Of a DNA stretch of 64,000 nucleotides, positions 1 through 64,000 are shown piece after piece. How positions within the stretch are numbered: position 1 is the stretch's first letter; every line of letters begins with the position of its first letter. The position numbers and the translations under genes were made by a program. The notes under the pieces are model-generated. The model had not been told where the DNA came from. It saw only the letters and a list, made by a program, of their open reading frames with translations, and ran no database searches. Source of the stretch: Sphingobium sufflavum (GTDB lineage: Bacteria; Pseudomonadota; Alphaproteobacteria; Sphingomonadales; Sphingomonadaceae); contig NZ_JAJSSH010000003.1 of NCBI RefSeq assembly GCF_021403115.1, positions 310,001-374,000 on the forward strand, written 5' to 3'.

Positions 1-169
1 GAATCACGAGCTTTGCGTCTCGTTATACTCAGACAAATGATTAGGCAAGCTGATGGCAGGATTTTGAAGCGAGGGGGATGAGGGCGAGACGAGGTGGAGA
101 TCGGCGACCCATTACTAAGCAGGTGATAGGTAGGGGCGAGGGTGTGTGACCCTCCCTCGCCCCTTTTGT
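1..169. other. Left-edge non-coding stretch
   Basis: No credible coding sequence is seen here. The 13-mer at 24-36 (TATACTCAGACAA) matches 12 of 13 bases of one in the divergent sugar-operon promoter at 12091-12103, so part of this stretch may be a regulatory region for a gene left of the window. The rest is unremarkable. Confidence 0.4.
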
Positions 170-2260
170 TTACATACGCGCGCCACCCACCGGCTGGGTC
201 GGTTTGCGGGCTCCCAGCGATTCACGCGCGGCGGCGCGAATGGCGGACCAGATCTGGTGGACCTGGGCGCGGGAGAAGGGATATTTGGGCATGCCGCGTT
301 GCTGGAGCGCGCCCTCGTGCAACACTTCGTAGAGAGCGTCTTCCGACAGGGCGAGCTGGGATTCGCGCAGGTCCGGGCCGGGTGCGCCGCCCGAATGGAA
401 GTTGACGCCATGGCAGGAGGCGCAGGCCGCGCCGACCGCATAGCCCGCCGTCACATCCTTCTCGTCCAGCACGATGGCGGGGTCGTCCACGGCATGGACC
501 ACCATGTCGCGTGGTGGCGAAGCGGGGAGTTTCTGCTTGCCGCCCAGCGCGAAGGTCAGGAGGCGGCGCGGCTGTTGCCCATATTTCCAGCCGACGTTGA
601 GCGCGGAGGCCGCCGCCGCGACGGTGCCGCCCCAGCCGACGAGGACGGAGACATATTGCTTGCCCCCCGCCGAATAGCTCATCGGTGCGCCGATGATGCC
701 GAGGCCCGCGTTGAACTGCCACAACTGCTTGCCGGTCAGCGCATCATGGGCGCGGAACCAGCCATCGGCCGTGCCCTGGAACACCAGATTGCCCTCTGTC
801 GCCAGCGTGCCGCCATTCCAGGCGAAGGGGCGCGGCATCTTCCACCGCTGTTTCTGCGTCACCGGATCCCAGGCGACGAGCGCCCCCGTATTGTCGTCGG
901 GGTCATTCTTCACGAAGCTGATGTCGGTGCCGACGATGGCGAAACCGCCGCCGCCGGGGCCGAGCTTTGCATAGCGGCCAGCGACCTTCATGTAGGGGAT
1001 ATAGACCAGACCGGTCTTAGGGCTGTAGCTCATCGCCTGCCAGTTATGGCTGCCGATGGTGCTGGGGTAGAGGACGACCGGCCCGTCCTGATAATGGATG
1101 CCGGGCATTTCGACCGGGCGGCCGGTCTTGAGGTCGATATGGCTGGCCCAGTTCACCTTGCCCACCTTCTCGGCGGAGATCAGCTTGCCCGTCTCCCGGT
1201 CCAGCACATAGAAGAAGCCGTTCGTCGGGAGCTGCATCAGCACCTTGCGCGGCTTTCCGTCGATGGGGATGGTGGTGGAGATCATGTTCTGGACGGACTT
1301 ATAGTCCCAGCCCTCATTGGGGTTCTGCTGATAGTGCCAGACATATTTGCCGGTGTCGGCGTCGAGCGCGACGATGGAGGCGAGGAAGAGATTGTCGCCG
1401 CCCGCCGGGTTGCGCTTGGCCACGTCATAAGGGCCGCCATTGCCGGTGCCGATATAGATGCGGTTCATTTCGGGATCGAAGGTCATGCCATTCCAGGCGG
1501 TGCCGCCAGTGCCGACCTTCCACCATTCGCCCGACCATGTCTTCGCGGCCATTTCCATGACCGGGTCGCCCTTATTCTGCTCCGGCGTGCCCGGCGCGGT
1601 GTAGAAGCGCCACGCCTGCTGGCCGGTCGCCTGATCGTAAGCGGTGACATAGCCGCGTTGGCCGATGTCCGCACCGCCATTGCCGATGATGACCTTGCCC
1701 TTGAAGGTACGCGGCGCGCCGGTCAGGCTGTAGAAGCTCATGCCGCCGGGCAGTGTGTTGACGCTCCATTCCACCGCGCCGGTCTTTGCATTGAGGGCGA
1801 TCAGGCGACCGTCGAGCGCACCGATGAAGACCCGGCCATTGTCATAGGCGACGCCGCGATTGACGCCCATGCCAAAGCCCATGCGGCCGGTCTTCCAGAT
1901 TTCCGGGTCGTAACGCCACAACTGCTTGCCGGTCACGCCGTCCACCGCATAGACCGCGCCATAGCTGCCGCTGAAATAGAGGACGCCGTCGACGGCGAGG
2001 GGGGTGGCCTCCAGCGAGACTTCGCCTTCCAGCTCCAGCGCCCATTGCAGGCCGAGCTTGCCGATGGTGGCGGTGCTGATCTGGCCGAGTTGGCTGAAGC
2101 CGCTCTCGTCCGCGCTGCCGCCGACATTGCGCCAGTCGGCGCCGGTCCCGCCGGTGGGCGCGGGGCGCGCCGCAGGGCCGGGCTGCTGCGCCACGATCGC
2201 CGCGCCGGAAGAGGCCAGCGCGAGCGCGCAGCCCAGTCTGATCCATCGCGCCTGTCTCAC
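170..2260 (-). CDS. PQQ-dependent alcohol dehydrogenase with C-terminal cytochrome c domain (quinohaemoprotein)
   Basis: This is a 696-residue protein with a GTG start, preceded by a GGGGAGA-like ribosome site and followed by an N-terminal signal peptide (hydrophobic segment ending near AAIVAQQ). Residues of about 40-560 form the beta-propeller of the methanol/ethanol quinoprotein family, with repeated W-motifs such as TGKQLW and TGKQLWQF. A WDY motif after NPNEG matches the segment that carries the catalytic Asp. A haem-binding CASCH near residue 613 starts a C-terminal cytochrome c domain, so electrons should pass from PQQH2 to haem c in the periplasm. The vicinal Cys-Cys pair normally found just before VNRG is absent; the sequence there is GMGVNRG. 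The exact alcohol or sugar-alcohol substrate cannot be read from the sequence. Confidence 0.9.
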   Translation of the reverse strand: MRQARWIRLGCALALASSGAAIVAQQPGPAARPAPTGGTGADWRNVGGSADESGFSQLGQISTATIGKLGLQWALELEGEVSLEATPLAVDGVLYFSGSYGAVYAVDGVTGKQLWRYDPEIWKTGRMGFGMGVNRGVAYDNGRVFIGALDGRLIALNAKTGAVEWSVNTLPGGMSFYSLTGAPRTFKGKVIIGNGGADIGQRGYVTAYDQATGQQAWRFYTAPGTPEQNKGDPVMEMAAKTWSGEWWKVGTGGTAWNGMTFDPEMNRIYIGTGNGGPYDVAKRNPAGGDNLFLASIVALDADTGKYVWHYQQNPNEGWDYKSVQNMISTTIPIDGKPRKVLMQLPTNGFFYVLDRETGKLISAEKVGKVNWASHIDLKTGRPVEMPGIHYQDGPVVLYPSTIGSHNWQAMSYSPKTGLVYIPYMKVAGRYAKLGPGGGGFAIVGTDISFVKNDPDDNTGALVAWDPVTQKQRWKMPRPFAWNGGTLATEGNLVFQGTADGWFRAHDALTGKQLWQFNAGLGIIGAPMSYSAGGKQYVSVLVGWGGTVAAAASALNVGWKYGQQPRRLLTFALGGKQKLPASPPRDMVVHAVDDPAIVLDEKDVTAGYAVGAACASCHGVNFHSGGAPGPDLRESQLALSEDALYEVLHEGALQQRGMPKYPFSRAQVHQIWSAIRAAARESLGARKPTQPVGGARM

Positions 2261-2303
2261 CGTGATTCTCCCCTTGCCGGACGTTGCCGTTCGCTACATA
2301 CTG

Positions 2304-2313
2304 AACATATGTT
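2304..2313. promoter_or_regulatory. Palindrome in the divergent PQQ dehydrogenase / TetR promoter region
   Basis: AACATATGTT is a perfect 10-bp palindrome between the divergent starts of the PQQ dehydrogenase (2260, minus) and the TetR regulator (2463, plus). TetR proteins commonly bind palindromes in such shared promoter regions, so it is a candidate operator. A 10-bp palindrome is weak evidence alone. Confidence 0.3.
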
Positions 2314-2462
2314 TAGGATGAATGTCGCTAAGGCGTCAAGCCATGTCGGCCGCAAGCAGGGGTGGTGGTCGCCCCTATTGTGAGATAGAAATCTCAACCC
2401 GTGGGGCGGTTTTCCGCCCTCCGGTCCCCGCGGCATCGCGCTGTGCAGATGGAGGCCCGTCG

Positions 2463-3089
2463 ATGACTGAAATCCTGATCCCGCTCTCGCCGGTTTCGGT
2501 CGAGATTGCGGATGATGCGGAGGAGCAGCGCGCGCCGCGCAAGGGCCGTTCCTCCGCGCGGGGTGCGATCCTGGCGGCGACGGAGGCGCTGATGGTTGAG
2601 GAGGGCTATGCCGCCGTCACCACCCGGCGCGTGGCCAAGATCGTGGGCGTCACCCCCGCGCTGATCCATTATCATTTCGCGACGACCGACGATCTGTTGC
2701 TGGCGCTGTTCCGCTCGACAAAGGACGGTTTTCGCGAGCAGTTGGCGGCGTCGCTGGCGGGGGACGATCCGCTGACCCTGTTGTGGCGGCTGAACAGCGA
2801 GCCGGAGCGTGCGCGGCTGGTCATCGAGTTCATGGCGCTGTCCAACCATCGCAAGGCGATCGCGGCGGAAATGGCGGAGTATATCGTGGAGGTGCGGCAG
2901 ATTCAGGCTGCGGCGCTGGCGCGGGTATTGCCGGCCGGGCCGAACGTGGCGCCGATGGCCGCGGCAGTGCTGGTCGCGGGGATGGCGCGGTCGCTGGTGA
3001 TGGAGGATTTGCTGGGCGTATCGCTCGGCCATGACGAGGTGCAGGAACTGGTAGAGCGAATGATCCGCTTCGCACGGGGAGAGGGCTGA
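2463..3089 (+). CDS. TetR/AcrR family transcriptional regulator
   Basis: This gene encodes 208 residues from the ATG at 2463. The N-terminal helix-turn-helix lies at residues of about 30-80: RGAILAATEALMVEEGYAAVTTRRVA is followed by VGVTPALIHYHF, the recognition-helix pattern typical of TetR. The remainder is a variable helical ligand-binding domain that I cannot assign to a ligand. Reading upstream to 2322 would add a non-conserved, Pro/Gly-rich stretch, so the 2463 start is preferred. It is divergent from the PQQ dehydrogenase and is a plausible regulator of it. Confidence 0.85.
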   Translation: MTEILIPLSPVSVEIADDAEEQRAPRKGRSSARGAILAATEALMVEEGYAAVTTRRVAKIVGVTPALIHYHFATTDDLLLALFRSTKDGFREQLAASLAGDDPLTLLWRLNSEPERARLVIEFMALSNHRKAIAAEMAEYIVEVRQIQAAALARVLPAGPNVAPMAAAVLVAGMARSLVMEDLLGVSLGHDEVQELVERMIRFARGEG

Positions 3090-3371
3090 ATATGCCGGTG
3101 TCAGCGCCGATAACGGGTTCGTTGCTGTCGTCTGCTGGATGCGAAGGTGCGAGTTCTGGTCGGAAGCCGGAGTGGCAAAGCCATGCCCCGATCCGTCGCT
3201 ATGTATACTCCATTCGACCCATATATCTCGCAATAATCAGACATAATAGTTGCGCTTCACCGGGTGGCCGCTATTTTTGGAATCGAAGCAGGCCGTTTCG
3301 GCCGCGTGGCGCCCCGTGCGCGCTTCACAATCGGTATATGCAGAATAACCGTGTCTCTTGAAAGGAACAGG
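3090..3371. other. Intergenic region upstream of the small exported protein
   Basis: About 280 bp hold no convincing gene. AT-rich patches around 3200-3250 (TATGTATACT, ATATATCTCG, AATAATCAGACATAATAG) could carry a promoter for the gene at 3372, which has a ribosome-site-like AAAGGAACAGG just before its ATG. Confidence 0.35.
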
Positions 3372-3698
3372 ATGCTTCGTACTCCTCTGATCGCCGGCTT
3401 CGTCGCGCTGGCCGCCACCCTGTCCGCTCCGGCCGCCTTTGCTCAGGCTGCCGCCGCAGCGCCTGCCGCTGCCGCCGCCTATAGCGTGGGCGCGACCGAC
3501 ATCGGCACGTTGCTGGACAATCCGGCGACCAAGGCGGTGATCGACAAATATCTGCCCGGCTTCTCCGGCAACCCGCAGATCGACATGGCCCGTTCCATGA
3601 CGCTGGAGCAGGTTCAGGGCTTCGCGCCCGACCAGATTTCGGCCGACTCGCTCGCCAAGATCAACGCGGACCTGGCCAAGGTGCCCGCGAAGAAATAA
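3372..3698 (+). CDS. Small exported protein made of one unnamed ~70-residue domain
   Basis: This protein has 108 residues from the ATG at 3372, which has a good ribosome site (GGAACAGG) and begins a textbook Sec signal peptide ending AFA-QA. After an Ala/Pro-rich linker the mature protein is one domain (nucleotides 3480-3695) with the pattern G-LL-P-x-x-KA-x-x-DK-x-x-PG, then SMTL, Q-x-FA and a C-terminal L-x-x-x-x-x-x-LA-x-(V/I/L). The same domain is seen at the C-terminus of the P450 (35552-35773) and near the N-terminus of the ThuA-like protein (13553-13789). There are no Cys, His or obvious catalytic residues, so a binding or structural role is more likely than catalysis. I do not recognise a named family. 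Confidence 0.8.
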   Translation: MLRTPLIAGFVALAATLSAPAAFAQAAAAAPAAAAAYSVGATDIGTLLDNPATKAVIDKYLPGFSGNPQIDMARSMTLEQVQGFAPDQISADSLAKINADLAKVPAKK

Positions 3699-3706
3699 TC
3701 TCTGGC

Positions 3707-3736
3707 GGCCCGGTGCGCGTGATCGCGAGCCGGGCC
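3707..3736 (+). terminator. Hairpin downstream of the small exported protein
   Basis: GGCCCGG (3707-3713) pairs with CCGGGCC (3730-3736), with an inner CGCG/CGCG stem. It lies just after the stop codon and is followed by GTTCTG rather than a strong T-run, so it is a moderate terminator candidate. Confidence 0.45.
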
Positions 3737-4219
3737 GTTCTGACGGACGGCGTTCGGCAGTGTGAGCGGTTACGGAAGATACGGCGATAAGGCCGGAAGC
3801 CAAGTCTCCGCTTTTCCCTGACGCTGGCATTTCTTCCCCGGCGGGCACACTGCTTGTCCCGACAGTGTGGTGGCGCAGCATCCGGTCATAGGGTCTGCAA
3901 GCCCCGGACAGCTTCGGTTCAGCTGGTTGCGACCATGTTGCCTCGATAGTCCGATCCGGTGGAGGAGAGTCGAAGATGACTGCGGTGCGAAGGACGATGT
4001 GCGCACGGATATAGAACGCACGCGACACCTTCTCCTGCTCAAAGATTTCAATAGGCCAACAGATGCTGCGCGATGATGGAGCCGGGTGCCCGACCGGCCT
4101 CCGGACCGTGTGGCCGGGTTTGGTGGGTGGTTGCCATCGTCCGGCAGGATGCAGCCGCCGATGACAAGTTTCTTGACCCGCGCGATCTTTCGTCGCCGGT
4201 CCCGATGGAGAGATTTTGC
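3737..4219. other. Intergenic region upstream of cytochrome c
   Basis: About 480 bp have no gene I can support. Open frames on both strands lack recognisable motifs and are rich in Arg and Pro, as non-coding frames of GC-rich DNA are. No repeat or RNA structure stood out. Confidence 0.4.
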
Positions 4220-4588
4220 ATGCGTGTTTCCCGTTTCGCGGCCGTTCTGGCGGTCGCCACTTTCGCCACGACGGCTCAGGCTCAGGCGCAGAAAAGCCCT
4301 GGCGAGCAATTGTTCGGCCAGCGGTGCAAGATCTGCCATAGTGTCGAGGCAAGCGGCCCCGCCCTGCTCGGTCCCAACCTGCGTGGCGTCGTGGGCCGCA
4401 AGGCGGGCAGCACGACTTTCCGATACTCCCCCGCGCTCAAGGCGTCGAACATCGGCTGGACCAAGGAAACGCTCGATAAATTCCTGTCCGGCCCGACGAA
4501 GATGGTGCCCGGCACGCGGATGGTCGTCTCCCTTCCTGACGCCAAGCAGCGCGCGGACCTCCTCGCTTATCTCGCCACTCTGCGCTGA
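4220..4588 (+). CDS. Class I cytochrome c (periplasmic)
   Basis: From the ATG at 4220 the product has 122 residues; an in-frame ATG at 4205 would add five. The N-terminus is a Sec signal peptide ending around AQAQAQ. A single CKICH haem-binding motif follows, in a setting typical of small mitochondrial-like/c2 cytochromes: GEQLFGQRCKICH, then GPNLRGVVGRKAG, FRYSPALK, and a Met in the TRMVV segment as the likely sixth ligand. It is a soluble electron carrier and could accept electrons from the quinohaemoprotein at 170-2260, although the genes are not in one operon. Confidence 0.9.
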   Translation: MRVSRFAAVLAVATFATTAQAQAQKSPGEQLFGQRCKICHSVEASGPALLGPNLRGVVGRKAGSTTFRYSPALKASNIGWTKETLDKFLSGPTKMVPGTRMVVSLPDAKQRADLLAYLATLR

Positions 4589-4597
4589 TCGTGCGCA

Positions 4598-4616
4598 CGG
4601 CGGCCTTGTGCCGCCG
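4598..4616 (+). terminator. Hairpin after cytochrome c
   Basis: CGGCGGC (4598-4604) and GCCGCCG (4610-4616) form a 7-bp GC stem with a 5-base loop, ten bases past the stop codon. There is no T-run, so termination strength is uncertain. Confidence 0.4.
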
Positions 4617-4691
4617 ATGTGGCCTTGGCTTGATTGGTGGCAGTCCGCGTGTGCGGGCTGCCCTAAAGCACTGGATGGCAATTAATTGCCT

Positions 4692-4787
4692 CGTCATTGC
4701 GAGCGCAGCGAAGCCATCCAGAAGGCGTCATGCCGCCTAGACTGGTTAGGTTTTGCCCGCCTTCGGCTCGCTGCGCTCGCAATGACG
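4692..4787. repeat. REP-like inverted repeat element
   Basis: The 20-mer at 4692-4711 (CGTCATTGCGAGCGCAGCGA) is the exact reverse complement of 4768-4787, with 56 bases between. The sequence resembles the dispersed palindromic elements of the CATTGCGAGCG...GCAATCCAG type known from many proteobacterial intergenic spaces. It lies between the cytochrome c gene and the convergent GntR gene. No other copy was noticed in this window. Confidence 0.6.
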
Positions 4788-4953
4788 ATAAGGGTAAGTT
4801 GTATCGTAAGATGCCTGAGAGATTTGCGCACGTGCTGACGCATTCGAACTGCCCCCTCGTTACAATAAGGTGAGCAGTTCGAAGTGAAAATTCTGGCCGG
4901 ACCCAGCGCTAGGTGAAGGCCGACGGCGGCCCCGTTGTCCGGTGCGGCTGTCG

Positions 4954-5766
4954 TTATTCTTCGCCGGGCGCCAGTTGCGCCGCGAAGCGTTCGCGGGTGG
5001 TGCGGGCGGTGCGCCGGGCCTGCTCCACGGCGACTTCTTCTGTCGCGAAGAGGAGATGATCGAGCACCGCGGCCAGATGCGCGCGCATGGCGGCACGGGC
5101 CGCCTGCGGGTCGCGTGAGCGCAGGGCCTGCGCGATGGCGCGATGTTCGGCAACCACCGGTTTCACCTTGGCCGCGCGCGCTTTTTCCAGAAGGAGGGCG
5201 GTGTCGGGTGAACTGGCGCGCATCCGCCACAATTGCTCGATGGTGCTGGAGATTGCGCTGTTGCGGGTGGCGTCGGCGATGGCGAGGTGAAAGGCGCGGT
5301 CGGCGTCCGGCTCGCTGGTCGTGCGCGTGTCGGGCCGACGGTTTTCCTGCTCGATCCGTTGCACCAGAGCATCCAGCGCGTCCAGTTCCTCGGAGCTGAT
5401 ATGGACGGCGGCCAGCGCGGCGGCCTCCCCCTCTATCGCCAGCCGGGCCTCGGTCAGTTCGAAGGCGGTGACATGGAAGCCGGGCTGGTCGGCGCTGCCC
5501 GGAATACGGGTGACATAGGCGCCGGACCCGACGCGCACCTCCACGAAACCCTGAACCTCCAGCGCGATGATCGCCTCGCGCAAGGTCGGACGGCTGACAT
5601 TATATTCCAGCGCCAGATCGCGTTCCGGGGGCAGGCGATCCCCCACGGCATATTGGCCGGAGGTCAGCTGGTCGATCAGCTTCTGCGCGAGCTGGCGGTA
5701 AAGCCGGCTTCCCGTCTCTCCGCCCGTGGTCGCCTCTGGCGCATCCTGATTTGACTTGGGGGACAT
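4954..5766 (-). CDS. GntR/FadR-family regulator with FCD ligand domain
   Basis: This 270-residue protein has a GntR winged helix at about residues 22-90 (RLYRQLAQKLIDQL, then GDRLPPERDLA and VSRPTLREAIIALEVQGFVEVR). An all-helical FCD domain follows from about 100 to 245, with the expected acidic and His positions (FELTEARLAIEGEAAALAA, AFHLAIADAT, EHRAIAQALRSRD). FCD regulators usually bind sugar acids and related carboxylates. It is the last gene of the minus-strand sugar-acid operon, 131 bp after a second FCD regulator, so control by a galactonate/arabonate-type intermediate is the natural inference. Confidence 0.88.
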   Translation of the reverse strand: MSPKSNQDAPEATTGGETGSRLYRQLAQKLIDQLTSGQYAVGDRLPPERDLALEYNVSRPTLREAIIALEVQGFVEVRVGSGAYVTRIPGSADQPGFHVTAFELTEARLAIEGEAAALAAVHISSEELDALDALVQRIEQENRRPDTRTTSEPDADRAFHLAIADATRNSAISSTIEQLWRMRASSPDTALLLEKARAAKVKPVVAEHRAIAQALRSRDPQAARAAMRAHLAAVLDHLLFATEEVAVEQARRTARTTRERFAAQLAPGEE

Positions 5767-5897
5767 GCTCTAATTCTCTGATGGAGGGCGACGGATCGAC
5801 CTTTACGCCATGAAGGCGAATTGTACAGATGGCGCAGATAGAAGGTGGGTAAGGGGCGGGCAGAAGTTTCGGCCCCACGCTCCATATGCCGGGGGGA

Positions 5898-6647
5898 TCA
5901 GCCCAGCAAATCGTCCTGCGCCATGTCGTTCAGCGCGAGGCGAAGCAGTTCTTCCATGGTGGCGCGCGCCAGCAGGGGGTCGGACGCCTCGATCGCGTCG
6001 AACACGGCGAGATGTTCCGCAATGGGATCGCGCGCCAGCTTGCCGCTCTGTTCCTTGAAGCGGGTGGTCCATGTGACGGCCGCGCCCACCGAACTGGCGA
6101 GCGAGGCGAGAGGCTCGTTGCCTGCCGCTTCCAATATGGTGCTGTGGAATTGCTGGTCCGCATCACGTCCTTGTACGGTGCCCAGCCCCTGCTGGCGCAT
6201 GACGCCCAGCGCGGAGCGCATGCGCTCCACCTGCGCATCGGTTCGCCGTGTCGCCGCCAGCATCGCCGCCGCCGGTTCGATGACGCCGCGCAGTTCGAAC
6301 AGGTCGGCCACGAAACGCTTGTCCGGCTTGCTGGAGAACATCCACGCCAATATGTCCGGGTCCAGCATGTTCCAGCGCGCACGGGGGGTCACATGGGTGC
6401 CCGCCTTGGGCCGGCTGTCCAGCAGGCCCTTGGCGATCAGGATGCGGATCGCCTCCCGATAGGCGGTGCGTGAAACCTTATAGGCTTCCGCCTGCTCGAT
6501 CTCGCCACCAAAGCCATCACCGGGTTGATACTGGCCCGTGACAATGGCGATCCCCAATTGTCGCGCCAGCGCCTGATGGATGCGCAGACCCTTCGCCTCG
6601 TCCGGGAGTTTATTCTCCGCTTCTTCTTCTGGCTGCTTGCTGGTCAA
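5898..6647 (-). CDS. GntR-family regulator with FCD domain, second copy
   Basis: This 249-residue protein starts at a TTG, placed 8 bases after GGAAAG. The winged helix spans about 22-90 (IHQALARQLGIAIVTGQYQPGD, YKVSRTAYREAIRILIAKGLL, followed by GTHVTPR). The FCD domain contains FVADLFELRGVIEPAAA and QFHSTILEAAGN. It is only 15 bp downstream of the galactose/arabinose 1-dehydrogenase gene on the same strand and is likely cotranscribed with it. It differs from the neighbouring GntR at 4954-5766, so the cluster has two distinct sensors, perhaps one for each sugar-acid branch. Confidence 0.86.
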   Translation of the reverse strand: MTSKQPEEEAENKLPDEAKGLRIHQALARQLGIAIVTGQYQPGDGFGGEIEQAEAYKVSRTAYREAIRILIAKGLLDSRPKAGTHVTPRARWNMLDPDILAWMFSSKPDKRFVADLFELRGVIEPAAAMLAATRRTDAQVERMRSALGVMRQQGLGTVQGRDADQQFHSTILEAAGNEPLASLASSVGAAVTWTTRFKEQSGKLARDPIAEHLAVFDAIEASDPLLARATMEELLRLALNDMAQDDLLG

Positions 6648-6662
6648 TGCTTGGCTTTCCGA

Positions 6663-7592
6663 TCAATCTTCAAACAGCTCTGTAGTATGATTATGCCCGG
6701 AAAGGAACGCATCGGCGACCAATCTTATTGGCGAGAGGTCCACGTCGCTCTCGCCCGCCTGCACCAGCGAGACGAAATGGGCGTAGAGGGCGGGATATTC
6801 GGATTCCGCCTCCGGGGCCTGCGTCACGCCGTCGATCGTCAGGCTGTTGCCCCCATGGCCGAGGCACAGAAGCTCCGCACCCGCCTCCACGACGATGTCC
6901 CAGCTTTGCGGGCCGGTCTGGCGCCAGTCGAATTCGGCGGTGATCGGGATGCCATGGGCTGTCGCCATGGCGAGGCGGGCGGCGATGGGCGCCTGACGGT
7001 TGGCGGGCGTCTCCAGCTCTGCCGAGAGGAGGCGAATGGGGTCGACGACGATGCCGGTCAGGATGGACAGGGCATTGATGCCGGGGTCGAACACGCCGAA
7101 GCCACCGGGTTCCCAGATCCACGCCTGACCGGGATGCCAATGACGCACATCCTCTTTCCACACAATGTCGATGCGGGTCAGGTCGCGTTCGGCGATCCAG
7201 CGGCGCGCGCGCGCCACGCAGGACGCATAGCGGCTGTGCCAGCTGGCGAAGAGGGTGACGTTGGCGGCCCGCGCCAGCGACACCAGCGCCTCCACTTCCG
7301 ACACGGTCGCGCCGGGTGGCTTCTCCATGAAGACATGCTTGCCCGCGAGAATGGCAGCGCGCGCCGCCGCGTAACGGGCCTGCGGCGGCTGACAGAGGAT
7401 CACCGCATCGAGAGCCGGTTCGGCGGCCAGCATGGCGTCGATGTCGCTATAGTTGCGCACGCCTTCCGCCCGCGAATTGCGGCTGGCGACGGCGACCAGT
7501 TGCACGTCGGCATTGGCGGCGATGGCCGGAACATGCTGGTCATGCGCGATCTTGCCATAGCCGACCAAGCCGACTGTCAGGGGCGTGCTCAC
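6663..7592 (-). CDS. Gfo/Idh/MocA dehydrogenase, D-galactose / L-arabinose 1-dehydrogenase
   Basis: This is a 309-residue protein with a GTG start that overlaps the upstream stop codon (GTGA). The N-terminal Rossmann fold shows VGLVGYGKIAHDQHVP, and the family lysine motif reads EKPPGATVSEVEAL, where D-galactose 1-dehydrogenases and Azospirillum L-arabinose 1-dehydrogenase have EKPPG. The C-terminal half carries FDPGINALSI. It should oxidise the anomeric carbon of D-galactose and/or L-arabinose to the lactone with NAD(P)+. L-arabinose and D-galactose share configuration at the relevant carbons, and these enzymes often accept both. Its operon encodes the following steps. Confidence 0.85.
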   Translation of the reverse strand: MSTPLTVGLVGYGKIAHDQHVPAIAANADVQLVAVASRNSRAEGVRNYSDIDAMLAAEPALDAVILCQPPQARYAAARAAILAGKHVFMEKPPGATVSEVEALVSLARAANVTLFASWHSRYASCVARARRWIAERDLTRIDIVWKEDVRHWHPGQAWIWEPGGFGVFDPGINALSILTGIVVDPIRLLSAELETPANRQAPIAARLAMATAHGIPITAEFDWRQTGPQSWDIVVEAGAELLCLGHGGNSLTIDGVTQAPEAESEYPALYAHFVSLVQAGESDVDLSPIRLVADAFLSGHNHTTELFED

Positions 7593-8569
7593 AGGACGGT
7601 CACTTTCGCCAGACCCTTGTCCTCTGCACGGACGAGGGGATTGCGGACGGGGAGGGTGAAGGGCGCGGCCGCTACCTCGAATATATCGCCGACCTGCGTT
7701 TCCACCTTGTCGGCAAAGGACAGGGTGGCGGTGCCGAAGAAATGCACATGCACGTCGCCGGGCCGCTGGAACTGGGTATATTTAAAATGATGATGTTCGA
7801 GGTTGGCGATGGTGTGCGACATGTTCGCCTCGCCCGACAGGAAGGGCCTTTCCCAGAGCGTCGCGCCATCGCGCAGGATGCGGCTGGTGCCGCGGATGTC
7901 GGCGGGCAGTTCGCCGAGCAGCAACTCAGGGCCAATCGCGGCCTGACGCAGCTTGCTGTGCGCGAGCCACAGATAGTTGACCCGTTCCGTCACATGGTCG
8001 GAAAATTCATTGCCGAGCGCGAAGCCGAGGCGGATCGGCGTGCCGTCCGCACCGATCAGATAGATGCCGGCGATCTCCGGTTCCTCGCCACCGTCGCCCG
8101 CAAAGGCGGGGGCCTCTAGTGGCGCGCCGGGCGCGACGAGGATGCCGCCATCGCCCTTGTAGAACCATTCGGGCTGCACGCCCTCCGTGCCCGGGACGGG
8201 CTTGCCGCCGTCCAGTCCCATCAGGAACATGCGCATACTGTCGGTGACATGTTCCTGTGCCTGCGCGGCCTTGTGCATCTTGTCCCGGCCTTCAGCCGAG
8301 CCGAGGTGCGTGAGGCCGGTGCCGCTGACGAGCAGATGCGCCGGATCGCCATGATCGATGGGGGGCAGCAGGGTGACGGCGGCGAGGTCCAGCACCGCGC
8401 CCGCACGGGCTTCCGCGAGCTGGGCCAGCTTGGTGCCGGCCCCGATCGCATCGACCGCGAGCGACAGGATGGAGGGCGTATCGGCGAGGCGATGGGCAGC
8501 GCCGTCCGCGTCGAGGGCGGCGACGCTGCGCGTGCCGTCGGCGCTATATTGGACGAGGGAGCGGATCAT
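7589..8569 (-). CDS. AraD1 / GguC family protein (fumarylacetoacetate hydrolase-like), probable 2-keto-3-deoxy-pentonate dehydratase
   Basis: This 326-residue protein overlaps both neighbours by four bases. Recognisable elements are HLLVSGTGLTHLGSAEGRDKMH, QPEWFYKGDG, GEEPEIAGIYLIG, GFALGNEFSDHVTE and the C-terminal PGDVHVHFFGTATLSF. These belong to the AraD1/GguC group of the FAH superfamily, whose members act as 2-keto-3-deoxy-sugar-acid dehydratases in non-phosphorylated pentose pathways. Given the ketoglutarate-semialdehyde dehydrogenase next to it, the expected reaction is 2-keto-3-deoxy-L-arabinonate to alpha-ketoglutarate semialdehyde. The substrate is inferred from context. Confidence 0.8.
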   Translation of the reverse strand: MIRSLVQYSADGTRSVAALDADGAAHRLADTPSILSLAVDAIGAGTKLAQLAEARAGAVLDLAAVTLLPPIDHGDPAHLLVSGTGLTHLGSAEGRDKMHKAAQAQEHVTDSMRMFLMGLDGGKPVPGTEGVQPEWFYKGDGGILVAPGAPLEAPAFAGDGGEEPEIAGIYLIGADGTPIRLGFALGNEFSDHVTERVNYLWLAHSKLRQAAIGPELLLGELPADIRGTSRILRDGATLWERPFLSGEANMSHTIANLEHHHFKYTQFQRPGDVHVHFFGTATLSFADKVETQVGDIFEVAAAPFTLPVRNPLVRAEDKGLAKVTVL

Positions 8570-10134
8570 GCCGTCACCGCCTTTCCCTCGACCCGGCGCG
8601 GGAGGCCCCAGGGATTGTCGTCGCGCACGGCCAGTGGGAGCAGTGCCGCCGGAATGTCCTGATAGCAGACGGGGCGCAGGAAACGGCTCATCGCTGCCGT
8701 GCCGACGGAGGTCGAACGGCCATCGGTGGTGGCGGGGTAGGGGCCGCCATGGACCATCGCCCAGGTGACTTCCACGCCCGTCGGCCAGCCGTTCGCGAGC
8801 ACGCGGCCCGCGCGGTCGGCAAGCAGGGGCAGGATACGGGCGGCGTCCGCCTCGTCACTGGGGTCGAGGTGGATGGTGGCGGTGAGCTGCCCCTCCAGCC
8901 CGGCGACGGCCTGCGCAAGGGCATCCATGTCCTTGCAGCGGATGACGACGGAGGCGGCTCCGAACACTTCGTCCGCCAGCGCGGGATCGCGGGCGAAGCT
9001 GTCTGCGTCCGTCTCGAACAGGGCGGCGACGCCCCGGCCTTCTTCACCCGCCGTGCCGCGTGCGATCAGCCGGGCGGCGCGGTTGCCTTCGAGCGCGGCG
9101 ACGCCCTTGTCATAGGCGGCGCGGATGCCGGGGGTCAGCATGACCTGCGGCGCGGCCTTGCCCACCGCTTCTGCGGCGGCGGCGATGAAGCGGTCGAGAT
9201 CGGGACCGTCGAGCGCGATCACCACCCCCGGATTGGTGCAGAACTGGCCCGCGCCCAGCGTCAGCGACGCGACGAAGGCTGGACCCAGCGCCTCGGCCCG
9301 CGCGGCGAGCGCGTGCGGCATCAGGACGACGGGGTTGATCGCGCTCATCTCCGCATAGACGGGAATGGGTTCGGCGCGCTTGGCGGCGATGGCGGCAAGG
9401 GCGAGGCCGCCGCCGCGCGATCCGGTGAAGCCCACCGCCTTGATATGCGGATCGGCGACCAGCGCGCCGCCCAGTTCATGCGCGGTGCCGGGGAGATAGG
9501 AGAAGGTGCCGGCGGGCAGGCCCGACGCCGCGACCGCATCGGCAATGGCGCGTGCGACCAGTTCGCCGGTGCCGGGATGGGCGGGATGACCCTTCACCAC
9601 CACCGGGCAACCCGCCGCAAAGGCGGAAGCGGTGTCACCGCCCGCGACGGAGAAGGCGAGAGGGAAGTTGGATGCGCCGAACACGGCCACGGGACCAAGC
9701 GGTACGTTCACCCGGCGCAGGTCTGCGCGCGGCGGGGTGCGATCGGGCAGGGCGGGGTCAATGGTGACGTCCAGCCAGTAACCGGCGCGCACTTCCGACG
9801 CGAACAGGCGCAACTGGCCGGTGGTGCGGCCCCGCTCCCCCTCCAGACGGGGCCGGGGCAGGCCCGTCTCCGCAAGGGCGGTGGCGATCAACTCCTCGCC
9901 GATCTCCTCGATATGGGTGGCGATGGATTCGAGGAAGGCGGCGCGGTCGTTGGGCGACAGCGCGGCGAGGGCGGGCGCGGCGTCAGCGGCCAGCGCGCAG
10001 GCATCGGCCACGTCCTGCACGTCCGCATTGCTGTAGCTGTTCGGCAGGGCGGCGCCGGTGGCGGCGTTATGGCCGGTGAACTTGGCGGGGCGCTGGCGTT
10101 GTTCCGCGCCGATCAGGATGCTTCCGTCGATCAT
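8566..10134 (-). CDS. Alpha-ketoglutarate semialdehyde dehydrogenase (aldehyde dehydrogenase superfamily)
   Basis: This gene encodes 522 residues from the ATG at 10134; an upstream extension to 10365 runs into intergenic and neighbouring sequence and is rejected. Aldehyde dehydrogenase hallmarks are present: PLGPVAVFGASNFPLAFS, the coenzyme-site VVKGHPAHPGT, AVGFTGSRGGG, the general-base Glu in PVYAEMSAINPVV and the catalytic Cys in LGAGQFCTNPG. The HPAHPGT and MSAINPV signatures fit the KGSADH group of sugar-acid clusters. It would oxidise 2-oxoglutarate semialdehyde to 2-oxoglutarate, the final step of the Weimberg-type route. It overlaps the AraD1 gene by four bases. Confidence 0.88.
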   Translation of the reverse strand: MIDGSILIGAEQRQRPAKFTGHNAATGAALPNSYSNADVQDVADACALAADAAPALAALSPNDRAAFLESIATHIEEIGEELIATALAETGLPRPRLEGERGRTTGQLRLFASEVRAGYWLDVTIDPALPDRTPPRADLRRVNVPLGPVAVFGASNFPLAFSVAGGDTASAFAAGCPVVVKGHPAHPGTGELVARAIADAVAASGLPAGTFSYLPGTAHELGGALVADPHIKAVGFTGSRGGGLALAAIAAKRAEPIPVYAEMSAINPVVLMPHALAARAEALGPAFVASLTLGAGQFCTNPGVVIALDGPDLDRFIAAAAEAVGKAAPQVMLTPGIRAAYDKGVAALEGNRAARLIARGTAGEEGRGVAALFETDADSFARDPALADEVFGAASVVIRCKDMDALAQAVAGLEGQLTATIHLDPSDEADAARILPLLADRAGRVLANGWPTGVEVTWAMVHGGPYPATTDGRSTSVGTAAMSRFLRPVCYQDIPAALLPLAVRDDNPWGLPRRVEGKAVTA

Positions 10135-10222
10135 GATGTACCTCGTAAATGCTTTTCGTAACCCCGGCGGTATGGCGCCGGGCGTCAGGCGACCCCGGCC
10201 GGTGCCGGGACCACCCATGATG

Positions 10223-12034
10223 TCAGTGATTGTCGCGCGGCAGGCCCTGCGTCTGGGCGATTTTCTGGAAGCTTTCCGCCCCTTCGAGGATCGCGCCGGT
10301 CTGAAGCTGGCCGACGAGGTCGCGCTGAATCTGCTGCCAGGGCGTCTGCGATGCGGGATAGGCATAGCCGCCCGCTGCGAGCAGTGCAGTACGCCGCTCC
10401 GCCAGTTCCGCGTCGGGGATCAGCACGTCCACCGTACCCCGGTTCAGGTCGATCCGCACCCGGTCGCCGCTGCGCAGGAGGGCAAGGCCGCCGTTGGCTG
10501 CCGCCTCCGGCGAGGCGTTGAGGATGGAGGGGGAGCCGGACGTGCCCGACTGGCGACCGTCCCCGATGCATGGGAGGGCATGGACACCCTCGCGCAGCAG
10601 ATAGGCGGGCGCGCGCATGTTCACCACCTCCGCCGCGCCGGGATAGCCGATCGGTCCCGCGCCGCGCATGAACAACAATGTCTGCGTCGTGATGCCGGTC
10701 GCCGGATCGTCGATGCGGGCGTGATAATCCTCCGGCCCGTCGAACACGACGACCGGCCCCTCGAACGCTTCCGGATCGTCGGGATTGCTGAGGTAGCGGG
10801 CGCGGAACTCCTCGGAGATCACGCTGGTCTTCATGATCGCGCTGTCGAACAGATTGCCGGACAGGACGATGAAGCCTGCCTCCGGCTTCAGCGGGTTGGC
10901 GAAGGGACGGATGACCTTCTCGTCCTCGATGGTCGCGCCCCGGCAGTTGTCGCCGATGCTGCGGCCATTGGCGGTCATCACACCCTCATGGATAAGGCCC
11001 TGTTCCATCAACTGGTTGACGACTGCGGGCACGCCGCCTGCGCGATAATAATCCTCGCCCAGATATTCGCCTGCCGGCTGGAGGTTGACCAGCAAGGGAA
11101 CCTTGTGCCCGTGGGTCTGCCAGTCGCGGATGTCGAGGTCGACGCCCATGTGACGCGCGATGGCGGCGAGGTGGATCGGCGCGTTGGTCGATCCGCCGAT
11201 GGCCGAATTGACCGCGATGGCGTTGAGGAAGGCCTCGCGCGTCATGATGTCGGAGGGTTTCAGATCCTCGTTCACCATGTCCACGATACGCAGGCCGGTG
11301 TGATAGGCGCTTTCCTGACGATCGCGATACGGCGCGGGGATGGCGGCGTTGCCGGGCAGGGACATGCCCAACGCTTCCGCCAGGCTGTTCATCGTGGTCG
11401 CCGTGCCCATCGTGTTGCAATAGCCGGTGGACGGCGCGGAGGAAGCGACGAGGCGGATGAAGCCCTCATCGTCGATCTCTCCTGCGGCCAGAAGCTCGCG
11501 CGCCTTCCAGACGATGGTGCCCGACCCGGTCCGTTCGCCCTTGTGCCAGCCGTTCAGCATCGGGCCGACGGACAGGGCGATGGCGGGCAGGTTGACCGTC
11601 GCCGCCGCCATCAGGCAGGCGGGCGTCGTCTTGTCGCAGCCGATGGTCAGCACCACTCCGTCGAGCGGATAGCCATACAGCACCTCCACCAGACCCAGAT
11701 AGGACAGGTTGCGGTCGAGGCCCGCCGTGGGGCGCTTGCCGGTTTCCTGAATGGGATGGACGGGAAATTCGATGGCGATGCCGCCTGCCTGCCGGATACC
11801 CTCACGCACCCGTTCCGCCAGAACCAGATGATGGCGGTTGCAGGGGGACAGGTCGCTGCCGGTCTGCGCGATGCCGATAATCGGCTTGCCGCTGCGCAAC
11901 TCCTCGAACGTCAGGCCGAAATTTAGATAGCGCTCCAGATAGAGCGCCGTCATGTCGGTGTTGGCGGGATTGTCGAACCATGCGGCAGAGCGCAGCGTGC
12001 GGGGCGAGTCGGATGAGGGAGGGCTTGTGGTCAT
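10223..12034 (-). CDS. IlvD/Edd-family sugar-acid dehydratase (arabonate / galactonate / xylonate type)
   Basis: This 603-residue protein belongs to the IlvD/Edd superfamily of Fe-S dehydratases. Cluster cysteines lie in [20 protein letters not shown] and [12 protein letters not shown]. Other landmarks are [19 protein letters not shown] and the late [24 protein letters not shown]. The overall sequence fits the pentonate dehydratase branch rather than branched-chain amino-acid IlvD. It opens the minus-strand operon, 100 bp from the divergent transporter gene. In this context it should convert L-arabonate, and perhaps D-galactonate, to the 2-keto-3-deoxy acid. Which aldonate is preferred cannot be decided from sequence. 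Confidence 0.87.
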
Positions 12035-12134
12035 GCGACCCTTCTATGTTGGTTCGGACGATGATCGGGTTGACGATCTTGTCCCTCCAATATACTCATA
12101 CAATTAATATGGCAATGCTTGGGAGAGATGCGGC
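12035..12134. promoter_or_regulatory. Divergent promoter of the two sugar-acid operons, with a candidate GntR operator
   Basis: This 100-bp spacer separates the dehydratase start (minus) from the transporter start (plus). It contains TATACTCATACAA at 12091-12103; its complement reads TTGTATGAGTATA, which resembles the TTGTnnnACAA-type sites of FCD GntR regulators. A 12-of-13 match occurs at 24-36. Two FCD regulators sit in the minus-strand operon and are the obvious candidates to bind it. Confidence 0.45.
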
Positions 12135-13454
12135 GTGGCCGGACCGATCAATATCAGTGAAGTGAGCGCGGCCCCGGCCGCCGATGGGGGCACGGGTACA
12201 GGCAGAAGCTATGGCAAGGCGCTGACCCTGCTCGCCAGCCTGTTCTTCATGTGGGGCTTCATCACGGTCATCAACAACACGCTGCTGCCGCATCTGCGCA
12301 GCGTGTTTGACCTCAGCTACACCCAGACGACGCTGATCGAGTCGGTGTGGTTCATCGCCTATGGTGTCGCCTCCATCCCATCGGCCAAGCTGATCGAGCG
12401 GATCGGATACCAGAAGTCGCTGGTGACGGGCCTGCTCATCATGGCGGCGGGTGCGTTGGGCATGATGCTGGCCGCCAGCATCCCCTCTTATGGCGTGACC
12501 CTGTTCATGTTGTTCGTGATCGCCAGCGGCATCACGCTGCTGCAGGTTGCGGCCAACCCCTATGTCGCGGTGATCGGATCGCCGGAGACGGCCTCCAGCC
12601 GCCTCAACCTCGTGCAGGCGTTCAATTCACTGGGCACGATGCTGGCCCCGGCGTTCGGCGCTTATCTCATCCTCGGCCGGTCGGTCGGTGGCACGGCGAA
12701 GGGTGACCGGGTGCTGACCGCCGCCGAACGGCTGGCCGACGCCCAGTCGGTGGTGCTGCCCTATGGCATTGTCGCTGCGGTGCTGGTCGTGCTGGCGCTG
12801 GTCATCGCGCGCTTTCCCCTGCCCGCGATGGGTCAGGCGACCAGCCGCGTCGCAAAGGAAAACCGCAAGAATCATTCGCTGTGGCGGCACCGCAACCTGG
12901 TGTGGGGCATCCCGGCCATGATCTTCTACCTGCTGGCGGAGATCGGCGTCGCCAACCTGTTCGTCAATTTCGTCAGCCAGCCGGACATCGCGAACCTGAC
13001 GCATGAGGAGGCGGGCAATTACCTGACCTTCCTATGGGGCGGGATGATGGTTGGCCGCTTCGTGGGCGCGGGCATCATGCAGCGCGTCGCCGCCGAGAAG
13101 GTGCTGGCCACCTTTGCCGCCGGCGCCTTCGTGGTGATGGTGGTGACGATATTCGCCCATGGCTCGGTCGCCATGTGGTCGCTGATCCTCGTCGGCCTGT
13201 TCCATTCCATCATGTTCCCGACCATCTTCACGCTCGCCATCAAGGGGCTGGGTCCGTTGACCGAGGAAGGGTCGGGCCTGATGATCATGGCCATCGCGGG
13301 CGGTGCGCTGGTAGTGGTGCAGGGTACGCTGGCCGACATGTTCGGTCTCCAGAACAGCTTTGCCCTGACGGCCATCTGCGAATTGTTCGTTCTGGGATAT
13401 GCCCTGTGGGGTACCCGTGTTCCGGTGGACGCCGCCGAGGGAGAAAAAGCATGA
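12135..13454 (+). CDS. FucP-family sugar:H+ symporter (MFS)
   Basis: This 439-residue protein starts at a GTG, eight bases after GGGAGAG. It is a 12-helix major facilitator of the FHS/FucP group: LLASLFFMWGFITVINNTLLPHLR is the typical first segment, followed by LLQVAANPYVAVIG and LNLVQAFNSLGTMLAP. These proteins import L-fucose, glucose/galactose or related hexoses and pentoses by proton symport through the inner membrane. As first gene of the plus-strand operon with DgoK, DgoA and a lactonase, galactose and/or arabinose is the expected cargo. Its stop overlaps the next start (ATGA). Confidence 0.9.
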   Translation: MAGPINISEVSAAPAADGGTGTGRSYGKALTLLASLFFMWGFITVINNTLLPHLRSVFDLSYTQTTLIESVWFIAYGVASIPSAKLIERIGYQKSLVTGLLIMAAGALGMMLAASIPSYGVTLFMLFVIASGITLLQVAANPYVAVIGSPETASSRLNLVQAFNSLGTMLAPAFGAYLILGRSVGGTAKGDRVLTAAERLADAQSVVLPYGIVAAVLVVLALVIARFPLPAMGQATSRVAKENRKNHSLWRHRNLVWGIPAMIFYLLAEIGVANLFVNFVSQPDIANLTHEEAGNYLTFLWGGMMVGRFVGAGIMQRVAAEKVLATFAAGAFVVMVVTIFAHGSVAMWSLILVGLFHSIMFPTIFTLAIKGLGPLTEEGSGLMIMAIAGGALVVVQGTLADMFGLQNSFALTAICELFVLGYALWGTRVPVDAAEGEKA

Positions 13455-14602
13455 TCTGTCGTTCGTTGATCGGCACCGCGGCGGCGGCCCTGCTGGCCTT
13501 GGCCGCCCCCGCGCAGGCCGCGCCGGTGCTGGACTGCCCATTGCGCGACATGCCCTTTTCCATGCAGTCGCCGATGATCGACATATTGCTCAGCCCGGCG
13601 GCGAAGGCCGTGGTCGATCGCAAGCTGGGCGGCCTGCTGGACAAACTGCCCAAGCAGATGTTCGGCACGACCGCGCCCAGTTTTGCGTCTATCCTGACGA
13701 TCAAGGAAGCGGCGGGCTTCGCCACGCGCGGTGGTGGGGCGATGCCCGACCTGACCGGCCTGGACGAGGAACTGGCGAAGATCCCTGTGACCGCCGCCGA
13801 TCGAACCGCCCGCTGCGTGCGCTATGATGACGACCGGCCGACGTTCAAACTGCCCGCGGGCAAGCCGCGCATCCTGCTGTTCGAAAAGATGACCGGTTTT
13901 CGCGATGGCCCCTCCGTCGACGCTGCCCATGCCGCCTTTACCGCGCTGGCCGAGCGCAAGGGATGGGCGCTGGTCTCCACGTTGAAGGGTGGAGCGATCC
14001 ATCCGTCGGTGCTGAAGAATTTCGATGCCGTCATCTGGAACAACGTCAGCGGCGACGTGCTGACCCTGAGCCAGCGCAAGGCGTTGCAGGCCTTTGTGAA
14101 GGGCGGCGGCGGTTTCGTGGCGGTCCATGGATCGGCGGGCGATTTCGCCACTTTTTGGGACTGGTATGTGGACGATCTGATCGGCGCGCGGTTCGCGGGT
14201 CATCCCATGTCTCCGCAATTCCAGGATGCGCGGGTCGTGGTCGAGGCCAAGGACAGCCCGTTGGCCAAGGGTCTGCCCGCCGAATGGGTGATGAAGGACG
14301 AATGGTACAGCTTCAGGAACAATCCGCGCGCCAGCGGATCGACGATCATCGCCACGCTGGACGAGAAAAGCTATAAGCCCGATGGTCTGGCTGGTCAGAA
14401 TTTGCGAATGGGCGACGATCATCCGGTCGCCTGGACCCGCTGTATCGGCAAGGGGCGGATGTTCTATTCCGCCATCGGCCACCGGCCTGAAACCTATAGC
14501 GAACCCCATTATGTGACGATGCTGGAAAATGCTCTGGGCTGGGCGACCGGCACGGCATGCGCTGCGCCCGCATCCGCACAGAAACCGGCATCGGCCAAGT
14601 GA
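13451..14602 (+). CDS. Exported ThuA-like protein with N-terminal unnamed domain
   Basis: This gene encodes 383 residues from the ATG at 13451, translationally coupled to the transporter stop. A Sec signal peptide (LLALAAPAQA) is followed by a divergent copy of the ~70-residue domain found at 3480 and 35552 (MIDILLSPAAKAVVDRKLGG, SILTIKEAAGFA, LDEELAKIPV). A ThuA domain covers about residues 130-370: PRILLFEKMTGFRD, VIWNNVSGDVL, GGGFVAVHGSAGDF, the HPMSPQF segment, DEWYSF, HPVAWTRCIGKGRMFYSAIGH. ThuA-like proteins have a glutamine-amidotransferase-type fold and recur in sugar-oxidation loci, but their reaction is mostly unproven. The location predicts a periplasmic role in sugar processing. 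Confidence 0.85.
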   Translation: MICRSLIGTAAAALLALAAPAQAAPVLDCPLRDMPFSMQSPMIDILLSPAAKAVVDRKLGGLLDKLPKQMFGTTAPSFASILTIKEAAGFATRGGGAMPDLTGLDEELAKIPVTAADRTARCVRYDDDRPTFKLPAGKPRILLFEKMTGFRDGPSVDAAHAAFTALAERKGWALVSTLKGGAIHPSVLKNFDAVIWNNVSGDVLTLSQRKALQAFVKGGGGFVAVHGSAGDFATFWDWYVDDLIGARFAGHPMSPQFQDARVVVEAKDSPLAKGLPAEWVMKDEWYSFRNNPRASGSTIIATLDEKSYKPDGLAGQNLRMGDDHPVAWTRCIGKGRMFYSAIGHRPETYSEPHYVTMLENALGWATGTACAAPASAQKPASAK

Positions 14603-14619
14603 CGCAAGGACCGGCAGGC

Positions 14620-15510
14620 ATGACGACGACAGCAGCACCGACCCCCCGTTTCGTCTGGCCGACCGAGGCGTTGCTCGGTGAGGGGCCATATTGGTCCGAA
14701 GGGGAAGGTGCGCTCTGGTATGTCGACATCAAGGGTGGGGCGATTCATCGCTATCATCCCGCATCCAACGCCCATGCGACATGGGCGGTGGGCGGGCAGC
14801 CCAGCTTTGTCGTGCCTGCGGGTGAGGGGCGACTGGTGGCGGGATCGAACCATAGCCTGATCCTGTTCGACACGGCGGCGGCCGATGGCGCGTTGCCGCA
14901 GACGATGCTCGCCCCCATCGCCATGCCGGCGCATAACCGCACCAATGACGCCACGGTGGACTGCCATGGTCGCCTGTGGTTCGGCACGATGGACGATGGC
15001 GAGACGGAGGGTACCGGCGCCATCTACTGCCTGGTCGATGGCGCGGTACGACAGATGGGCGGCGAGGCGGTCGTCACCAATGGCCCGGCGGCCACGCGCG
15101 ACGGGCGCACCCTCTACCATGTCGATTCCGGCAGCCGCATTATCTGGCGTAGCCGGATCGGCGATGGGCCGGAATTGCTGGAGAAGGAGGTGTTCCTGCA
15201 ACTGGGCGAGGCGGACGGCTATCCCGATGGCATCGTGCTGGACAGCGAGGGTTGCCTGTGGGTCGCGCTTTGGGACGGATGGGGGGTGCAACGCCATGCG
15301 CCTGACGGCAGCCTGTTGCTGCGTATCGACCTGCCCTGTGCCCGCGTGACCAAGATCGCTTTCGGGGGTGACGATCTGCGCACCGCCTATGTCACTACGG
15401 CGCGCACGGGTCTGAGCGAGGCGCAACTGGCGGAACAGCCGCTGGCGGGCGGACTGTTCGCGTTCGACGCGCCGGTCGCGGGCCTGCCGCTGCCCAACGT
15501 GGTGTTCTGA
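14620..15510 (+). CDS. SMP-30/gluconolactonase family sugar lactonase
   Basis: This 296-residue beta-propeller lactonase starts at the ATG at 14620, 17 bp after the ThuA gene. Family landmarks are LLGEGPYWSEGEGALWYVDIKGGAIHR near the N-terminus with the metal-binding Glu, NDATVDCHGRLWFGTMDDGE, VTNGPAATRDGRTLYHVDS and DGYPDGIVLDSEGCLWVALWDG. It should hydrolyse the L-arabino- or D-galactono-lactone made by the 1-dehydrogenase to the free aldonate with a divalent metal. It supplies the missing step between the two operons. No signal peptide is evident, so it is cytoplasmic. Confidence 0.88.
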   Translation: MTTTAAPTPRFVWPTEALLGEGPYWSEGEGALWYVDIKGGAIHRYHPASNAHATWAVGGQPSFVVPAGEGRLVAGSNHSLILFDTAAADGALPQTMLAPIAMPAHNRTNDATVDCHGRLWFGTMDDGETEGTGAIYCLVDGAVRQMGGEAVVTNGPAATRDGRTLYHVDSGSRIIWRSRIGDGPELLEKEVFLQLGEADGYPDGIVLDSEGCLWVALWDGWGVQRHAPDGSLLLRIDLPCARVTKIAFGGDDLRTAYVTTARTGLSEAQLAEQPLAGGLFAFDAPVAGLPLPNVVF

Positions 15511-15514
15511 AAAC

Positions 15515-16444
15515 ATGGCATCGAGAGGGATGGGCTGGCATGTCGTCGGCGACTGGGGCACGACGAGGCTGCGTCTGTTCCGGGTGGAGCAGGGCGTGGT
15601 CGTCGACCGGCTGGACGGACCGGGTATCGGCCAGTTGGAAGGCGGGTTGCCGAGCGCGCACCTGCTGCGCCTCCTCACGCGCTGGACCGGTCATGGCCGC
15701 CCGGACCATGTGACGCTGTGCGGCATGGCGGGCGCGCGCACTGGCCTGCGTGAAGCGCCCTATGTGCCCTGTCCGACGGATCGTGCGGGATGGGCTACGG
15801 GAATGCTGCGTTTCGATCTGGTCGACTTGCCCGTGCGGATCGCCGCCGGGGTGCGGCATGGCGACGTGGATGTGATGCGCGGCGAGGAGACGCAGATCTT
15901 CGGCGCTCTCGCCCGTGAGCCGTCGCTGGCGCAGGGATCGCAACTGTTCATCCTGCCCGGCACGCACAGCAAATGGGCGCGGATCGAAAATGGGGTCGTC
16001 ACCGGGTTTCGCACCTTTTTCACGGGCGAATTGTTTGGCCTGCTGCGCGCGCACAGCACGCTCGCCAGGGTGAGCGCGGGATCGGGGACCACAGCGGATG
16101 CGGGCGACGCGGCCGAACGGGCCGAGGGCTGGGACGAGGGCCTCGCGCGCGCGCGCGAAGGTACGGGCCTGCTGGGCGGCATGTTCGAAAGCCGGGCGGC
16201 GCAACTGTTGCGCGGACGCAGCGCGGTCTGGGGCGAGGGCTTTCTGTCCGGCCTGTTGATCGGTGCGGAGGTGGCGGAGGGCCAGCGCCACACGCCGCTG
16301 CCCGAAACGGTGGTGGTGATCGGCGCGCCCGAACTGGCGGAGCATTATCGGCGCGCGCTGGACGGTCATGGCGTCGCGGTGCGCCGGGAAGATGGCGAAA
16401 CATGTGTATTGGCGGGACTGGAATTGCTCAATGATCTCGGTTGA
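15515..16444 (+). CDS. dgoK: 2-dehydro-3-deoxygalactonokinase
   Basis: This 309-residue protein has the phosphate-1 motif VVGDWGTTRLRLF at the N-terminus. DgoK-family segments follow: CGMAGARTG, VMRGEETQIFGAL, LFILPGTHSKWARIENG and FRTFFTGELFGLLR. It phosphorylates 2-keto-3-deoxy-D-galactonate with ATP in the DeLey-Doudoroff route. It starts five bases after the lactonase stop, and its 3' end overlaps the start of dgoA by 14 bases. Its presence beside KGSADH and AraD1 genes is what shows two lower branches in one locus. Confidence 0.93.
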   Translation: MASRGMGWHVVGDWGTTRLRLFRVEQGVVVDRLDGPGIGQLEGGLPSAHLLRLLTRWTGHGRPDHVTLCGMAGARTGLREAPYVPCPTDRAGWATGMLRFDLVDLPVRIAAGVRHGDVDVMRGEETQIFGALAREPSLAQGSQLFILPGTHSKWARIENGVVTGFRTFFTGELFGLLRAHSTLARVSAGSGTTADAGDAAERAEGWDEGLARAREGTGLLGGMFESRAAQLLRGRSAVWGEGFLSGLLIGAEVAEGQRHTPLPETVVVIGAPELAEHYRRALDGHGVAVRREDGETCVLAGLELLNDLG

Positions 16445-17063
16445 TTCTGTGCTGGCGACCGGTGCGCCGCCCGTTGTGGCCATCCTGCGCGGGTTGCGGC
16501 CGGAGGAGGCCGTGGAGGCCTGCGCCGCGCTGGTCGAGGAAGGTATTCGCCTGATCGAGGTGCCGCTGAACTCGCCCGATCCCTTTGCCAGCATCGCCGC
16601 GATGCAGGCCGCGTTCGGCGGGGTCGCGATGATCGGGGCGGGTACGGTCCTCGACATCGCCAGCGTCGATGCGCTGGTGGCGACGGGCGCGAAGCTGATG
16701 GTGACGCCCAACACCAACGCAGCGGTGATTGCGCATGGCGTGGCCGCCGGGCTGGAGGTGATGCCGGGTATGCTGACGCCGAGCGAGGCCTTTACCGCCA
16801 TCGCGGCGGGCGCGCGGCGGCTGAAGCTGTTCCCCGCGATGGTGCAGGGCACGACCTATCTGAAGGCGTTGCGCGACGTGTTGCCCGCCAATGTGGAAGT
16901 GTGGGCAGTTGGCGGTACGGGCACGAACAATATTGGCGAATGGCTGGGCGCGGGCGCGGGTGGGCTGGGCGTCGGCGGGGCGCTTTACCGGCCGGGCGAC
17001 AGCGCGCAGGTGATCGCGGGCAAAGCGCGGGCGTTGGTGAAGGCGTGGCGCGCGGCGGTTTAG
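16431..17063 (+). CDS. dgoA: 2-dehydro-3-deoxy-6-phosphogalactonate aldolase
   Basis: This gene encodes 210 residues from the ATG at 16431, inside the dgoK 3' end. It is a class I KDPG/KDPGal aldolase: VVAILRGLRPEEAVE, the Glu of IEVPLNSPDP, MIGAGTVL, VTPNTN, GMLTPSEAFTA and the Schiff-base Lys in RRLKLFPA. The IEVPLNSPDP form favours the galactonate enzyme over KDPG aldolase, where the sequence is usually IEVTLRT. It cleaves 2-keto-3-deoxy-6-phosphogalactonate to pyruvate and glyceraldehyde 3-phosphate. It is the last gene of the plus-strand operon. Confidence 0.93.
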   Translation: MISVDSVLATGAPPVVAILRGLRPEEAVEACAALVEEGIRLIEVPLNSPDPFASIAAMQAAFGGVAMIGAGTVLDIASVDALVATGAKLMVTPNTNAAVIAHGVAAGLEVMPGMLTPSEAFTAIAAGARRLKLFPAMVQGTTYLKALRDVLPANVEVWAVGGTGTNNIGEWLGAGAGGLGVGGALYRPGDSAQVIAGKARALVKAWRAAV

Positions 17064-17068
17064 GTTTA

Positions 17069-17109
17069 GCCGAACTTCCTTGACCTTGCGCTTATGCAGG
17101 AAGTTTGGC
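17069..17109 (+). terminator. Hairpin downstream of dgoA
   Basis: GCCGAACTTCCT (17069-17080) pairs with AGGAAGTTTGGC (17098-17109), 12 bp with one G-T, six bases after the dgoA stop. There is no T-run, but the position at the end of the operon suits a terminator or RNA 3'-end structure. Confidence 0.45.
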
Positions 17110-17486
17110 GGGATGGCTTTGGGGCCAATGCCGGGTTGGACATGCAGGATAAGATTGCCTGAGTTCTCAGGCGTCACGGGAAGAAAAGGGCCTGCGGAAA
17201 TCTGGTCTGTGAAAGGGTAAGGAGCGGATGATTGCTTGTTGTCCGCCAGCTTGGGCTGCGGTCTCTCAGGAGAGGGGGAGCCGAAAGCGTTGGGGTGACG
17301 GCTAACAAACGTCCACCCTTGATCGACACCGATTCCTCCCCGTCACGTCATTTCGGCACGGGATCACCCTAGTCTCGAATGGTCTCGGACGATCCCGTGC
17401 CTCTTGTCGAATGGGGGAAAACCATAACGCTCCCATAGCCGCCGGAAGTTCTTCCCATCCGAAGCGGCTCGCAAGTCCCGATGCCT
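17110..17486. other. Intergenic region between the galactose and glycosidase genes
   Basis: No gene is supported here. The visible structure is an 11-bp perfect inverted repeat, GGCACGGGATC (17355-17365) with GATCCCGTGCC (17391-17401), and a 25-base loop that contains two copies of TCTCG. It lies about 85 bp beyond the GH39 stop codon and could be its terminator or a processing structure. Confidence 0.45.
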
Positions 17487-19010
17487 TTACCCCAGTTCGA
17501 TCAGCGCCACGCCCTCCGGCGGCAGGTCCAGCGACAGGGCGCCATGGGCGTCCAGTTTCATCGTTACCGGCGCGGCAATGTCCGCGGCCTTGCGCAGGGC
17601 CGCGATCTGCGTGAGCGACGGATATTGGGGGGAGCCCATCTTGCGCCAGGCCGGCATGGGCGAGCCGCGCTCCTGGTCGACGAAGCGCACCAGGGCGCGC
17701 GCTCCCGCCTTTGCCCCGTCGAACCGCACGTCGAGGCGCTTGGGCGATCCCGTCACCTTGCGCGTCGCGGTTGCGCCGGGGATGCCGGCGGCCTGCTGCG
17801 CCTCGGCGAGGTTCCAGACCAGTGCGGCGGCCGATCCGTCGCTACGGCGCGAAGCGAGGGCCGGTCCCTGCGCGGCGAGACGCTGTGCGCCGAGACGGTG
17901 GAGCAGCTTGTAGGTGTTGAAACTGGGCCGGGCGATACCGCGGAAGATGGTGGGCCAGCCATTGTCACCCTCCTTGAACACATAGTCCGCGACGCCCAGT
18001 TCCTCATAGGTGCCCGACAGTGTCCAGTGCGACATGGCCTGCAAATGGGGCAGGCACTGGGTGATGACATGCGCCATCATCGCCGGGCTGTCCGACGACC
18101 ATTCGCTGAGCCACAGCGGCTTGCCCGCATAGCGCGACCCCTCGATGATGCCGCGCACCTTGCGGACGGTGTCGGGAATGACGTCGTTGACCGAGAAGGC
18201 GACGCCCTTGCCATAGAGGGCATCCTGATTGCCGCCCGAATAGGCATGAGTGCCGAAGAAATCGACGGGCGCGTTGTTCTGCGCCGCATAGTCCACGAAT
18301 TCCTGCATCCAGTGGCCGCCCGAGGTTGAAGGGCCGCCAACCTGAATCTGCGCATCCACAGATTTGATCGCGACTGCCGTCGCCTTGTACAGATCGAAAT
18401 ATTGCGCCTGCGTGCCGGACCAGAAGAAGGGCAGGTCAGGTTCGTTCCAGATCTCGAACGGCCATGTCCGCACGGCCGCTAGCCCATAGCGGGAGACGAG
18501 GGCCTTGACGAAGGTGGCGATGAAATCGCTCCATCCTTCCAGCGTCTTGGGCGGGCTGACATTGGCGTTGTAGAAACCGAAGGTCCGATCGCCCGATGCC
18601 AGCGCCTTGGGCATAAATCCGACTTCGACATAGGGTGAGACGCTGCGCGTGACGAGGCCGTCATAAACCTCGAACACATTCTGGAAATTGGGCGTGACCT
18701 TGCCCCGGTTCATGATCGAGGGGGCATAGACGCCCAGTTCATCCGCGAAGATGCCATGGAAACGCACCCGCTTGAGGCCGACTTCCTTGATCCAGCGGTC
18801 AAGGTCGTGGCGCCAGCTTTCGCGCAGGGTGATGGCGGCGCGATCCGATCCGGCGGACTCTTCCCAGACATGGTGCAGCGGCCCCGTCACCTTTCGGGTG
18901 TCGATGGTGACGGCAACCTGTTCCGCTGCACCATCCGCCGCCATCAGCGGCCGGGCGAGGGAGGTGGCGGCGACTGCGGCGCCTGCCCGGATGAAATCGC
19001 GCCTGTCCAT
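17487..19010 (-). CDS. GH39-family glycoside hydrolase with Tat-like signal
   Basis: This is a 507-residue protein. The N-terminus DRRDFIRAGAAVAATSLA resembles a twin-arginine signal followed by a cleavage region near MAADG. The TIM-barrel domain shows GH39 features: HHVWEESAGSDRA, KRVRFHGIF, the acid/base Glu in WPFEIWNEPDLPFFW and the nucleophile Glu in PLWLSEWSS. A C-terminal beta-sandwich covers about residues 380-507. GH39 members are beta-xylosidases, but the family also holds other activities, so substrate is open; arabinose- or xylose-containing side chains fit the neighbouring catabolic genes. It is expected outside the cytoplasm. Confidence 0.85.
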   Translation of the reverse strand: MDRRDFIRAGAAVAATSLARPLMAADGAAEQVAVTIDTRKVTGPLHHVWEESAGSDRAAITLRESWRHDLDRWIKEVGLKRVRFHGIFADELGVYAPSIMNRGKVTPNFQNVFEVYDGLVTRSVSPYVEVGFMPKALASGDRTFGFYNANVSPPKTLEGWSDFIATFVKALVSRYGLAAVRTWPFEIWNEPDLPFFWSGTQAQYFDLYKATAVAIKSVDAQIQVGGPSTSGGHWMQEFVDYAAQNNAPVDFFGTHAYSGGNQDALYGKGVAFSVNDVIPDTVRKVRGIIEGSRYAGKPLWLSEWSSDSPAMMAHVITQCLPHLQAMSHWTLSGTYEELGVADYVFKEGDNGWPTIFRGIARPSFNTYKLLHRLGAQRLAAQGPALASRRSDGSAAALVWNLAEAQQAAGIPGATATRKVTGSPKRLDVRFDGAKAGARALVRFVDQERGSPMPAWRKMGSPQYPSLTQIAALRKAADIAAPVTMKLDAHGALSLDLPPEGVALIELG

Positions 19011-19113
19011 TTTCTATACCCTCTATTGTCCTGTCGGGATGCTATTATGCGGGTGCGACCACCTGTCGATGCACCGGCGCCAGCCTGCCTGTCTGCCGAC
19101 TGGTCATGCCAAT

Positions 19114-21810
19114 CTATCGGCTGATTTCCAGGGCCGCAACAACGGCTTTGCCGCCCGTCGCCGAGACGTCAAGTTTCAACACGCCGTCCTTCACCATAAC
19201 CGGAAAGCTGCGGGTGAGGCCCTTGAGCGGTGCCCCGGCGACCTTTCGCACGTTGAAGGCGGGAAGGGCGACCTTGCCGTTCGCGGTGACGGTCATCATC
19301 GTGCCGTCCACCGTGCTGTCCGTGCGTGGTTCGAAGCTGTGGAGCGTGACCGTCCAGCGGCCGTTGGGCAGCGGAATGGCGTAGGAGAAAGCCGGACCTT
19401 CCCGCCAATAGGCGTACAGGTCTGGTTGGGCCGCGTCGATGATCCGTTCCGGCATCATCCGCCGTCCGCCCATGCCGACGAGGTTGAGGATCATGGGCGT
19501 GCCGCCGGTGACGAAGCTGTCGGAGCCGTAGAGCTTGCCGCCGATGCGGCTGCTGCCCAGATTGCCGACGTCGATGCGTAGGCCCGCCTGCGAATCGGGG
19601 CCGGTCCAGGTCGCGCTGTCGCTGAGTTGCTGGCCACCTACGCTGGCGTTCACGACCGCTATGTTCGCGCCGGGACGCAGGGTGACGGCGGGCCAGAGAC
19701 AGATATGATCGGGGCAGGCAACCTCGCCCAGTGGGGCGCCGTTCAGCGTCAGGCTGGCCTTGTCGGCCGTGCTATAGGCTTTCACCGCGATCACCGGATA
19801 GGCGCGATCGACATGGCGCTTGGCGGTCAGGTGGAGCATCGGCTGGCCGGACCATTGAGCCTTGTAATAATAGAAGGCGTCCTTGCGCGTCTTGCGGTCG
19901 GCGGTGACGAGGCCCTTGTCGTTCAGGTCCACGGCGTCGCCCTCGTCCCGGAAATCGCTGGCGAAATCGAACATGGCCCAGACCCAGCTGGCGAAGATGA
20001 ACGGACGGGCGCGGATCACCGGCCATGTCTGCTCATGCAGCCAGCTTTCATAGTCCTCCGGATGGGGACGGCCGATGAAGTTGAGGAAGCCGGTCTTCAC
20101 ATCGTCGCTATGCTGGCTGATCGCGCCGCCCGCACCATATTCGGAAATGGAGATGGGCAGGGTGGGGTGCTTGGCGTGGAACTTGTCCATCTCCTTGCCC
20201 AGTTGCTCTGCCATCTTCAGCGGTTGCGGATAATACCAGCCATAATAGCGGTTGTAGCCTATGAGGTCGGCGGTTCCGGCCAGTTTCTCGCCCGCCGTTG
20301 CCATCATGCCCAGATCTTCGCAGCAATCGGCGAAGGTGGTGGGGCGGAAGGGGTCTTCCTCCTTCACCACGGCGTTGATCTTTTGCAGCAGGGCAAGGGG
20401 TTTCGGCATGGCTTTGCCGCCGACGCCAAAGCCCTTGGCGCTGTCCACCTCGTTGCCCACCGACCACATCAGGATGGAGGGATGATTGTAGTTCTGGCGG
20501 ACCAGTTCGCGGGCCTGCTGTTCCGCATTGGCCCACAGGACGGGTGAACCGACGCCGCCCTCCAGCGTGGGGGAGGTGATGTAGGGCACTTCGGCCCAGA
20601 CGACCATGCCCGCCTTGTCCGCCTCGGTGGTCCAGGCGTCGGCATGCTGGTAATGCGCTTGCCGCACGGTGTTGGCGCCCATCTCGGCGATCAAGGCCAT
20701 ATCCTCGGCATGGTTGGCGTCGCTGAGTGCCCATCCCTGGCCCAGACGGTCCTGATGCCGCGAGACGCCATGGAGGGGGAGGTGCTTGCCGTTGAGGAAG
20801 AAGCCGTCATTGGCGTCGAAGCGGAAATTGCGCAGGCCCAGCGGCTGGGTCACCCGGTCGATGATGCGCGTGCCGCCCTTTCCGTCGCTGTCGCGCACCT
20901 CCGCCGTCACGGTATAGAGATAGGGGTCGGCGCGACCGTTCCACAAATGGGGCGTGGTGATGGCGAGGCTGGCCTTCGCCTCCGCCGCGCCGGGCTTCAG
21001 CACGAGGGGCTGGCTGCCCTGCGCCACGATCTTGCCGCTGGCGTCAGTGATGCGGGTGGCGACGGTCAGACGCCGGGCGGCTGCGCCGCTGTTGCGCAGG
21101 CGGGTGAGGATGGCGACGTCCGCCTTGTCGGCGGTGATGGTGGTGGCGCGGGCGTAGACGCCGGGACCGCCGAGGTCGAGCAGGTCGATCCCCGCACCGT
21201 CCGTCGTCACCAGCGAAACGGGGCGATAGATGCCGCCATGGACAAAGAAATCACCGGACAACGGGATGACCTCGGCGGAGGTGTTGCCCACGGCGGGCTT
21301 TGTATTGTCGGCGCGGACAGCGACGAGATTGGCCGCGCTGGGTTTCCACACCTTGGTCACGTCGAGGCGGAAGCGGGAGAAGGCGCCCCGATGCTGGCCG
21401 ATATGGACGCCGTTGACCCAGACGTCCGCAATCTTCGAAACAGCCTCGAAATCGAGATACTGGCGCTGGCCGGGCGCAGCGGCGGGCGCGGTAACGGTGG
21501 TACGATACCAGCCGATGCCCTGCTTGTTGTTGGTCTTGGCCGACCGGGTCAGGCTATATTCGCCGATGACGTTCCAGCTATGCGGGACGGAGACTGTCTC
21601 CCAGCCGCTGTCGTCGAAGCCGGGGGTGGCGGCGGCGTCGCCCGCGTCGCCAAAACGGAAACGCCAGCCATGGGTGAGGTCGGTGACATGGCGGCCTTCA
21701 CTGGCGGCGGCGGGTGCCGCTGCGACCGGGGCTGGGGCTGCCAGTGCGGGGCCTGCGGACAGGGTGCCCGTCAGGGCAAGGCACAGCGATACGCGCAAGC
21801 CATTTTTCAC
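19114..21810 (-). CDS. GH2-family glycoside hydrolase, probable beta-galactosidase
   Basis: This 898-residue protein has a GTG start and a Sec signal (LCLALTGTLSAGPALA). Domain order is typical of GH2: sugar-binding jelly roll (about 40-210, with GWYRTTVTAP and VWVNGVHIGQHRGAF), immunoglobulin-like domain, TIM barrel from about 330 with HGVSRHQD and LIAEMGANTVRQAHYQH, the acid/base Glu in WSVGNEVDSAKG and the nucleophile Glu in PISISEYGAGG. C-terminal accessory beta-sandwich domains follow. It likely releases beta-linked galactose in the periplasm. It is read in the same direction as the GH39 gene, 103 bp upstream of it, and may be cotranscribed. Confidence 0.87.
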   Translation of the reverse strand: MKNGLRVSLCLALTGTLSAGPALAAPAPVAAAPAAASEGRHVTDLTHGWRFRFGDAGDAAATPGFDDSGWETVSVPHSWNVIGEYSLTRSAKTNNKQGIGWYRTTVTAPAAAPGQRQYLDFEAVSKIADVWVNGVHIGQHRGAFSRFRLDVTKVWKPSAANLVAVRADNTKPAVGNTSAEVIPLSGDFFVHGGIYRPVSLVTTDGAGIDLLDLGGPGVYARATTITADKADVAILTRLRNSGAAARRLTVATRITDASGKIVAQGSQPLVLKPGAAEAKASLAITTPHLWNGRADPYLYTVTAEVRDSDGKGGTRIIDRVTQPLGLRNFRFDANDGFFLNGKHLPLHGVSRHQDRLGQGWALSDANHAEDMALIAEMGANTVRQAHYQHADAWTTEADKAGMVVWAEVPYITSPTLEGGVGSPVLWANAEQQARELVRQNYNHPSILMWSVGNEVDSAKGFGVGGKAMPKPLALLQKINAVVKEEDPFRPTTFADCCEDLGMMATAGEKLAGTADLIGYNRYYGWYYPQPLKMAEQLGKEMDKFHAKHPTLPISISEYGAGGAISQHSDDVKTGFLNFIGRPHPEDYESWLHEQTWPVIRARPFIFASWVWAMFDFASDFRDEGDAVDLNDKGLVTADRKTRKDAFYYYKAQWSGQPMLHLTAKRHVDRAYPVIAVKAYSTADKASLTLNGAPLGEVACPDHICLWPAVTLRPGANIAVVNASVGGQQLSDSATWTGPDSQAGLRIDVGNLGSSRIGGKLYGSDSFVTGGTPMILNLVGMGGRRMMPERIIDAAQPDLYAYWREGPAFSYAIPLPNGRWTVTLHSFEPRTDSTVDGTMMTVTANGKVALPAFNVRKVAGAPLKGLTRSFPVMVKDGVLKLDVSATGGKAVVAALEISR

Positions 21811-21839
21811 CGCAGACTCTCCCGTCGAACTTGGCCATT

Positions 21840-21937
21840 AAAATTGGTCAGGCCGAATTGCCGCGTCTGCACGCGGGAGTCAACGGTCGATGGCGCGTCT
21901 TTACGTTTGCTTTACATTGTCTGGCTGACCAATTTTC
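21840..21937. promoter_or_regulatory. Paired operator-like sites upstream of the GH2 gene
   Basis: AAAATTGGTCAG (21840-21851) and CTGACCAATTTT (21926-21937) are perfect 12-bp inverted copies separated by 74 bases, starting 30 bp before the GH2 start codon. ATTGGTC/GACCAAT half-sites resemble GntR/FCD operators. The distance between copies suits two separate binding sites, with or without looping. Confidence 0.5.
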
Positions 21938-22017
21938 AGATGGGCGATGCGCCAGCGGGAGATAGAGCCAAGAGAGCGCTGTTTTTTGGCGGGATCGCGG
22001 TTTTAAGTAACGCGCCT

Positions 22018-22815
22018 TCAGGCGATGATTACTCGTACGCCGGCACTCTCCGCCGCCTGCACCATGGCATCGGTCGCGCCGTCATCGGTGATGAGTATGT
22101 CGATCTCCTCCAGTCCGCACACGATGGCGCCGGACGAGGAGACGAACTTGCTGCTGTCGACCAGCAATATGACCTGATCCGCCCGGTCGATCAGGCGGCG
22201 TTCGGCGGCGACCAGCACCACGTCCTGCTGCATCACGCCCTTCGGCCCGACAGCCGCCGCGCCCATGAACAGTTTCGGCGCGTGGAAACGGGGCATGCTG
22301 TCCTCCCCGGCGGGGGCGAGGATGATATTCTGTTCGCGGAACAATGCGCCCGACGGCAGGAGGATGCGCGTCCCCGTCTGTGGCAGCAGGGCGTTGACGA
22401 TGTGGAGGGAGTTGGTGAGGACCTGAAGCTCCAGCCCCTCGAGATGCGGACACATCTGGAGCGTGGTGGTGCCGCCGTCCACCATGATGCCCTCGCCCGG
22501 CTCGCACAGCGCCGCCGCCGCACGACCGATGGCCTGCTTGGCGGCGAGATTCTGGGTGATCGCCTGATCGAAGGGGGTGCCGATCAGGTGGACGGGGCGA
22601 TCCGCCGCTGCCTTGTCCGCGATGGCGCGGTCGCTCTCCACCAGCTTGGCGCCGCCATGCACCCGCACGATCTGCTGCGCCTCCTCCAGCCGGCTGAGGT
22701 CGCGACGGATGGTGGCGGGGGATGCGGACAGCCGTGCCTCCAGATCACGATAGCTGATGAAGCCGGTGAGGCGCATCGCCTCCAGGATCATCGTTTCGCG
22801 TTCGGCGGCGTGCAT
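22018..22815 (-). CDS. DeoR/GlpR-family transcriptional regulator of rhamnose genes
   Basis: This 265-residue protein has the DeoR helix-turn-helix at residues 5-60 (ERETMILEAM, YRDLEARLSASPATIRRDLSRLEE). The C-terminal sugar-phosphate-binding domain resembles an isomerase fold, with MVDGGTTTLQM, TNSLHIVNALL and VLLVDSSKF-like VILLVDSSKF. It is the last gene of the minus-strand rhamnose operon (kinase, lactate dehydrogenase, transporter, regulator), so a phosphorylated rhamnose intermediate such as rhamnulose 1-phosphate is the likely effector. A candidate operator lies at 26741-26776. Confidence 0.87.
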   Translation of the reverse strand: MHAAERETMILEAMRLTGFISYRDLEARLSASPATIRRDLSRLEEAQQIVRVHGGAKLVESDRAIADKAAADRPVHLIGTPFDQAITQNLAAKQAIGRAAAALCEPGEGIMVDGGTTTLQMCPHLEGLELQVLTNSLHIVNALLPQTGTRILLPSGALFREQNIILAPAGEDSMPRFHAPKLFMGAAAVGPKGVMQQDVVLVAAERRLIDRADQVILLVDSSKFVSSSGAIVCGLEEIDILITDDGATDAMVQAAESAGVRVIIA

Positions 22816-22843
22816 GGTCTGTCCTGTTTCCCTCGCTGTCGGT

Positions 22844-24130
22844 TCAGGCCGCCCGCTCCGCTTCCAGCTGGTCGAGTGACTTGCCTTCGTTGCGGGGCGC
22901 CCAGAGGATGCCGACCACGCCGCTTATGGCGAGGAAGCCCACCAAAATCCACGCCAATGTCGTAAATCCGGTGGCGGTGAGGATGGGGACGAAGAAGCTG
23001 AAGATGCCCAGCCCGATCCGCACGATGGCAAAGGCCAGTCCCTGCGCCGTGGAGCGGAGCATGGTGGGGAAGAGTTCCGCGCTCCACAATTGGAAGAAGC
23101 TCTGCGCGCCGAAACCGCCGCCGAACTGCAACAGGAAGACATGGAGGATCGCCAGCGGCATGGTGAGCGGGAAGAGGGCGAGCAGCGCCATGCCGACGAT
23201 CTGGATGATCGCGGAGATGGCGAAGAGCAGCCGCTGGTTCACCTTGTCCGACAGGCGCATGAACACCAGCCAGATGGACGCCATGCCGACCGCAAAGCTG
23301 AGCGCCTGCACCGCGACGCTCTCGAACTGGCTGGCCGCGCCGACCGTGCGCAGGATATAGGGGAAAAAGAAGCCGTTGGTGCCCGACCACAGGTTCCAGA
23401 AACCATACATGCCGATCAGCATGGCGAGCGAACCGAGGTGCTTGCGCTTGAACAATTCACCGATGCCGGGGCGGGGGATACCGGACTCGCGGGCTTCGTC
23501 GCGCGCTTCCTCCCACCGCTCGGACTCGCGCATCTTCGACCGCAACAGGGTGAGGCCGAGCGCGATGACGAGCAGGTGCGCAAAAACGATGCGCGCGCCC
23601 AATATGCCGAGGTTGGTGAGCGCCAGCGACAGGAGCAGCACGACGACCGGACCAAGATACCAGAGCATTTGCGCCACGCCGCTATGCTTGCCGCGGGCCT
23701 TGTCCGGGGCCTGTTCCGCGATCAGGGACCAACTGGCGGGAATATCCGCACCGACCGCCAGGCCGACGATGATAAAGCCGACCACGATCATCCAGGGCGC
23801 CACCGCAAAGACGAGGAGCGACATGCCGATGGCATAGACCAGCATGTCCCACTGGTAAATCTTCTTGCGGCCCACCTTGTCGCACAGCCAGCCGCCGATC
23901 AACGCGCCGACGCCCGCCGAAATGGCGTTGGCGCTGAACGCCCCGATCAGGCCGATGAAGCTGTCGGACAGATGATAAATATCCTTCCACAGCGCCAGCG
24001 CGACCGATCCGGCGACGATGGAGCCAGCGTCGATATAGTTGGCGAGGCCCGCGAGGATGGTGTTGCGCCACTGTTCGGGGGTGCCGTCTGCGTCATCCTG
24101 TGCCGCTCTGTTGTCTACCACTGGGGCCAT
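22844..24130 (-). CDS. MFS sugar transporter, probable L-rhamnose importer
   Basis: This 428-residue, 12-helix transporter has sugar-porter signatures: GGWLCDKVGRKKIY between helices 2 and 3, GLAVGADIPASWSLIAE and LWSAELFPTMLRSTAQG. It begins one base before the end of the lactate dehydrogenase reading frame's spacer, directly within the rhamnose operon. The cargo, L-rhamnose or a rhamnoside, is inferred from its neighbours. Confidence 0.82.
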   Translation of the reverse strand: MAPVVDNRAAQDDADGTPEQWRNTILAGLANYIDAGSIVAGSVALALWKDIYHLSDSFIGLIGAFSANAISAGVGALIGGWLCDKVGRKKIYQWDMLVYAIGMSLLVFAVAPWMIVVGFIIVGLAVGADIPASWSLIAEQAPDKARGKHSGVAQMLWYLGPVVVLLLSLALTNLGILGARIVFAHLLVIALGLTLLRSKMRESERWEEARDEARESGIPRPGIGELFKRKHLGSLAMLIGMYGFWNLWSGTNGFFFPYILRTVGAASQFESVAVQALSFAVGMASIWLVFMRLSDKVNQRLLFAISAIIQIVGMALLALFPLTMPLAILHVFLLQFGGGFGAQSFFQLWSAELFPTMLRSTAQGLAFAIVRIGLGIFSFFVPILTATGFTTLAWILVGFLAISGVVGILWAPRNEGKSLDQLEAERAA

Positions 24131-24131
24131 C

Positions 24132-25286
24132 TTATCCCGTCCCTGCCAATATGGTTTCGTTGATGTCGGATATGCGGCGCGTGCCGGTCAGCGTCATCGC
24201 GACCCGCATCTCCGCCTCTATGATGGAGAGCATTTTCGTGACGCCCGCCTCGCCCTGCGCCGCCAGCGCATAGGCCCAGGCGCGGCCGAGCAGCACGCCC
24301 TTCGCCCCCAGCGCCAGCAGGCGCAGCACGTCGAGACCGGAGCGCACGCCGCCGTCCGCCAGCACGGTTAGCCGGTCACCGACCGCCGCCGCAATGGGGG
24401 GCAGGGCGCGTGCGGTGGAGAGGACGCCGTCAAGCTGCCGCCCGCCATGGTTGGACACGACGATGCCGTCCGCGCCGATGTCGGCGGCGGCTTTCGCATC
24501 CTCCGGGTCGAGCAGCCCCTTGATGATGAGCGGGCCGTTCCATTCGGCGCGGATGAAGTCGAGGTCGGCCCAACTGATCGACGGATCGAAATTATTGCGC
24601 ATCCAGGCGAAGAAATCCTCGATTCCCGTGCGTCCTTGCAGCACTGGCGCGACATTGCCCAGCGCGTGCGGGCGGCCGTGCAGGCCGACATCCCATGCCC
24701 AGCCGGGCTTCGTTGCCGCCTGCGCCGCGCGCCACGCCGCACCCTTCAGTCCGCCCGATCCGGCGAGGCCGGTGTGATAGTCGCGGTAGCGCGATCCGGG
24801 CACCGGCATGTCCACGGTGAAGACGAGGGTGGAGCAGCCCGCCGCCACGGCCTGCGCCAGCAGGTCGCGCATGAAGGCGCGGTCGCGGATCATGTAGAGT
24901 TGGAACCAGAAGGGGCGCTGCGCCGCCGTCGCCACCTCGTCGATGGTGCAGGCGGAAACGGTGGAGAGGGTGAAGGGGATGCCCGCCTTGTCCGCCGCGC
25001 GCACCGCCTGGCACTCGCCGCGCCGCGCGTTCAGACCCGCCAGCCCGATGGGGGCGAGGGCGACGGGGAGGGCCAGTTTCTGTCCGAATAGCTCGGTCGA
25101 CAGGTCGAGGTTGCCCATGTCGCCGCACAGCACCCGCTGGCGCAGGGCGATGTTGGAGAGATCCTCCACATTGCGGCGCAGCGTCACCTCCGCATAGGAG
25201 CCGCCGTCCATATATTCGAACAGGAAGCGGGGCAGGCGGCGGCGGGCGGCCTCTCGGAAATCGGGGATGGAGGCGATAATCGTCAT
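24132..25286 (-). CDS. lldD: FMN-dependent L-lactate dehydrogenase / alpha-hydroxy-acid oxidase
   Basis: This 384-residue protein is a full-length FMN alpha-hydroxy-acid dehydrogenase. Visible are [17 protein letters not shown] at the N-terminus, [26 protein letters not shown], the active-site His in [14 protein letters not shown] and [20 protein letters not shown]. It would oxidise L-lactate, the product expected after oxidation of the L-lactaldehyde released from rhamnulose 1-phosphate, to pyruvate. It overlaps the kinase stop by four bases, tying lactate oxidation to the rhamnose operon. Confidence 0.9.
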
Positions 25287-26719
25287 GCGGGCACCTTCAT
25301 GGCGGCGACCCAGCGGTCGCGACAGGCCGCCATATCGCCGTCCAGCGGGGTAACGCGCAAGAGATCGCCCTGCGGCTTCAAAGTCGGGTCGAGCAGGCGC
25401 AACGCGCCCAGCGACACGTCATTATGCGCGCTGCCGGTGTAGATCGCCATGTCGGGGCGCAGTGCGGCGAGGGCGCGGACGAACACCTGCGCCTCGGCAA
25501 AGCGGCCTTCCACCAGCAAATGGCCCTTCGCGCCGATCAGGTCGAGCGCGGCGTCCGCCACCAGCGCGGCGTAGAGGCAGGCGGCGGCGCGGCGGGCGTA
25601 CCAGTCGTCCGGGCCGTCCACTGACGGGCCGATCCAGCGCGATTGACCATCGGGGAAGGGGCCGCAGCCGGGGGCGAGCGTGGGGAGCAGCAGTGTGCCC
25701 TTCGCCAGCAGGCCGGGCACTGCCGCCAGCAGCGCGGGCTGATCCGGCGCGATGTCGACCATGCGCGTGTCGAGTTCGATCAGCGTCTCGATCTCCCGCC
25801 CGCCCATGAAACGAGCGGAGGGGACGGGGACGCCGAAGGCATCGACATTGACCAGGCAGTCGCGCGCGTCGGAGAGGGTGGCGGTGGCCACCGGTTCCTG
25901 CGGCAAACGCATGGCGATGAACCATGTGCCGGTCGAGAGGATGGTGGCGTCCTGCCCGGCCAACGCGTCGAAGCCCCTCGCGGCCATCAGAGCGGCATTG
26001 CTGTCGTGCAGGCCCGCGAGGATTTTGACGGTGTCGCGCAGGCCCGTCGCGCGGGCGATGTCCGGGCGCAGGGTGCCCATGGTCGCGCCCGCCGGGACGA
26101 TGGGCGCAAAGCGGTCCGCCCAGCCCATGCGCTTCGCAAGTGGCGAGAACGTCGCGGTGTCGGGCGCCCACAGGTCGCTGTGACAGCCGAGGCTGGTGAC
26201 TTCGCTGGCCGCCTGCCCACTGAGGAACCAGCCCCAATATTGCGCCCAGGGCACCAGCGTCGCCTCGGCCATCGCATCGGGATAGAGCCGGTCGAGCCAA
26301 TAGAGCTGGCTGCCGATGTTCAGGCCAGCGGGAAGGGCGGGGGAACCTGTGACGGCGAAGGCGTCACGCTCCGCGCGATAGGCGGCCATGACGGCCTCGT
26401 CGATGGGCTGTTCATAGTCGAGTGGGGGAAAGGCCGGGGTCGCGTCGTCGCCCCGGCCCGTTATCGCCACCACGCCCGCGCCATGGCCGACGGGAATGAT
26501 TGCCTCGATCGGATGAGCGGCATGGCGGGCCAGCGCCTCGACCAGCCAAGTGCCGATGCCATCCGCGTCGAGTCGGCGCAGGCCATCCACCTCCACCACC
26601 GTATTGGGACGCACCTGCCGGTCCAGCAACTGCCCGTCGCGCGACCAGAGGGTCACCTTGCTGAGGGTTTTGCCGATATCGACAACGATGGCGTGGCCGC
26701 TGTTCAGAAGACTCTCCAT
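25283..26719 (-). CDS. FGGY-family carbohydrate kinase, probable L-rhamnulokinase
   Basis: This gene encodes 478 residues from the ATG at 26719; a longer frame to 26749 would enter the shared promoter. The ATPase-type phosphate-binding motif [14 protein letters not shown] opens the protein. [12 protein letters not shown] and [12 protein letters not shown] follow, where FGGY kinases carry the catalytic Asp (LHDS) and nucleotide-binding loops. It phosphorylates L-rhamnulose in the context of the rhamnose isomerase and rhamnulose-1-phosphate aldolase genes across the divergent promoter. It is the first gene of the minus-strand operon. Confidence 0.85.
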
Positions 26720-26808
26720 GGACGTTGATTGAGCATTTATGACAAGCAATGATCGTTTTGTATCGACAAAGATTGATTCAGGGAAGCGGGAATGTTAGGA
26801 GAAGCCTC
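26720..26808. promoter_or_regulatory. Divergent rhamnose promoter with direct repeats and a palindrome
   Basis: This 89-bp spacer lies between the kinase (minus) and the bifunctional aldolase (plus). It contains similar 12-mers GACAAGCAATGA (26741-26752) and GACAAAGATTGA (26765-26776), 24 bases apart, and a palindrome TTGTATCGACAA (26758-26769). It is the natural binding region for the DeoR-type regulator at 22018-22815. Confidence 0.45.
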
Positions 26809-28920
26809 ATGACGCTGCAAACGACCCTTAGCTCCGCCGCGATTCCCTTCGCCGTCCCCACCAGCCGCTGGGACGATGTCCAGGCGGCCCAGAAATCCCC
26901 GGAAGAGCTGCTGCTCTACCGTTCGAACCTGCTCGGATCGGACCTGACCGTCACCAATTTCGGTGGTGGCAACACCTCCGCGAAAATCGTGGAAACGGAC
27001 CCGCTGACCGGCGATTCGGTCGAGGTTCTTTGGGTCAAGGGATCGGGTGGCGACATCGGCTCGATGAAGCTGGACGGTTTTGCCACACTCTATCAGGACA
27101 AGCTGCTGGGCCTTGAAAGGCATTATGCCGGGCCGGACGACGATGATAAAATGGTTGGTTATCTTCCGCATTGCACGTTCAACCTGAACGGGCGCGCGGC
27201 GTCCATCGACACCCCGCTTCACTCGCTGCTGCCTTTCGCTCATGTCGATCATGTCCACCCGGATGCGATCATCGCGCTGGCCGCCTCGTCCGGTGGCGAG
27301 GAGGCGACCAAGGCGATCTGGGGTGGACGGATCGGCTGGCTGGGATGGAAGCGTCCCGGTTACACGCTGGGCGTGCAGTTGCGCGACTATGTCGCCGCTC
27401 ACCCCGGTGTCGAGGGCGTGATGCTGGCGGGCCACGGCATCATTTGCTGGGCGGATACGGCGAAGGATTGTTACGAGCATACGGTCGAACTGATCGCGGA
27501 TGCCGCCGCCTATCTGAATGCGAAGCTGGCGGAGCGCCCGGCCTTTGGCGGGCAGGTGGTTGCGCCTAATCCTGATCGTGCGGCGATCGCGGCCGACCTG
27601 ATGCCCCGCCTGCGTGGCCTGATGACCGGCGCGCGCCGCAAGCTGGGCCATTATAGCGACGATGTGGAGGCGCTGGAGTTCACTGGCTCGAAGGAGTTCG
27701 AGCGTCTGGCCGGGATCGGCACCTCCTGCCCCGACCATTTTCTGCGCACGAAGATCGCGCCGCTGACGCTGGACCCGGCAAAGTTGACCGACGATGCCTA
27801 TCTGGCGGAAAAGCTGATCGCCTACCGCGCGCTGTATGCGGCCTATTATGAGCGGTGCAAGCGCGGCAATTCGCCCGCGATGCGCGACAGCAACCCGGTT
27901 GTCGTGCTGGTGCCGGGCGTCGGTCGAATCACCTTCGCCACCGACAAGACGACCGCCCGCCTCGCAGGTGAATTCTATGGTAACGCCATCAATGTGATGC
28001 GCGGCGCGGAGGCGATCGGCGACTATATCGGCTTGGACGAACAGGAAGCGTTCGACATTGAATATTGGCTGTTGGAGGAAGCGAAGCTCCAGCGCATGCC
28101 CGCGCCCAAGCCGCTGGTCGGGCGCATCGCCCTCGTCACCGGCGGTGCAGGTGGCATCGGTGCAGCGACCGCCGCGCGGTTGCTGCGCGACGGAGCCTGC
28201 GTGTTGCTGGCCGATCGAGATGGTGGTGCGGTGGAAGAAGTTCGCGCCGGTTTCGCCCAGCAGTTCGGCAAGGACGTGGTCCGTACCGCGACCTGTGACG
28301 TAACCGACGAGGTGCAGGTTCAGGCCGCGTTCGACACCTGCGCGCGCGAGTTCGGCGGTCTGGACATTCTGGTCGCCAATGCCGGCATAGCCTCCTCCGC
28401 GCCGATCGAGGAAACGACCGTCGCCCTGTGGCGCAAGAATTACGATGTTCTGGCCGAGGGCTATTTCCTCACCGCCCGTTCCGCCTTCCCGCTGATGAAG
28501 CGGATGAAGGAGCAGGGCGGGGCAGCGATCGTGTTCATCGGGTCGAAGAATGCCGTGGCGGCGGCGACCAACGCCAGCGCCTATGCCAGCGCTAAGGCAG
28601 CGGCGAACCATCTGGGCCGCTGCCTCGCGCTGGAAGGTGCGCCGTCGGGTATTCGGGTCAATATCGTCAACCCGGACGCGGTCATCAAGGGATCGCGCAT
28701 CTGGGACGGCGACTGGCGCAAGGAGCGGGCAGGTGCCTATGGGATCGACAGCGGCACGGAACTGGAAGAGCATTATCGCGCCCGTTCGATGCTGAAGCGC
28801 GACGTCTTGCCAGAGGATATCGCGGAGGCTGCTTATTTCCTCGCCAGCGACATGTCGGCCAAGTCGACCGGCAACATGATCAACGTCGATGCAGGCAATG
28901 CGCAGGCCTTTACTCGCTGA
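26809..28920 (+). CDS. Bifunctional rhamnulose-1-phosphate aldolase / short-chain dehydrogenase
   Basis: This gene encodes 703 residues from the ATG at 26809, with ribosome site AGGAGAAG. Residues of about 1-430 form the class II aldolase domain: VTNFGGGNTSAK, LWVKGSGGD, and metal ligands in HSLLPFAHVDHVHPD and MLAGHGIICW. Residues of about 440-703 are a short-chain dehydrogenase with VTGGAGGIGAAT, LVANAGIA and the YASAKAA catalytic Tyr-Lys. The aldolase yields dihydroxyacetone phosphate and L-lactaldehyde; the dehydrogenase is expected to oxidise lactaldehyde to L-lactate, which LldD then uses. This fusion is an established arrangement in several bacterial groups. Confidence 0.93.
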   Translation: MTLQTTLSSAAIPFAVPTSRWDDVQAAQKSPEELLLYRSNLLGSDLTVTNFGGGNTSAKIVETDPLTGDSVEVLWVKGSGGDIGSMKLDGFATLYQDKLLGLERHYAGPDDDDKMVGYLPHCTFNLNGRAASIDTPLHSLLPFAHVDHVHPDAIIALAASSGGEEATKAIWGGRIGWLGWKRPGYTLGVQLRDYVAAHPGVEGVMLAGHGIICWADTAKDCYEHTVELIADAAAYLNAKLAERPAFGGQVVAPNPDRAAIAADLMPRLRGLMTGARRKLGHYSDDVEALEFTGSKEFERLAGIGTSCPDHFLRTKIAPLTLDPAKLTDDAYLAEKLIAYRALYAAYYERCKRGNSPAMRDSNPVVVLVPGVGRITFATDKTTARLAGEFYGNAINVMRGAEAIGDYIGLDEQEAFDIEYWLLEEAKLQRMPAPKPLVGRIALVTGGAGGIGAATAARLLRDGACVLLADRDGGAVEEVRAGFAQQFGKDVVRTATCDVTDEVQVQAAFDTCAREFGGLDILVANAGIASSAPIEETTVALWRKNYDVLAEGYFLTARSAFPLMKRMKEQGGAAIVFIGSKNAVAAATNASAYASAKAAANHLGRCLALEGAPSGIRVNIVNPDAVIKGSRIWDGDWRKERAGAYGIDSGTELEEHYRARSMLKRDVLPEDIAEAAYFLASDMSAKSTGNMINVDAGNAQAFTR

Positions 28921-29023
28921 TTTACCTGTTCTCCCACTGTGCCGGGCATGAGGGTATCCTCCCCAAATTGTGACGCCCTTGTCCCGGCGCTTTCTTATAA
29001 GAATGATTTTCGGAGATGATCTG

Positions 29024-30316
29024 ATGGCTGCCCTTCCCCTTTCCGCCGACCTGATTGCCGAAGCCAATGCGCGCGATAGCGTTGCGCTGGAGGAGGATTA
29101 TGCGGCGCTGGGTCGCCAGTTGGAGCGGCGGGGCATCGCGATCGACGCGATCAAGGACCGGGTGGCGAGCTTTTCCGTCGCGGTTCCCAGTTGGGGTGCG
29201 GGTCGCGGTGGCACGCGCTTCGCGAAATTCCCGATCGCGGGCGAACCGACCAACATCCATGAGAAACTGGAGGATTGCGCGGTCATCAACCAGCTGTCGC
29301 GTGTAACGCCGCGTGTCTCGCCACATTTTCCGTGGGACAAGGTGAGCGACTATGGCGCCCTGCGTGAAGAAGCGGCGGACCTCGGCCTCGGCTTCGACGC
29401 GGTGAACAGCAATACTTTCCAGGATCAGGCCGGACAGGCCCACAGCTATTCCACCGGATCGCTGTCCTCCACCGATGAGGCGACGCGCGCGCAGGCGGTG
29501 GAGCATAATATCGAATGCATCGAGATCGGCCAGAAGCTGGGCAGCCGCGACCTGACCGTGTGGGTCGGCGATGGCACGAATTTCCCCGGTCAGCAGGATC
29601 TGGGCCGTTCGCTGGATCGCTATCTGGATGCCGCCGCCGACGTCTATGCCGCATTGCCCGACGGCTGGCGGATACTGCTGGAGCATAAGATGTTCGAGCC
29701 GGCTTTTTATTCTTCCGTCATCTCCGACTGGGGCAGTTCCATCCTTGCAGCGCAGGAACTGGGTCCGAAGGCGAAGTGCCTCGTCGATCTGGGTCATCAT
29801 GCGCCCAACACCAATATCGAGCAGATCGTGGCCCGCCTCCACCGCTTCGGCAAGTTGGGCGGTTTCCACTTCAACGACAGCAAATATGGCGATGACGATC
29901 TCGATAGTGGCTCGATCAACCCGCACCAGTTGTTCCTGATCTTCAACGAACTGGTCGAGGCGGAACTGCACCCGCGAGACGGTTTCGATCCCAGCTATAT
30001 GATCGACCAGTCGCACAATGTGACCGATCCTATCGAATCCATGCTGTCGTCGGCGGAAGCGATCACATCCTGCTACGCTAAGGCGCTGCTGGTGGATCGC
30101 GCCGCATTGCATGGGGCGCAGACCGACAATGATACGATGATGGCGTTTCAGGCGCTACGCCGGGCGTATAACGTCGATGTTGCGCCGATCCTGGCCAAGG
30201 CGCGCGCGGAGGCGGGTGGCGCCATCGATGTGCTGGCGAGCTATCGCGAGAGCCAGTATCGTGCCCGAAAGGCGCAGGAGCGCAAAGCCGTGGGACTGGG
30301 TGCGGGGATCGTCTGA
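29024..30316 (+). CDS. rhaI: L-rhamnose isomerase (RhaI-type)
   Basis: This gene encodes 430 residues from the ATG at 29024, preceded by CGGAGATGAT; an in-frame ATG at 29003 is less likely. The product is a TIM-barrel xylose-isomerase-like enzyme: WVGDGTNFPGQQD, the metal-site segments LLEHKMFEPAFYSSVI, CLVDLGHHAPNTNIEQIVA and GFHFNDSKYGDDDLD, and PSYMIDQSHNVTDPIE. It converts L-rhamnose to L-rhamnulose. It follows the aldolase gene by about 100 bp on the same strand and ends at a strong terminator. Confidence 0.9.
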   Translation: MAALPLSADLIAEANARDSVALEEDYAALGRQLERRGIAIDAIKDRVASFSVAVPSWGAGRGGTRFAKFPIAGEPTNIHEKLEDCAVINQLSRVTPRVSPHFPWDKVSDYGALREEAADLGLGFDAVNSNTFQDQAGQAHSYSTGSLSSTDEATRAQAVEHNIECIEIGQKLGSRDLTVWVGDGTNFPGQQDLGRSLDRYLDAAADVYAALPDGWRILLEHKMFEPAFYSSVISDWGSSILAAQELGPKAKCLVDLGHHAPNTNIEQIVARLHRFGKLGGFHFNDSKYGDDDLDSGSINPHQLFLIFNELVEAELHPRDGFDPSYMIDQSHNVTDPIESMLSSAEAITSCYAKALLVDRAALHGAQTDNDTMMAFQALRRAYNVDVAPILAKARAEAGGAIDVLASYRESQYRARKAQERKAVGLGAGIV

Positions 30317-30327
30317 CGAAAATGAAG

Positions 30328-30360
30328 CCCGCCGGGGAGGGGAGCCTCCGGCGGGTTTTT
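30328..30360 (+). terminator. Rho-independent terminator after the rhamnose isomerase gene
   Basis: CCCGCCGG (30328-30335) and CCGGCGGG (30348-30355) form the main stem, AGG/CCT extends it inside, and five T residues follow at 30356-30360. It separates the isomerase gene from the rhamnosidase gene, which therefore needs its own promoter within 30361-30410 or read-through. Confidence 0.85.
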
Positions 30361-30410
30361 ACGCGAATATTGAATTCATAATTTGAACCACAAATAAATG
30401 GGAGGTTGCG

Positions 30411-33400
30411 ATGTTTGGAACCCGGTTGCGTCTGGCGCTCGTCACAGCCACCGCGCTCAGCGCCCTGCCTGCCTTGGCTGACACGCCTGCGGCACCCGTT
30501 CCGGCGGCCACGTCCGCGCTGGAGGGCCAGTTCCGCGATCCCCCGGCCAGTGCCCGTCCGCGGGTGTGGTGGCACTGGATGAACGGCAATATCTCGAAGG
30601 ACGGCATCGCCAAGGATATGGCGTGGATGAAGCGCGTTGGCATCGGCGGTCTCCAGAATTTCGATGCAAACCTGAAGACGCCGCAGGTGGTGGACAAGCG
30701 CCTCGTCTATATGACGCCGGAGTGGAAGGACGCCTTCCGCTTTGCCGCGACAGAGGCGGATCGGCAGGGGCTGGAACTCGCCATCGCGGCCTCCCCCGGC
30801 TGGTCGGAGACAGGTGGGCCGTGGGTGCCCACCGAGGACGGCCTGAAAAAGCTGGTGTGGAGCGAGACGGATGTCGTGGGCGGCAAGGCGTTCGCGGGTA
30901 AGCTGGCCGCGCCGCCCTCCGTCACGGGACCGTTCCAGACCGTTGCCAAGACCGGACCGGGCAATGCGCTGGGCGGGGGTGATCCCGCCCGCCCGATCCC
31001 CACCTATTATGCCGATGTGGCGGTGTTGGCCTGGCCGGTCGATGCAAGCCCCGCCGTGTTCCAGCCCAAGGCAGTGGCACAGGACGGGCAGGTGCTGGAC
31101 ATCGCGCCACTGACCGATACCGACCTGATGAGCGCGGTGTCGATCAAGAAGGGGAGCGGCGCGAATCCGGCATCGGTGACGCTGGATTATGGCAAGGCGC
31201 AGACGATGCGGTCGGCCAGCCTGTTCCTGCCCGGTGCGGCCATGCTGTTCATGGGCGCGGACACAAAGCCGCGATTGGAGGCGAGCGACGACGGGGCGGC
31301 GTGGCGCACGGTGGCGGAGATGCCCGCCGGAATGGTGCCGACCACGATCAGCTTCTCGCCGGTTACGGCTCGCTATTTCCGCGTGCTGTTCCTTCCTGCG
31401 GGTGCCAGTCCCATGTCATCCTTCTTTGCCCCGGCCCCCGGTGTCGACCTGTCTGCTCTGTCCTTCATGGCGGCGGGCGCGTCAGGTGGCGCGACGGGTA
31501 TGAAGATCGGCGACCTGCGCCTATCGCCCGACGCTCGCATCGACCGTTATGAGGCGAAGGCAGGCAACCAGATTGAGCAGGATTATTACGCACTGAGTGC
31601 GGGCCTTCCAGAGGTGGCAGGCGTCGCGCCGGGCAAGGTGGTCGACCTGACCGCGAAAATGCGCGCCGACGGCACGCTGGACTGGACTCCGCCCAAGGGC
31701 CGCTGGCGCGTGCTGCGACTGGGTTATTCGCTGCTGGGCACGGAGAATCATCCCGCGCCGCCAGAGGCGACGGGTCTGGAGGTCGACAAGTTCGACGGTG
31801 CTGCTGTGCGCCGCTACCTCGACCATTATATCGGCATGTACCGCGACGCAGCGGGCAAGGAGATGGTCGGCGCCAAGGGCGTGCAGGCGATCCTGACCGA
31901 CAGTATTGAGGTGGGCGCGGCGAACTGGACCCCGCGCATGGTCGAGCAGTTCAAAGCACTGCGCGGTTATGACCCAACGCCCTGGATGCCCGCGCTGACC
32001 GGCGTGGTGATCGGGTCGCGCGCGGACAGCGACCGCTTCCTCTATGATTATCGCCGCACGTTGGCAGACCTGATGGCGTCGCAACATTATGGCACCGTCG
32101 CGGCGGTTGCGCATGAGAATGGCCTGAAGGTCTATGGCGAGGCGCTGGAGGATCATCGTCCCTCACTGGGCGACGATATGGCGATGCGCCGCTACACGGA
32201 CATACCGATGGCGGCGATGTGGACCTATCGCAAGGAAACCGGGCCGAAGCTCTCCTATATCGCGGATATCAAGGGGGCGGCGTCGGTTGCCCATATCTAT
32301 GGTCAAAATCTGGTGGCGGCTGAGTCGCTGACCTCCTCTCTCAGCTATTGGCGGCATGCGCCGGGCAACCTCAAGCCAGTGATCGACCTGGAGTTCGTGA
32401 ATGGCGTCAACCGTCCGGTCATTCACACCAGCGTGCACCAGCCGGTGGACGACAAGGTGCCGGGACTCTCGCTGTTCATGTTCGGCCAATATTTTAACCG
32501 GCACGAAAGCTGGGCAGAAATGGCGAAGCCGTGGGTGGATTATATCAGCCGCAACTCACTGATGCTGCAACAGGGGCGCAATGTCGCGGACGTCGCCTAT
32601 TTCTATGGCGAGGAAGCGCCGCTGACCGGCCTATATGGTGACAAGCTGGTGCCCGACGCGCCAAAGACCAGTGCCTATGACTTCATCAATGCCGATGCCT
32701 TGTCGGACGCAATCAGCAATGAGGGTGCGGAACTGGTCGCCAAGGGCGGTGCGCGGTATCGCCTGCTCTATCTGGGTGGGTCGTCGCATCGGATGACGCT
32801 GGCCACGTTGCGGCGGATCGCGGCGCTGGTAGAGGGCGGTGCGACCGTGGTGGGTAAGGCGCCGGAGGGTAATCCGGGGCTGGCGGGCGATGCGGCCGAC
32901 TATGCGGCGCTGGTCAAGCGGCTGTGGTCTGGCGCAGCGGAGACGGTGGTCGGCAAGGGCCGGGTTATCGCCTCCAACGATGTCGAGGCGGCGCTGCGGA
33001 GCATTGGAATCGCGCCGGACTTCCGTTTCACTGGTGGGCAGGCGGACAGCGAGATTCCCTTCCTCCACCGCAAGCTGGCCGATGGCGACAGCTATTTCCT
33101 GGTCAACCGCAAGGAGCGAGCGGAGACGGTGGAGGCGCGTTTCCGTGTCACCGGCAAGGCGCCTGAACTGTGGCATGCGGAGACAGGCACATCCGAACCG
33201 GTCAGCTATCGCATCGAAAATGGCGAGACGATCGTGTCGTTGACGCTGGCGGCCGAGCAGTCAGTGCATGTCGTGTTCCGTAAGGCGGCCAAGGCGGAAG
33301 CACTGGCCATCAAGGCACTGGTTCCCGTTGAGCGTGGGCGGATCGAGAGTGCATGGACGGTGCATTTCCAGCCGGGCCGCAGTGCGCCGACCATTCCTGT

Positions 33401-33809
33401 CACCATGGCGACGCTGGCCCCTCTCAATGGGAATAAGGATCCGGCGATCAAATATTTCTCTGGCGTGGCGACCTATGCAAACAGCTTTGCAACCCCCGCA
33501 GGATGGAAGGCCGGGCAGCCGCTGTGGATTGATCTGGGCGCGGTGCATGAGCTGGCGGAAGTGTGGGTGAACGGCAAGTCGGCGGGAACGGTATGGCACG
33601 CGCCCTATCGCATCGACATCGGCGCGGTTGCCAAGGCCGGGCAGAATAAGATCGAGGTGAAGGTCGCCAATCTGTGGGTCAATCGCCTGATCGGCGATGC
33701 CCAGCCGGGTGCGAAGCCGGTGACATGGACTGCGCTGGCCAGCTACCGCAAGGATGCGCCGCTGGTGCCGTCGGGTCTCGTCGGTCCGGTGACGCTGCTG
33801 GGCCAGTAA
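30411..33809 (+). CDS. GH106 alpha-L-rhamnosidase, exported
   Basis: This 1132-residue protein has a Sec signal (LVTATALSALPALA) and the GH106 opening PRVWWHWMNGNISKDGI, followed by MKRVGIGGLQNFDA and LAIAASPGWSETGGPWV. These match the family founded on the Sphingomonas paucimobilis rhamnosidase. The C-terminus (about 1000-1132) is a galactose-binding-like beta-sandwich with LWIDLGAVHELAEVWVNGKSAGTVWHAPYRIDI. It should release terminal alpha-L-rhamnose in the periplasm. It directly follows the rhamnose isomerase gene, so hydrolysis, uptake and catabolism are encoded together. Confidence 0.93.
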   Translation: MFGTRLRLALVTATALSALPALADTPAAPVPAATSALEGQFRDPPASARPRVWWHWMNGNISKDGIAKDMAWMKRVGIGGLQNFDANLKTPQVVDKRLVYMTPEWKDAFRFAATEADRQGLELAIAASPGWSETGGPWVPTEDGLKKLVWSETDVVGGKAFAGKLAAPPSVTGPFQTVAKTGPGNALGGGDPARPIPTYYADVAVLAWPVDASPAVFQPKAVAQDGQVLDIAPLTDTDLMSAVSIKKGSGANPASVTLDYGKAQTMRSASLFLPGAAMLFMGADTKPRLEASDDGAAWRTVAEMPAGMVPTTISFSPVTARYFRVLFLPAGASPMSSFFAPAPGVDLSALSFMAAGASGGATGMKIGDLRLSPDARIDRYEAKAGNQIEQDYYALSAGLPEVAGVAPGKVVDLTAKMRADGTLDWTPPKGRWRVLRLGYSLLGTENHPAPPEATGLEVDKFDGAAVRRYLDHYIGMYRDAAGKEMVGAKGVQAILTDSIEVGAANWTPRMVEQFKALRGYDPTPWMPALTGVVIGSRADSDRFLYDYRRTLADLMASQHYGTVAAVAHENGLKVYGEALEDHRPSLGDDMAMRRYTDIPMAAMWTYRKETGPKLSYIADIKGAASVAHIYGQNLVAAESLTSSLSYWRHAPGNLKPVIDLEFVNGVNRPVIHTSVHQPVDDKVPGLSLFMFGQYFNRHESWAEMAKPWVDYISRNSLMLQQGRNVADVAYFYGEEAPLTGLYGDKLVPDAPKTSAYDFINADALSDAISNEGAELVAKGGARYRLLYLGGSSHRMTLATLRRIAALVEGGATVVGKAPEGNPGLAGDAADYAALVKRLWSGAAETVVGKGRVIASNDVEAALRSIGIAPDFRFTGGQADSEIPFLHRKLADGDSYFLVNRKERAETVEARFRVTGKAPELWHAETGTSEPVSYRIENGETIVSLTLAAEQSVHVVFRKAAKAEALAIKALVPVERGRIESAWTVHFQPGRSAPTIPVTMATLAPLNGNKDPAIKYFSGVATYANSFATPAGWKAGQPLWIDLGAVHELAEVWVNGKSAGTVWHAPYRIDIGAVAKAGQNKIEVKVANLWVNRLIGDAQPGAKPVTWTALASYRKDAPLVPSGLVGPVTLLGQ

Positions 33810-33843
33810 GTCCGGCCCGGACGGCAAAAGCTGGTGGCGCTGG

Positions 33844-33882
33844 AAGCGGCGGGTCGGTGGGACGGCCCGCCGCTTTCTTTTT
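33844..33882 (+). terminator. Rho-independent terminator after the rhamnosidase gene
   Basis: AAGCGGCGGG (33844-33853) pairs with CCCGCCGCTT (33866-33875), a perfect 10-bp stem, followed by a T-rich tract to 33882. Confidence 0.85.
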
Positions 33883-34180
33883 GCCTTGTGTGCGGAAGAT
33901 ACGAGATGGCTGGCGCAACAGGGATGGGTGTCTCACGCTGTCGCTTGACCGTCTGAACACTGCGTGCGAACTCACAGTGCATACATATGCGACAAAAAGT
34001 CGTTTATCGGAGGGATGTGAAAGCAATGCCTTTGCACCGTTACCGTACAGAGACGACCACGCAAGGCGGGTAGGCCAATGCGCCACGCCCCTTTCCCGAT
34101 GCCTATCCGTCGTTTCATGCAACAGGATTATGCCTGACGAATGCCAGCCGTCGCAGAACGGACAACAGGAGAGAGTGAAG
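33883..34180. other. Promoter region of the P450 gene
   Basis: About 300 bp without a gene. It contains a moderately AT-rich patch with ACAGTGCATACATATGCGAC (33974-33993). The coding start at 34181 is fixed by AGGAGAG at 34168-34174. Confidence 0.4.
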
Positions 34181-35776
34181 ATGACCGCCCTTGTCGACCG
34201 CGATTATTTCAGCGACCATAGTATCCTGCGCGACCCCTATGCCTATTTCGAGGCGGTGCGGGAAAAGGGGCCGGTCTATCCCCTGCCCGGCCGGGACATC
34301 GTGATCGCCACCGGCTTTGAGGAATCGCTGGAGGTATTGCGGAATACGGAGGATTTCTCTTCTGTCATCGCACCGGGTGGACCGGCGGTGCCCTTGCCGT
34401 TTGAGCCGGTATCGGACGACCTCAGCGCACAGATAGAGGAATATCGCACGGCGTTTGTCGGCGGGGATCTGGTCGTGTCGCTCGACGGGGAAGCGCATGG
34501 CTTCTCCCGCTCCATCCTGAGCCGCCTGTTCACGCCCTCGCGTCTGAAGGCGAACGAGCAGTTCATCAGCGATTTCGCCGACCGGCTGGCGCGGGATGCG
34601 GTGGCGAAGGGCGGGTGCGAATTGATAAAGGAGATCGCCACACCGTTCGTCACGCTGGTCATTGCGGACCTGCTGGGCGTGCCGATTGACGACCGGCAAA
34701 TCTTCATGGACGCAATCGAAGCCGGACCGCCGCCAGGCAGTCTGGACGCGGAGGATGCCTTTTCCGAACATCAGCCATTGGTGTTGATGGGGCTGTATTT
34801 CGCGCAATATGTGGTGGACCGCCGCGCCAATCCGCGCGACGATGTTTTGTCCGAACTATCCGCCAGCACCTTCCCGGACGGATCGACGCCGGATGCCATG
34901 GAGATCGTGCGCCTTGCGACATTCCTGTTCGGTGCGGGGCAGGATACCAGCGCCAAGCTGCTCGGCAACGCCATGCGGTTCATCGTCGACCGGCCGGATT
35001 TGCAACAGGTGTTGCGTGCCGATCCATCGCAGATTCCTGGCTTTCTGGAGGAGGTACTGCGCCTGGAGGGATCGACGAAGATGACCGCGCGGCTGGCCCG
35101 GCGGGATACGCAGGTCGCTGGAGTGCCGATCCCGATCGGTACGAAGGTCATGATCGCACTGGCTGCCGCCAACCGCGACCCGCGCCGTTGGGAAGCGCCG
35201 GACGAGTTCAGGATCGGTCGACCGAAGATCAAGGAGCATCTTGGCTTTGGCCGCGGCGCGCATGTTTGCATCGGCGCGCCTCTCGCCCGTGTCGAGGTGC
35301 AGGCGATATTGGAAAAGCTGCTGGCCTATACGGCGGACATCGACCTGGTCGGGGAAGAGCATGGCGAAAGGAGCGAGCGTCGCCTTGACTATGAGCCGAG
35401 CTTCATCATTCGTGGGTTGGCGAAGATGCATCTGAAGCTGACTCCGGCGGAGTCTTTCTCTCCTGCGTCCGATGCGCAGGTGGACGCGAAGGGCGGGCGA
35501 GGACTGTTCGGCTTCGGACGCAAAAAGGCAGGGGCGGTCCCGGCGGTTCCCTATGCGACTGCGCAGACCAAACTGGGCGTGCTGCTGGCAGACCCGGTGG
35601 CAAAGGCGTTGTTGGACAAGCATTTCCCCGGCGTCAGCGCGGACAAGCGCATCGGGTTGGGCAAGAGCATGACCCTGCGCGCGATACAGTCCTTCGCGGC
35701 GGACATGTTTACCGACGAGGCGCTGGATGCGCTGGACGCAGAGCTTACCGCGCTGGGGCCGCGCGGCGGGAGTTGA
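34181..35776 (+). CDS. Cytochrome P450 with C-terminal unnamed ~70-residue domain
   Basis: This gene encodes 531 residues from the ATG at 34181. Residues of about 1-430 are a bacterial soluble P450: I-helix FLFGAGQDTSAKLL with the acid-alcohol pair region, K-helix ExxR as EVLR, and the haem loop FGRGAHVCIGAPLAR with the thiolate Cys. About 100 residues more than a usual bacterial P450 follow: a Gly/Lys-rich linker (GLFGFGRKKAGAV) and then, from residue 458 (35552-35773), a copy of the domain found alone at 3480 (LGVLLADPVAKALLDKHFPG, KSMTLRAIQSFA). No ferredoxin or reductase domain is visible. The substrate is unknown; adjacency to the rhamnosidase gene is suggestive only. Confidence 0.9.
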   Translation: MTALVDRDYFSDHSILRDPYAYFEAVREKGPVYPLPGRDIVIATGFEESLEVLRNTEDFSSVIAPGGPAVPLPFEPVSDDLSAQIEEYRTAFVGGDLVVSLDGEAHGFSRSILSRLFTPSRLKANEQFISDFADRLARDAVAKGGCELIKEIATPFVTLVIADLLGVPIDDRQIFMDAIEAGPPPGSLDAEDAFSEHQPLVLMGLYFAQYVVDRRANPRDDVLSELSASTFPDGSTPDAMEIVRLATFLFGAGQDTSAKLLGNAMRFIVDRPDLQQVLRADPSQIPGFLEEVLRLEGSTKMTARLARRDTQVAGVPIPIGTKVMIALAAANRDPRRWEAPDEFRIGRPKIKEHLGFGRGAHVCIGAPLARVEVQAILEKLLAYTADIDLVGEEHGERSERRLDYEPSFIIRGLAKMHLKLTPAESFSPASDAQVDAKGGRGLFGFGRKKAGAVPAVPYATAQTKLGVLLADPVAKALLDKHFPGVSADKRIGLGKSMTLRAIQSFAADMFTDEALDALDAELTALGPRGGS

Positions 35777-35798
35777 AGCGGTGACGCGGCGGCGGCGG

Positions 35799-36419
35799 TC
35801 AGCCGCTGGACGAGCCGTCGCCGGTGCGCTCGGCCCGTGCCTCCTCGATCAGGGCATAGGCACCACCCATCAGGCCTGTCACCTCTGCCTCGGCCAGCAC
35901 ATATTGCGGTTCATAGTGCAGGCCGCGTTGGCGCGACCGTTGCCACGCATCGACATATAGAGCCTGGTTCGGGCCAAAGAGCAAATCGATGTGCCGGGCA
36001 AGGCGGGGTGGACCGGCGGGGGAGTAGGCGGCGCGGAACAGCGCGATGTCGGCGACATAGGGGCCGACCATCACCCAGACATGGCCCTGCCAGGCTGGAT
36101 GTGACTGGGCGAACGTCGCCGGGCCATCGAACGGGCGGTGGTCGCCAAGGACAGGCTCCCCCTCCATTGACAGCGTGCCCGCGACGACCTGAACCGGGGC
36201 GCTCAACACACGGTCGAGCTGTACGGCGAAGGCGGCGCTCATGAGGGCGCTGCTATCCGGTCGGGTGGGAAAGACGCGCAGCAGATCGACCGCGCAGGTG
36301 GCGAGAACTGCCCGGTCGGCGTCGCCCATTCGATAGGATTTGAACGCCTTTGCGGCGGCCCAGCCATGGGTTGCGGCGATTAGTTTGCCGAGGTGAACCA
36401 AGTCTTTTGCGGTCGTCAT
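35799..36419 (-). CDS. Uncharacterised protein, possible transglutaminase/papain-like fold
   Basis: This 206-residue protein is convergent with the P450 gene. I do not recognise a named family with confidence. The segment SALMSAAFAVQLDRVLSAPVQVVAGTLSM followed some 40 residues later by GHVWVMVGPYVADIAL resembles, in order and spacing, proteins with a Cys...His...Asp cysteine-peptidase-like core (nucleophile helix, then HxWV, then a D in the next strand). Here the nucleophile position would be Ser or Met rather than Cys. There is no signal peptide or membrane segment. Codon use looks like that of neighbouring genes, so it is probably real. Confidence 0.6.
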   Translation of the reverse strand: MTTAKDLVHLGKLIAATHGWAAAKAFKSYRMGDADRAVLATCAVDLLRVFPTRPDSSALMSAAFAVQLDRVLSAPVQVVAGTLSMEGEPVLGDHRPFDGPATFAQSHPAWQGHVWVMVGPYVADIALFRAAYSPAGPPRLARHIDLLFGPNQALYVDAWQRSRQRGLHYEPQYVLAEAEVTGLMGGAYALIEEARAERTGDGSSSG

Positions 36420-36662
36420 CGCGCCTCCTAGCGCCCGTCCGCCGGAGAGGCCAGAGCAATCCCTGTCAGAGAGCCACTGATATGGTTCCCTGCATCAAGG
36501 CGGTTGCGCCCGCCCGTCTCGCATCTATGGTCCCGTCCATCCCAAAGCCCGTTATCATCAAACCGTCATCAAACGCCGTCTAGGATGTAGGCACGTCCGA
36601 CAAGGATGACCCGCCGTCCTGCGGCCCACTCTCCCCATTTCATATATGGATGAATTGCCCTC

Positions 36663-37289
36663 GTGCCCGACGCATCGACCGTTGCACTTTCGATCATCGA
36701 GACGGGTCGCCGCCTCGATTCCCGTGGGCTGGCACCTGCGACCGCCGGAAATTATTCGGCACGACTGGACAGCGGTGAGATACTCATCACCGCGTCTGGC
36801 ACGCACAAGGGGCGGTTGACCGAGGCGCAACTGATGCGGGTCGCACCCGACGGCACGCCGATAGATGCTGGCAAGTCCTCCGCAGAGACGTTGCTGCACT
36901 GCCTCGTTTATGCGGTGGACGCGACGGTAGGCGCGGTGCTGCACACCCATTCGGTGGCCGGAACCGTGCTGACCCGCGCGCTGGCGGGTTCAGGCGGCAT
37001 TGAATTGGAGGGTTATGAGCTGTTGAAGGTGTTTCCCGGTGTTGCCACGCATGATGCGCGGGTGGTCCTGCCGCTGGTCGACAATAGCCAGGACATGCTC
37101 GCGCTGGCGGCGGAATTGCGGCCGTTGCTGGAGGCGCAGGAACGCTTGCTGCCCGCCTTCTATATCGCGGGGCATGGCCTCTACGCCTGGGGACCAACCA
37201 TCGAGGCGGCGGAGAATATCGTGGAAGGCTGCGAATTCCTGCTCGCCTGCGCCTGGGAGGAATGGAAGCTGAAAGGAGCGGGCCGATGA
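36663..37289 (+). CDS. mtnB: Methylthioribulose-1-phosphate dehydratase
   Basis: This 208-residue protein has a GTG start and belongs to the class II aldolase/adducin fold. Landmarks are RGLAPATAGNYSARL, ITASGTHKGRLTEAQL, the metal-binding HTHSVAGTVL and a later His in YIAGHGLYAWG, with ELEGYELLKVF as the family-specific stretch. It dehydrates 5-methylthioribulose 1-phosphate in methionine salvage. It is the first gene of a tight five-gene mtn operon and overlaps mtnD by four bases. Confidence 0.92.
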   Translation: MPDASTVALSIIETGRRLDSRGLAPATAGNYSARLDSGEILITASGTHKGRLTEAQLMRVAPDGTPIDAGKSSAETLLHCLVYAVDATVGAVLHTHSVAGTVLTRALAGSGGIELEGYELLKVFPGVATHDARVVLPLVDNSQDMLALAAELRPLLEAQERLLPAFYIAGHGLYAWGPTIEAAENIVEGCEFLLACAWEEWKLKGAGR

Positions 37290-37837
37290 CCGCGCTGGCC
37301 CTGTATGACGATCGGCCGCCCCATGCGCCGCACGGGACGATCATAGACCGGGATGCCATTGCCGTGGCTCTCGCCCCGGCGGGGGTACGGCTGGAGCAGT
37401 GGGACGCCTGCGCTATTCTGCCGTCGGACGCGGACGATGCCGCAATCTTGTCGGCCTATGGTGCTGATGTGGCGCGGCTGAAGGCGGCGGGCGGATACCA
37501 GAGCTGCGATGTCGTGCGTTTGACCCCCCACCATCCTCAACGAGTGGAAATGCGTGCCAAATTCCTCGCCGAGCATGTGCATGACGATGATGAAGTGCGC
37601 TTTTTTGTCGAGGGATCGGGTCTCTTCTACATCCGCGCGAACGGCGCGGTGATGGCGCTGGAATGTACCGCGGGCGACCTGATCGTGTTGCCAGCGGGCA
37701 CGCATCACTGGTTCGATACGGGTGCAGAGCCGCATTTTACGGCCATCCGGCTGTTCACCACGCCCGATGGCTGGGTCGCGCGCTTCACCGGGGATGAGAT
37801 CGCCAAGGCCATCCCCTTGTATGATGGCGCGCTGTGA
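37286..37837 (+). CDS. mtnD: Acireductone dioxygenase (ARD)
   Basis: This gene encodes 183 residues from the ATG at 37286 that overlaps the mtnB stop. It is a cupin with the metal ligands in [15 protein letters not shown] and in the later [12 protein letters not shown] segment. It oxidises acireductone to the 2-keto acid precursor of methionine plus formate (Fe form), or off-pathway products with nickel. The substrate is normally supplied by MtnC, whose gene immediately downstream is interrupted. Confidence 0.93.
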
Positions 37838-38541
37838 TCGCGCGCCGTACCCCGCCCTGGATGCCGCGCGCTATCGTCACTGACATTGAGGGGACGACGT
37901 CGAGCATCGCCTTTGTCCATGAGGTGCTGTTTCCCTATTCCCGTGAGCGGCTGGCGGACTTCGTAGCCGGGCATCCGCGCGAAGTTGCCCCGATACTGGA
38001 TGCGGTACGGGTGTAAGCTGGCGAAAGGTTGGACGAGGCGGGTTGCATCGCGCGCCTGCTGGAATGGCATGACGCAGACCGCAAGATCGGCCCGCTCAAG
38101 CAGTTGCAGGGGCTGATCTGGGCGGAGGGTTATGCGAATCGCGCCTATACCGGTCATGTTTATGATGATGCGGCGGCGGGGTTGTGGCGCTGGCATGGAG
38201 CGGGCCTATCTCTCCATGTCTATTCCTCCGGCTCCGTGGCGGCGCAGAAGCTGTTGTTCGGCTGGAGCGATCATGGCGACCTGACCCCGTTATTCACTGG
38301 TCATTTCGACACGGCGATCGGCGGCAAGCGGGAGGAGCGCGCCTATCATGCCATCGCCGCCACGCTGGGCCTGCCGCCCCACGACATCCTGTTTTTGTCG
38401 GACACGCCGGAAGAACTGGCTGCGGCGCGCGGCGCTGGCCTGTCCGTGATCCTGCTGGCGCGGGATGGCCAGCCGGTGACCGATGCCTATCCGGTCGCGA
38501 CCAGTTTTGACGACATCCTTCCTCTGGACATCGACGCATGA
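37834..38541 (+). pseudogene. mtnC: Acireductone synthase (enolase-phosphatase E1), interrupted by an in-frame stop
   Basis: The frame opens with a GTG at 37834 (GTGA overlap with mtnD; an ATG at 37861 is an alternative). It carries the HAD nucleophile motif [10 protein letters not shown], then reaches TAA at 38014-38016 after about 60 codons. The same frame continues past the stop with clear MtnC sequence to 38541: RLLEWHDADRK, LQGLIWAEGY, VYSSGSVAAQKLLFG and FLSDTPEELAAA. No frameshift is involved. A single base change (for example GAA to TAA) explains it. The downstream fragment has no good start and lacks the nucleophile Asp, so an active enzyme is unlikely unless the stop is read through or is a sequencing error. 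Confidence 0.9.
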
Positions 38542-39779
38542 GCTATACCCCGCTGGACGAGGGGAGCGTTGCCTCCTTTCTCGCCACGATACCCACCATC
38601 GCCAAACGACTGGGCGGGTCGCCGGACCAGTGGACGGTGCGGGAAGTGGGTGACGGTAACCTCAACGTCGTCTTCCTCGTCACCGGGCAGGAGGGCGGCG
38701 TGGCGGCCAAGCAGGCGCTCCCCTATGTGCGGCTGGTCGGGGAAAGCTGGCCGCTGCCCCTGTCGCGCGCCTATTATGAGCGGCTGGCGCTGGCCGATCA
38801 GGCGCGGTGGGCGCCGGACCGCGTGCCCGCGCTGTTGCACCATGACGATGTCATGGCGCTGACCGTCATGGAACTGCTGCGGTCCCATCGCACTCTGCGC
38901 GGCGCGCTGGCCGAGGGGGAGCGATATCCGCTGCTTGCCGGGCATCTGGCGGAATTTCTGGCGGATACATTATTCTTTACATCGGACATCGCCATGCCGG
39001 TGGTCGAGAAGAAGGCGCGTATCGCCGCCTATCTGGGCAATACGGCGATGTGCCGGATCAGCGAAGACCTGATCTTCGACGAGCCTTTCTTCGATGCGCC
39101 AATGAACCATCATACGCCGGGACTGGAGGATGTGGTTGCGGCCTTTTGCGTGGACGTGCCGCTACGCTTGGCCGCGCAGGGGATGAAGGCACGCTTCCTC
39201 GCCGCGCCGGAAGCGTTGCTGCATGGCGACCTCCATACCGGTTCGGTCATGGTGACAGAAGCGGACACGAAGATTATTGACCCTGAGTTTGCCTTCTACG
39301 GTCCCATCGGTTTCGATGTCGGCATGCTATTGGCAAACCTGTGGATGGCCTGTCTCGCGCAACCCGGCCAACGGCCCGGCAGGAGCATGGATGGCTTGCT
39401 GCTCGATCAGGCAGCTACCCTTTGGAATGGTTTTGCGACCCGTTTTGCGGGGCATTGGCGCGCGTTGGAACGAGATGCGGATCATGGCTCGCTCCATGCG
39501 CTGGGCCGTGGGGACGCCGATCTGCGTGAAGCGGCGATAGCGGAGCGGCTGGCGGCGATCTGGCAGGATGCGCTGGGCTTTGCGGGGTGTGAGGTCATCC
39601 GCCGCATCCTCGGCCTTGCCCATGTTGCGGATTTCGAGACTATTGTGGACGAGGCAATGCGCGCAGTGTGCGAGCGGCGGGCGTTGCATCTTGGCTGGGC
39701 GCTGCTCGTCGAACGGGATGCCTTCCCGGACGCGGCGGCCGTGGCGCAGGCCATATTGCGGGAGTCGGCCGGCGCATGA
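38538..39779 (+). CDS. mtnK: S-methyl-5-thioribose kinase
   Basis: This 413-residue protein has an aminoglycoside-phosphotransferase-like kinase fold: EVGDGNLNVVFLVTG near the N-terminus, the catalytic loop LLHGDLHTGSVMV and the metal-binding DPEFAFYGPIGFD. It phosphorylates methylthioribose. It begins inside the mtnC 3' end (ATGA overlap) and overlaps mtnA by four bases. Its frame is intact, so the mtnC stop is isolated within the operon, though it could have polar effects. Confidence 0.92.
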   Translation: MSYTPLDEGSVASFLATIPTIAKRLGGSPDQWTVREVGDGNLNVVFLVTGQEGGVAAKQALPYVRLVGESWPLPLSRAYYERLALADQARWAPDRVPALLHHDDVMALTVMELLRSHRTLRGALAEGERYPLLAGHLAEFLADTLFFTSDIAMPVVEKKARIAAYLGNTAMCRISEDLIFDEPFFDAPMNHHTPGLEDVVAAFCVDVPLRLAAQGMKARFLAAPEALLHGDLHTGSVMVTEADTKIIDPEFAFYGPIGFDVGMLLANLWMACLAQPGQRPGRSMDGLLLDQAATLWNGFATRFAGHWRALERDADHGSLHALGRGDADLREAAIAERLAAIWQDALGFAGCEVIRRILGLAHVADFETIVDEAMRAVCERRALHLGWALLVERDAFPDAAAVAQAILRESAGA

Positions 39780-40861
39780 AGATCGCGGGAGAAAGTAGCC
39801 GGTCGATCTGGCTGGAGGAGGACGGCTGGACAGTCGGAATCTTCGATCAGCGCCGCCTGCCCTGGGCGCTGGAAAGGATGTGCCTGCGCACCGCCGATGA
39901 CGCTTTCTACGCCATTGCCGACATGGCGACGCGCGGGGCGCCGCTGATCGGGGCTGTGGCAGCCTATGGGCTGGCGCTGGCGTTGCGCGTGGACGGCGGC
40001 GATGCGGCGCTGGAGGCGGCCTTTGCACGGCTGGCGACGGCGCGGCCGACCGCTATCAATCTGTTCTGGGCGTTAGAGCGCGTGCGGCGCGTAGTCGCGC
40101 CTTTGGCGTCGGACGAACGCGCCGCCGCTGCCTACGCCGAAGCGGCGCGATTGTGCGATGAAGATGTGGCGGTCAACCGGGCCATCGGCGACGCGGGCCT
40201 GCCGCTGATCCGCGAGATTGCGCGAGCCAAGGGCGGTGCGCCCGTCAATATCCTGACCCATTGCAATGCGGGCTGGCTGGCGACGGTGGATTGGGGCACG
40301 GCGACCGCGCCCCTCTATCGCGCGCATGACGAGGGGATAGGCTTGCATGTGTGGGTGGATGAGACGCGCCCCCGAAATCAGGGCGCGCTGACCGCATTCG
40401 AACTGGCGGAGCATGGCGTGCCGCACAGTCTGATCGTGGATAATGCGGGCGGCCTGCTGATGCAGCAGGGACAGGTCGACATGGTGATTGTCGGCACCGA
40501 CCGGGTGACCGCCAATGGCGATGTCTGCAACAAGATCGGCACCTATCTGAAGGCGCTGGCGGCACAGGCGCATGGCGTGCCTTTTTATGTTGCACTACCG
40601 TCCGGCACCTATGACCCCGCGACGCCGGATGGGGGGAGCGTGCCAATTGAGGAACGATCCGGCGACGAGGTGTGCTTCATCACCGGGCCGGACGATGCCG
40701 GTGTGCCAACGCGGGTCCGGGTGACGGGATCGCCTGCTCACAATCCGGCATTCGACATCACCCCGACTGCGCTGGTGACGGGTTATGTGACGGAGGCGGG
40801 CCTGCTGGCCGGACCGGCCGATCTGGCACGGATGTTTGCCCTGTCGACGGAAAAGGTCTGA
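39776..40861 (+). CDS. mtnA: S-methyl-5-thioribose-1-phosphate isomerase
   Basis: This gene encodes 361 residues from the ATG at 39776. Signatures of the MtnA/eIF2B-like fold include DMATRGAPLIGAVAAYG, ILTHCNAGWLAT with the catalytic Cys, VWVDETRPRNQG and DMVIVGTDRVTANGDVCNKIGTY with the catalytic Asp. It converts methylthioribose 1-phosphate to the ribulose form that MtnB uses. It is the last gene of the operon and is convergent, eight bases apart, with the outer-membrane efflux gene. Confidence 0.93.
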   Translation: MKIAGESSRSIWLEEDGWTVGIFDQRRLPWALERMCLRTADDAFYAIADMATRGAPLIGAVAAYGLALALRVDGGDAALEAAFARLATARPTAINLFWALERVRRVVAPLASDERAAAAYAEAARLCDEDVAVNRAIGDAGLPLIREIARAKGGAPVNILTHCNAGWLATVDWGTATAPLYRAHDEGIGLHVWVDETRPRNQGALTAFELAEHGVPHSLIVDNAGGLLMQQGQVDMVIVGTDRVTANGDVCNKIGTYLKALAAQAHGVPFYVALPSGTYDPATPDGGSVPIEERSGDEVCFITGPDDAGVPTRVRVTGSPAHNPAFDITPTALVTGYVTEAGLLAGPADLARMFALSTEKV

Positions 40862-40868
40862 ACCTCGT

Positions 40869-42275
40869 TTAGCGTTGCCAGCCGCCGCCGAGCGCGAGGA
40901 AAAGGTTGATCTGGTCCTGCAAAAGCTGCGTCTTCGCGCCGGCGTTCTGCGCCTGTGCTGCGGCGAGGCTGCGTTGGGCGTCGAGCAGGGACAGGAAATC
41001 GCCGCGGCCGAAGCGGAACAGTCGCCCAGCCTGCGCGGCGGACAATGCGGCGCTGGTCTGCGCGCGCGAAAGGGCATCGGCGCGTTGGGCGTTGCGGCGA
41101 TAGATTTCCAATGCGCTCTCCGTTTGGCGTAGCGCCTCCAGCACCGTGCCGTCGAAGGTGGCGAGATCGGCCTGTATCTGTGCATCGGCTCCGACGATTC
41201 GGGCGCGGACGATGGGGCGGTTGGGAAAGCTCCAGTTCAGCAAGGGACCGAAGCTGAACCCGACGGCGGTGCCCGAACCCAGTGTCCGTAGTGGTCCCGT
41301 CAACCCGACGGATCCGCCGATGCTGATTTGCGGATAAAGGTCTGCCATGGCGACGCCGAGCCGCGCGGTGTCCGCTGCGATGGCCCGCTCCGCTTGCCGG
41401 ATGTCAGGACGGCGACGGATGAGCGCCGCGCCATCGCCCACCGGCAGCGGTTGCGCCAGCGACGGCAGGGTAGCGCAATCTGCGACGTCGGCGGGATAGT
41501 CAGCGGGAGGACGGCCAGTCAGTGTGGCGAGCAGGTATAGCCCGGTCTGTCGCTCCGTCGCGAAGGCGGGTAGGGTCGCCTCGCTGCTTTCCACTGCCGA
41601 GCGCGCGCGACTGACGTCGAAGGCGGTGCCGCGCCCGCCGTGTGCAAGGCGCTGCGTGGCGTCGAGCGTCCGGCGTTGCAGGGTGACGATCTGTCGGTTC
41701 ACGCCCATCGCATAGTTGGCGGCGCAAACCTGCGCATAGGCTTTGGCGGTCGCGGCGGCGACGCCAACGCGCACATAGTCACGCGCTGCGACGCTGGCCT
41801 CCACATCCGCCGTGCTGGCCTGAATCGCGCGGCGGATACGGCCGTTGAGATCGAGCGGATAACTGGCGCCGAGGCCGAGATCATAGCCGACAGAGCCGGG
41901 CAAGGTCGCTCCGGTGGCGGAGGGACGGGCGAGGCTGACGTCGCCTTCGACAGACGTGTTGATCGTGCGGCCGGCTTCCGCCTCTCGAAGGATAGCCTGT
42001 GCGCGGACGATGGTGGCGTCGGCGACGCGCAGGTCGGTATTGGCGGAGAGTGCCTGCTCGACCAGCGCGTCAAGACGCGGGTCTTTATAGAGCCGCCACC
42101 AGTGGTCGGGGAGCGGTGCATCTATGGTAAGGGGTGATCCCTGCGCCGAGTGGAAAGCGTCCTGCGCTGCGGGCAGGGTGGCGGCAGACCGGGTCGACGG
42201 ATGATAGTCCGGCCCCGCCGTCGCGCAGGCCGTGAGGGTCAGGGCGATCAGGGGTACGAGATGGCGGTTATGCAT
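40869..42275 (-). CDS. Outer-membrane efflux lipoprotein, NodT/OMF family
   Basis: This 468-residue protein has a lipoprotein signal with a lipobox ending LTAC. It is a TolC-like outer-membrane factor with two OEP repeats: PDHWWRLYKDPRLDALVEQAL at the start, RRRPDIRQAERAIAADTARLGVAMADLYPQISI in the middle and FRFGRGDFLSLLDAQRSLAAAQ near the end. It is the exit duct of the tripartite pump encoded upstream, and is the last gene of the marR-FUSC-DUF1656-HlyD-OMF operon, with an 8-base overlap with the adaptor gene. Confidence 0.92.
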   Translation of the reverse strand: MHNRHLVPLIALTLTACATAGPDYHPSTRSAATLPAAQDAFHSAQGSPLTIDAPLPDHWWRLYKDPRLDALVEQALSANTDLRVADATIVRAQAILREAEAGRTINTSVEGDVSLARPSATGATLPGSVGYDLGLGASYPLDLNGRIRRAIQASTADVEASVAARDYVRVGVAAATAKAYAQVCAANYAMGVNRQIVTLQRRTLDATQRLAHGGRGTAFDVSRARSAVESSEATLPAFATERQTGLYLLATLTGRPPADYPADVADCATLPSLAQPLPVGDGAALIRRRPDIRQAERAIAADTARLGVAMADLYPQISIGGSVGLTGPLRTLGSGTAVGFSFGPLLNWSFPNRPIVRARIVGADAQIQADLATFDGTVLEALRQTESALEIYRRNAQRADALSRAQTSAALSAAQAGRLFRFGRGDFLSLLDAQRSLAAAQAQNAGAKTQLLQDQINLFLALGGGWQR

Positions 42276-43161
42276 GGCGGCAGCGCCCCGCCGAGGTCAT
42301 CGGTTCGACGCTGACCGTGGCTGTGCGGCCCGCGATCAGACGGATGTCCGATGGCACTGTGCCCAGCTTCACACGCACCGGGATACGCTGGGCCAGACGC
42401 ACCCAGGAAAAGGTTGGCTCGACCGTCGGGAGCAGATTGCTGCTATCACTGCGGCTGCTGTCGTTGATGCCATAGGCGATGCTGTCCACCCGGCCATGCA
42501 GGTCCGTCGCCTCGCCCATCAGCCGCACCATTACCGGCGCGCCGATGCAGATGAGCGGCAGCTTCGTTTCCTCGAAATAGCCCTCGACGCGGAGGCTGTC
42601 CCGGTCGACCAGCGCCATTGCCTGCTTGCCCGCCGCGACATAGTCGCCGGGGTGGAGGTCGAGGTTGGTGACAGTGCCGTTCACGGAGGCAAGAACCCGC
42701 GTGCGGCGAAGGTCCAGCGCGGCACCCTCGCGAGCGGTGATGGCTTCGGCGAGGGCGGCCTGTGCGGTGGCGACGCGGGCGACATTCTGCTCATGCGCTT
42801 CCGCAGCGACCAGATCGCCCAGCGCGAGGTCGCGGGTCGCCTCCCGCCGTGCCTGGTTGAGCGTGGCGCGGGCGCTGGCAATGCGGGCGTTGGCCTGATC
42901 CAGAGCCAGCGCATAGCGGGGCCGGTCGATGATAAAGAGGAGATCGCCCGCCCGTACCGCCTGATTGTCCTGCACGGAGACGCTGGTGACGAGGCCGCCG
43001 ATGTCGGGTGTCACCCGCACCACATCAGCGCGCACCCGGCCATCTCGCGTCCAGGGGCTTCGCTCATAATGGTTCCACATCCACAGCGCGACGAGGATGG
43101 CGAGGACCACGATCAGGATGGTGGCGGCGCTGCGGATCAGCGGGGCGATCAGGCGGTTCAT
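42268..43161 (-). CDS. HlyD/AaeA-type periplasmic adaptor of the efflux pump
   Basis: This 297-residue membrane-fusion protein has one N-terminal transmembrane helix (LIRSAATILIVVLAILVALWMW). A biotinyl-lipoyl-like half-motif VTPDIGGLVTSVSVQDNQAVRAGDLLFIID follows, then a helical hairpin and the second half-motif NGTVTNLDLHPGDYVAAGKQAMALVD. Its partner is the FUSC permease, as in the AaeAB aromatic-acid exporter. It overlaps the DUF1656 gene by four bases. Confidence 0.92.
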   Translation of the reverse strand: MNRLIAPLIRSAATILIVVLAILVALWMWNHYERSPWTRDGRVRADVVRVTPDIGGLVTSVSVQDNQAVRAGDLLFIIDRPRYALALDQANARIASARATLNQARREATRDLALGDLVAAEAHEQNVARVATAQAALAEAITAREGAALDLRRTRVLASVNGTVTNLDLHPGDYVAAGKQAMALVDRDSLRVEGYFEETKLPLICIGAPVMVRLMGEATDLHGRVDSIAYGINDSSRSDSSNLLPTVEPTFSWVRLAQRIPVRVKLGTVPSDIRLIAGRTATVSVEPMTSAGRCRHA

Positions 43162-43373
43162 AGACGATATCCCAGGAACGGAACGAGCCAGGCGAGGAGG
43201 CCAAAGACCAGAATGAACAGGCTGGGGTCGACCAGCGCGCGATAGGCGACGAAGCGGTAAAGGCCGAACGCGGCGACGATCCGCGTTAATCCGGCGGACA
43301 GGATCAGCGCCGCGATGGCGAGGAGGAGGAGGGTGGGCACGAAGACCCCACCGATAGCCGTTTCACCGATCAT
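43158..43373 (-). CDS. DUF1656 small inner-membrane protein
   Basis: This 71-residue protein has two hydrophobic helices (PTLLLLAIAALILSAGL and LFILVFGLLAWLVPFLG). Small DUF1656 proteins regularly lie between FUSC permeases and HlyD adaptors (AaeX type). Their role in the exporter is not established. It overlaps both neighbours by four bases. Confidence 0.9.
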   Translation of the reverse strand: MIGETAIGGVFVPTLLLLAIAALILSAGLTRIVAAFGLYRFVAYRALVDPSLFILVFGLLAWLVPFLGYRL

Positions 43374-45415
43374 GCCGCCGCCTCCCGATAGCCCGGTGCA
43401 GCGGGGAAGAGGTTGCGGCGCAGGCTGACGAGGGCGAGGGTCGTCTCGCGCCGGATCGTGCCACGGGGGTTGAACGCGACATCGCGAATGGCGCTGTCGA
43501 TATGGGCGAGAAGGGTGGGAGATGCGGGTGCCGGGTCTGCCGGATCGAGGCGGCCATAATGGAGGCCGACCTCGCGCAGAACGCCGGTCAGCGGCGCGGC
43601 TTGGTCCATCGGCATGGCGAGGCGAAGCTGGCGCAGTTCGCCGATGGCGACGCCGGTGCGCAGGTTACGCAACGCCTCATCAAGGATGTGGCCGCTGTCC
43701 TGCCCGGTCGCGGCGACACGCGGGGCGAGCAGCGCCACCCGATCCAGCATGCGATTGATCCAGCCGCGCACGTCGGGTGCACGCATCAGATTGCTGCGCG
43801 TGGCGATGTCACGCCAGCCCGCGCGCACCGTCCGCCGGATCGCCGCCTGCGCGCCCGCCGATTGCAGCAGTCCGACCATGACAAGGGCATACCAGATGCC
43901 GACGAGCTGTGCGATGGAGCCGTTGGCATAGGATGCAAAAGCGTTGATATAATGATCGGAGATCAGAGCGGGGCTGCCCAGCCCCAACATGGCGGCGAGG
44001 GCGATGCCGCCATAGCGGGGTGATGCGGATAGTGCCGCGCCAATCAGCACGACGGGTGCCATGACCGCGATGAACATCGCAAATCCATCGACTCTGGGCA
44101 GAATGGCGAAACCATAGAGAGCGCCGACAAGCACAGCAATCAATGTGCCGGTCATGAAGGCGCGTAGCGGTACGGCGGGGTTGTCGCTGGCCGAGAAAAG
44201 GGCCAGGAAGACGCCAGCCAGCATGACGGCGGTGCCGCCATCCTGCCAGCCGCTGTATATCCAGATGAGGCAGCCCAAAAACAGGGTGATGAAGGCACCG
44301 ACCGCTCCACGCAGCGCGCCTGCATAATCGCGGTGCAATTCCCGGTTGCGGCGCCCCTCTAATAATTCGGCGACACGCATCGTCACGGGCTGGCGGCTAT
44401 GGGTGACCATCTGGTCGTAAAGGTCACGGCAGTCGCGATGCGCGGCGATGAGCATGGCGAGGCGCGCGGTGAGACTGAGGCGCAGCATCTCCTGCCATGT
44501 TGTCGCAGGGCCAACCCTGGGTTCCAGGATAGTGCAGCGGGTGCGCAGATCCTCCGCCCTGGCGGTGCGCGCGGTAAGATCTTCTCCCGGCGTGGCGAGC
44601 CAGTCGCGCGTGTCGGCGATCAGCCCCGCGATCGCGGGGGGTACACCGCCATAATCGCGCAAGGAAGCGAGGCGATCCTGTAACGCTGCGCCCAAGGGTA
44701 GCAGCAGCGATACCTGGTCCTGCAAAGCTCGAACGGTGCGGACGCGCGGCGCGATCCGTGAAGTCTCGAAAGGAAGGTGGACGGAGAGTTGATGCAGTTC
44801 GGTCACGTCCTGCGCCAGCCGTCGCCGTTCAGCTTCTAGCCCCGCTGCCGGTTGCGGGGCAATGGCGTCGCGGGACCAGCGTTCCGCATCCAGCAACATG
44901 CCACGCACCCGGCCCAGCAGCATGTCGGTGATGGAGCCGGGCAGCACGAAGCCATGGACCAGCCCGGCGCAGGCGATGCCCACGCTGATTTCTTGCACGC
45001 GCAGCGCCGCGATGGTGAAGATCTGGTCGGGTGTGTCGACGCTCGGCAGGCCGATGATGCAGGCGCTATAGCCCGCAAGCACGAACATGTAGGAGCGTGG
45101 CGTGCGGTCGAGCAGCGAGACGAACACGCACAAGGCCAGCCAGAGGGCGAAGGCCAGTGAGAGCAACTCCGGCGCGTTGACCAGTGTCGGCACCATCGCC
45201 ACCGCAGCGATGGCGCCCACGAATGTCCCAATGACGCGGAACATTGCCTTGGAGAGGACCGCGCTGGCCAACGGCTGTGCGACGATGAAGGATGTGAGGA
45301 ACGCCCAATAGGGGCGCTCCAGCCCGATACTGAGCGAGACATAGAGGGCTAGCGCGGCAGCGGCCAGGCATTTGACCGCGAACAATGCTGTCGGGAGGCC
45401 GAACCGCGCGCCCAT
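43370..45415 (-). CDS. FUSC-family permease (AaeB-like aromatic-acid exporter)
   Basis: This 681-residue inner-membrane protein has two hydrophobic blocks of about six helices each (around residues 10-170 and 360-520), each followed by a soluble domain, as in FUSC/AaeB proteins. Segments such as FALKCLAAAALALYVSL-like FAVKCLAAAALALYVSL and VGAFITLFLGCLIWIYSGW are characteristic. It probably exports aromatic carboxylates or similar amphipathic toxins with the HlyD adaptor and the outer-membrane factor. It starts one base beyond the marR stop codon. Confidence 0.9.
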   Translation of the reverse strand: MGARFGLPTALFAVKCLAAAALALYVSLSIGLERPYWAFLTSFIVAQPLASAVLSKAMFRVIGTFVGAIAAVAMVPTLVNAPELLSLAFALWLALCVFVSLLDRTPRSYMFVLAGYSACIIGLPSVDTPDQIFTIAALRVQEISVGIACAGLVHGFVLPGSITDMLLGRVRGMLLDAERWSRDAIAPQPAAGLEAERRRLAQDVTELHQLSVHLPFETSRIAPRVRTVRALQDQVSLLLPLGAALQDRLASLRDYGGVPPAIAGLIADTRDWLATPGEDLTARTARAEDLRTRCTILEPRVGPATTWQEMLRLSLTARLAMLIAAHRDCRDLYDQMVTHSRQPVTMRVAELLEGRRNRELHRDYAGALRGAVGAFITLFLGCLIWIYSGWQDGGTAVMLAGVFLALFSASDNPAVPLRAFMTGTLIAVLVGALYGFAILPRVDGFAMFIAVMAPVVLIGAALSASPRYGGIALAAMLGLGSPALISDHYINAFASYANGSIAQLVGIWYALVMVGLLQSAGAQAAIRRTVRAGWRDIATRSNLMRAPDVRGWINRMLDRVALLAPRVAATGQDSGHILDEALRNLRTGVAIGELRQLRLAMPMDQAAPLTGVLREVGLHYGRLDPADPAPASPTLLAHIDSAIRDVAFNPRGTIRRETTLALVSLRRNLFPAAPGYREAAA

Positions 45416-45416
45416 T

Positions 45417-45860
45417 TCAGGTCCGCCGTTCCGCGATGCGATCGGTCAGCAGGCTCATGACCCGCTGCACCGTTTCCAAGTCCCCGTCCGACAGGCCGTC
45501 TAGCAGACTGTGGCGCAATGTGCCCAGCTTTTCCTCTATCTGCCCCACCAGAGACTTGCCGGCAGGAGTCAGGATGAGCAGGTTGGAGCGACGGTCTTCT
45601 GGATGGGCTATGCGGTCGACAAGGCCCGCCGCCTCAAGCTGGTCGAGGGTGCGGACGAGCGAGGGCTGGCTGATGCCGATTTCGCGTGCAAGGTCGATCT
45701 GGCGCGCATCCGGGCCGAGTCGGTCGAGATAGATGAGGCACCAGCCGCTGGAGTTGGATACACGCAATTCCGCCAGCGCGGCATCGGCAAGCTGTCGCCA
45801 CCCCTGCGCGACGGGAGCCATATAATGGGCAATCTGACGTTCGAGAAAAATGCGACTCAT
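45417..45860 (-). CDS. MarR-family regulator of the efflux operon
   Basis: This 147-residue protein has the MarR winged helix: QIDLAREIGISQPSLVRTLDQLEAAGLVDRI followed by the wing DRRSNLLILTPAGKSLV. MarR repressors release DNA on binding phenolic ligands. It is the first gene of the operon it likely controls, and a palindrome lies immediately upstream of its ATG, consistent with autorepression. Confidence 0.92.
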   Translation of the reverse strand: MSRIFLERQIAHYMAPVAQGWRQLADAALAELRVSNSSGWCLIYLDRLGPDARQIDLAREIGISQPSLVRTLDQLEAAGLVDRIAHPEDRRSNLLILTPAGKSLVGQIEEKLGTLRHSLLDGLSDGDLETVQRVMSLLTDRIAERRT

Positions 45861-45890
45861 AATTATTAGATAGCTAACTAATTAATAATT
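45861..45890. promoter_or_regulatory. MarR operator palindrome
   Basis: The 16-mer TTAGATAGCTAACTAA (45866-45881) is palindromic except for one symmetric pair of mismatches, and AATTATTA/TAATAATT arms (45861-45868, 45883-45890) flank it. It abuts the marR start codon and is by far the most AT-rich palindrome nearby, fitting a MarR-box. Confidence 0.7.
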
Positions 45891-45997
45891 CTCAAGTGAA
45901 TCGAAGGGAGGGAGCCAAGGCTTGGAGAGACTAAGCGCATCGCTGGGCTGCCATCGTCAGCAAATGGGCTGGCGGTGGTTGGGCACCGTCCCGCCTG

Positions 45998-47131
45998 TCA
46001 CCGCGCCATGATGAGCGCGCCAACGGGGCGTGGCTTGACCAGCCGGTGGCGTTGCTTGCCCAGATAGAGCGCCTCATCCGCCAGTCCGAGCAAATCCTCC
46101 AGTTCGGATCGGCGGTCGGTGACGACATAACCTACCGACGTCGAGATGGTGATCTGGTGTTCGCCGATCTCATAGGGAGTCGCAATGGCGTCCGTCAGTC
46201 GCTGCGCGAGCGCCTCTGCCTCATATTCCCGCGTGACGTCGAACTGGGCGACCACGAACTCGTCGCCGCCAAGACGGGCCGCAAGGTCGGTGTTGCGAAT
46301 ACAGGCCGATATACGCTGTGCGACTGCGACCAGCAGCGTGTCCCCGACGGGGTGACCATAATTGTCGTTGACCGGCTTGAAACCGTTGAGGTCCAGACAA
46401 TGCAAGGCCGTCAGGTGTCGATCGTCGGTGCGGGCCATCCGTTCCTCGAAACATTCGCGCAGGGCGAGCCGGTTCGGCAGCTCGGTCAACACGTCCTGCC
46501 TTGCCATCTTCGCGCAACTGATCCGTAGGCTGACCTCCGCCGCGAATTTGGCGTGTCGACCTTTCAGGCTGTTGATCCCGCCGGCGAGGAAGGCTGTGGT
46601 GAGGCCCGCGAGCGCCCAGTAGATATGGTCATGGTAGGTAATGGCAGTAGCGATGGCGGGCGCTATGGCGACGATCATCGCGGGCACCGCTATCCACGGG
46701 CGTAGTCCCACGGTGGCCGCCACCCCGGCACCATAGCCGACCAGCAGGCAGATGGTGAGCATATGGACGTCAGAGGAGGACAGCATGAAGGCCCGTGCAC
46801 CGAAAAGCCCAAGGCAAGTGGCAAAGGCCAGATAGGCAGCGGCAAACCGCTTCTCCAGCAACCGAGCCTTTTCGATGGTGAGATGGGCGTCAGACCCGGC
46901 CCCGGCAGCATGGATGGTCACCACCAGCCGCACCACCGACGCGCAGCAGCCCAGGATGAGGATGGTCATCAGGGGCAGGTCGCTATGGTGGGCGACGATC
47001 GTAATGCCGACAAGCGCAAAACCTGCCGACATGATGATCGTTGGGACTACCGCATCGAACAGGCTGCGGATCAACTCTATGTTCGTGGAATCGGAGATCG
47101 CGATGCGACCCTTCCGTGCGCCAAATTTCAT
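45998..47131 (-). CDS. Diguanylate cyclase with N-terminal membrane region
   Basis: This 377-residue protein has several hydrophobic helices at residues of about 22-185 (an uncharacterised membrane sensor region) and a GGDEF domain at about 205-365: DVLTELPNRLALRE, DLNGFKPVNDNYGHPVGDTLL and an intact active-site RLGGDEFVVAQF. It should make cyclic di-GMP at the inner membrane. No RxxD inhibitory-site motif stands out immediately upstream of the GGDEF. It is monocistronic and divergent from the lysozyme-inhibitor gene. Confidence 0.92.
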   Translation of the reverse strand: MKFGARKGRIAISDSTNIELIRSLFDAVVPTIIMSAGFALVGITIVAHHSDLPLMTILILGCCASVVRLVVTIHAAGAGSDAHLTIEKARLLEKRFAAAYLAFATCLGLFGARAFMLSSSDVHMLTICLLVGYGAGVAATVGLRPWIAVPAMIVAIAPAIATAITYHDHIYWALAGLTTAFLAGGINSLKGRHAKFAAEVSLRISCAKMARQDVLTELPNRLALRECFEERMARTDDRHLTALHCLDLNGFKPVNDNYGHPVGDTLLVAVAQRISACIRNTDLAARLGGDEFVVAQFDVTREYEAEALAQRLTDAIATPYEIGEHQITISTSVGYVVTDRRSELEDLLGLADEALYLGKQRHRLVKPRPVGALIMAR

Positions 47132-47320
47132 CTACTCTCTAACCCTCGCCCGACGAAGGCGATGCGACCCGCCTTGGCATCGCTCTTAACCGTGCCCTGT
47201 ATAAATCCCGTAAAACATGGTTGCACGGACGTACCGATCTCGAGGCGAACCGCATGAGACATCGCGTTTTTGTGCAAATTCTGGCATGATAATCGCTTCG
47301 TTCGTGACAGGGAGACCGCC

Positions 47321-47734
47321 ATGGAATTCGCCCGGATGATCGCAATCGCCACCTGCCTTTCGGTAACGGGAGCGGCACAGGCCACAGGGCCTGCCACCCC
47401 CTTTCCGCCGGGTTATGAGAAAGCTTATGCCGCCTATATTGCCAGTCTGCCCACAGAGGCGCGCAAGCTGGTCTGGCTGGTGAAGCTTAACCAGGTGTCT
47501 AGCCAGCCCCGTTCGCTGAAGTTGGGCGCCACGACCGTCGTGTATCTGTTCGGATGCAAGAGTCATTATTGCGACACGGATCAGGCGAATGTCTTTCTGC
47601 TGCCCGACAGGAAGAGTGCCCTTGCGGTTATCAAGGTTAACGGTGTGCAACGGCTGGTCGGCGGTGCTGGTTCGCGAGAGGCTGCCTGTGTCGTCAAGCT
47701 GGATGCATCGGACGGTGTCGCTTCGGCCTGCTAG
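47321..47734 (+). CDS. Ivy-family (inhibitor of vertebrate lysozyme) periplasmic protein
   Basis: This gene encodes 137 residues from the ATG at 47321, with CAGGGA eight bases upstream and a Sec signal (ARMIAIATCLSVTGAAQA). The Ivy hallmark loop is present as GCKSHYCDTDQ, close to the CKPHDC lysozyme-blocking loop of E. coli Ivy. Further C residues near the C-terminus could form a disulfide. It is expected in the periplasm, where it protects peptidoglycan from lysozyme or restrains lytic transglycosylases. Confidence 0.85.
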   Translation: MEFARMIAIATCLSVTGAAQATGPATPFPPGYEKAYAAYIASLPTEARKLVWLVKLNQVSSQPRSLKLGATTVVYLFGCKSHYCDTDQANVFLLPDRKSALAVIKVNGVQRLVGGAGSREAACVVKLDASDGVASAC

Positions 47735-47825
47735 GCTGTCGATATGCATGACTCCGACCAGGTCCGGGTGGCGAGAGAATCTATCTTTTTGAAGGGTGGC
47801 TTTTCGTCATATGGATCTCTGGCCC

Positions 47826-48020
47826 CTACGCATCATTCCTGCCCCCAGTCGTCACTGGCAGTCGCCGTTTGCCCTTCGTGCGGCTGGTCAGGTGGAACTG
47901 TCGACAACGGTCGCAGCGATAGGGACGCAGGATGAGGCCGGATCGCTGGATCGCAGCCAATGCCTCCGCCGCCGATGCGTAGCGTGCCTTGCGCAGGCAG
48001 ATACTCAGCCGGGTCCGCAT
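47826..48020 (-). CDS. Small conserved CxxC (zinc-ribbon-like) protein
   Basis: This protein has 64 residues from the ATG at 48020, which is 8 bases downstream of the GT4 stop codon. The segment LRPYRCDRCRQFHLTSRTKGKRR contains a CxxC followed by a His, preceded by KARYASAAEALAAI; a Cys near the N-terminus could complete a metal site. Very small proteins ending in this RPYRC-x-x-C-x-x-FHLTS-x-x-KG pattern are recurrent in alphaproteobacteria, as I recall, without assigned function. A structural zinc and RNA or DNA binding are plausible guesses. Confidence 0.65.
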   Translation of the reverse strand: MRTRLSICLRKARYASAAEALAAIQRSGLILRPYRCDRCRQFHLTSRTKGKRRLPVTTGGRNDA

Positions 48021-48028
48021 GGGCGGCC

Positions 48029-49177
48029 CTACCGATTGCGGGCGGCGATCAGGCGGAGATAGGCGTCGACCACCGCCTGGTTGATCGGATCCCATTCATA
48101 ACGGGACGCTTCCTGTGCTGCCGCTGTCGCATGGGAGGCACGTAAGGCGGGATCACGGACATAGGATTCCAGCCGGTTGGTAAATTCGGTGATCGAGCCT
48201 GGCTCGCACAGAAAGCCGGTGGTACCATGGTGGATGATGCTGGCGCTGCCTGTTGCCCGCGCACCCAGCGCGGGCACGGCGCAAGCCATCGCCTCCAGCG
48301 TGACATTGCCGAACGTTTCTGTTTCCGAAGGGTTGAACAACACGTCCATCGCCGCCACCGCGCGGGCGAGGTCGGCCCCCGCCTGAAATCCGGTGAAGAC
48401 CGCGCCCGGCAGCCGCCGTTCGAACCACTCGCGGGCCGGACCATCGCCGACCACCAATATGCGATGGGGAACGCCCCGGCGGCGGAGTGCGTCGATGGTG
48501 TCGGAGAAGACGTCCAGCCCCTTCTCCATCACCAGTCGGCCGAGGAAGCCGACTACGACCTCCTCGTCGCCAAAACCCTGCGCGCTGCGCCATTCCGCGT
48601 CGCGGCGATCGGGATTGAAGACGGCCCGGTCGATGCCGCGCGACCAGATGGAGATGTCATAGTTCATCCGCTGTTCGCGCAGCACTTGCGCAAAACTCTC
48701 CGACGGAGCGACCAGCGCGTCGCAGCGGCGATAAAGGCGGCGCAGGATCGCCGCCATCACCGGCTCCAGGAAGGAGAGGTTGTAATAGCGGAAATAGGTT
48801 TCGAAATGGGTGTGGACCGACGCCAGGACCGGCAGGTCGCGGTCGCGCGCCCATGTTACGGCGCGATGTGCGGCAGGGTCCGGGCTTGAGATATGCACGA
48901 TATTGGGCGCAAGGGCGCGAAGATCGCGGCGCACGCGTGGAGAGAGGCCCATAGGGATGCGATATTCGGCCCGACCGGGAATGGAAATACTGGGCAGGCC
49001 GATGAGGTCGCCCGTCGCCACAAAGGCCGGCTCTGCCACCACGGGCGAATAGATGCGTACCTGTGCCCCCTGTCGCAGCAGGTAGCCCACCAGCGAATTG
49101 AGCGCGCGATTGGCGCCGTCGCGAACATAATTATAGTTGCCGCTGAACAGGGCGATGCGAAGGTCTTTAACGTCCAT
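48029..49177 (-). CDS. GT4-family glycosyltransferase
   Basis: This gene encodes 382 residues from the ATG at 49177; longer frames to 49591 run antisense to the neighbouring DUF2945 gene. It is a retaining GT-B enzyme: ALFSGNYNYVRDGANRALNSLV at the N-terminus, SVHTHFETYFRYY, RGIDRAVFNPDRR, GFLGRLVMEKGLDVF and the C-terminal NPSETETFGNVTLEAMACAVP with the EX7E-type pair. Similar enzymes mannosylate glycolipids or other lipid acceptors. No sugar-nucleotide or acceptor can be assigned. Confidence 0.88.
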   Translation of the reverse strand: MDVKDLRIALFSGNYNYVRDGANRALNSLVGYLLRQGAQVRIYSPVVAEPAFVATGDLIGLPSISIPGRAEYRIPMGLSPRVRRDLRALAPNIVHISSPDPAAHRAVTWARDRDLPVLASVHTHFETYFRYYNLSFLEPVMAAILRRLYRRCDALVAPSESFAQVLREQRMNYDISIWSRGIDRAVFNPDRRDAEWRSAQGFGDEEVVVGFLGRLVMEKGLDVFSDTIDALRRRGVPHRILVVGDGPAREWFERRLPGAVFTGFQAGADLARAVAAMDVLFNPSETETFGNVTLEAMACAVPALGARATGSASIIHHGTTGFLCEPGSITEFTNRLESYVRDPALRASHATAAAQEASRYEWDPINQAVVDAYLRLIAARNR

Positions 49178-49267
49178 CGCGACCCTATAGCGGCGGGGCG
49201 CCTCAAGTCCAAAGCGGAACCGCATGACGTGACAGAACGTCCATCCGGTGTGACAGGAGGGACGCAT

Positions 49268-49486
49268 ATGGCAAAGGAATTTCCTGAGGGCGCAAAGGTT
49301 ACATGGCATTGGGGCGCGGGCACCGGCGAAGGTGTGGTATGCGAAAGATTTGAGCGAAGGGTGCAGCGCACGATCAAAGGCACGCGCATCGTGCGCAACG
49401 GCACGGGAGACAATCCCGCCTATCTGGTCGAGACGGACGATGGTGGGCATGTCCTGAAACGTGGATCGGAATTGTCGGCGAGCTGA
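49268..49486 (+). CDS. DUF2945 (HVA1/Tudor-like) small protein
   Basis: This 72-residue protein begins at the ATG at 49268. The pattern FPEGAKVTWHWGAGTGEGVVCERF...TIKGTRIVRNGTGDNPAYLVETDDGGHVLKRGSEL is that of DUF2945, a small Tudor-like barrel common in bacteria and fungi (a fungal member is hypervirulence-associated). Its function is unknown. It is 90 bp from the divergent GT4 gene and 19 bp ahead of the MOSC gene. Confidence 0.85.
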   Translation: MAKEFPEGAKVTWHWGAGTGEGVVCERFERRVQRTIKGTRIVRNGTGDNPAYLVETDDGGHVLKRGSELSAS

Positions 49487-49505
49487 GACGACGCTATGGC
49501 CGGTC

Positions 49506-50159
49506 ATGGCCTCTCTCGATCTTCGCGTCGACGCATTGTTGACCGGTACGCCTCGCCCGATTGGCGGAGGTGTGATGAGCGCGATGGGCAAAGTGCCGGT
49601 GGCGGGGCCTGTGCGGATCGACTGGTTTGGACTGGCGGGAGATGCGGTCGCCGATCCGATCCATCATGGTGGGCATGACAAAGCCATCCACCTGTACCCT
49701 ACGGACCATTATGGCTGGTGGCGCGAGCGGTTGGGCGATCATCCGCTGCTGGATACGCCGGGGGCGTTCGGAGAGAATATCGCGGTGTCAGGTGCGCTGG
49801 ATGCGGACTTTTGCCTGGGCGATCGTTTTGCGCTGGGCAGCGCTCTGCTGGAAGTCAGCCACGGTCGCCAGCCCTGTTCCAAGCTCAACCACCGCTTTGG
49901 CAAGCAGGATATATTGGCAACAGTAGTCAAGACGGCGCGGGCAGGATTTTATCTGCGCGTGATCCGCACGGGGGAAGCCAAGGCAGGCGACCGGATGACC
50001 CTGACCGAGCGCCCCTTGCCGGACTGGCCGATGACCCGCCTGTTCGACCTGCTGATCGCGGGCGGGCACAAACGCGACCCACGAGGCGTTGCGGCACTGG
50101 CGCGGATGGCGGTGCTGGCGGAAGCCTGGGCGAGCCGGGCACGGCAATTGGCGGGGTAG
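49506..50159 (+). CDS. MOSC-domain protein, YiiM-like
   Basis: This gene encodes 217 residues from the ATG at 49506. MOSC and YiiM features are GLAGDAVADPIHHGGHDKAIHLYPTDHYGWW, GAFGENIAVSG and the conserved Cys in SHGRQPCSKLNHRFG. YiiM-type proteins reduce N-hydroxylated bases such as 6-hydroxylaminopurine using a molybdenum cofactor on that Cys. Physiological substrates in this organism are not known. Confidence 0.88.
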   Translation: MASLDLRVDALLTGTPRPIGGGVMSAMGKVPVAGPVRIDWFGLAGDAVADPIHHGGHDKAIHLYPTDHYGWWRERLGDHPLLDTPGAFGENIAVSGALDADFCLGDRFALGSALLEVSHGRQPCSKLNHRFGKQDILATVVKTARAGFYLRVIRTGEAKAGDRMTLTERPLPDWPMTRLFDLLIAGGHKRDPRGVAALARMAVLAEAWASRARQLAG

Positions 50160-50200
50160 GAAACGATTCGGCCATAGTAATGGCTGCTTGCACGGGTGAT

Positions 50201-50854
50201 TTACTGTTCGGCGGTTTTTTTCCTGCGCGGTTTTGGTGCGGGCGCGCTGCTTTCAACGATTTCCGGCTTGTCGATAAGCAGGTGCGCGCGCCCCATGGCT
50301 TCGTGGAAGAGTTCCACGCAGACGCTGATGACGCCTTCTTCAGAGACTTCGGGATTCTCGATCCATGCGAGGATCAACTCATCCATGAGGTCCAGCCATG
50401 CTCGGCAAACGAGTTTGTGGACGGAGGGTGGCGGAGACGATGAGAAAAAGCTGAGGATCAGCAGCACGCCGTCGAGCCGTGATTCTTCGGAAACCGCGAC
50501 GATCCTGGCATGCAGGCCGCCCCTTGCATGATTGGTGTGCGCTTCGCCGCGCTGTCGGAACACCTGCATATGCACTTTTATAAACTTGCGCAGTCGCTGC
50601 TCCGGAGAGCCGGAAGCCGTCGCGGCAACCCGTTGCTCGTGCAATTCCGCGACGAACCGCGAATATACTTCGACGTAAAAGTCGAGCTTCGTGTTGAAGT
50701 AATGAAACAGAAGCCCGCGAGCTACCCCCGCCAGGTTGCTGATCTCATCGACCGAAACGCTATCAAAACTATGGTCGAAAAACAGCGAGGCGCCTGCTTC
50801 CAGAAGTTTGGTGCGCGCTATGACGGATTTTGAGCTGCTGGCTTTTTTTGACAT
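50201..50854 (-). CDS. TetR-family transcriptional regulator
   Basis: This gene encodes 217 residues from the ATG at 50854 (a TTG two codons upstream is less likely). The DNA-binding domain is at 10-60: ARTKLLEAGASLFFDHSFDSVSVDEISNLAGVARGLLFHYF. The C-terminus ends in a basic tail (KPRRKK). It is divergent from the frameshifted dehydrogenase gene at 51505, with a 650-bp gap between them, and probably regulated that block when it was intact. Confidence 0.87.
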   Translation of the reverse strand: MSKKASSSKSVIARTKLLEAGASLFFDHSFDSVSVDEISNLAGVARGLLFHYFNTKLDFYVEVYSRFVAELHEQRVAATASGSPEQRLRKFIKVHMQVFRQRGEAHTNHARGGLHARIVAVSEESRLDGVLLILSFFSSSPPPSVHKLVCRAWLDLMDELILAWIENPEVSEEGVISVCVELFHEAMGRAHLLIDKPEIVESSAPAPKPRRKKTAEQ

Positions 50855-51504
50855 GACCAAGGGTCAATAAACAAGCCTTTGGCTGGTGGCTAGATAAAAG
50901 TCACGATCAGTGACCTGTACCAGATGACGCTTGCTGATGGGCGAGATGCAGGAATGGCGAGCTGCGTGGAGGGCAGGCGCATCCGCAGCACAGGATTTTA
51001 TTTGTTAACTGATAGTCAATTTATAGATAGCAGGGATCAACAACTGGATTGGATCCTGACGCAAATGCTCCCGGATAGCGGAGAAGACAGGCCAAGGCTG
51101 GAAAGAGTTTTAAGAAAGGAGAATCGCGGCTCGCAAGTAAACGTCTCCTAGAATTTCTAGAAGGCTCGGCCTCCAAGGAATTCCATCGGGTTGAAAGCGA
51201 AGGCTGCCTTCTCTCGGGCGATGATGGAGAGGAAAATGATGTTGCTGACGACAGTGGCCCACTGATTTCCTGTCCTGCGGCCTCGACCGTTTGACAGCTT
51301 CTCCAGCGTGCTGACCTGCCAGAATTCATCTTCGCGAAGTGGTGGCCTTTCGAGGCGTCGCCGGTTGCCGGGCTTGTCCATGCTGCCGGTCCTGATCTTT
51401 CAAAACGCATCATCCGCGACTGGCCTCGGCGGAGCCTTCGGTCTCGCCTGTCTGCGGCGTGCCGGCACGCCTGCAAGGGATATAATGACATGGAGAGAAA
51501 CGGA
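50855..51504. other. Long non-coding gap upstream of the decayed catabolic block
   Basis: This 650-bp gap has AT-richer parts (around 51000-51035, with GTTAACTGATAGTCAATTTATAG). Short open frames on both strands do not resemble known proteins. One minus-strand frame at 51157-51381 ends in AFNPMEFLGGRAF and has normal-looking composition, so it could be the 3' relic of a lost gene, but I cannot name it. The gap is large compared with all other spacers nearby. Confidence 0.45.
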
Positions 51505-52703
51505 ATGAACATTATCCACGTACCGCAAAGTTCGGCGACGAGCTTTGTTGACGTGGCACGTTCGCTGCAACCCTTGCTTGCAGAGCATGCTGCCCAGACA
51601 GAGCGCGACCCCAAGGTGCCGAATCTCGTAATAGACGCCATCGCTGATGCGGGGCTTTTTCAGATGGTAAAGCCCCGGCGATCCGGCGGTGTGCGGCAAC
51701 GCAGATCGAAATGTTGGAAGTGCTGGCTGAACTCGCGAAGGGTTGCATGTCGACGGCGTGGGTCGTGGGCCTGATCGCTGGTGTAACAGGGCTGGCAGGA
51801 AGCATGCCGCCGGCCATCCGCGATACGATCTTCGTCACCGGGAACGAGCGGGTTTTCGGCGTCACCACTCCGACTGGCATCGCGACGCCCGTTGATGGCG
51901 GTTATCGGGTGTCCGGGCAATGGGGTTACGCCTCCGGTTGCCTTCACGCTGATTGGGGCGTCCTGGGCGTACGCTTTGCAGAGGGTAGTGAAGGAACGCC
52001 GAAGGCGGCGTTCATCTTCTTCCCGCTGGATGCGGAGGGCGTGTCCATCATCGACACCTGGTATGTCGCCGGTGTTCAGGGGTCGGGCAGCAATACTGTG
52101 CGGCTGGACGATGTCTTCATCCCTGCCCACATGATCTTCGATCCGACGGATGAGGCGCGCAACGATTGGCTTGGCGCCGATCTTATCGAGCCGCGCGACC
52201 GCTGGATTGACGAGGTGCTCGTCCCGCTCGGTGTGATCGGTCCCTCCATCGGTGCAGTCGAGGCGATGGCTGACATCGTCACGGCTAATATCAACCGCAA
52301 GAATGTGACGCATTGGAAATATCCGATGCAGAGCGACTCTGAGGTTCTGTTGGAACAGCTGGGCTTGGCGCGCATGGAGGTGGAGGCGGCCTGGCTTCAC
52401 TTGGGACGTGCTGCGGCGATCAACGACGTCGTGGCGCAGGAGCGCGCGGTGACGGGGCATGAAAAGGCCCGTGCGCAGGCGGACTGCGGCTATGCGACGA
52501 TCCTCATGCGGTCCGCAGCGGACCGGCTGATGGACATTGCGGGGTCGTCCGCCTTTGCCTCAGCCAGCCCGCTTCAGCGTTTCTGGCGGGATGTCAGCGT
52601 TGGTACGCGCCATGCATTCCTGAACGCCCATGCATCGCTGGAACTCTATGGCCGGATCCACGCCGGAAAAGAATCGAACAACATTCAGTTCAATTACGCA
52701 TAA
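51505..52703 (+). pseudogene. Acyl-CoA dehydrogenase / flavin monooxygenase-like (HsaA-type) gene with a frameshift
   Basis: The reading frame starts at 51505 with SARSLQPLLAEHA-like N-terminal helices (VARSLQPLLAEHAAQTERD, GLFQMVKPRRSGG). It shifts near 51690-51700; the neighbouring frame then continues smoothly with ATQIEMLEVLAELAKGCMSTAWVVGL and runs intact to 52703. Restoring one base after GGCGGTG gives a continuous GG-x-AATQIE sequence of the expected length (about 400 residues). The C-terminal half carries the flavin-binding and helical-bundle regions (VSGQWGYASGCLHADW, LQRFWRDVSVGTRHAFLN), as in two-component flavin hydroxylases of the acyl-CoA dehydrogenase fold. It is either a recent pseudogene or a sequencing error. 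Confidence 0.85.
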
Positions 52704-52720
52704 GCAATAAAGGATAACTT

Positions 52721-53611
52721 ATGTCTTCCGCGCATTGGCATTCCAAGGACAATTACCGCAGCATCTGGATGTATCTCTACGATGTTCCGCATGAGATAGC
52801 CTATGTCGATGCGGGCGGCATCCGTACCCGTTATCTCACCGCAGGCGACAAAGGCGCGCCCCCGCTGATCCTGCTGCACGGCACCGCGTCGAGCTTCGAG
52901 ACCTTCTGTGCGAATATTGAGGCGCATGCGAAGCATTTCCGGGTTTATGCGGTGGACATGATCGGTAACGGTTTCACCGACAAGCCGGATCATCTCAATT
53001 TCGCGCCGGTCTATGTCCAGCACGTCAAGGACTTCATGGCCGCGGTGGGGATCGCCCGCGCCTCGTTCTTGGGCGTCTCGCTCGGCTCGTTCGTCGCTGC
53101 GAAGCTGGCACTCGATACGCCGGCTCTGGTCGATAAGATCGTCATGGCCTCACCCTTCGGCCGCACGCTGCCCGAACCCACCGGGGAACCGACCAAGCTC
53201 GACGAGATGCGCGCCGCGCGTATGCGGATCGTCGACAATCCGACGTTCAAGGACGTCAAAGCATTGCTGATTCCGCTGATCGAAGACGAGATCGACCGCA
53301 TCAACGATCTCGCTGCCATCCGGCAGGCAATATATCTGCAGCCCAACATCGCCAAGGCCATGGCGAATATCTGGGACACGTATGAGCCTACGGTATTTAA
53401 TCGCCATGCGCTCGACGAGGTGTCGTTGCGCGCGATCCAGGCGGAAACGCTGATCATCTCGTGCAGCGACAGTGCCGACGAGTTCCTCGTCAATTCCGCG
53501 CTCTATGACGAACTGATCCCCAATTCTCACTTGGTCGACATCAAGAAGGCATCGCACTGGCCGCATTGGGAGCAGTCCGGCGAGTTCAATGCGATTCCCT
53601 GCCCGACGTGA
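52721..53611 (+). CDS. Alpha/beta hydrolase (meta-cleavage-product hydrolase-like)
   Basis: This 296-residue protein is an alpha/beta-hydrolase: oxyanion-hole segment LILLHGTASSFETF, nucleophile elbow FLGVSLGSFVA, and the catalytic His in ASHWPHWEQ close to the end. It resembles hydrolases of aromatic or steroid ring-cleavage pathways, in keeping with the flavin-dependent oxygenase-like gene 17 bp upstream. After EFNAI the frame ends within four residues (PCPT), whereas relatives usually continue for a further short helix, so the extreme C-terminus may be altered by a rearrangement at the junction with the next gene. Confidence 0.82.
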   Translation: MSSAHWHSKDNYRSIWMYLYDVPHEIAYVDAGGIRTRYLTAGDKGAPPLILLHGTASSFETFCANIEAHAKHFRVYAVDMIGNGFTDKPDHLNFAPVYVQHVKDFMAAVGIARASFLGVSLGSFVAAKLALDTPALVDKIVMASPFGRTLPEPTGEPTKLDEMRAARMRIVDNPTFKDVKALLIPLIEDEIDRINDLAAIRQAIYLQPNIAKAMANIWDTYEPTVFNRHALDEVSLRAIQAETLIISCSDSADEFLVNSALYDELIPNSHLVDIKKASHWPHWEQSGEFNAIPCPT

Positions 53612-54657
53612 TCCAGCGCGAGGAGGGGCAGAAGGTCGTTGCCGTGACGGTCGCGGCGCCAACTCCTGCGCAGGATGTTGCGCCTATCATCGTATCCGTT
53701 CCGCCGCCGGCCAGCGATCCGGTCCAGGTGGCGTCAGTCGCGGCTCCCGCGCCATGGGGACGTCTGGAGGATAAGATCAAGATCAGTCCCCTCGCCGCAC
53801 GGATCGCCAGGACCAGAAATATCGACCTTGGCCCGAGCAAGGGGACTGGCCCGGCAGCAGGCCGGATCGTTCGCGCGGATCTGGGCATAACGCCGCGCAC
53901 AACGGTAGCTCCGGTGACGATCGCTGCACCCGTGGAAGCCGTTGCGGTGGTCGAGCCGGTTGCGGATGTACCGCACGAAATGCTCAAACTGTCGGGCATG
54001 CGCAAGACTATTGCCCGGCGGCTGACGCAGTCGAAGCAGCAGGTGCCGCATATCTATCTGAGTGTCGATGTTCGTATCGAGGCCCTGCTCCCGCTGCGTG
54101 CCGATATCAACGCTGGGCTGGCCGCGCGGGAGATAAATGTGTCGGTCAACGACATGGTGATAAAGGCGCTGGCCCTCTCCCTGATCGAAGTGCCTGCCTG
54201 TAATGTGCAGTTTGCGGGCGACCAGATGGCCCAGTTCAAGCGGGCCGATATTTCAGTCGCCGTTTCCATTCCCAACGGCTTGATAACCCCGATCGTCAAG
54301 GGTGCGGACACGAGAAGCATCTCCGGCATCGCCAGCGAGATGAAGGATCTGGCCGCGCGCGCCCGCGACGGTAAACTCCAGCCACAGGAATATCAGGGCG
54401 GCACAGCCTCCCTGTCCAGTCTGGGCATGTTCGGCATCAAACAGTGCCAGGCCGTGATCAATCCGCCGCAGGCCATGATCATGGTGGTGGGCAGTGGAGA
54501 ACTTCGCCCGATGGTCACCGCAGGTGGCAGCGAGAACCAGACGATATTGGCCGCCACGGGCAACTTCGATCACCGTGCGATCATTGGAGCGTATGCCGCG
54601 CGCCTGATGCAGGCGTTCCGTCAATTCATCGAGGAGCCTCTCACTCTTGTGGCATGA
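53608..54657 (+). CDS. 2-oxo acid dehydrogenase E2 acyltransferase-like protein lacking a lipoyl domain
   Basis: The best start is the GTG at 53608, overlapping the hydrolase stop (GTGA), giving 349 residues. An Ala/Pro/Val-rich linker precedes a peripheral-subunit-binding domain (ISPLAARIARTRNIDLG, GPAAGRIVRADL) and a full acyltransferase domain (LSGMRKTIARRLTQSKQQVPHIYLS, VNDMVIKALALSL, ISVAVSIPNGLITPIVKGAD, SLSSLGMFGIKQ). No N-terminal lipoyl domain is present, and upstream sequence is the hydrolase. The catalytic DHRxxDG motif reads DHRAIIG, with Ile for the Asp. E1 genes are absent. It is likely a truncated or degenerate remnant, or else a non-canonical acyltransferase. Confidence 0.75.
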   Translation: MIQREEGQKVVAVTVAAPTPAQDVAPIIVSVPPPASDPVQVASVAAPAPWGRLEDKIKISPLAARIARTRNIDLGPSKGTGPAAGRIVRADLGITPRTTVAPVTIAAPVEAVAVVEPVADVPHEMLKLSGMRKTIARRLTQSKQQVPHIYLSVDVRIEALLPLRADINAGLAAREINVSVNDMVIKALALSLIEVPACNVQFAGDQMAQFKRADISVAVSIPNGLITPIVKGADTRSISGIASEMKDLAARARDGKLQPQEYQGGTASLSSLGMFGIKQCQAVINPPQAMIMVVGSGELRPMVTAGGSENQTILAATGNFDHRAIIGAYAARLMQAFRQFIEEPLTLVA

Positions 54658-54684
54658 TTGTGGTCGGTGGGAGGTGGCCACTGG

Positions 54685-54723
54685 GCTGGCATCGCCGGGA
54701 GTTTATCATCCGGCGATGCCAGC
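54685..54723. terminator. Strong hairpin between convergent genes
   Basis: GCTGGCATCGCCGG (54685-54698) and CCGGCGATGCCAGC (54710-54723) form a perfect 14-bp stem with an 11-base loop, exactly between the E2-like gene and the convergent DUF1214-like gene. It probably terminates transcription from both sides. Confidence 0.75.
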
Positions 54724-54731
54724 CGCTGGCT

Positions 54732-56048
54732 TTACCACAAAGGGCGTTGCTGGAGTGCCGCCCGCCGGTCCCGCAACAGCCGGTCCCGTTCCTGCGCGGT
54801 GATGGTCGGTGTATCCTTGGGTAGGGATTTGCGCACGTCGGCGACCTTGACCTTGCGCACGGTCGGCACCGGCTGGCTGGAGCAATCCGTCCATCGCCCC
54901 TGAATGGCGCCGGTGGCGAAACCGGCCGTGTCGAGCCAGTTGGGCACGCCCGGATCGCGTGCGGACACGATGATGCGCAATATGCCGTCCTTGTCGGCGG
55001 GGGCCTGCGCTGCATTCAGGCTGCTATGGTTGTTGTACCAATCGGTTGTCTCGTAAATATCGTTGGTCAGAATCAGCGAGCGGTAGCCGCACCGTTCCGG
55101 CAGCGGGGCTTCCACGATCAGCGCCTCATCATCCTTCAGCGCATAGGCGCCTTCATAATAAAACTGCCCTTTCAGGCCGCCGAGTTGCGTCATGTCCGCG
55201 CCGCGCAAGCTGTTGACGATGCCGTCGGCGCGCAATTTCTCGACCCGGTCCACCAGCAGGGGAGCGATAAAGCCTGCCGATACGGGAATGGAACGTAGCT
55301 TCTCCTCCAGCACTGCCGCAGACGGGCGGGGACGCGGTGCGGGAATGTCCAGCCTCTCAATGGAAAGTGTCGGCTCGATCTCCTTGCCCCATTCGGATCC
55401 TACCATGCGGACCAGCAGCATGGTGGATGAGGGGTCGAGTTGCCACCAATCCCCCTTATAGCCTTCCGGCTTGGTCGGGCTGAGGATCACGTTATAGCGC
55501 CCCTCTGCATCGACGGGCAGCGCATTGAGGTCATGGACCGGCCGGATGCCACCCAGATTGACCTGTCCCGCGACCTGCTTGGGGCGCGGGCCGCCCTCCG
55601 CAATGCGAACCAGGTTCATCGACCCGCGCCGCCCACGCAGGCGATAGGTGCCGCCGGGTGCGATCTTGGCGGAGCGGTAATTGGTGTCGGCATTGGGCTG
55701 GCCGGTCGTGATATAATTGCTGATCTGCGGAATGAAGACCGGATGGTTGGGGTCCGCCGCGAGTGCGTCGATGCTGGCCGCCGCGACCGCGGACAGGGCG
55801 AGGCGGCCCACCTCCTGCCGGATTTGCGGATCATTGCGCTGTTCGACCGGCAGGCGGGCGAGGATTGCGTCTGGCAAGCCGCGCAGGCCATCAAGGAAAT
55901 CGGTCCAGCCCGGCACGGAAGCGGTGGATGATGGGATGGGAGCGGGAGATGGCGGAGTTGCGCGCGCGCTCCAACTGGCGGGGAGAAGAACGGCGCCAAG
56001 CGCCATCAGGGCCGCGCCCTTGAGGACAGGACGGATATGCATCGTCAT
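54732..56048 (-). CDS. Exported DUF1214-like protein
   Basis: This 438-residue protein has a Sec signal (LKGAALMALGAVLLPASWSARA). The central stretch TNYRSAKIAPGGTYRLRGRRGSMNLVRI and the C-terminal YRSLILTNDIYETTDWYNNHSSLNAAQAPADKDGILRIIVSARDPGVPNWLDT are those of DUF1214/DUF1254-type secreted proteins. Their biochemical role is unsettled. The gene stands alone between a convergent terminator and the methyltransferase remnant. Confidence 0.75.
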   Translation of the reverse strand: MTMHIRPVLKGAALMALGAVLLPASWSARATPPSPAPIPSSTASVPGWTDFLDGLRGLPDAILARLPVEQRNDPQIRQEVGRLALSAVAAASIDALAADPNHPVFIPQISNYITTGQPNADTNYRSAKIAPGGTYRLRGRRGSMNLVRIAEGGPRPKQVAGQVNLGGIRPVHDLNALPVDAEGRYNVILSPTKPEGYKGDWWQLDPSSTMLLVRMVGSEWGKEIEPTLSIERLDIPAPRPRPSAAVLEEKLRSIPVSAGFIAPLLVDRVEKLRADGIVNSLRGADMTQLGGLKGQFYYEGAYALKDDEALIVEAPLPERCGYRSLILTNDIYETTDWYNNHSSLNAAQAPADKDGILRIIVSARDPGVPNWLDTAGFATGAIQGRWTDCSSQPVPTVRKVKVADVRKSLPKDTPTITAQERDRLLRDRRAALQQRPLW

Positions 56049-56071
56049 TCTCTCCCATCAATTTCTGGCGA

Positions 56072-56859
56072 TCATGCGGTAGCTGCCATGACCCTACGCC
56101 GGATACCCATTAAAGACCTTGTGGGCGTGAGGTTTATTGCTTTGACTACTCTATCGGTTGAGATTGACAAGGTGACACTGGAACGCGGGATGTGAGAGTG
56201 GCTGGACGCTCGGAAAATTGCCTGATGTCGATAATTTTGCGGGAGAGTGCGGGTCAGCCTTGGGGGCCTGTAGCTTGCGGTCCAGTGATAGACTCTCCAG
56301 CGTTTCGAACGGACGGCGATGACGGGTAATTCCCGCCATCCCTGAACGGCGAACGGGGGTGCCAGCCGTGCGGCCTGCGGTTCGTAGATGGTGACGACCA
56401 CAGTGTCGGCGCAATCCTGCGCCTGAGCGAGGGTGGTGGCGGGATCGTCGAGATAATAGAGCATTTCGCACAGGGTGGCGACGTCATAGCGAGGCAGGGG
56501 AAGCGCGGTGCGAAGGCGGGTGAGGTCGCCCTCCCGATAGGTTGCGCCGGGCGCCTGGATCGCGGCGCGGCGCAGGGCGTTGGCGGATATGTCGATGCCG
56601 GTGACATGGCGAGCGAGGGTGAGGAAATGGCGGTCTGGTGGCCCTCGCCGCAGCCGATTTCCAGCAGCGTGTCGATGGCGGGGCAGTGGGTGGCGATGAT
56701 GGCGTTGGTCGCGGTGAAGCGGATCTGTTCCGTTTCGCCTGCCAGATTCCACGGGTCCGCTTCATTATAAAGAGCGTCCAGAACCGCCGCGCCGCCGCGA
56801 TATTGGCGGTGGCGGAGGGACCAGCGGCGGAGTTTCTGGAGAATCGTTTTTTTCAACAT
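56072..56859 (-). pseudogene. NodS-like SAM-dependent methyltransferase with a frameshift
   Basis: Translation begins at the ATG at 56859, which overlaps the TonB-receptor stop (TAATG). The first frame reads HRQYRGGAAVLDALYNEADPWNLAGETEQIRF and the SAM-binding LLEIGCGEGHQTA, then loses the family pattern near 56632. The adjacent frame continues with FLTLARHVTGIDISANALRRAA, YDVATLCEMLYYLDDPATTLAQ and VVTIYEPQAARLAPPF. Adding one base in GCC-ATTTCC restores one NodS-like protein. Its true C-terminus is uncertain: conserved-looking sequence fades after VYHWTAS (about 56280), and the shifted frame then runs to 56072. Either a pseudogene or a sequencing error. Confidence 0.82.
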
Positions 56860-59219
56860 TACCAACCAAAACCGATGGCGGCGCGCAGGGTCAGGGGGCG
56901 CAGGGGGACGGCCTGGTCGCGGTTGGCGAAGCTGATCGGATTGCCGAAGGCGAAGCGATTGGCGCGGGTGTTCAGCACATTCTCCACCGACAGGGACAGG
57001 TCAAGTCGTTGAAAACGAACGCCCCCCTGAATATCCGCCACCATATAGTCGCCCTGTTCCACGTCGATCAGCATACCGGGGCCAAGGGTCGAGCGGCCCA
57101 CATAGCGGACAAGCCCGCCAACGCGATGCCGCACGCGATCGCTGTCCCCCCAGCCATAATCGGCGTGAATCGTGCCCGACCAGAGCGGCGTATCGGGCAA
57201 ACGACGGTCAGGAAGCGCCGAAACCGCCGTCAACGGACCCGAAAGACGGCTGTCGGTGTAGAGCAGCATCCCACCCAGCGTCAGGCCGGACAGCGGCACC
57301 CAGTCCGCCGTCGCCTCCACCGCCAGAATATGCGCGTTGCCGATGTTGGCGGTGTAGGGCAGGCCGCGCCGGGTGAGCAGGTCCGCCTGAATATCCGACC
57401 AGTCGGTGTAGGACACGGCGGCGGAAGCGGACAGGCCCCGCGCGCCCGACCGCAGGCGGCGCACGCCCACTTCCCCCATGACCACCGAATCGGAATCGAA
57501 ATTGGCGACCCGGCCCACGCCCCGCGCGACCGCCATGCCGCCGTTGCGATAGCCGGTCTGGGCGCGGCCATAAAGCAGGGTGCGCGGCGCGACACGCCAT
57601 GCCAGCGCGACGGTGGGATCGGTCCGCCGCGCCTCCACGCCGCGGATGAGGGGGCTGCGGTTGCGCGACGGCTCGCTGTCCGTGCGCGCCGCCGTCCAGC
57701 GCAGGCCCAGCGTCATGTCGAAACGGGAGGCCAGCGCAACGGTCGCCTGCCCGAAGGCGGACGCCGCATAGGTGGTGTTGGTGACTTCATCCAGCTCCGC
57801 CGGGGCATCGGGCACGCCCAGCGAGCGGGTCAAGCCATCGCGGATACTCTGGTAGGTCGCGCCGACCACCCAGGACAGGCCATGGTCGCTGCGCCGCGCC
57901 AGCCGGGCTTCCTGGGCGAAGAGGCGGGATGACCGGTCGATCTGATAGGCCAGCGGCGGGGCGGTGGGGCGCGGGGTGGAATCGAAAGAGTCGAAGGAGG
58001 AGCGGTTGCCCAGACTGGTCACGCTGGTCAGTTGCAGGCCGCCCGCCCATGATTTTTCCAGCACCAGATAACCGAGCAAAAGGTCGCTGGCATAGGGTTC
58101 CTCGATCCGCGCGCGCCGTTGCAAGGCACCGTCCTGCGCCCGTGCATAGGGCGCGTCATGGCCGTCGGTCGCCTGATACACGAGGCCGAGATTGAGGCGG
58201 AGCCCGGCGACATCGGCGGCCATCATCAGCCGGCCACCGCTGACGTTCACGCTGTTATTGTCGCGGCCCGCCGCCGGATTGTCGATATAGCCGCCCTGAT
58301 GCTCATGATAGCCCACGACGCGCAGGCCGACGCGGGAGGCGACCAGCGGGACATTGACCATGCCGCTGAGATCCCACCCCGGCTGGCCACCGACGGTCGC
58401 GCTGGCGCCCAGCGCGGTGGAGGCGGCCACCCGGTCCAGATCGACCGCATTGGGCGAGATATGGATGACGCCGCCCAGCGACCCCGATCCATACAGCGTG
58501 CCCTGCGGCCCCTCCAGCACCTCCACATTCGCTATGTCATAGAGTTTCAGGCTGGGGCTGGGGCTGCCGAAGCCGAGCAGGGCGTCACCGAAATAGATGC
58601 TGGCGGTGGATTGGGTCGAGCCGTTGAAGCTGCTGTCCGCGATGCCCCGGATGAAGGTCTTGTTGCGCCCCTCGCCCAGTTCGGTGCGTTGCAGGACGGG
58701 CAGGCGGGCGGCGACCGTATCCATGGAACCGCCGCGCGTGGAGGGCGGGGCGTCGTTCGCGCCGATCATCTGCACCACGCTGCCCGGATAGCGGGCGAGG
58801 GGGACGGGAAATTTGCTGGCGGTGACGATGATGTCGGCGGCGGGCGGCGGGGCCGGGGGCTGGCGACGGACGCGGCCGGGCGATCCGTGCCGCTCGACCC
58901 GGAAACTGTCGGCGGCGATGCGGACCGCGCGAAAACCGGTGCCGCGCAGCAACCGGTCCAGCATGGCCTGCCCGTCGCCGGTCAGGCGCTGCGCCGGGAG
59001 GGCGATGGCGGACAGGCCGGGTTCCAGGCTGATGATTTCGGTGCCGCGATCCGCCGCGATCCGGCGCAGCCCCTCCGGCAGCGATCCAGCGGGCAGGGTC
59101 AGCGCCCCGGACGCCCGCGACGCCGTTCGCGCCATGGCGGGCGCGGCGGGCAAGGCCATGCCCAGCAGGGCGATGGTGAGCAGGCCGCTCGTGCGGGACG
59201 GGGCGGGTCGCATCGCCAT
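56859..59219 (-). CDS. TonB-dependent receptor with N-terminal signalling (STN) domain
   Basis: This 786-residue outer-membrane transducer has a signal peptide (LLTIALLGMALPAAPAMA), an STN domain at about 38-110 (LTLPAGSLPEGLRRIAADRGTEI, ALPAQRLTGDGQAMLDRLLRGTGF), a plug with VTASKFPVPLARYPGSVVQ and VEVLEGPQGTLYGSGSLGGVIHI, and a long beta-barrel ending in an aromatic residue (GFGW). The STN domain signals to a FecR-type anti-sigma factor, and both fecR-like and fecI-like genes lie directly upstream on the same strand. The ligand is unknown; the nearby glycosyltransferase and deacetylase genes make a glycan- or glycolipid-related ligand as plausible as an iron chelate. Confidence 0.93.
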   Translation of the reverse strand: MAMRPAPSRTSGLLTIALLGMALPAAPAMARTASRASGALTLPAGSLPEGLRRIAADRGTEIISLEPGLSAIALPAQRLTGDGQAMLDRLLRGTGFRAVRIAADSFRVERHGSPGRVRRQPPAPPPAADIIVTASKFPVPLARYPGSVVQMIGANDAPPSTRGGSMDTVAARLPVLQRTELGEGRNKTFIRGIADSSFNGSTQSTASIYFGDALLGFGSPSPSLKLYDIANVEVLEGPQGTLYGSGSLGGVIHISPNAVDLDRVAASTALGASATVGGQPGWDLSGMVNVPLVASRVGLRVVGYHEHQGGYIDNPAAGRDNNSVNVSGGRLMMAADVAGLRLNLGLVYQATDGHDAPYARAQDGALQRRARIEEPYASDLLLGYLVLEKSWAGGLQLTSVTSLGNRSSFDSFDSTPRPTAPPLAYQIDRSSRLFAQEARLARRSDHGLSWVVGATYQSIRDGLTRSLGVPDAPAELDEVTNTTYAASAFGQATVALASRFDMTLGLRWTAARTDSEPSRNRSPLIRGVEARRTDPTVALAWRVAPRTLLYGRAQTGYRNGGMAVARGVGRVANFDSDSVVMGEVGVRRLRSGARGLSASAAVSYTDWSDIQADLLTRRGLPYTANIGNAHILAVEATADWVPLSGLTLGGMLLYTDSRLSGPLTAVSALPDRRLPDTPLWSGTIHADYGWGDSDRVRHRVGGLVRYVGRSTLGPGMLIDVEQGDYMVADIQGGVRFQRLDLSLSVENVLNTRANRFAFGNPISFANRDQAVPLRPLTLRAAIGFGW

Positions 59220-59352
59220 TCAGCCCTGACGGCCTGCATGGGGCGCGTTGCCGGGTTTGCTGTGCCCGCCTGTCTTCGGCACGCTTTGGAAAATCGCCCG
59301 TCCTGTCACGCCATTTGGGGCCGTCACGCCATCCGGGGGCTGTCGAGATGGG

Positions 59353-60357
59353 TCAGGGCGTGCCGGGTGGCGAAGACAATAACCATTTTTCGCCGTCACG
59401 ATGCACATCCGCCCCAACCAGATCGGCCAGATGCCGCGCATCCGCCCCGGCCTTCCCCGAAACATGGATGTTGCCGGTAAATGGCGTCCGCGACAAGGGG
59501 GCGGCGATGACGATCCGTGTCCCCGTGGCACGATGGATAGCGGAGGCGACATCGGCCAGCGGCACGTCGGTGAACTCCATGTCGCCGCTCTGCCAGCCGC
59601 CGACCCGTTTTGCGATGCTGCGCGTCACCATATTCTGCGCCTCGTCCACCGTCACGGCGTCGCCGGGGCCGAGGGTCAGCCGCGCGCCGTCCGGGTCGAA
59701 CAGCACGCGCCCCTCCGCCACGGAAACGGACAGGCGGCCCCGGTCGCGCACGATGTTGAAGACGGTGCCCAGATCCTCCACCCGGAAGCGGCCGACCATG
59801 ACGGTAAAGGGGCGGGCGGCGTCATGGCGCACGGTGAACAGCGCCTCGCCCTGTTCCAGCCGGGCGAGGCGGGGATTGTCGCGGTCGAGGGCGATGCGGG
59901 TCGCGCCGTTCAGCGCGACCGTGCTGCCGTCGTCCATGGCGATGGTGCGCGATGTCCCGGCGGGCGTGGCGACGGCGTAGCGGGCGTCCGGCGCGCCATG
60001 GGGCAGGGTGGTGACGAGGAGCAGCGCGGCGATGGAGGCGGCGCAGGCCGCGCCGATCCACAGTGGCCGCCGGGCGAGACGGGCGAAGCGCGCGCGTGCG
60101 AAGGCGGGGTGCCTCTCGTTCCCGATGTGTCGACCGGGTGCGGGGCTGGCCGCGACGGATGCGAGGCGCGGGGCGGCCTGCGCAAGGCGGCGGTCGGCCA
60201 GCGCCACGGCGTCATAGGCCGCGGCATGGGCCGGGTCGGCCTCCAGCCATGTCGTGAACGCCAGCCAGCGTTCGGCATCCATCGTCGCGGCGGCGAGATG
60301 CCATGCGACGGCGTCGTCCCGCAGATCGGGGCGCGGATCGGGTCTGGCGTCAGTCAT
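59353..60357 (-). CDS. FecR-like anti-sigma factor / sigma regulator
   Basis: This gene encodes 334 residues from the ATG at 60357. The N-terminal cytoplasmic region (AVAWHLAAATMDAERWLAFTTWLEADP) is the sigma-binding DUF4880-type segment. A single transmembrane helix (WIGAACAASIAALLLVTTL) is followed by the periplasmic FecR domain: YAVATPAGTSRTIAMDDGSTVALNGATRIAL and FRVEDLGTVFNIV. It should relay the receptor's STN signal to the sigma factor. It overlaps the sigma gene by eight bases and lies 133 bp upstream of the receptor gene. Confidence 0.92.
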   Translation of the reverse strand: MTDARPDPRPDLRDDAVAWHLAAATMDAERWLAFTTWLEADPAHAAAYDAVALADRRLAQAAPRLASVAASPAPGRHIGNERHPAFARARFARLARRPLWIGAACAASIAALLLVTTLPHGAPDARYAVATPAGTSRTIAMDDGSTVALNGATRIALDRDNPRLARLEQGEALFTVRHDAARPFTVMVGRFRVEDLGTVFNIVRDRGRLSVSVAEGRVLFDPDGARLTLGPGDAVTVDEAQNMVTRSIAKRVGGWQSGDMEFTDVPLADVASAIHRATGTRIVIAAPLSRTPFTGNIHVSGKAGADARHLADLVGADVHRDGEKWLLSSPPGTP

Positions 60358-60928
60358 CGGGCAAGCTCCCTTCATCATCCAGACGACACGGCGACGCCCT
60401 ATCCGCACTGCCGTCCGCCATGCGGTCGACAAGCTGGCGATAGCCGCGGCGCAGCAGCTTCTCCACCCCGCTGACGGTGATGCCGAACGTCTCCGCAATG
60501 GTGCGGTGCGGCTGTTGCTCCACGCGGAAGAGGATGAGCGCGCGGCGCATACGGTCGGGCATGTCGTGCAGGATCGTCTCCACCCGGCGCAATTCGTCGG
60601 CGGCGAGCAGTTGGCGCTCGCTGTCGGGATAGTCGTGGTCGCCCGGCTGCATCTCCATCCACGCGCCCTCCCGCCGGTCGCGGCGCAGGGCGGACAGGCG
60701 GCGGTCGGTGGCGAGGTTGGCGGCCATGCGGAACAGATAGGCCCCCGGATCGGCGATGGGGCCGGTGGGGGTGCGCTCCAGCTTGAACCACATGTCCTGC
60801 ACCACGTCCTCCGCCTCGTCCGCATGGCCCAGCCGGGCGGTGAGCAGGCGGATGAGGGCGGGGCGATGCGCCAGGAAATGGGCGGCGAGACCGGAGGGCG
60901 GGCCGGGGGGTAGGGGCGATGCGGTCAT
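60350..60928 (-). CDS. ECF sigma factor, FecI-like
   Basis: This gene encodes 192 residues from the ATG at 60928, which overlaps the deacetylase stop by four bases. Region 2 is LLTARLGHADEAEDVVQDMWFKLE through DPGAYLFRMAANLATDRRL; region 4 is ILHDMPDRMRRALILFRVEQQPHRTIAETFGITVSGVEKLLRRGYRQL. It is the sigma partner of the adjacent FecR-like protein. A longer frame to 61141 is antisense-like, Arg/Pro/His-rich sequence inside the deacetylase gene and is rejected. Confidence 0.93.
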   Translation of the reverse strand: MTASPLPPGPPSGLAAHFLAHRPALIRLLTARLGHADEAEDVVQDMWFKLERTPTGPIADPGAYLFRMAANLATDRRLSALRRDRREGAWMEMQPGDHDYPDSERQLLAADELRRVETILHDMPDRMRRALILFRVEQQPHRTIAETFGITVSGVEKLLRRGYRQLVDRMADGSADRASPCRLDDEGSLPDD

Positions 60929-61872
60929 GGGGCGGGTGGTGTGGGGGCGTGGCGAGGGGCGGGGTGGCGGGCGCGGTGGGCGTCCGGCGTGCGGCCGGGC
61001 TTGAGACCGGGCGTGCGGCCGGGCGTCAGGGTGAGGGCGGCGATCCGCTCCGCCAGCGGCATTGCGCCCAGCACCGCCGCCTCCACGATGCGGGCGTCCG
61101 CGATGGAATCGTCGGCCAGCCGCCCGTCGCCGGGATGGCACATGATGAGGTGGCGCCGCCCCGCCGCCCGGAAGAAGGCCGGCAATAGCGCCTCATAATC
61201 GCCGCGATAGTCGTAATGGCCCGCGAAACTGTCGTTGGAGGCGATGCCATGGCGGGCGAAGGCGCGGGCGAGACCGATGGCGTGGAGGTTGGAGCCGATC
61301 GCCTTGCCCGCGAAGGGACGGCGCAGCGCCGCCGCCAGCCGGTCCGCCGGGTTGCGCATCCAGGCGCCGGGCGCATGACGCAGCGTTGCGGCGATCACCC
61401 GTTCGCGGACGCCGGGGAAGACATGCATATGCTGGTGCGCGTCCACGAAATCCGGTGCGCGGCCCATGGCGGTGGCAAAGGCCGCGAACTGCGCGTCGAC
61501 CTCCGCCGACAATTCGTCGAGGTCGAGGCGACGGGCATGGGCGAGGAGCATGGTGGCGTCCGCGCTGGGCAATCGCCCGTCCGCCCCCTGCCGCGCCATG
61601 CGGGTGATCGGCCGCTCCCCCGCCAGGACGAGATGGAGGCCGACCTGCACGTTAGCGGGATCGCCACCACCACCACCACCACCGCCAGCATCACCCGTTC
61701 CCGCACCGCCAAGAGGCGTGAGCAGCCGGGCGTCGCGCCGCCAGCCGGGAAAAACCGCCATGCAACTGATCGCGTTGATGCAGCCCCTGCGCGCTAGATC
61801 GGCGATCGTCTCGCTGATCTGCGGCGACAGGGCGAAATCATCCGCGCACAGGGTATAGGATGGCAGGGTCAT
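60925..61872 (-). CDS. ChbG/HpnK-family (YdjC-like) deacetylase
   Basis: This is a 315-residue protein. The metal site of the family is present: CADDFALSP near the N-terminus, VGLHLVLAGE and DAHQHMHVFP, with a later CHPGD. Such enzymes remove acetyl groups from diacetylchitobiose, hopanoid-linked N-acetylglucosamine or related glycans. Between residues 55 and 75 there is a Gly8 run encoded by a (CCA)6 microsatellite (61664-61681), and the C-terminus carries TPG-x-x-PGRTP repeats; both look like low-complexity insertions. It sits between a GT2 gene and the sigma gene, overlapping both. Confidence 0.88.
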   Translation of the reverse strand: MTLPSYTLCADDFALSPQISETIADLARRGCINAISCMAVFPGWRRDARLLTPLGGAGTGDAGGGGGGGGDPANVQVGLHLVLAGERPITRMARQGADGRLPSADATMLLAHARRLDLDELSAEVDAQFAAFATAMGRAPDFVDAHQHMHVFPGVRERVIAATLRHAPGAWMRNPADRLAAALRRPFAGKAIGSNLHAIGLARAFARHGIASNDSFAGHYDYRGDYEALLPAFFRAAGRRHLIMCHPGDGRLADDSIADARIVEAAVLGAMPLAERIAALTLTPGRTPGLKPGRTPDAHRARHPAPRHAPTPPAP

Positions 61873-62770
61873 GCGGTTCCGGGCGATGACGGGCCTCTCT
61901 TCTCAAACATGCGCTGGTCAGCGCCCTTTCGCGCAGGCGCGGCGCCAGAAATTCCCGAAAGAAGGCGATGCGACTGGCGGGCGTGGAGGCATGATAGCGC
62001 AATTGTTCGGTCAGCTTCCACCCCACCGTGCTGACGGTGCGCGGACGGGTGATGGGCAGGCAGAGGAAGTCCCGGTCATAGGCGATGCGGCCCTGCTGCT
62101 CCACACGGGCCATGATCTCATGATCCTCCAGTACCCAGTTCCACAACCGGGGGTCGAATCCGCCCGCGTCGCGCAGGGCGCGGGTGCGAAAGACCTGTCC
62201 CGCGCCGCCGTTCAGACACTGTTGCGGCAGCAGGCGCGCGGTGAGGGCGAGACGCAGGCCCGCGACTTTCCGGGCGAAGGTGGAGGATTCGGGCGGCGCG
62301 GTGGCCGCCACCGCCGCGACCGCATCCGCCCCGTCGAGCAGGGCGGCGGCGCGCGCCAGATAATCATGGGGATAGATGGTGTCCGCATCGCAGGTTGCGA
62401 CCAGTTCGGTCGCAACTCTCCCCACCCCCGCGTGCAATGCGGACACCTTGCCGGGCCTGCGTTCGTTCAGCAGCGTCGCCGCCAGTCCGATCGTCCTGCA
62501 CAGACCCATGGCAATCTCTGCGCTGCCGTCGGTCGAGCCATTGTCGACCAGAATCAGCCGGAAGGGCACCGACTGCACCGCCAGGCACCCCAGCGTGATG
62601 GGCAGATAATCCCGTTCATTGTGGAAGGGCAGGACGACCGTCCAGCGGGGCAGCGGGGCCGAGCGCCCGCGCACGGAAGCGTGATGGTCCTGTTCCTGAT
62701 CCTGTCCCTGGTCCGGGCCGTCGTCCCGGCCATCGCCATCCACGCTATAATCGCCCCGGTCCAGCAACAT
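61838..62770 (-). CDS. GT2-family glycosyltransferase
   Basis: This gene encodes 310 residues if translation starts at the ATG at 62770; in-frame starts up to 63010 would add low-complexity His/Pro-rich sequence and are not favoured. After an acidic, repetitive N-terminus (DGRDDGPDQGQDQEQD) the GT-A domain shows WTVVLPFHNERDYLPITLGCL, LVDNGSTDGSAEIA, the metal-binding TCDADTIYP and WNWVLEDHEIMARV. It likely transfers a sugar to a lipid or small acceptor. It overlaps the deacetylase gene by 35 bases and heads the operon GT2-ChbG-FecI-FecR-receptor-methyltransferase. Confidence 0.88.
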   Translation of the reverse strand: MLLDRGDYSVDGDGRDDGPDQGQDQEQDHHASVRGRSAPLPRWTVVLPFHNERDYLPITLGCLAVQSVPFRLILVDNGSTDGSAEIAMGLCRTIGLAATLLNERRPGKVSALHAGVGRVATELVATCDADTIYPHDYLARAAALLDGADAVAAVAATAPPESSTFARKVAGLRLALTARLLPQQCLNGGAGQVFRTRALRDAGGFDPRLWNWVLEDHEIMARVEQQGRIAYDRDFLCLPITRPRTVSTVGWKLTEQLRYHASTPASRIAFFREFLAPRLRERALTSACLRREARHRPEPHDPAILYPVRG

Positions 62771-63273
62771 GCCGACATCCTCCCAGCCCACTGCCCACAG
62801 ACGGTGCAGGAGCGCGCGACCCGCACCCGGTTCCGGCCAACACGATAAATATTTTTCAAGGACGTGCGGATTGCCAGCGACCGCGTGGTCTGGGAGGGAC
62901 GTGTGCGGGCCTGTCACGGTCGGCGCATGGCGGCAGGGATGGTGCGCGCAGGCAGGTCGGGCAGGCAGGTAGGCGGATGGCATGGGTGCGAAAGGCCCGT
63001 GCCCCGGCAAAGCGTTGGCGGGTCGCGGAACGACGGGCTGCCGTCATGGTTGGGCAGGTCGGGTGTGGGTCGCTCGGAACTGGGCCATTCGGGAGTGCGG
63101 TGGTTCGCGGCCTGGGCCATTGGGGCTGGGCATTGGGACCGGGGTTACGTCGGGACGGTGCAGGCCGGGCGGAACAGAGCCGGGCTGTGCCGGCGGCTCG
63201 CAGGACATGCGCCGCGCAGGGCCTGTGCGTTGAACAAGACACAAGCCGGGCGGCACAGGTCGGGCAGGAACGG
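62771..63273. other. Long G-rich intergenic region with imperfect repeats
   Basis: About 500 bp lie between divergent genes. The plus strand is strongly G-rich. Related words recur: TGGGCCATTCGGG (63081-63093), TGGGCCATTGGGG (63113-63125) and TGGGCATTGGGA (63127-63138), plus several GGTCGGGCAGG-like words. Frames across it are Arg/Pro-rich without recognisable motifs. It should contain both divergent promoters. Confidence 0.45.
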
Positions 63274-64000
63274 ATGAACGTACGGATGGCGGGTATCGAC
63301 AGCATGGCCATGGCGGGGTTCGGGCGGCGCGCGTTCGCCCGGCTGCACGCGATGCAATCGGTCATCGTCCTGATATTGGGCGTGGGCGGCACGTTGCTGG
63401 CGCTGGGCCTGGTCGTCCATGAGTTGTGGGACCGGGAACTGACGCCGCTGGTCGCGCTGGCGCGCAGTGGCATGGCCTTCTGGGCCGCGTTCATCGCCAT
63501 GCTGCTGATCGAGCCGGTCTGCGACTATGCCATATTGCGCCGCCTGCTGGGCACGGGGGCGGAGACGCTGGCGCCGCTGGTGCGCAAGCAGTCGCTCAAC
63601 GCGCTGCTGTTCGGCTATGCCGGGGACACCTATTTCCTGACATGGTTGCAGAAGCGCACCGGCGATGCCCGCGCGGCCTTTGCACTGGTGTGCGACATGA
63701 CCATCGGGTCGGCGCTGGTCAACAACCTCGCCACGCTGGTCATGCTGGTGGTGATGTGGCGGCCGGTCACGGCGCTGGCCGGGGGGCGGATCGACGGGTG
63801 GACGCTGGCGGTGGCGGTCGCGCTGGTCGGCGTGCCGATCCTGCTGATCGGGGTGCGGCGCAGGGCGTTGCCCAGCGAAGGGCTGCCCACCATCCTGGCG
63901 TTCCAGACGCTGCGCACGGTGCTGGCCACGGTGCTGGCGGCGGCGACATGGCATTTCGCGCTGCCCAGCGTGCCGATGCTGTCCTGGCTGTTGCTGCTGA
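63274..64000 (+). CDS. Polytopic membrane protein, partial at the window end
   Basis: From the ATG at 63274 an open frame of 242 codons runs off the right edge. It has about six hydrophobic helices in the visible part (SVIVLILGVGGTLLALGLVV, MAFWAAFIAMLLIEPV, LVNNLATLVMLVVMW, LAVAVALVGVPILLIGV, TVLATVLAAATWHF, and a last one at the edge). The loop RKQSLNALLFGYAGDTYFLTWLQKRTG between helices is distinctive. The general look recalls flippase-like lipid-pathway membrane proteins, but I cannot name the family. It is divergent from the GT2/deacetylase operon, and a shared lipid or glycolipid pathway is possible. Confidence 0.7.
   Translation, partial: MNVRMAGIDSMAMAGFGRRAFARLHAMQSVIVLILGVGGTLLALGLVVHELWDRELTPLVALARSGMAFWAAFIAMLLIEPVCDYAILRRLLGTGAETLAPLVRKQSLNALLFGYAGDTYFLTWLQKRTGDARAAFALVCDMTIGSALVNNLATLVMLVVMWRPVTALAGGRIDGWTLAVAVALVGVPILLIGVRRRALPSEGLPTILAFQTLRTVLATVLAAATWHFALPSVPMLSWLLLL

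Follow-up and report, generated by a model that had tools for sequence, protein, structure and literature searches.

Three proteins encoded in the 64,000-nucleotide stretch of Sphingobium sufflavum DNA that was analysed here (the window) share a small, non-catalytic, all-helical module of ~70 residues, which is either joined to enzymes via a flexible linker or exported alone next to them. Our analysis established that the module represents a single family by sequence and defined its architectures, distribution and predicted fold, as well as the genomic surroundings of the solo copies. The first copy (3471-3695; AlphaFold2 model with a pLDDT of 89.8) lies behind a signal-peptide-like N-terminus (~3372-3449) in a small exported protein of 108 aa (3372..3698, plus strand). 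The second (35543-35764) is located at the C-terminus of a cytochrome P450 without a signal peptide (34181..35776, plus strand; Pfam E 4.5e-25), which contains a G-, K- and A-rich linker. The third (~13541-13795), of which the structure model is weak (pLDDT 62.0, pTM 0.45), stands between a signal-peptide-like N-terminus and a ThuA domain (residues 140-365; Pfam E 2.6e-55) in the protein encoded at 13451..14602 (plus strand).

The preliminary description of the window had recognized a ~70-residue domain common to these proteins, and the sequence comparison bore this out, with chance similarity among the copies being rejected. The three copies listed there are real, but the genome contains more than three, and the first two, which had been described as very close, are only 35% identical. 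The view of the domain as a portable module was sound: it is found alone, at the C-terminus of diverse enzymes and N-terminally in ThuA proteins. We also agree that it is not a targeting signal, because, as judged by eye, some of the proteins have a signal-peptide-like N-terminus ahead of it and the P450 has none. The link to gut glucuronidases and GH3 tails, the pairing with TetR genes and the occurrence in saponin clusters, all described below, are additions of the present analysis.

The preliminary description knew of no named family with this pattern, and searches of Pfam and NCBIfam likewise yielded nothing credible for the domain itself (the three window copies at E <= 10, and 18 members at E <= 1 in Pfam). 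The copies define a family that is not covered by any Pfam or NCBIfam model found. The weak rows Toluene_X (E 0.71), rrmJ (E 0.05-0.11) and ANAPC2 (E 0.004, in one of 18 members) are far from the cut-offs or single. NF041610, a full-length NCBIfam enzyme model for exo-alpha-(1->6)-L-arabinopyranosidase, spans the domain in two GH3 proteins (L170 and L184) and is not a domain model. In a set of ten Bacillota proteins, no credible Pfam match extended into the domain. An initial scan of the genome contigs with the P450 copy as the query gave no match, and a three-row profile (A1) searched against the PDB returned TALE-like design repeats and a mitoribosomal protein (E 0.27-1.5), which were taken as chance, as were further weak PDB matches (E of at least 0.28) and matches in L101 (genome G775), in genome G059 (E 8.6e-5) and in L009-L011. 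L101 and several partial pieces (L130, two in L154, and L173) were left out of the family profile and tree, and most of L108-L155 were also left out of the tree. Structural comparison was performed by VIA-align for 100 of the 101 chains ranked by Foldseek for model 1 and for 12 for model 2.

As had been anticipated in the preliminary description, profile searches of sphingomonad genomes recovered many further copies, including fusions to other enzymes. Matches at E 0.001 or better were present in 21 of 61 genomes (our genome and 60 relatives), and 20 of the 21 belong to the same genus. In the family sample, at least 88 of 397 genomes (32 of 96 genera) contained a match, and the listed matches lie mostly in short open frames; in the phylum sample, at least 14 of 398 genomes did so, seven from the same family, six from a second family of the class, and a last one with a weak match that was taken as chance. 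Both counts are lower bounds because no more than 14 candidates were scored per genome, and ThuA copies were missed in them.

In addition to the solo form, C-terminal copies of the module occur in P450, GH5, carboxylesterase (L079, L082 and L088), GH2, GH3, GH78, apiosidase-like and alpha/beta-hydrolase proteins, and ThuA proteins carry N-terminal copies. Three GH5 enzymes (L042, L043 and L044) carry a Glyco_hydro_5_C domain and one or two C-terminal copies, the tandem pairs being located at 4827-5276 of L042 and 4794-5252 of L043. Solo copies account for 53 of the 81 non-Bacillota rows of the sample and for at least 20% of the sphingomonad copies. Since the ThuA copies are N-terminal and most of the sampled sphingomonad copies are solo, the position of the module is not fixed. 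Short frames that contain the domain, with no enzyme and no obvious signal peptide, were also seen in a Clostridiales genome, G837 (L183 1489-1695 and L171 1480-1647); therefore, solo forms are not limited to sphingomonads. In a tree of 110 copies (a single midpoint-rooted FastTree of ~75 columns), the P450 (7 copies, support 0.83), ThuA (13, 0.96), esterase (3, 0.97) and Bacillota (29, 0.80) copies each form a single clade, and the GH5 copies are scattered over more than one.

Gut FMN-binding beta-glucuronidases (GUS) carry a C-terminal domain that is related to the module, as are domains resolved by crystallography in GH3 enzymes, and the glucuronidase domain appears to be the same module. 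A profile of 18 sphingomonad copies (A4) matched residues 658-733 of the beta-glucuronidase 7kgz in the PDB (E 6e-4). When a 40-row profile (A9), which includes six Bacillota sequences, none of them GUS or GH3, was searched against 177,635 PDB sequences, 7kgz was obtained at E 1.4e-6 and the GH3 beta-glucosidase 7ms2 at E 1e-4. Genome contigs scanned with the 7kgz tail as the query yielded 48 loci, by title mainly from Lachnospiraceae, Oscillospiraceae and other Clostridia, and a profile of 22 of these tails (A5) was aligned by hhalign with A4 (probability 95.6, E 1.2e-8) and A9 (probability 97.4, E 1.5e-11) over 68 and 71 columns, that is, over the whole domain. Ten of these Bacillota genomes, picked for already holding a match, yielded 52 matches, and ten of the proteins were assigned by Pfam to GH78 (three), GH3 (two), GH2 (two), apiosidase-like (one) and alpha/beta hydrolase (one) or were a family-less frame of 106 residues (one). 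Attachment behind a catalytic domain, as in these glycosidases, is also seen in the P450, GH5 and esterase fusions.

The domain of Rh2 and Rh3 GUS (PDB 7KGZ residues 649-732) shares the core length and the linker-borne C-terminal attachment, but differs by an 11-residue insert with an RGDVAESVKDN-like stretch and in its hosts, which are gut Bacillota; the available sections of the GUS papers describe neither a solo nor a P450 form, and the C-terminal domain defined there comprises ~150 residues, of which the module is the last ~85. The tails resolved in the GH3 beta-glucosidases BglB of Clostridium thermocellum (7MS2 675-750) and Paenibacillus PSTG1 (8J9F and 9LQL, 676-753) differ in being always fused to GH3 and in having a longer loop between helices 2 and 3. 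Our literature search found no paper on the GH3 tail domain itself.

According to the available text of PMC9377255, cutting Rh2 GUS after residue 644, which by the numbering would remove just this module, lowers mycophenolate glucuronide turnover eightfold, and the C-terminal domain is flexible and was modelled as lying outside the active site and possibly gating it. For Rh3 GUS, which we take to be 7KGZ (an entry mentioned twice in PMC8748916), triclosan glucuronide activity is reported in the accessible part of that paper to need the C-terminal domain, which is mobile and unresolved in the structures; mutants including those of the C-terminal domain are described there as structurally unchanged. 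The GH3 enzyme PSTG, the structures of which carry the resolved domain, hydrolyses sesaminol triglucoside, the aglycon of which is described as sterically hindered, and its nearest characterised relative is given as a glucocerebrosidase (PMC3622683, as far as its text was accessible). The C-terminal domain of another GH3 enzyme, GlyA1-Ct, the loss of which lowers activity 2- to 18-fold, was ruled out as this domain because the authors modelled it as a beta-sandwich (available part of PMC5104943).

The solo gene of the window is directly preceded by a gene for a TetR-family regulator (2322..3089, plus strand; TetR_N E 3.2e-13), the true start of which is probably near 2463. The order of genes is a divergent PQQ-dehydrogenase-like gene (173..2293, minus strand), which we take to encode a PQQ-dependent dehydrogenase, the TetR gene, the small protein gene and a cytochrome-c-like gene (4073..4588, plus strand), presumably a cytochrome c, with a CxxCH seen by eye. 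Homologues of the divergent gene are found beside solo copies in L209, genes labelled PQQ_DH? in L226 and L228, and cytochrome-c-like neighbours also in L209 and L211. TetR_N occurs within 1 kb of all ten solo copies in four genomes of the genus (1.6% expected per copy), which were chosen for having several solo copies and three of which share synteny; this count leaves out a weak copy on contig C34 of our genome, from which the nearest TetR_N is ~3.5 kb away. In other genera, the local TetR profile often matched nothing in the available flanks of solo copies. On plasmids of Sphingobium TomTYG65 and TomMM15 (L198 and L205), a TetR-profile gene of ~650 bp is followed by a solo copy and then by a gene of ~3.35 kb annotated as a DNA-binding protein, an arrangement that recurs in L226 and L228.

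The solo form is also associated with glycosidase genes. A GH3 gene lies within 10 kb of 13 of 42 solo copies in 27 genomes (0.86 expected) and within 5 kb of 10 of the 42 (0.43 expected), values reached in none of 20,000 simulations. The 42 places were hand-picked, and the 13 near ones represent about ten neighbourhoods because of shared synteny (G003, G010 and G023). Left out of this count were three places in G263 (535966, 1212482 and 3460820), G081:C3:286929, G231:C1:1168190 and the weak copy on C34, and both solo copies of our genome fall among the 29 without GH3 within 10 kb. In annotated plasmid records, the solo gene is a 'hypothetical protein' gene that adjoins TetR genes as well as genes for glycosidases, namely GH3 with a glycosyl hydrolase in S. 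herbicidovorans, GH3 and a rhamnosidase in Novosphingobium ES2-1, GH97 in S. parapaucimobilis, and GH2 and another glycosyl hydrolase in S. yanoikuyae, where a TonB receptor and a P450 fusion are located downstream. No glycosidase was present in the stretch fetched around the solo gene of Novosphingobium P6W, and two further records carried no annotation. A P450 copy and a solo copy lie ~6 kb apart on contig C4 of our genome (G000:C4:92131-98246) and ~4 kb apart on S. yanoikuyae pKN1 (L192 8923-12964), with a different order of the intervening genes. Immediately upstream of the P450 gene of the window is a large open frame (30387-33806), presumably encoding a GH106-type alpha-L-rhamnosidase.

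On pTomTYG73a, one solo copy (L193) separates a GH3 gene from a group comprising a regulator, GH39 and a second beta-glucosidase gene, and another (L194) stands behind GH106, GH3 and a TetR-profile gene of ~650 bp. The families are arranged in a manner consistent with the tomatine-degradation clusters of Sphingobium RC1, the enzymes of which are SpGH3-3, SpGH39-1 and SpGH3-4 (tags 01942, 01944 and 01945) and SpGH3-1, SpGH106-1 and SpGH78-1 (03247, 03248 and 03250) (PMC10653915, available sections); we therefore infer that these are the same clusters, matched by the order of families. In those sections, the RC1 enzymes are reported to be active alone in vitro, and the small protein is not mentioned. 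The two GH3 proteins tested in the L193 and L194 clusters end ~20 residues or less past the Fn3 domain, which leaves no room for the module.

In the reading that we tentatively favour, at somewhat less than an even chance, the module serves as a mobile cap or gate at the entrance to the active site and would help in capturing bulky hydrophobic substrates or aglycones and in orienting them; examples are saponins, lignan glycosides, drug glucuronides, sphingolipid-like glycosides and P450 substrates. The module would act in cis in the P450, GH5, esterase, ThuA, GH2, GH3 and GH78 fusions. The exported solo protein, whose gene is found together with a TetR gene and close to genes for glycosidases without the module, may play the same part in trans. 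A mobile cap is favoured because the module has no conserved catalytic residue and is flexibly attached, and because GUS truncation causes loss of activity; hydrophobic substrates are suggested by the known substrates of the partners, namely drug glucuronides, sesaminol triglucoside and saponins, all of them glycosides in which the aglycone is bulky or greasy. P450s and carboxylesterases are enzymes of hydrophobic substrates. A further extension, which we consider unlikely, is that the saponin and lignan glycosidases secreted by sphingomonads have the solo protein in common as one diffusible, detachable substrate-handling subunit, which in Bacillota would be permanently fused to each glycosidase, and that the same module moved inside the cell onto P450s oxidising the released aglycones.

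Enzyme-borne and solo exported copies might instead bind each other or a common partner and thereby assemble the enzymes of one cluster, as the co-occurrence of P450 and solo copies in one neighbourhood on C4 and pKN1, the tandem copies on GH5 and the share of solo copies would suggest; however, cytosolic P450 copies and exported solo copies are unable to meet, and such docking or oligomerisation seems possible but rather doubtful. The constant presence of TetR genes within 1 kb in the four congeneric genomes and the TetR-annotated neighbours in plasmid records would suit a periplasmic binder of an inducer or substrate, co-regulated by the adjacent repressor. This sensing or storage role is distinctly unlikely, as it leaves the fused forms unexplained, as the TetR link was not seen in the available flanks for many solo copies of other genera, and as adjacency is not co-regulation. 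Conserved polar residues are few, the conserved columns being mostly hydrophobic, P, G or T, which is also what a passive appendage aiding only folding, solubility or stability would show, but the eightfold drop of truncated Rh2 GUS, the Rh3 mutants reported without structural change and the maintenance of a solo exported form in many genera make this explanation very improbable.

DUF1858 and ScdA_N domains (2k53, 2k5e and 2fi0, which we take to be DUF1858 proteins, and YtfE residues 2-62) are among the closest known systems, and their fold may be similar to that of our models. A redox or metal-binding relative of these domains is hardly credible: a Cys beyond residue 12 is present in just 9 of 148 copies and a CxxC or CC pair in one, in contrast to a Cys motif in four of five DUF1858 rows; profile comparison with the five DUF1858 sequences gave a probability of 0.9%; and neither DUF1858 (PF08984) nor ScdA_N was among the Pfam matches of the three window copies (E <= 10) or 18 members (E <= 1). 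In YtfE, the ScdA_N domain is tethered by a flexible linker, with a hydrophobic channel leading from it to the di-iron site, and the N-terminal domain of ScdA is unresolved in crystals (PMC9268430 and PMC12412097, accessible portions); this behaviour resembles that proposed for the module and speaks for the cap model.

The GUS C-terminal domain affects the reactivation of mycophenolate and triclosan and is poorly understood, according to the accessible text of PMC8748916 and PMC9377255. Our results link this tail to domains resolved in GH3 crystals, which can serve as structural templates, and provide simple test systems for it in the 108-residue stand-alone protein and the P450, esterase, ThuA and GH5 fusions. 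They also add a candidate accessory protein to the clusters for plant-saponin degradation.

The weak copy on C34 (G000:C34:138910-139119, minus strand; L106), the seventh in our genome, lies in an open frame of 137 residues (E 3.1e-5). It is similar to the second small frame found beside the solo copy in L061 (1726-2040) and in L040, and small frames of this type possibly represent a non-exported sub-type.
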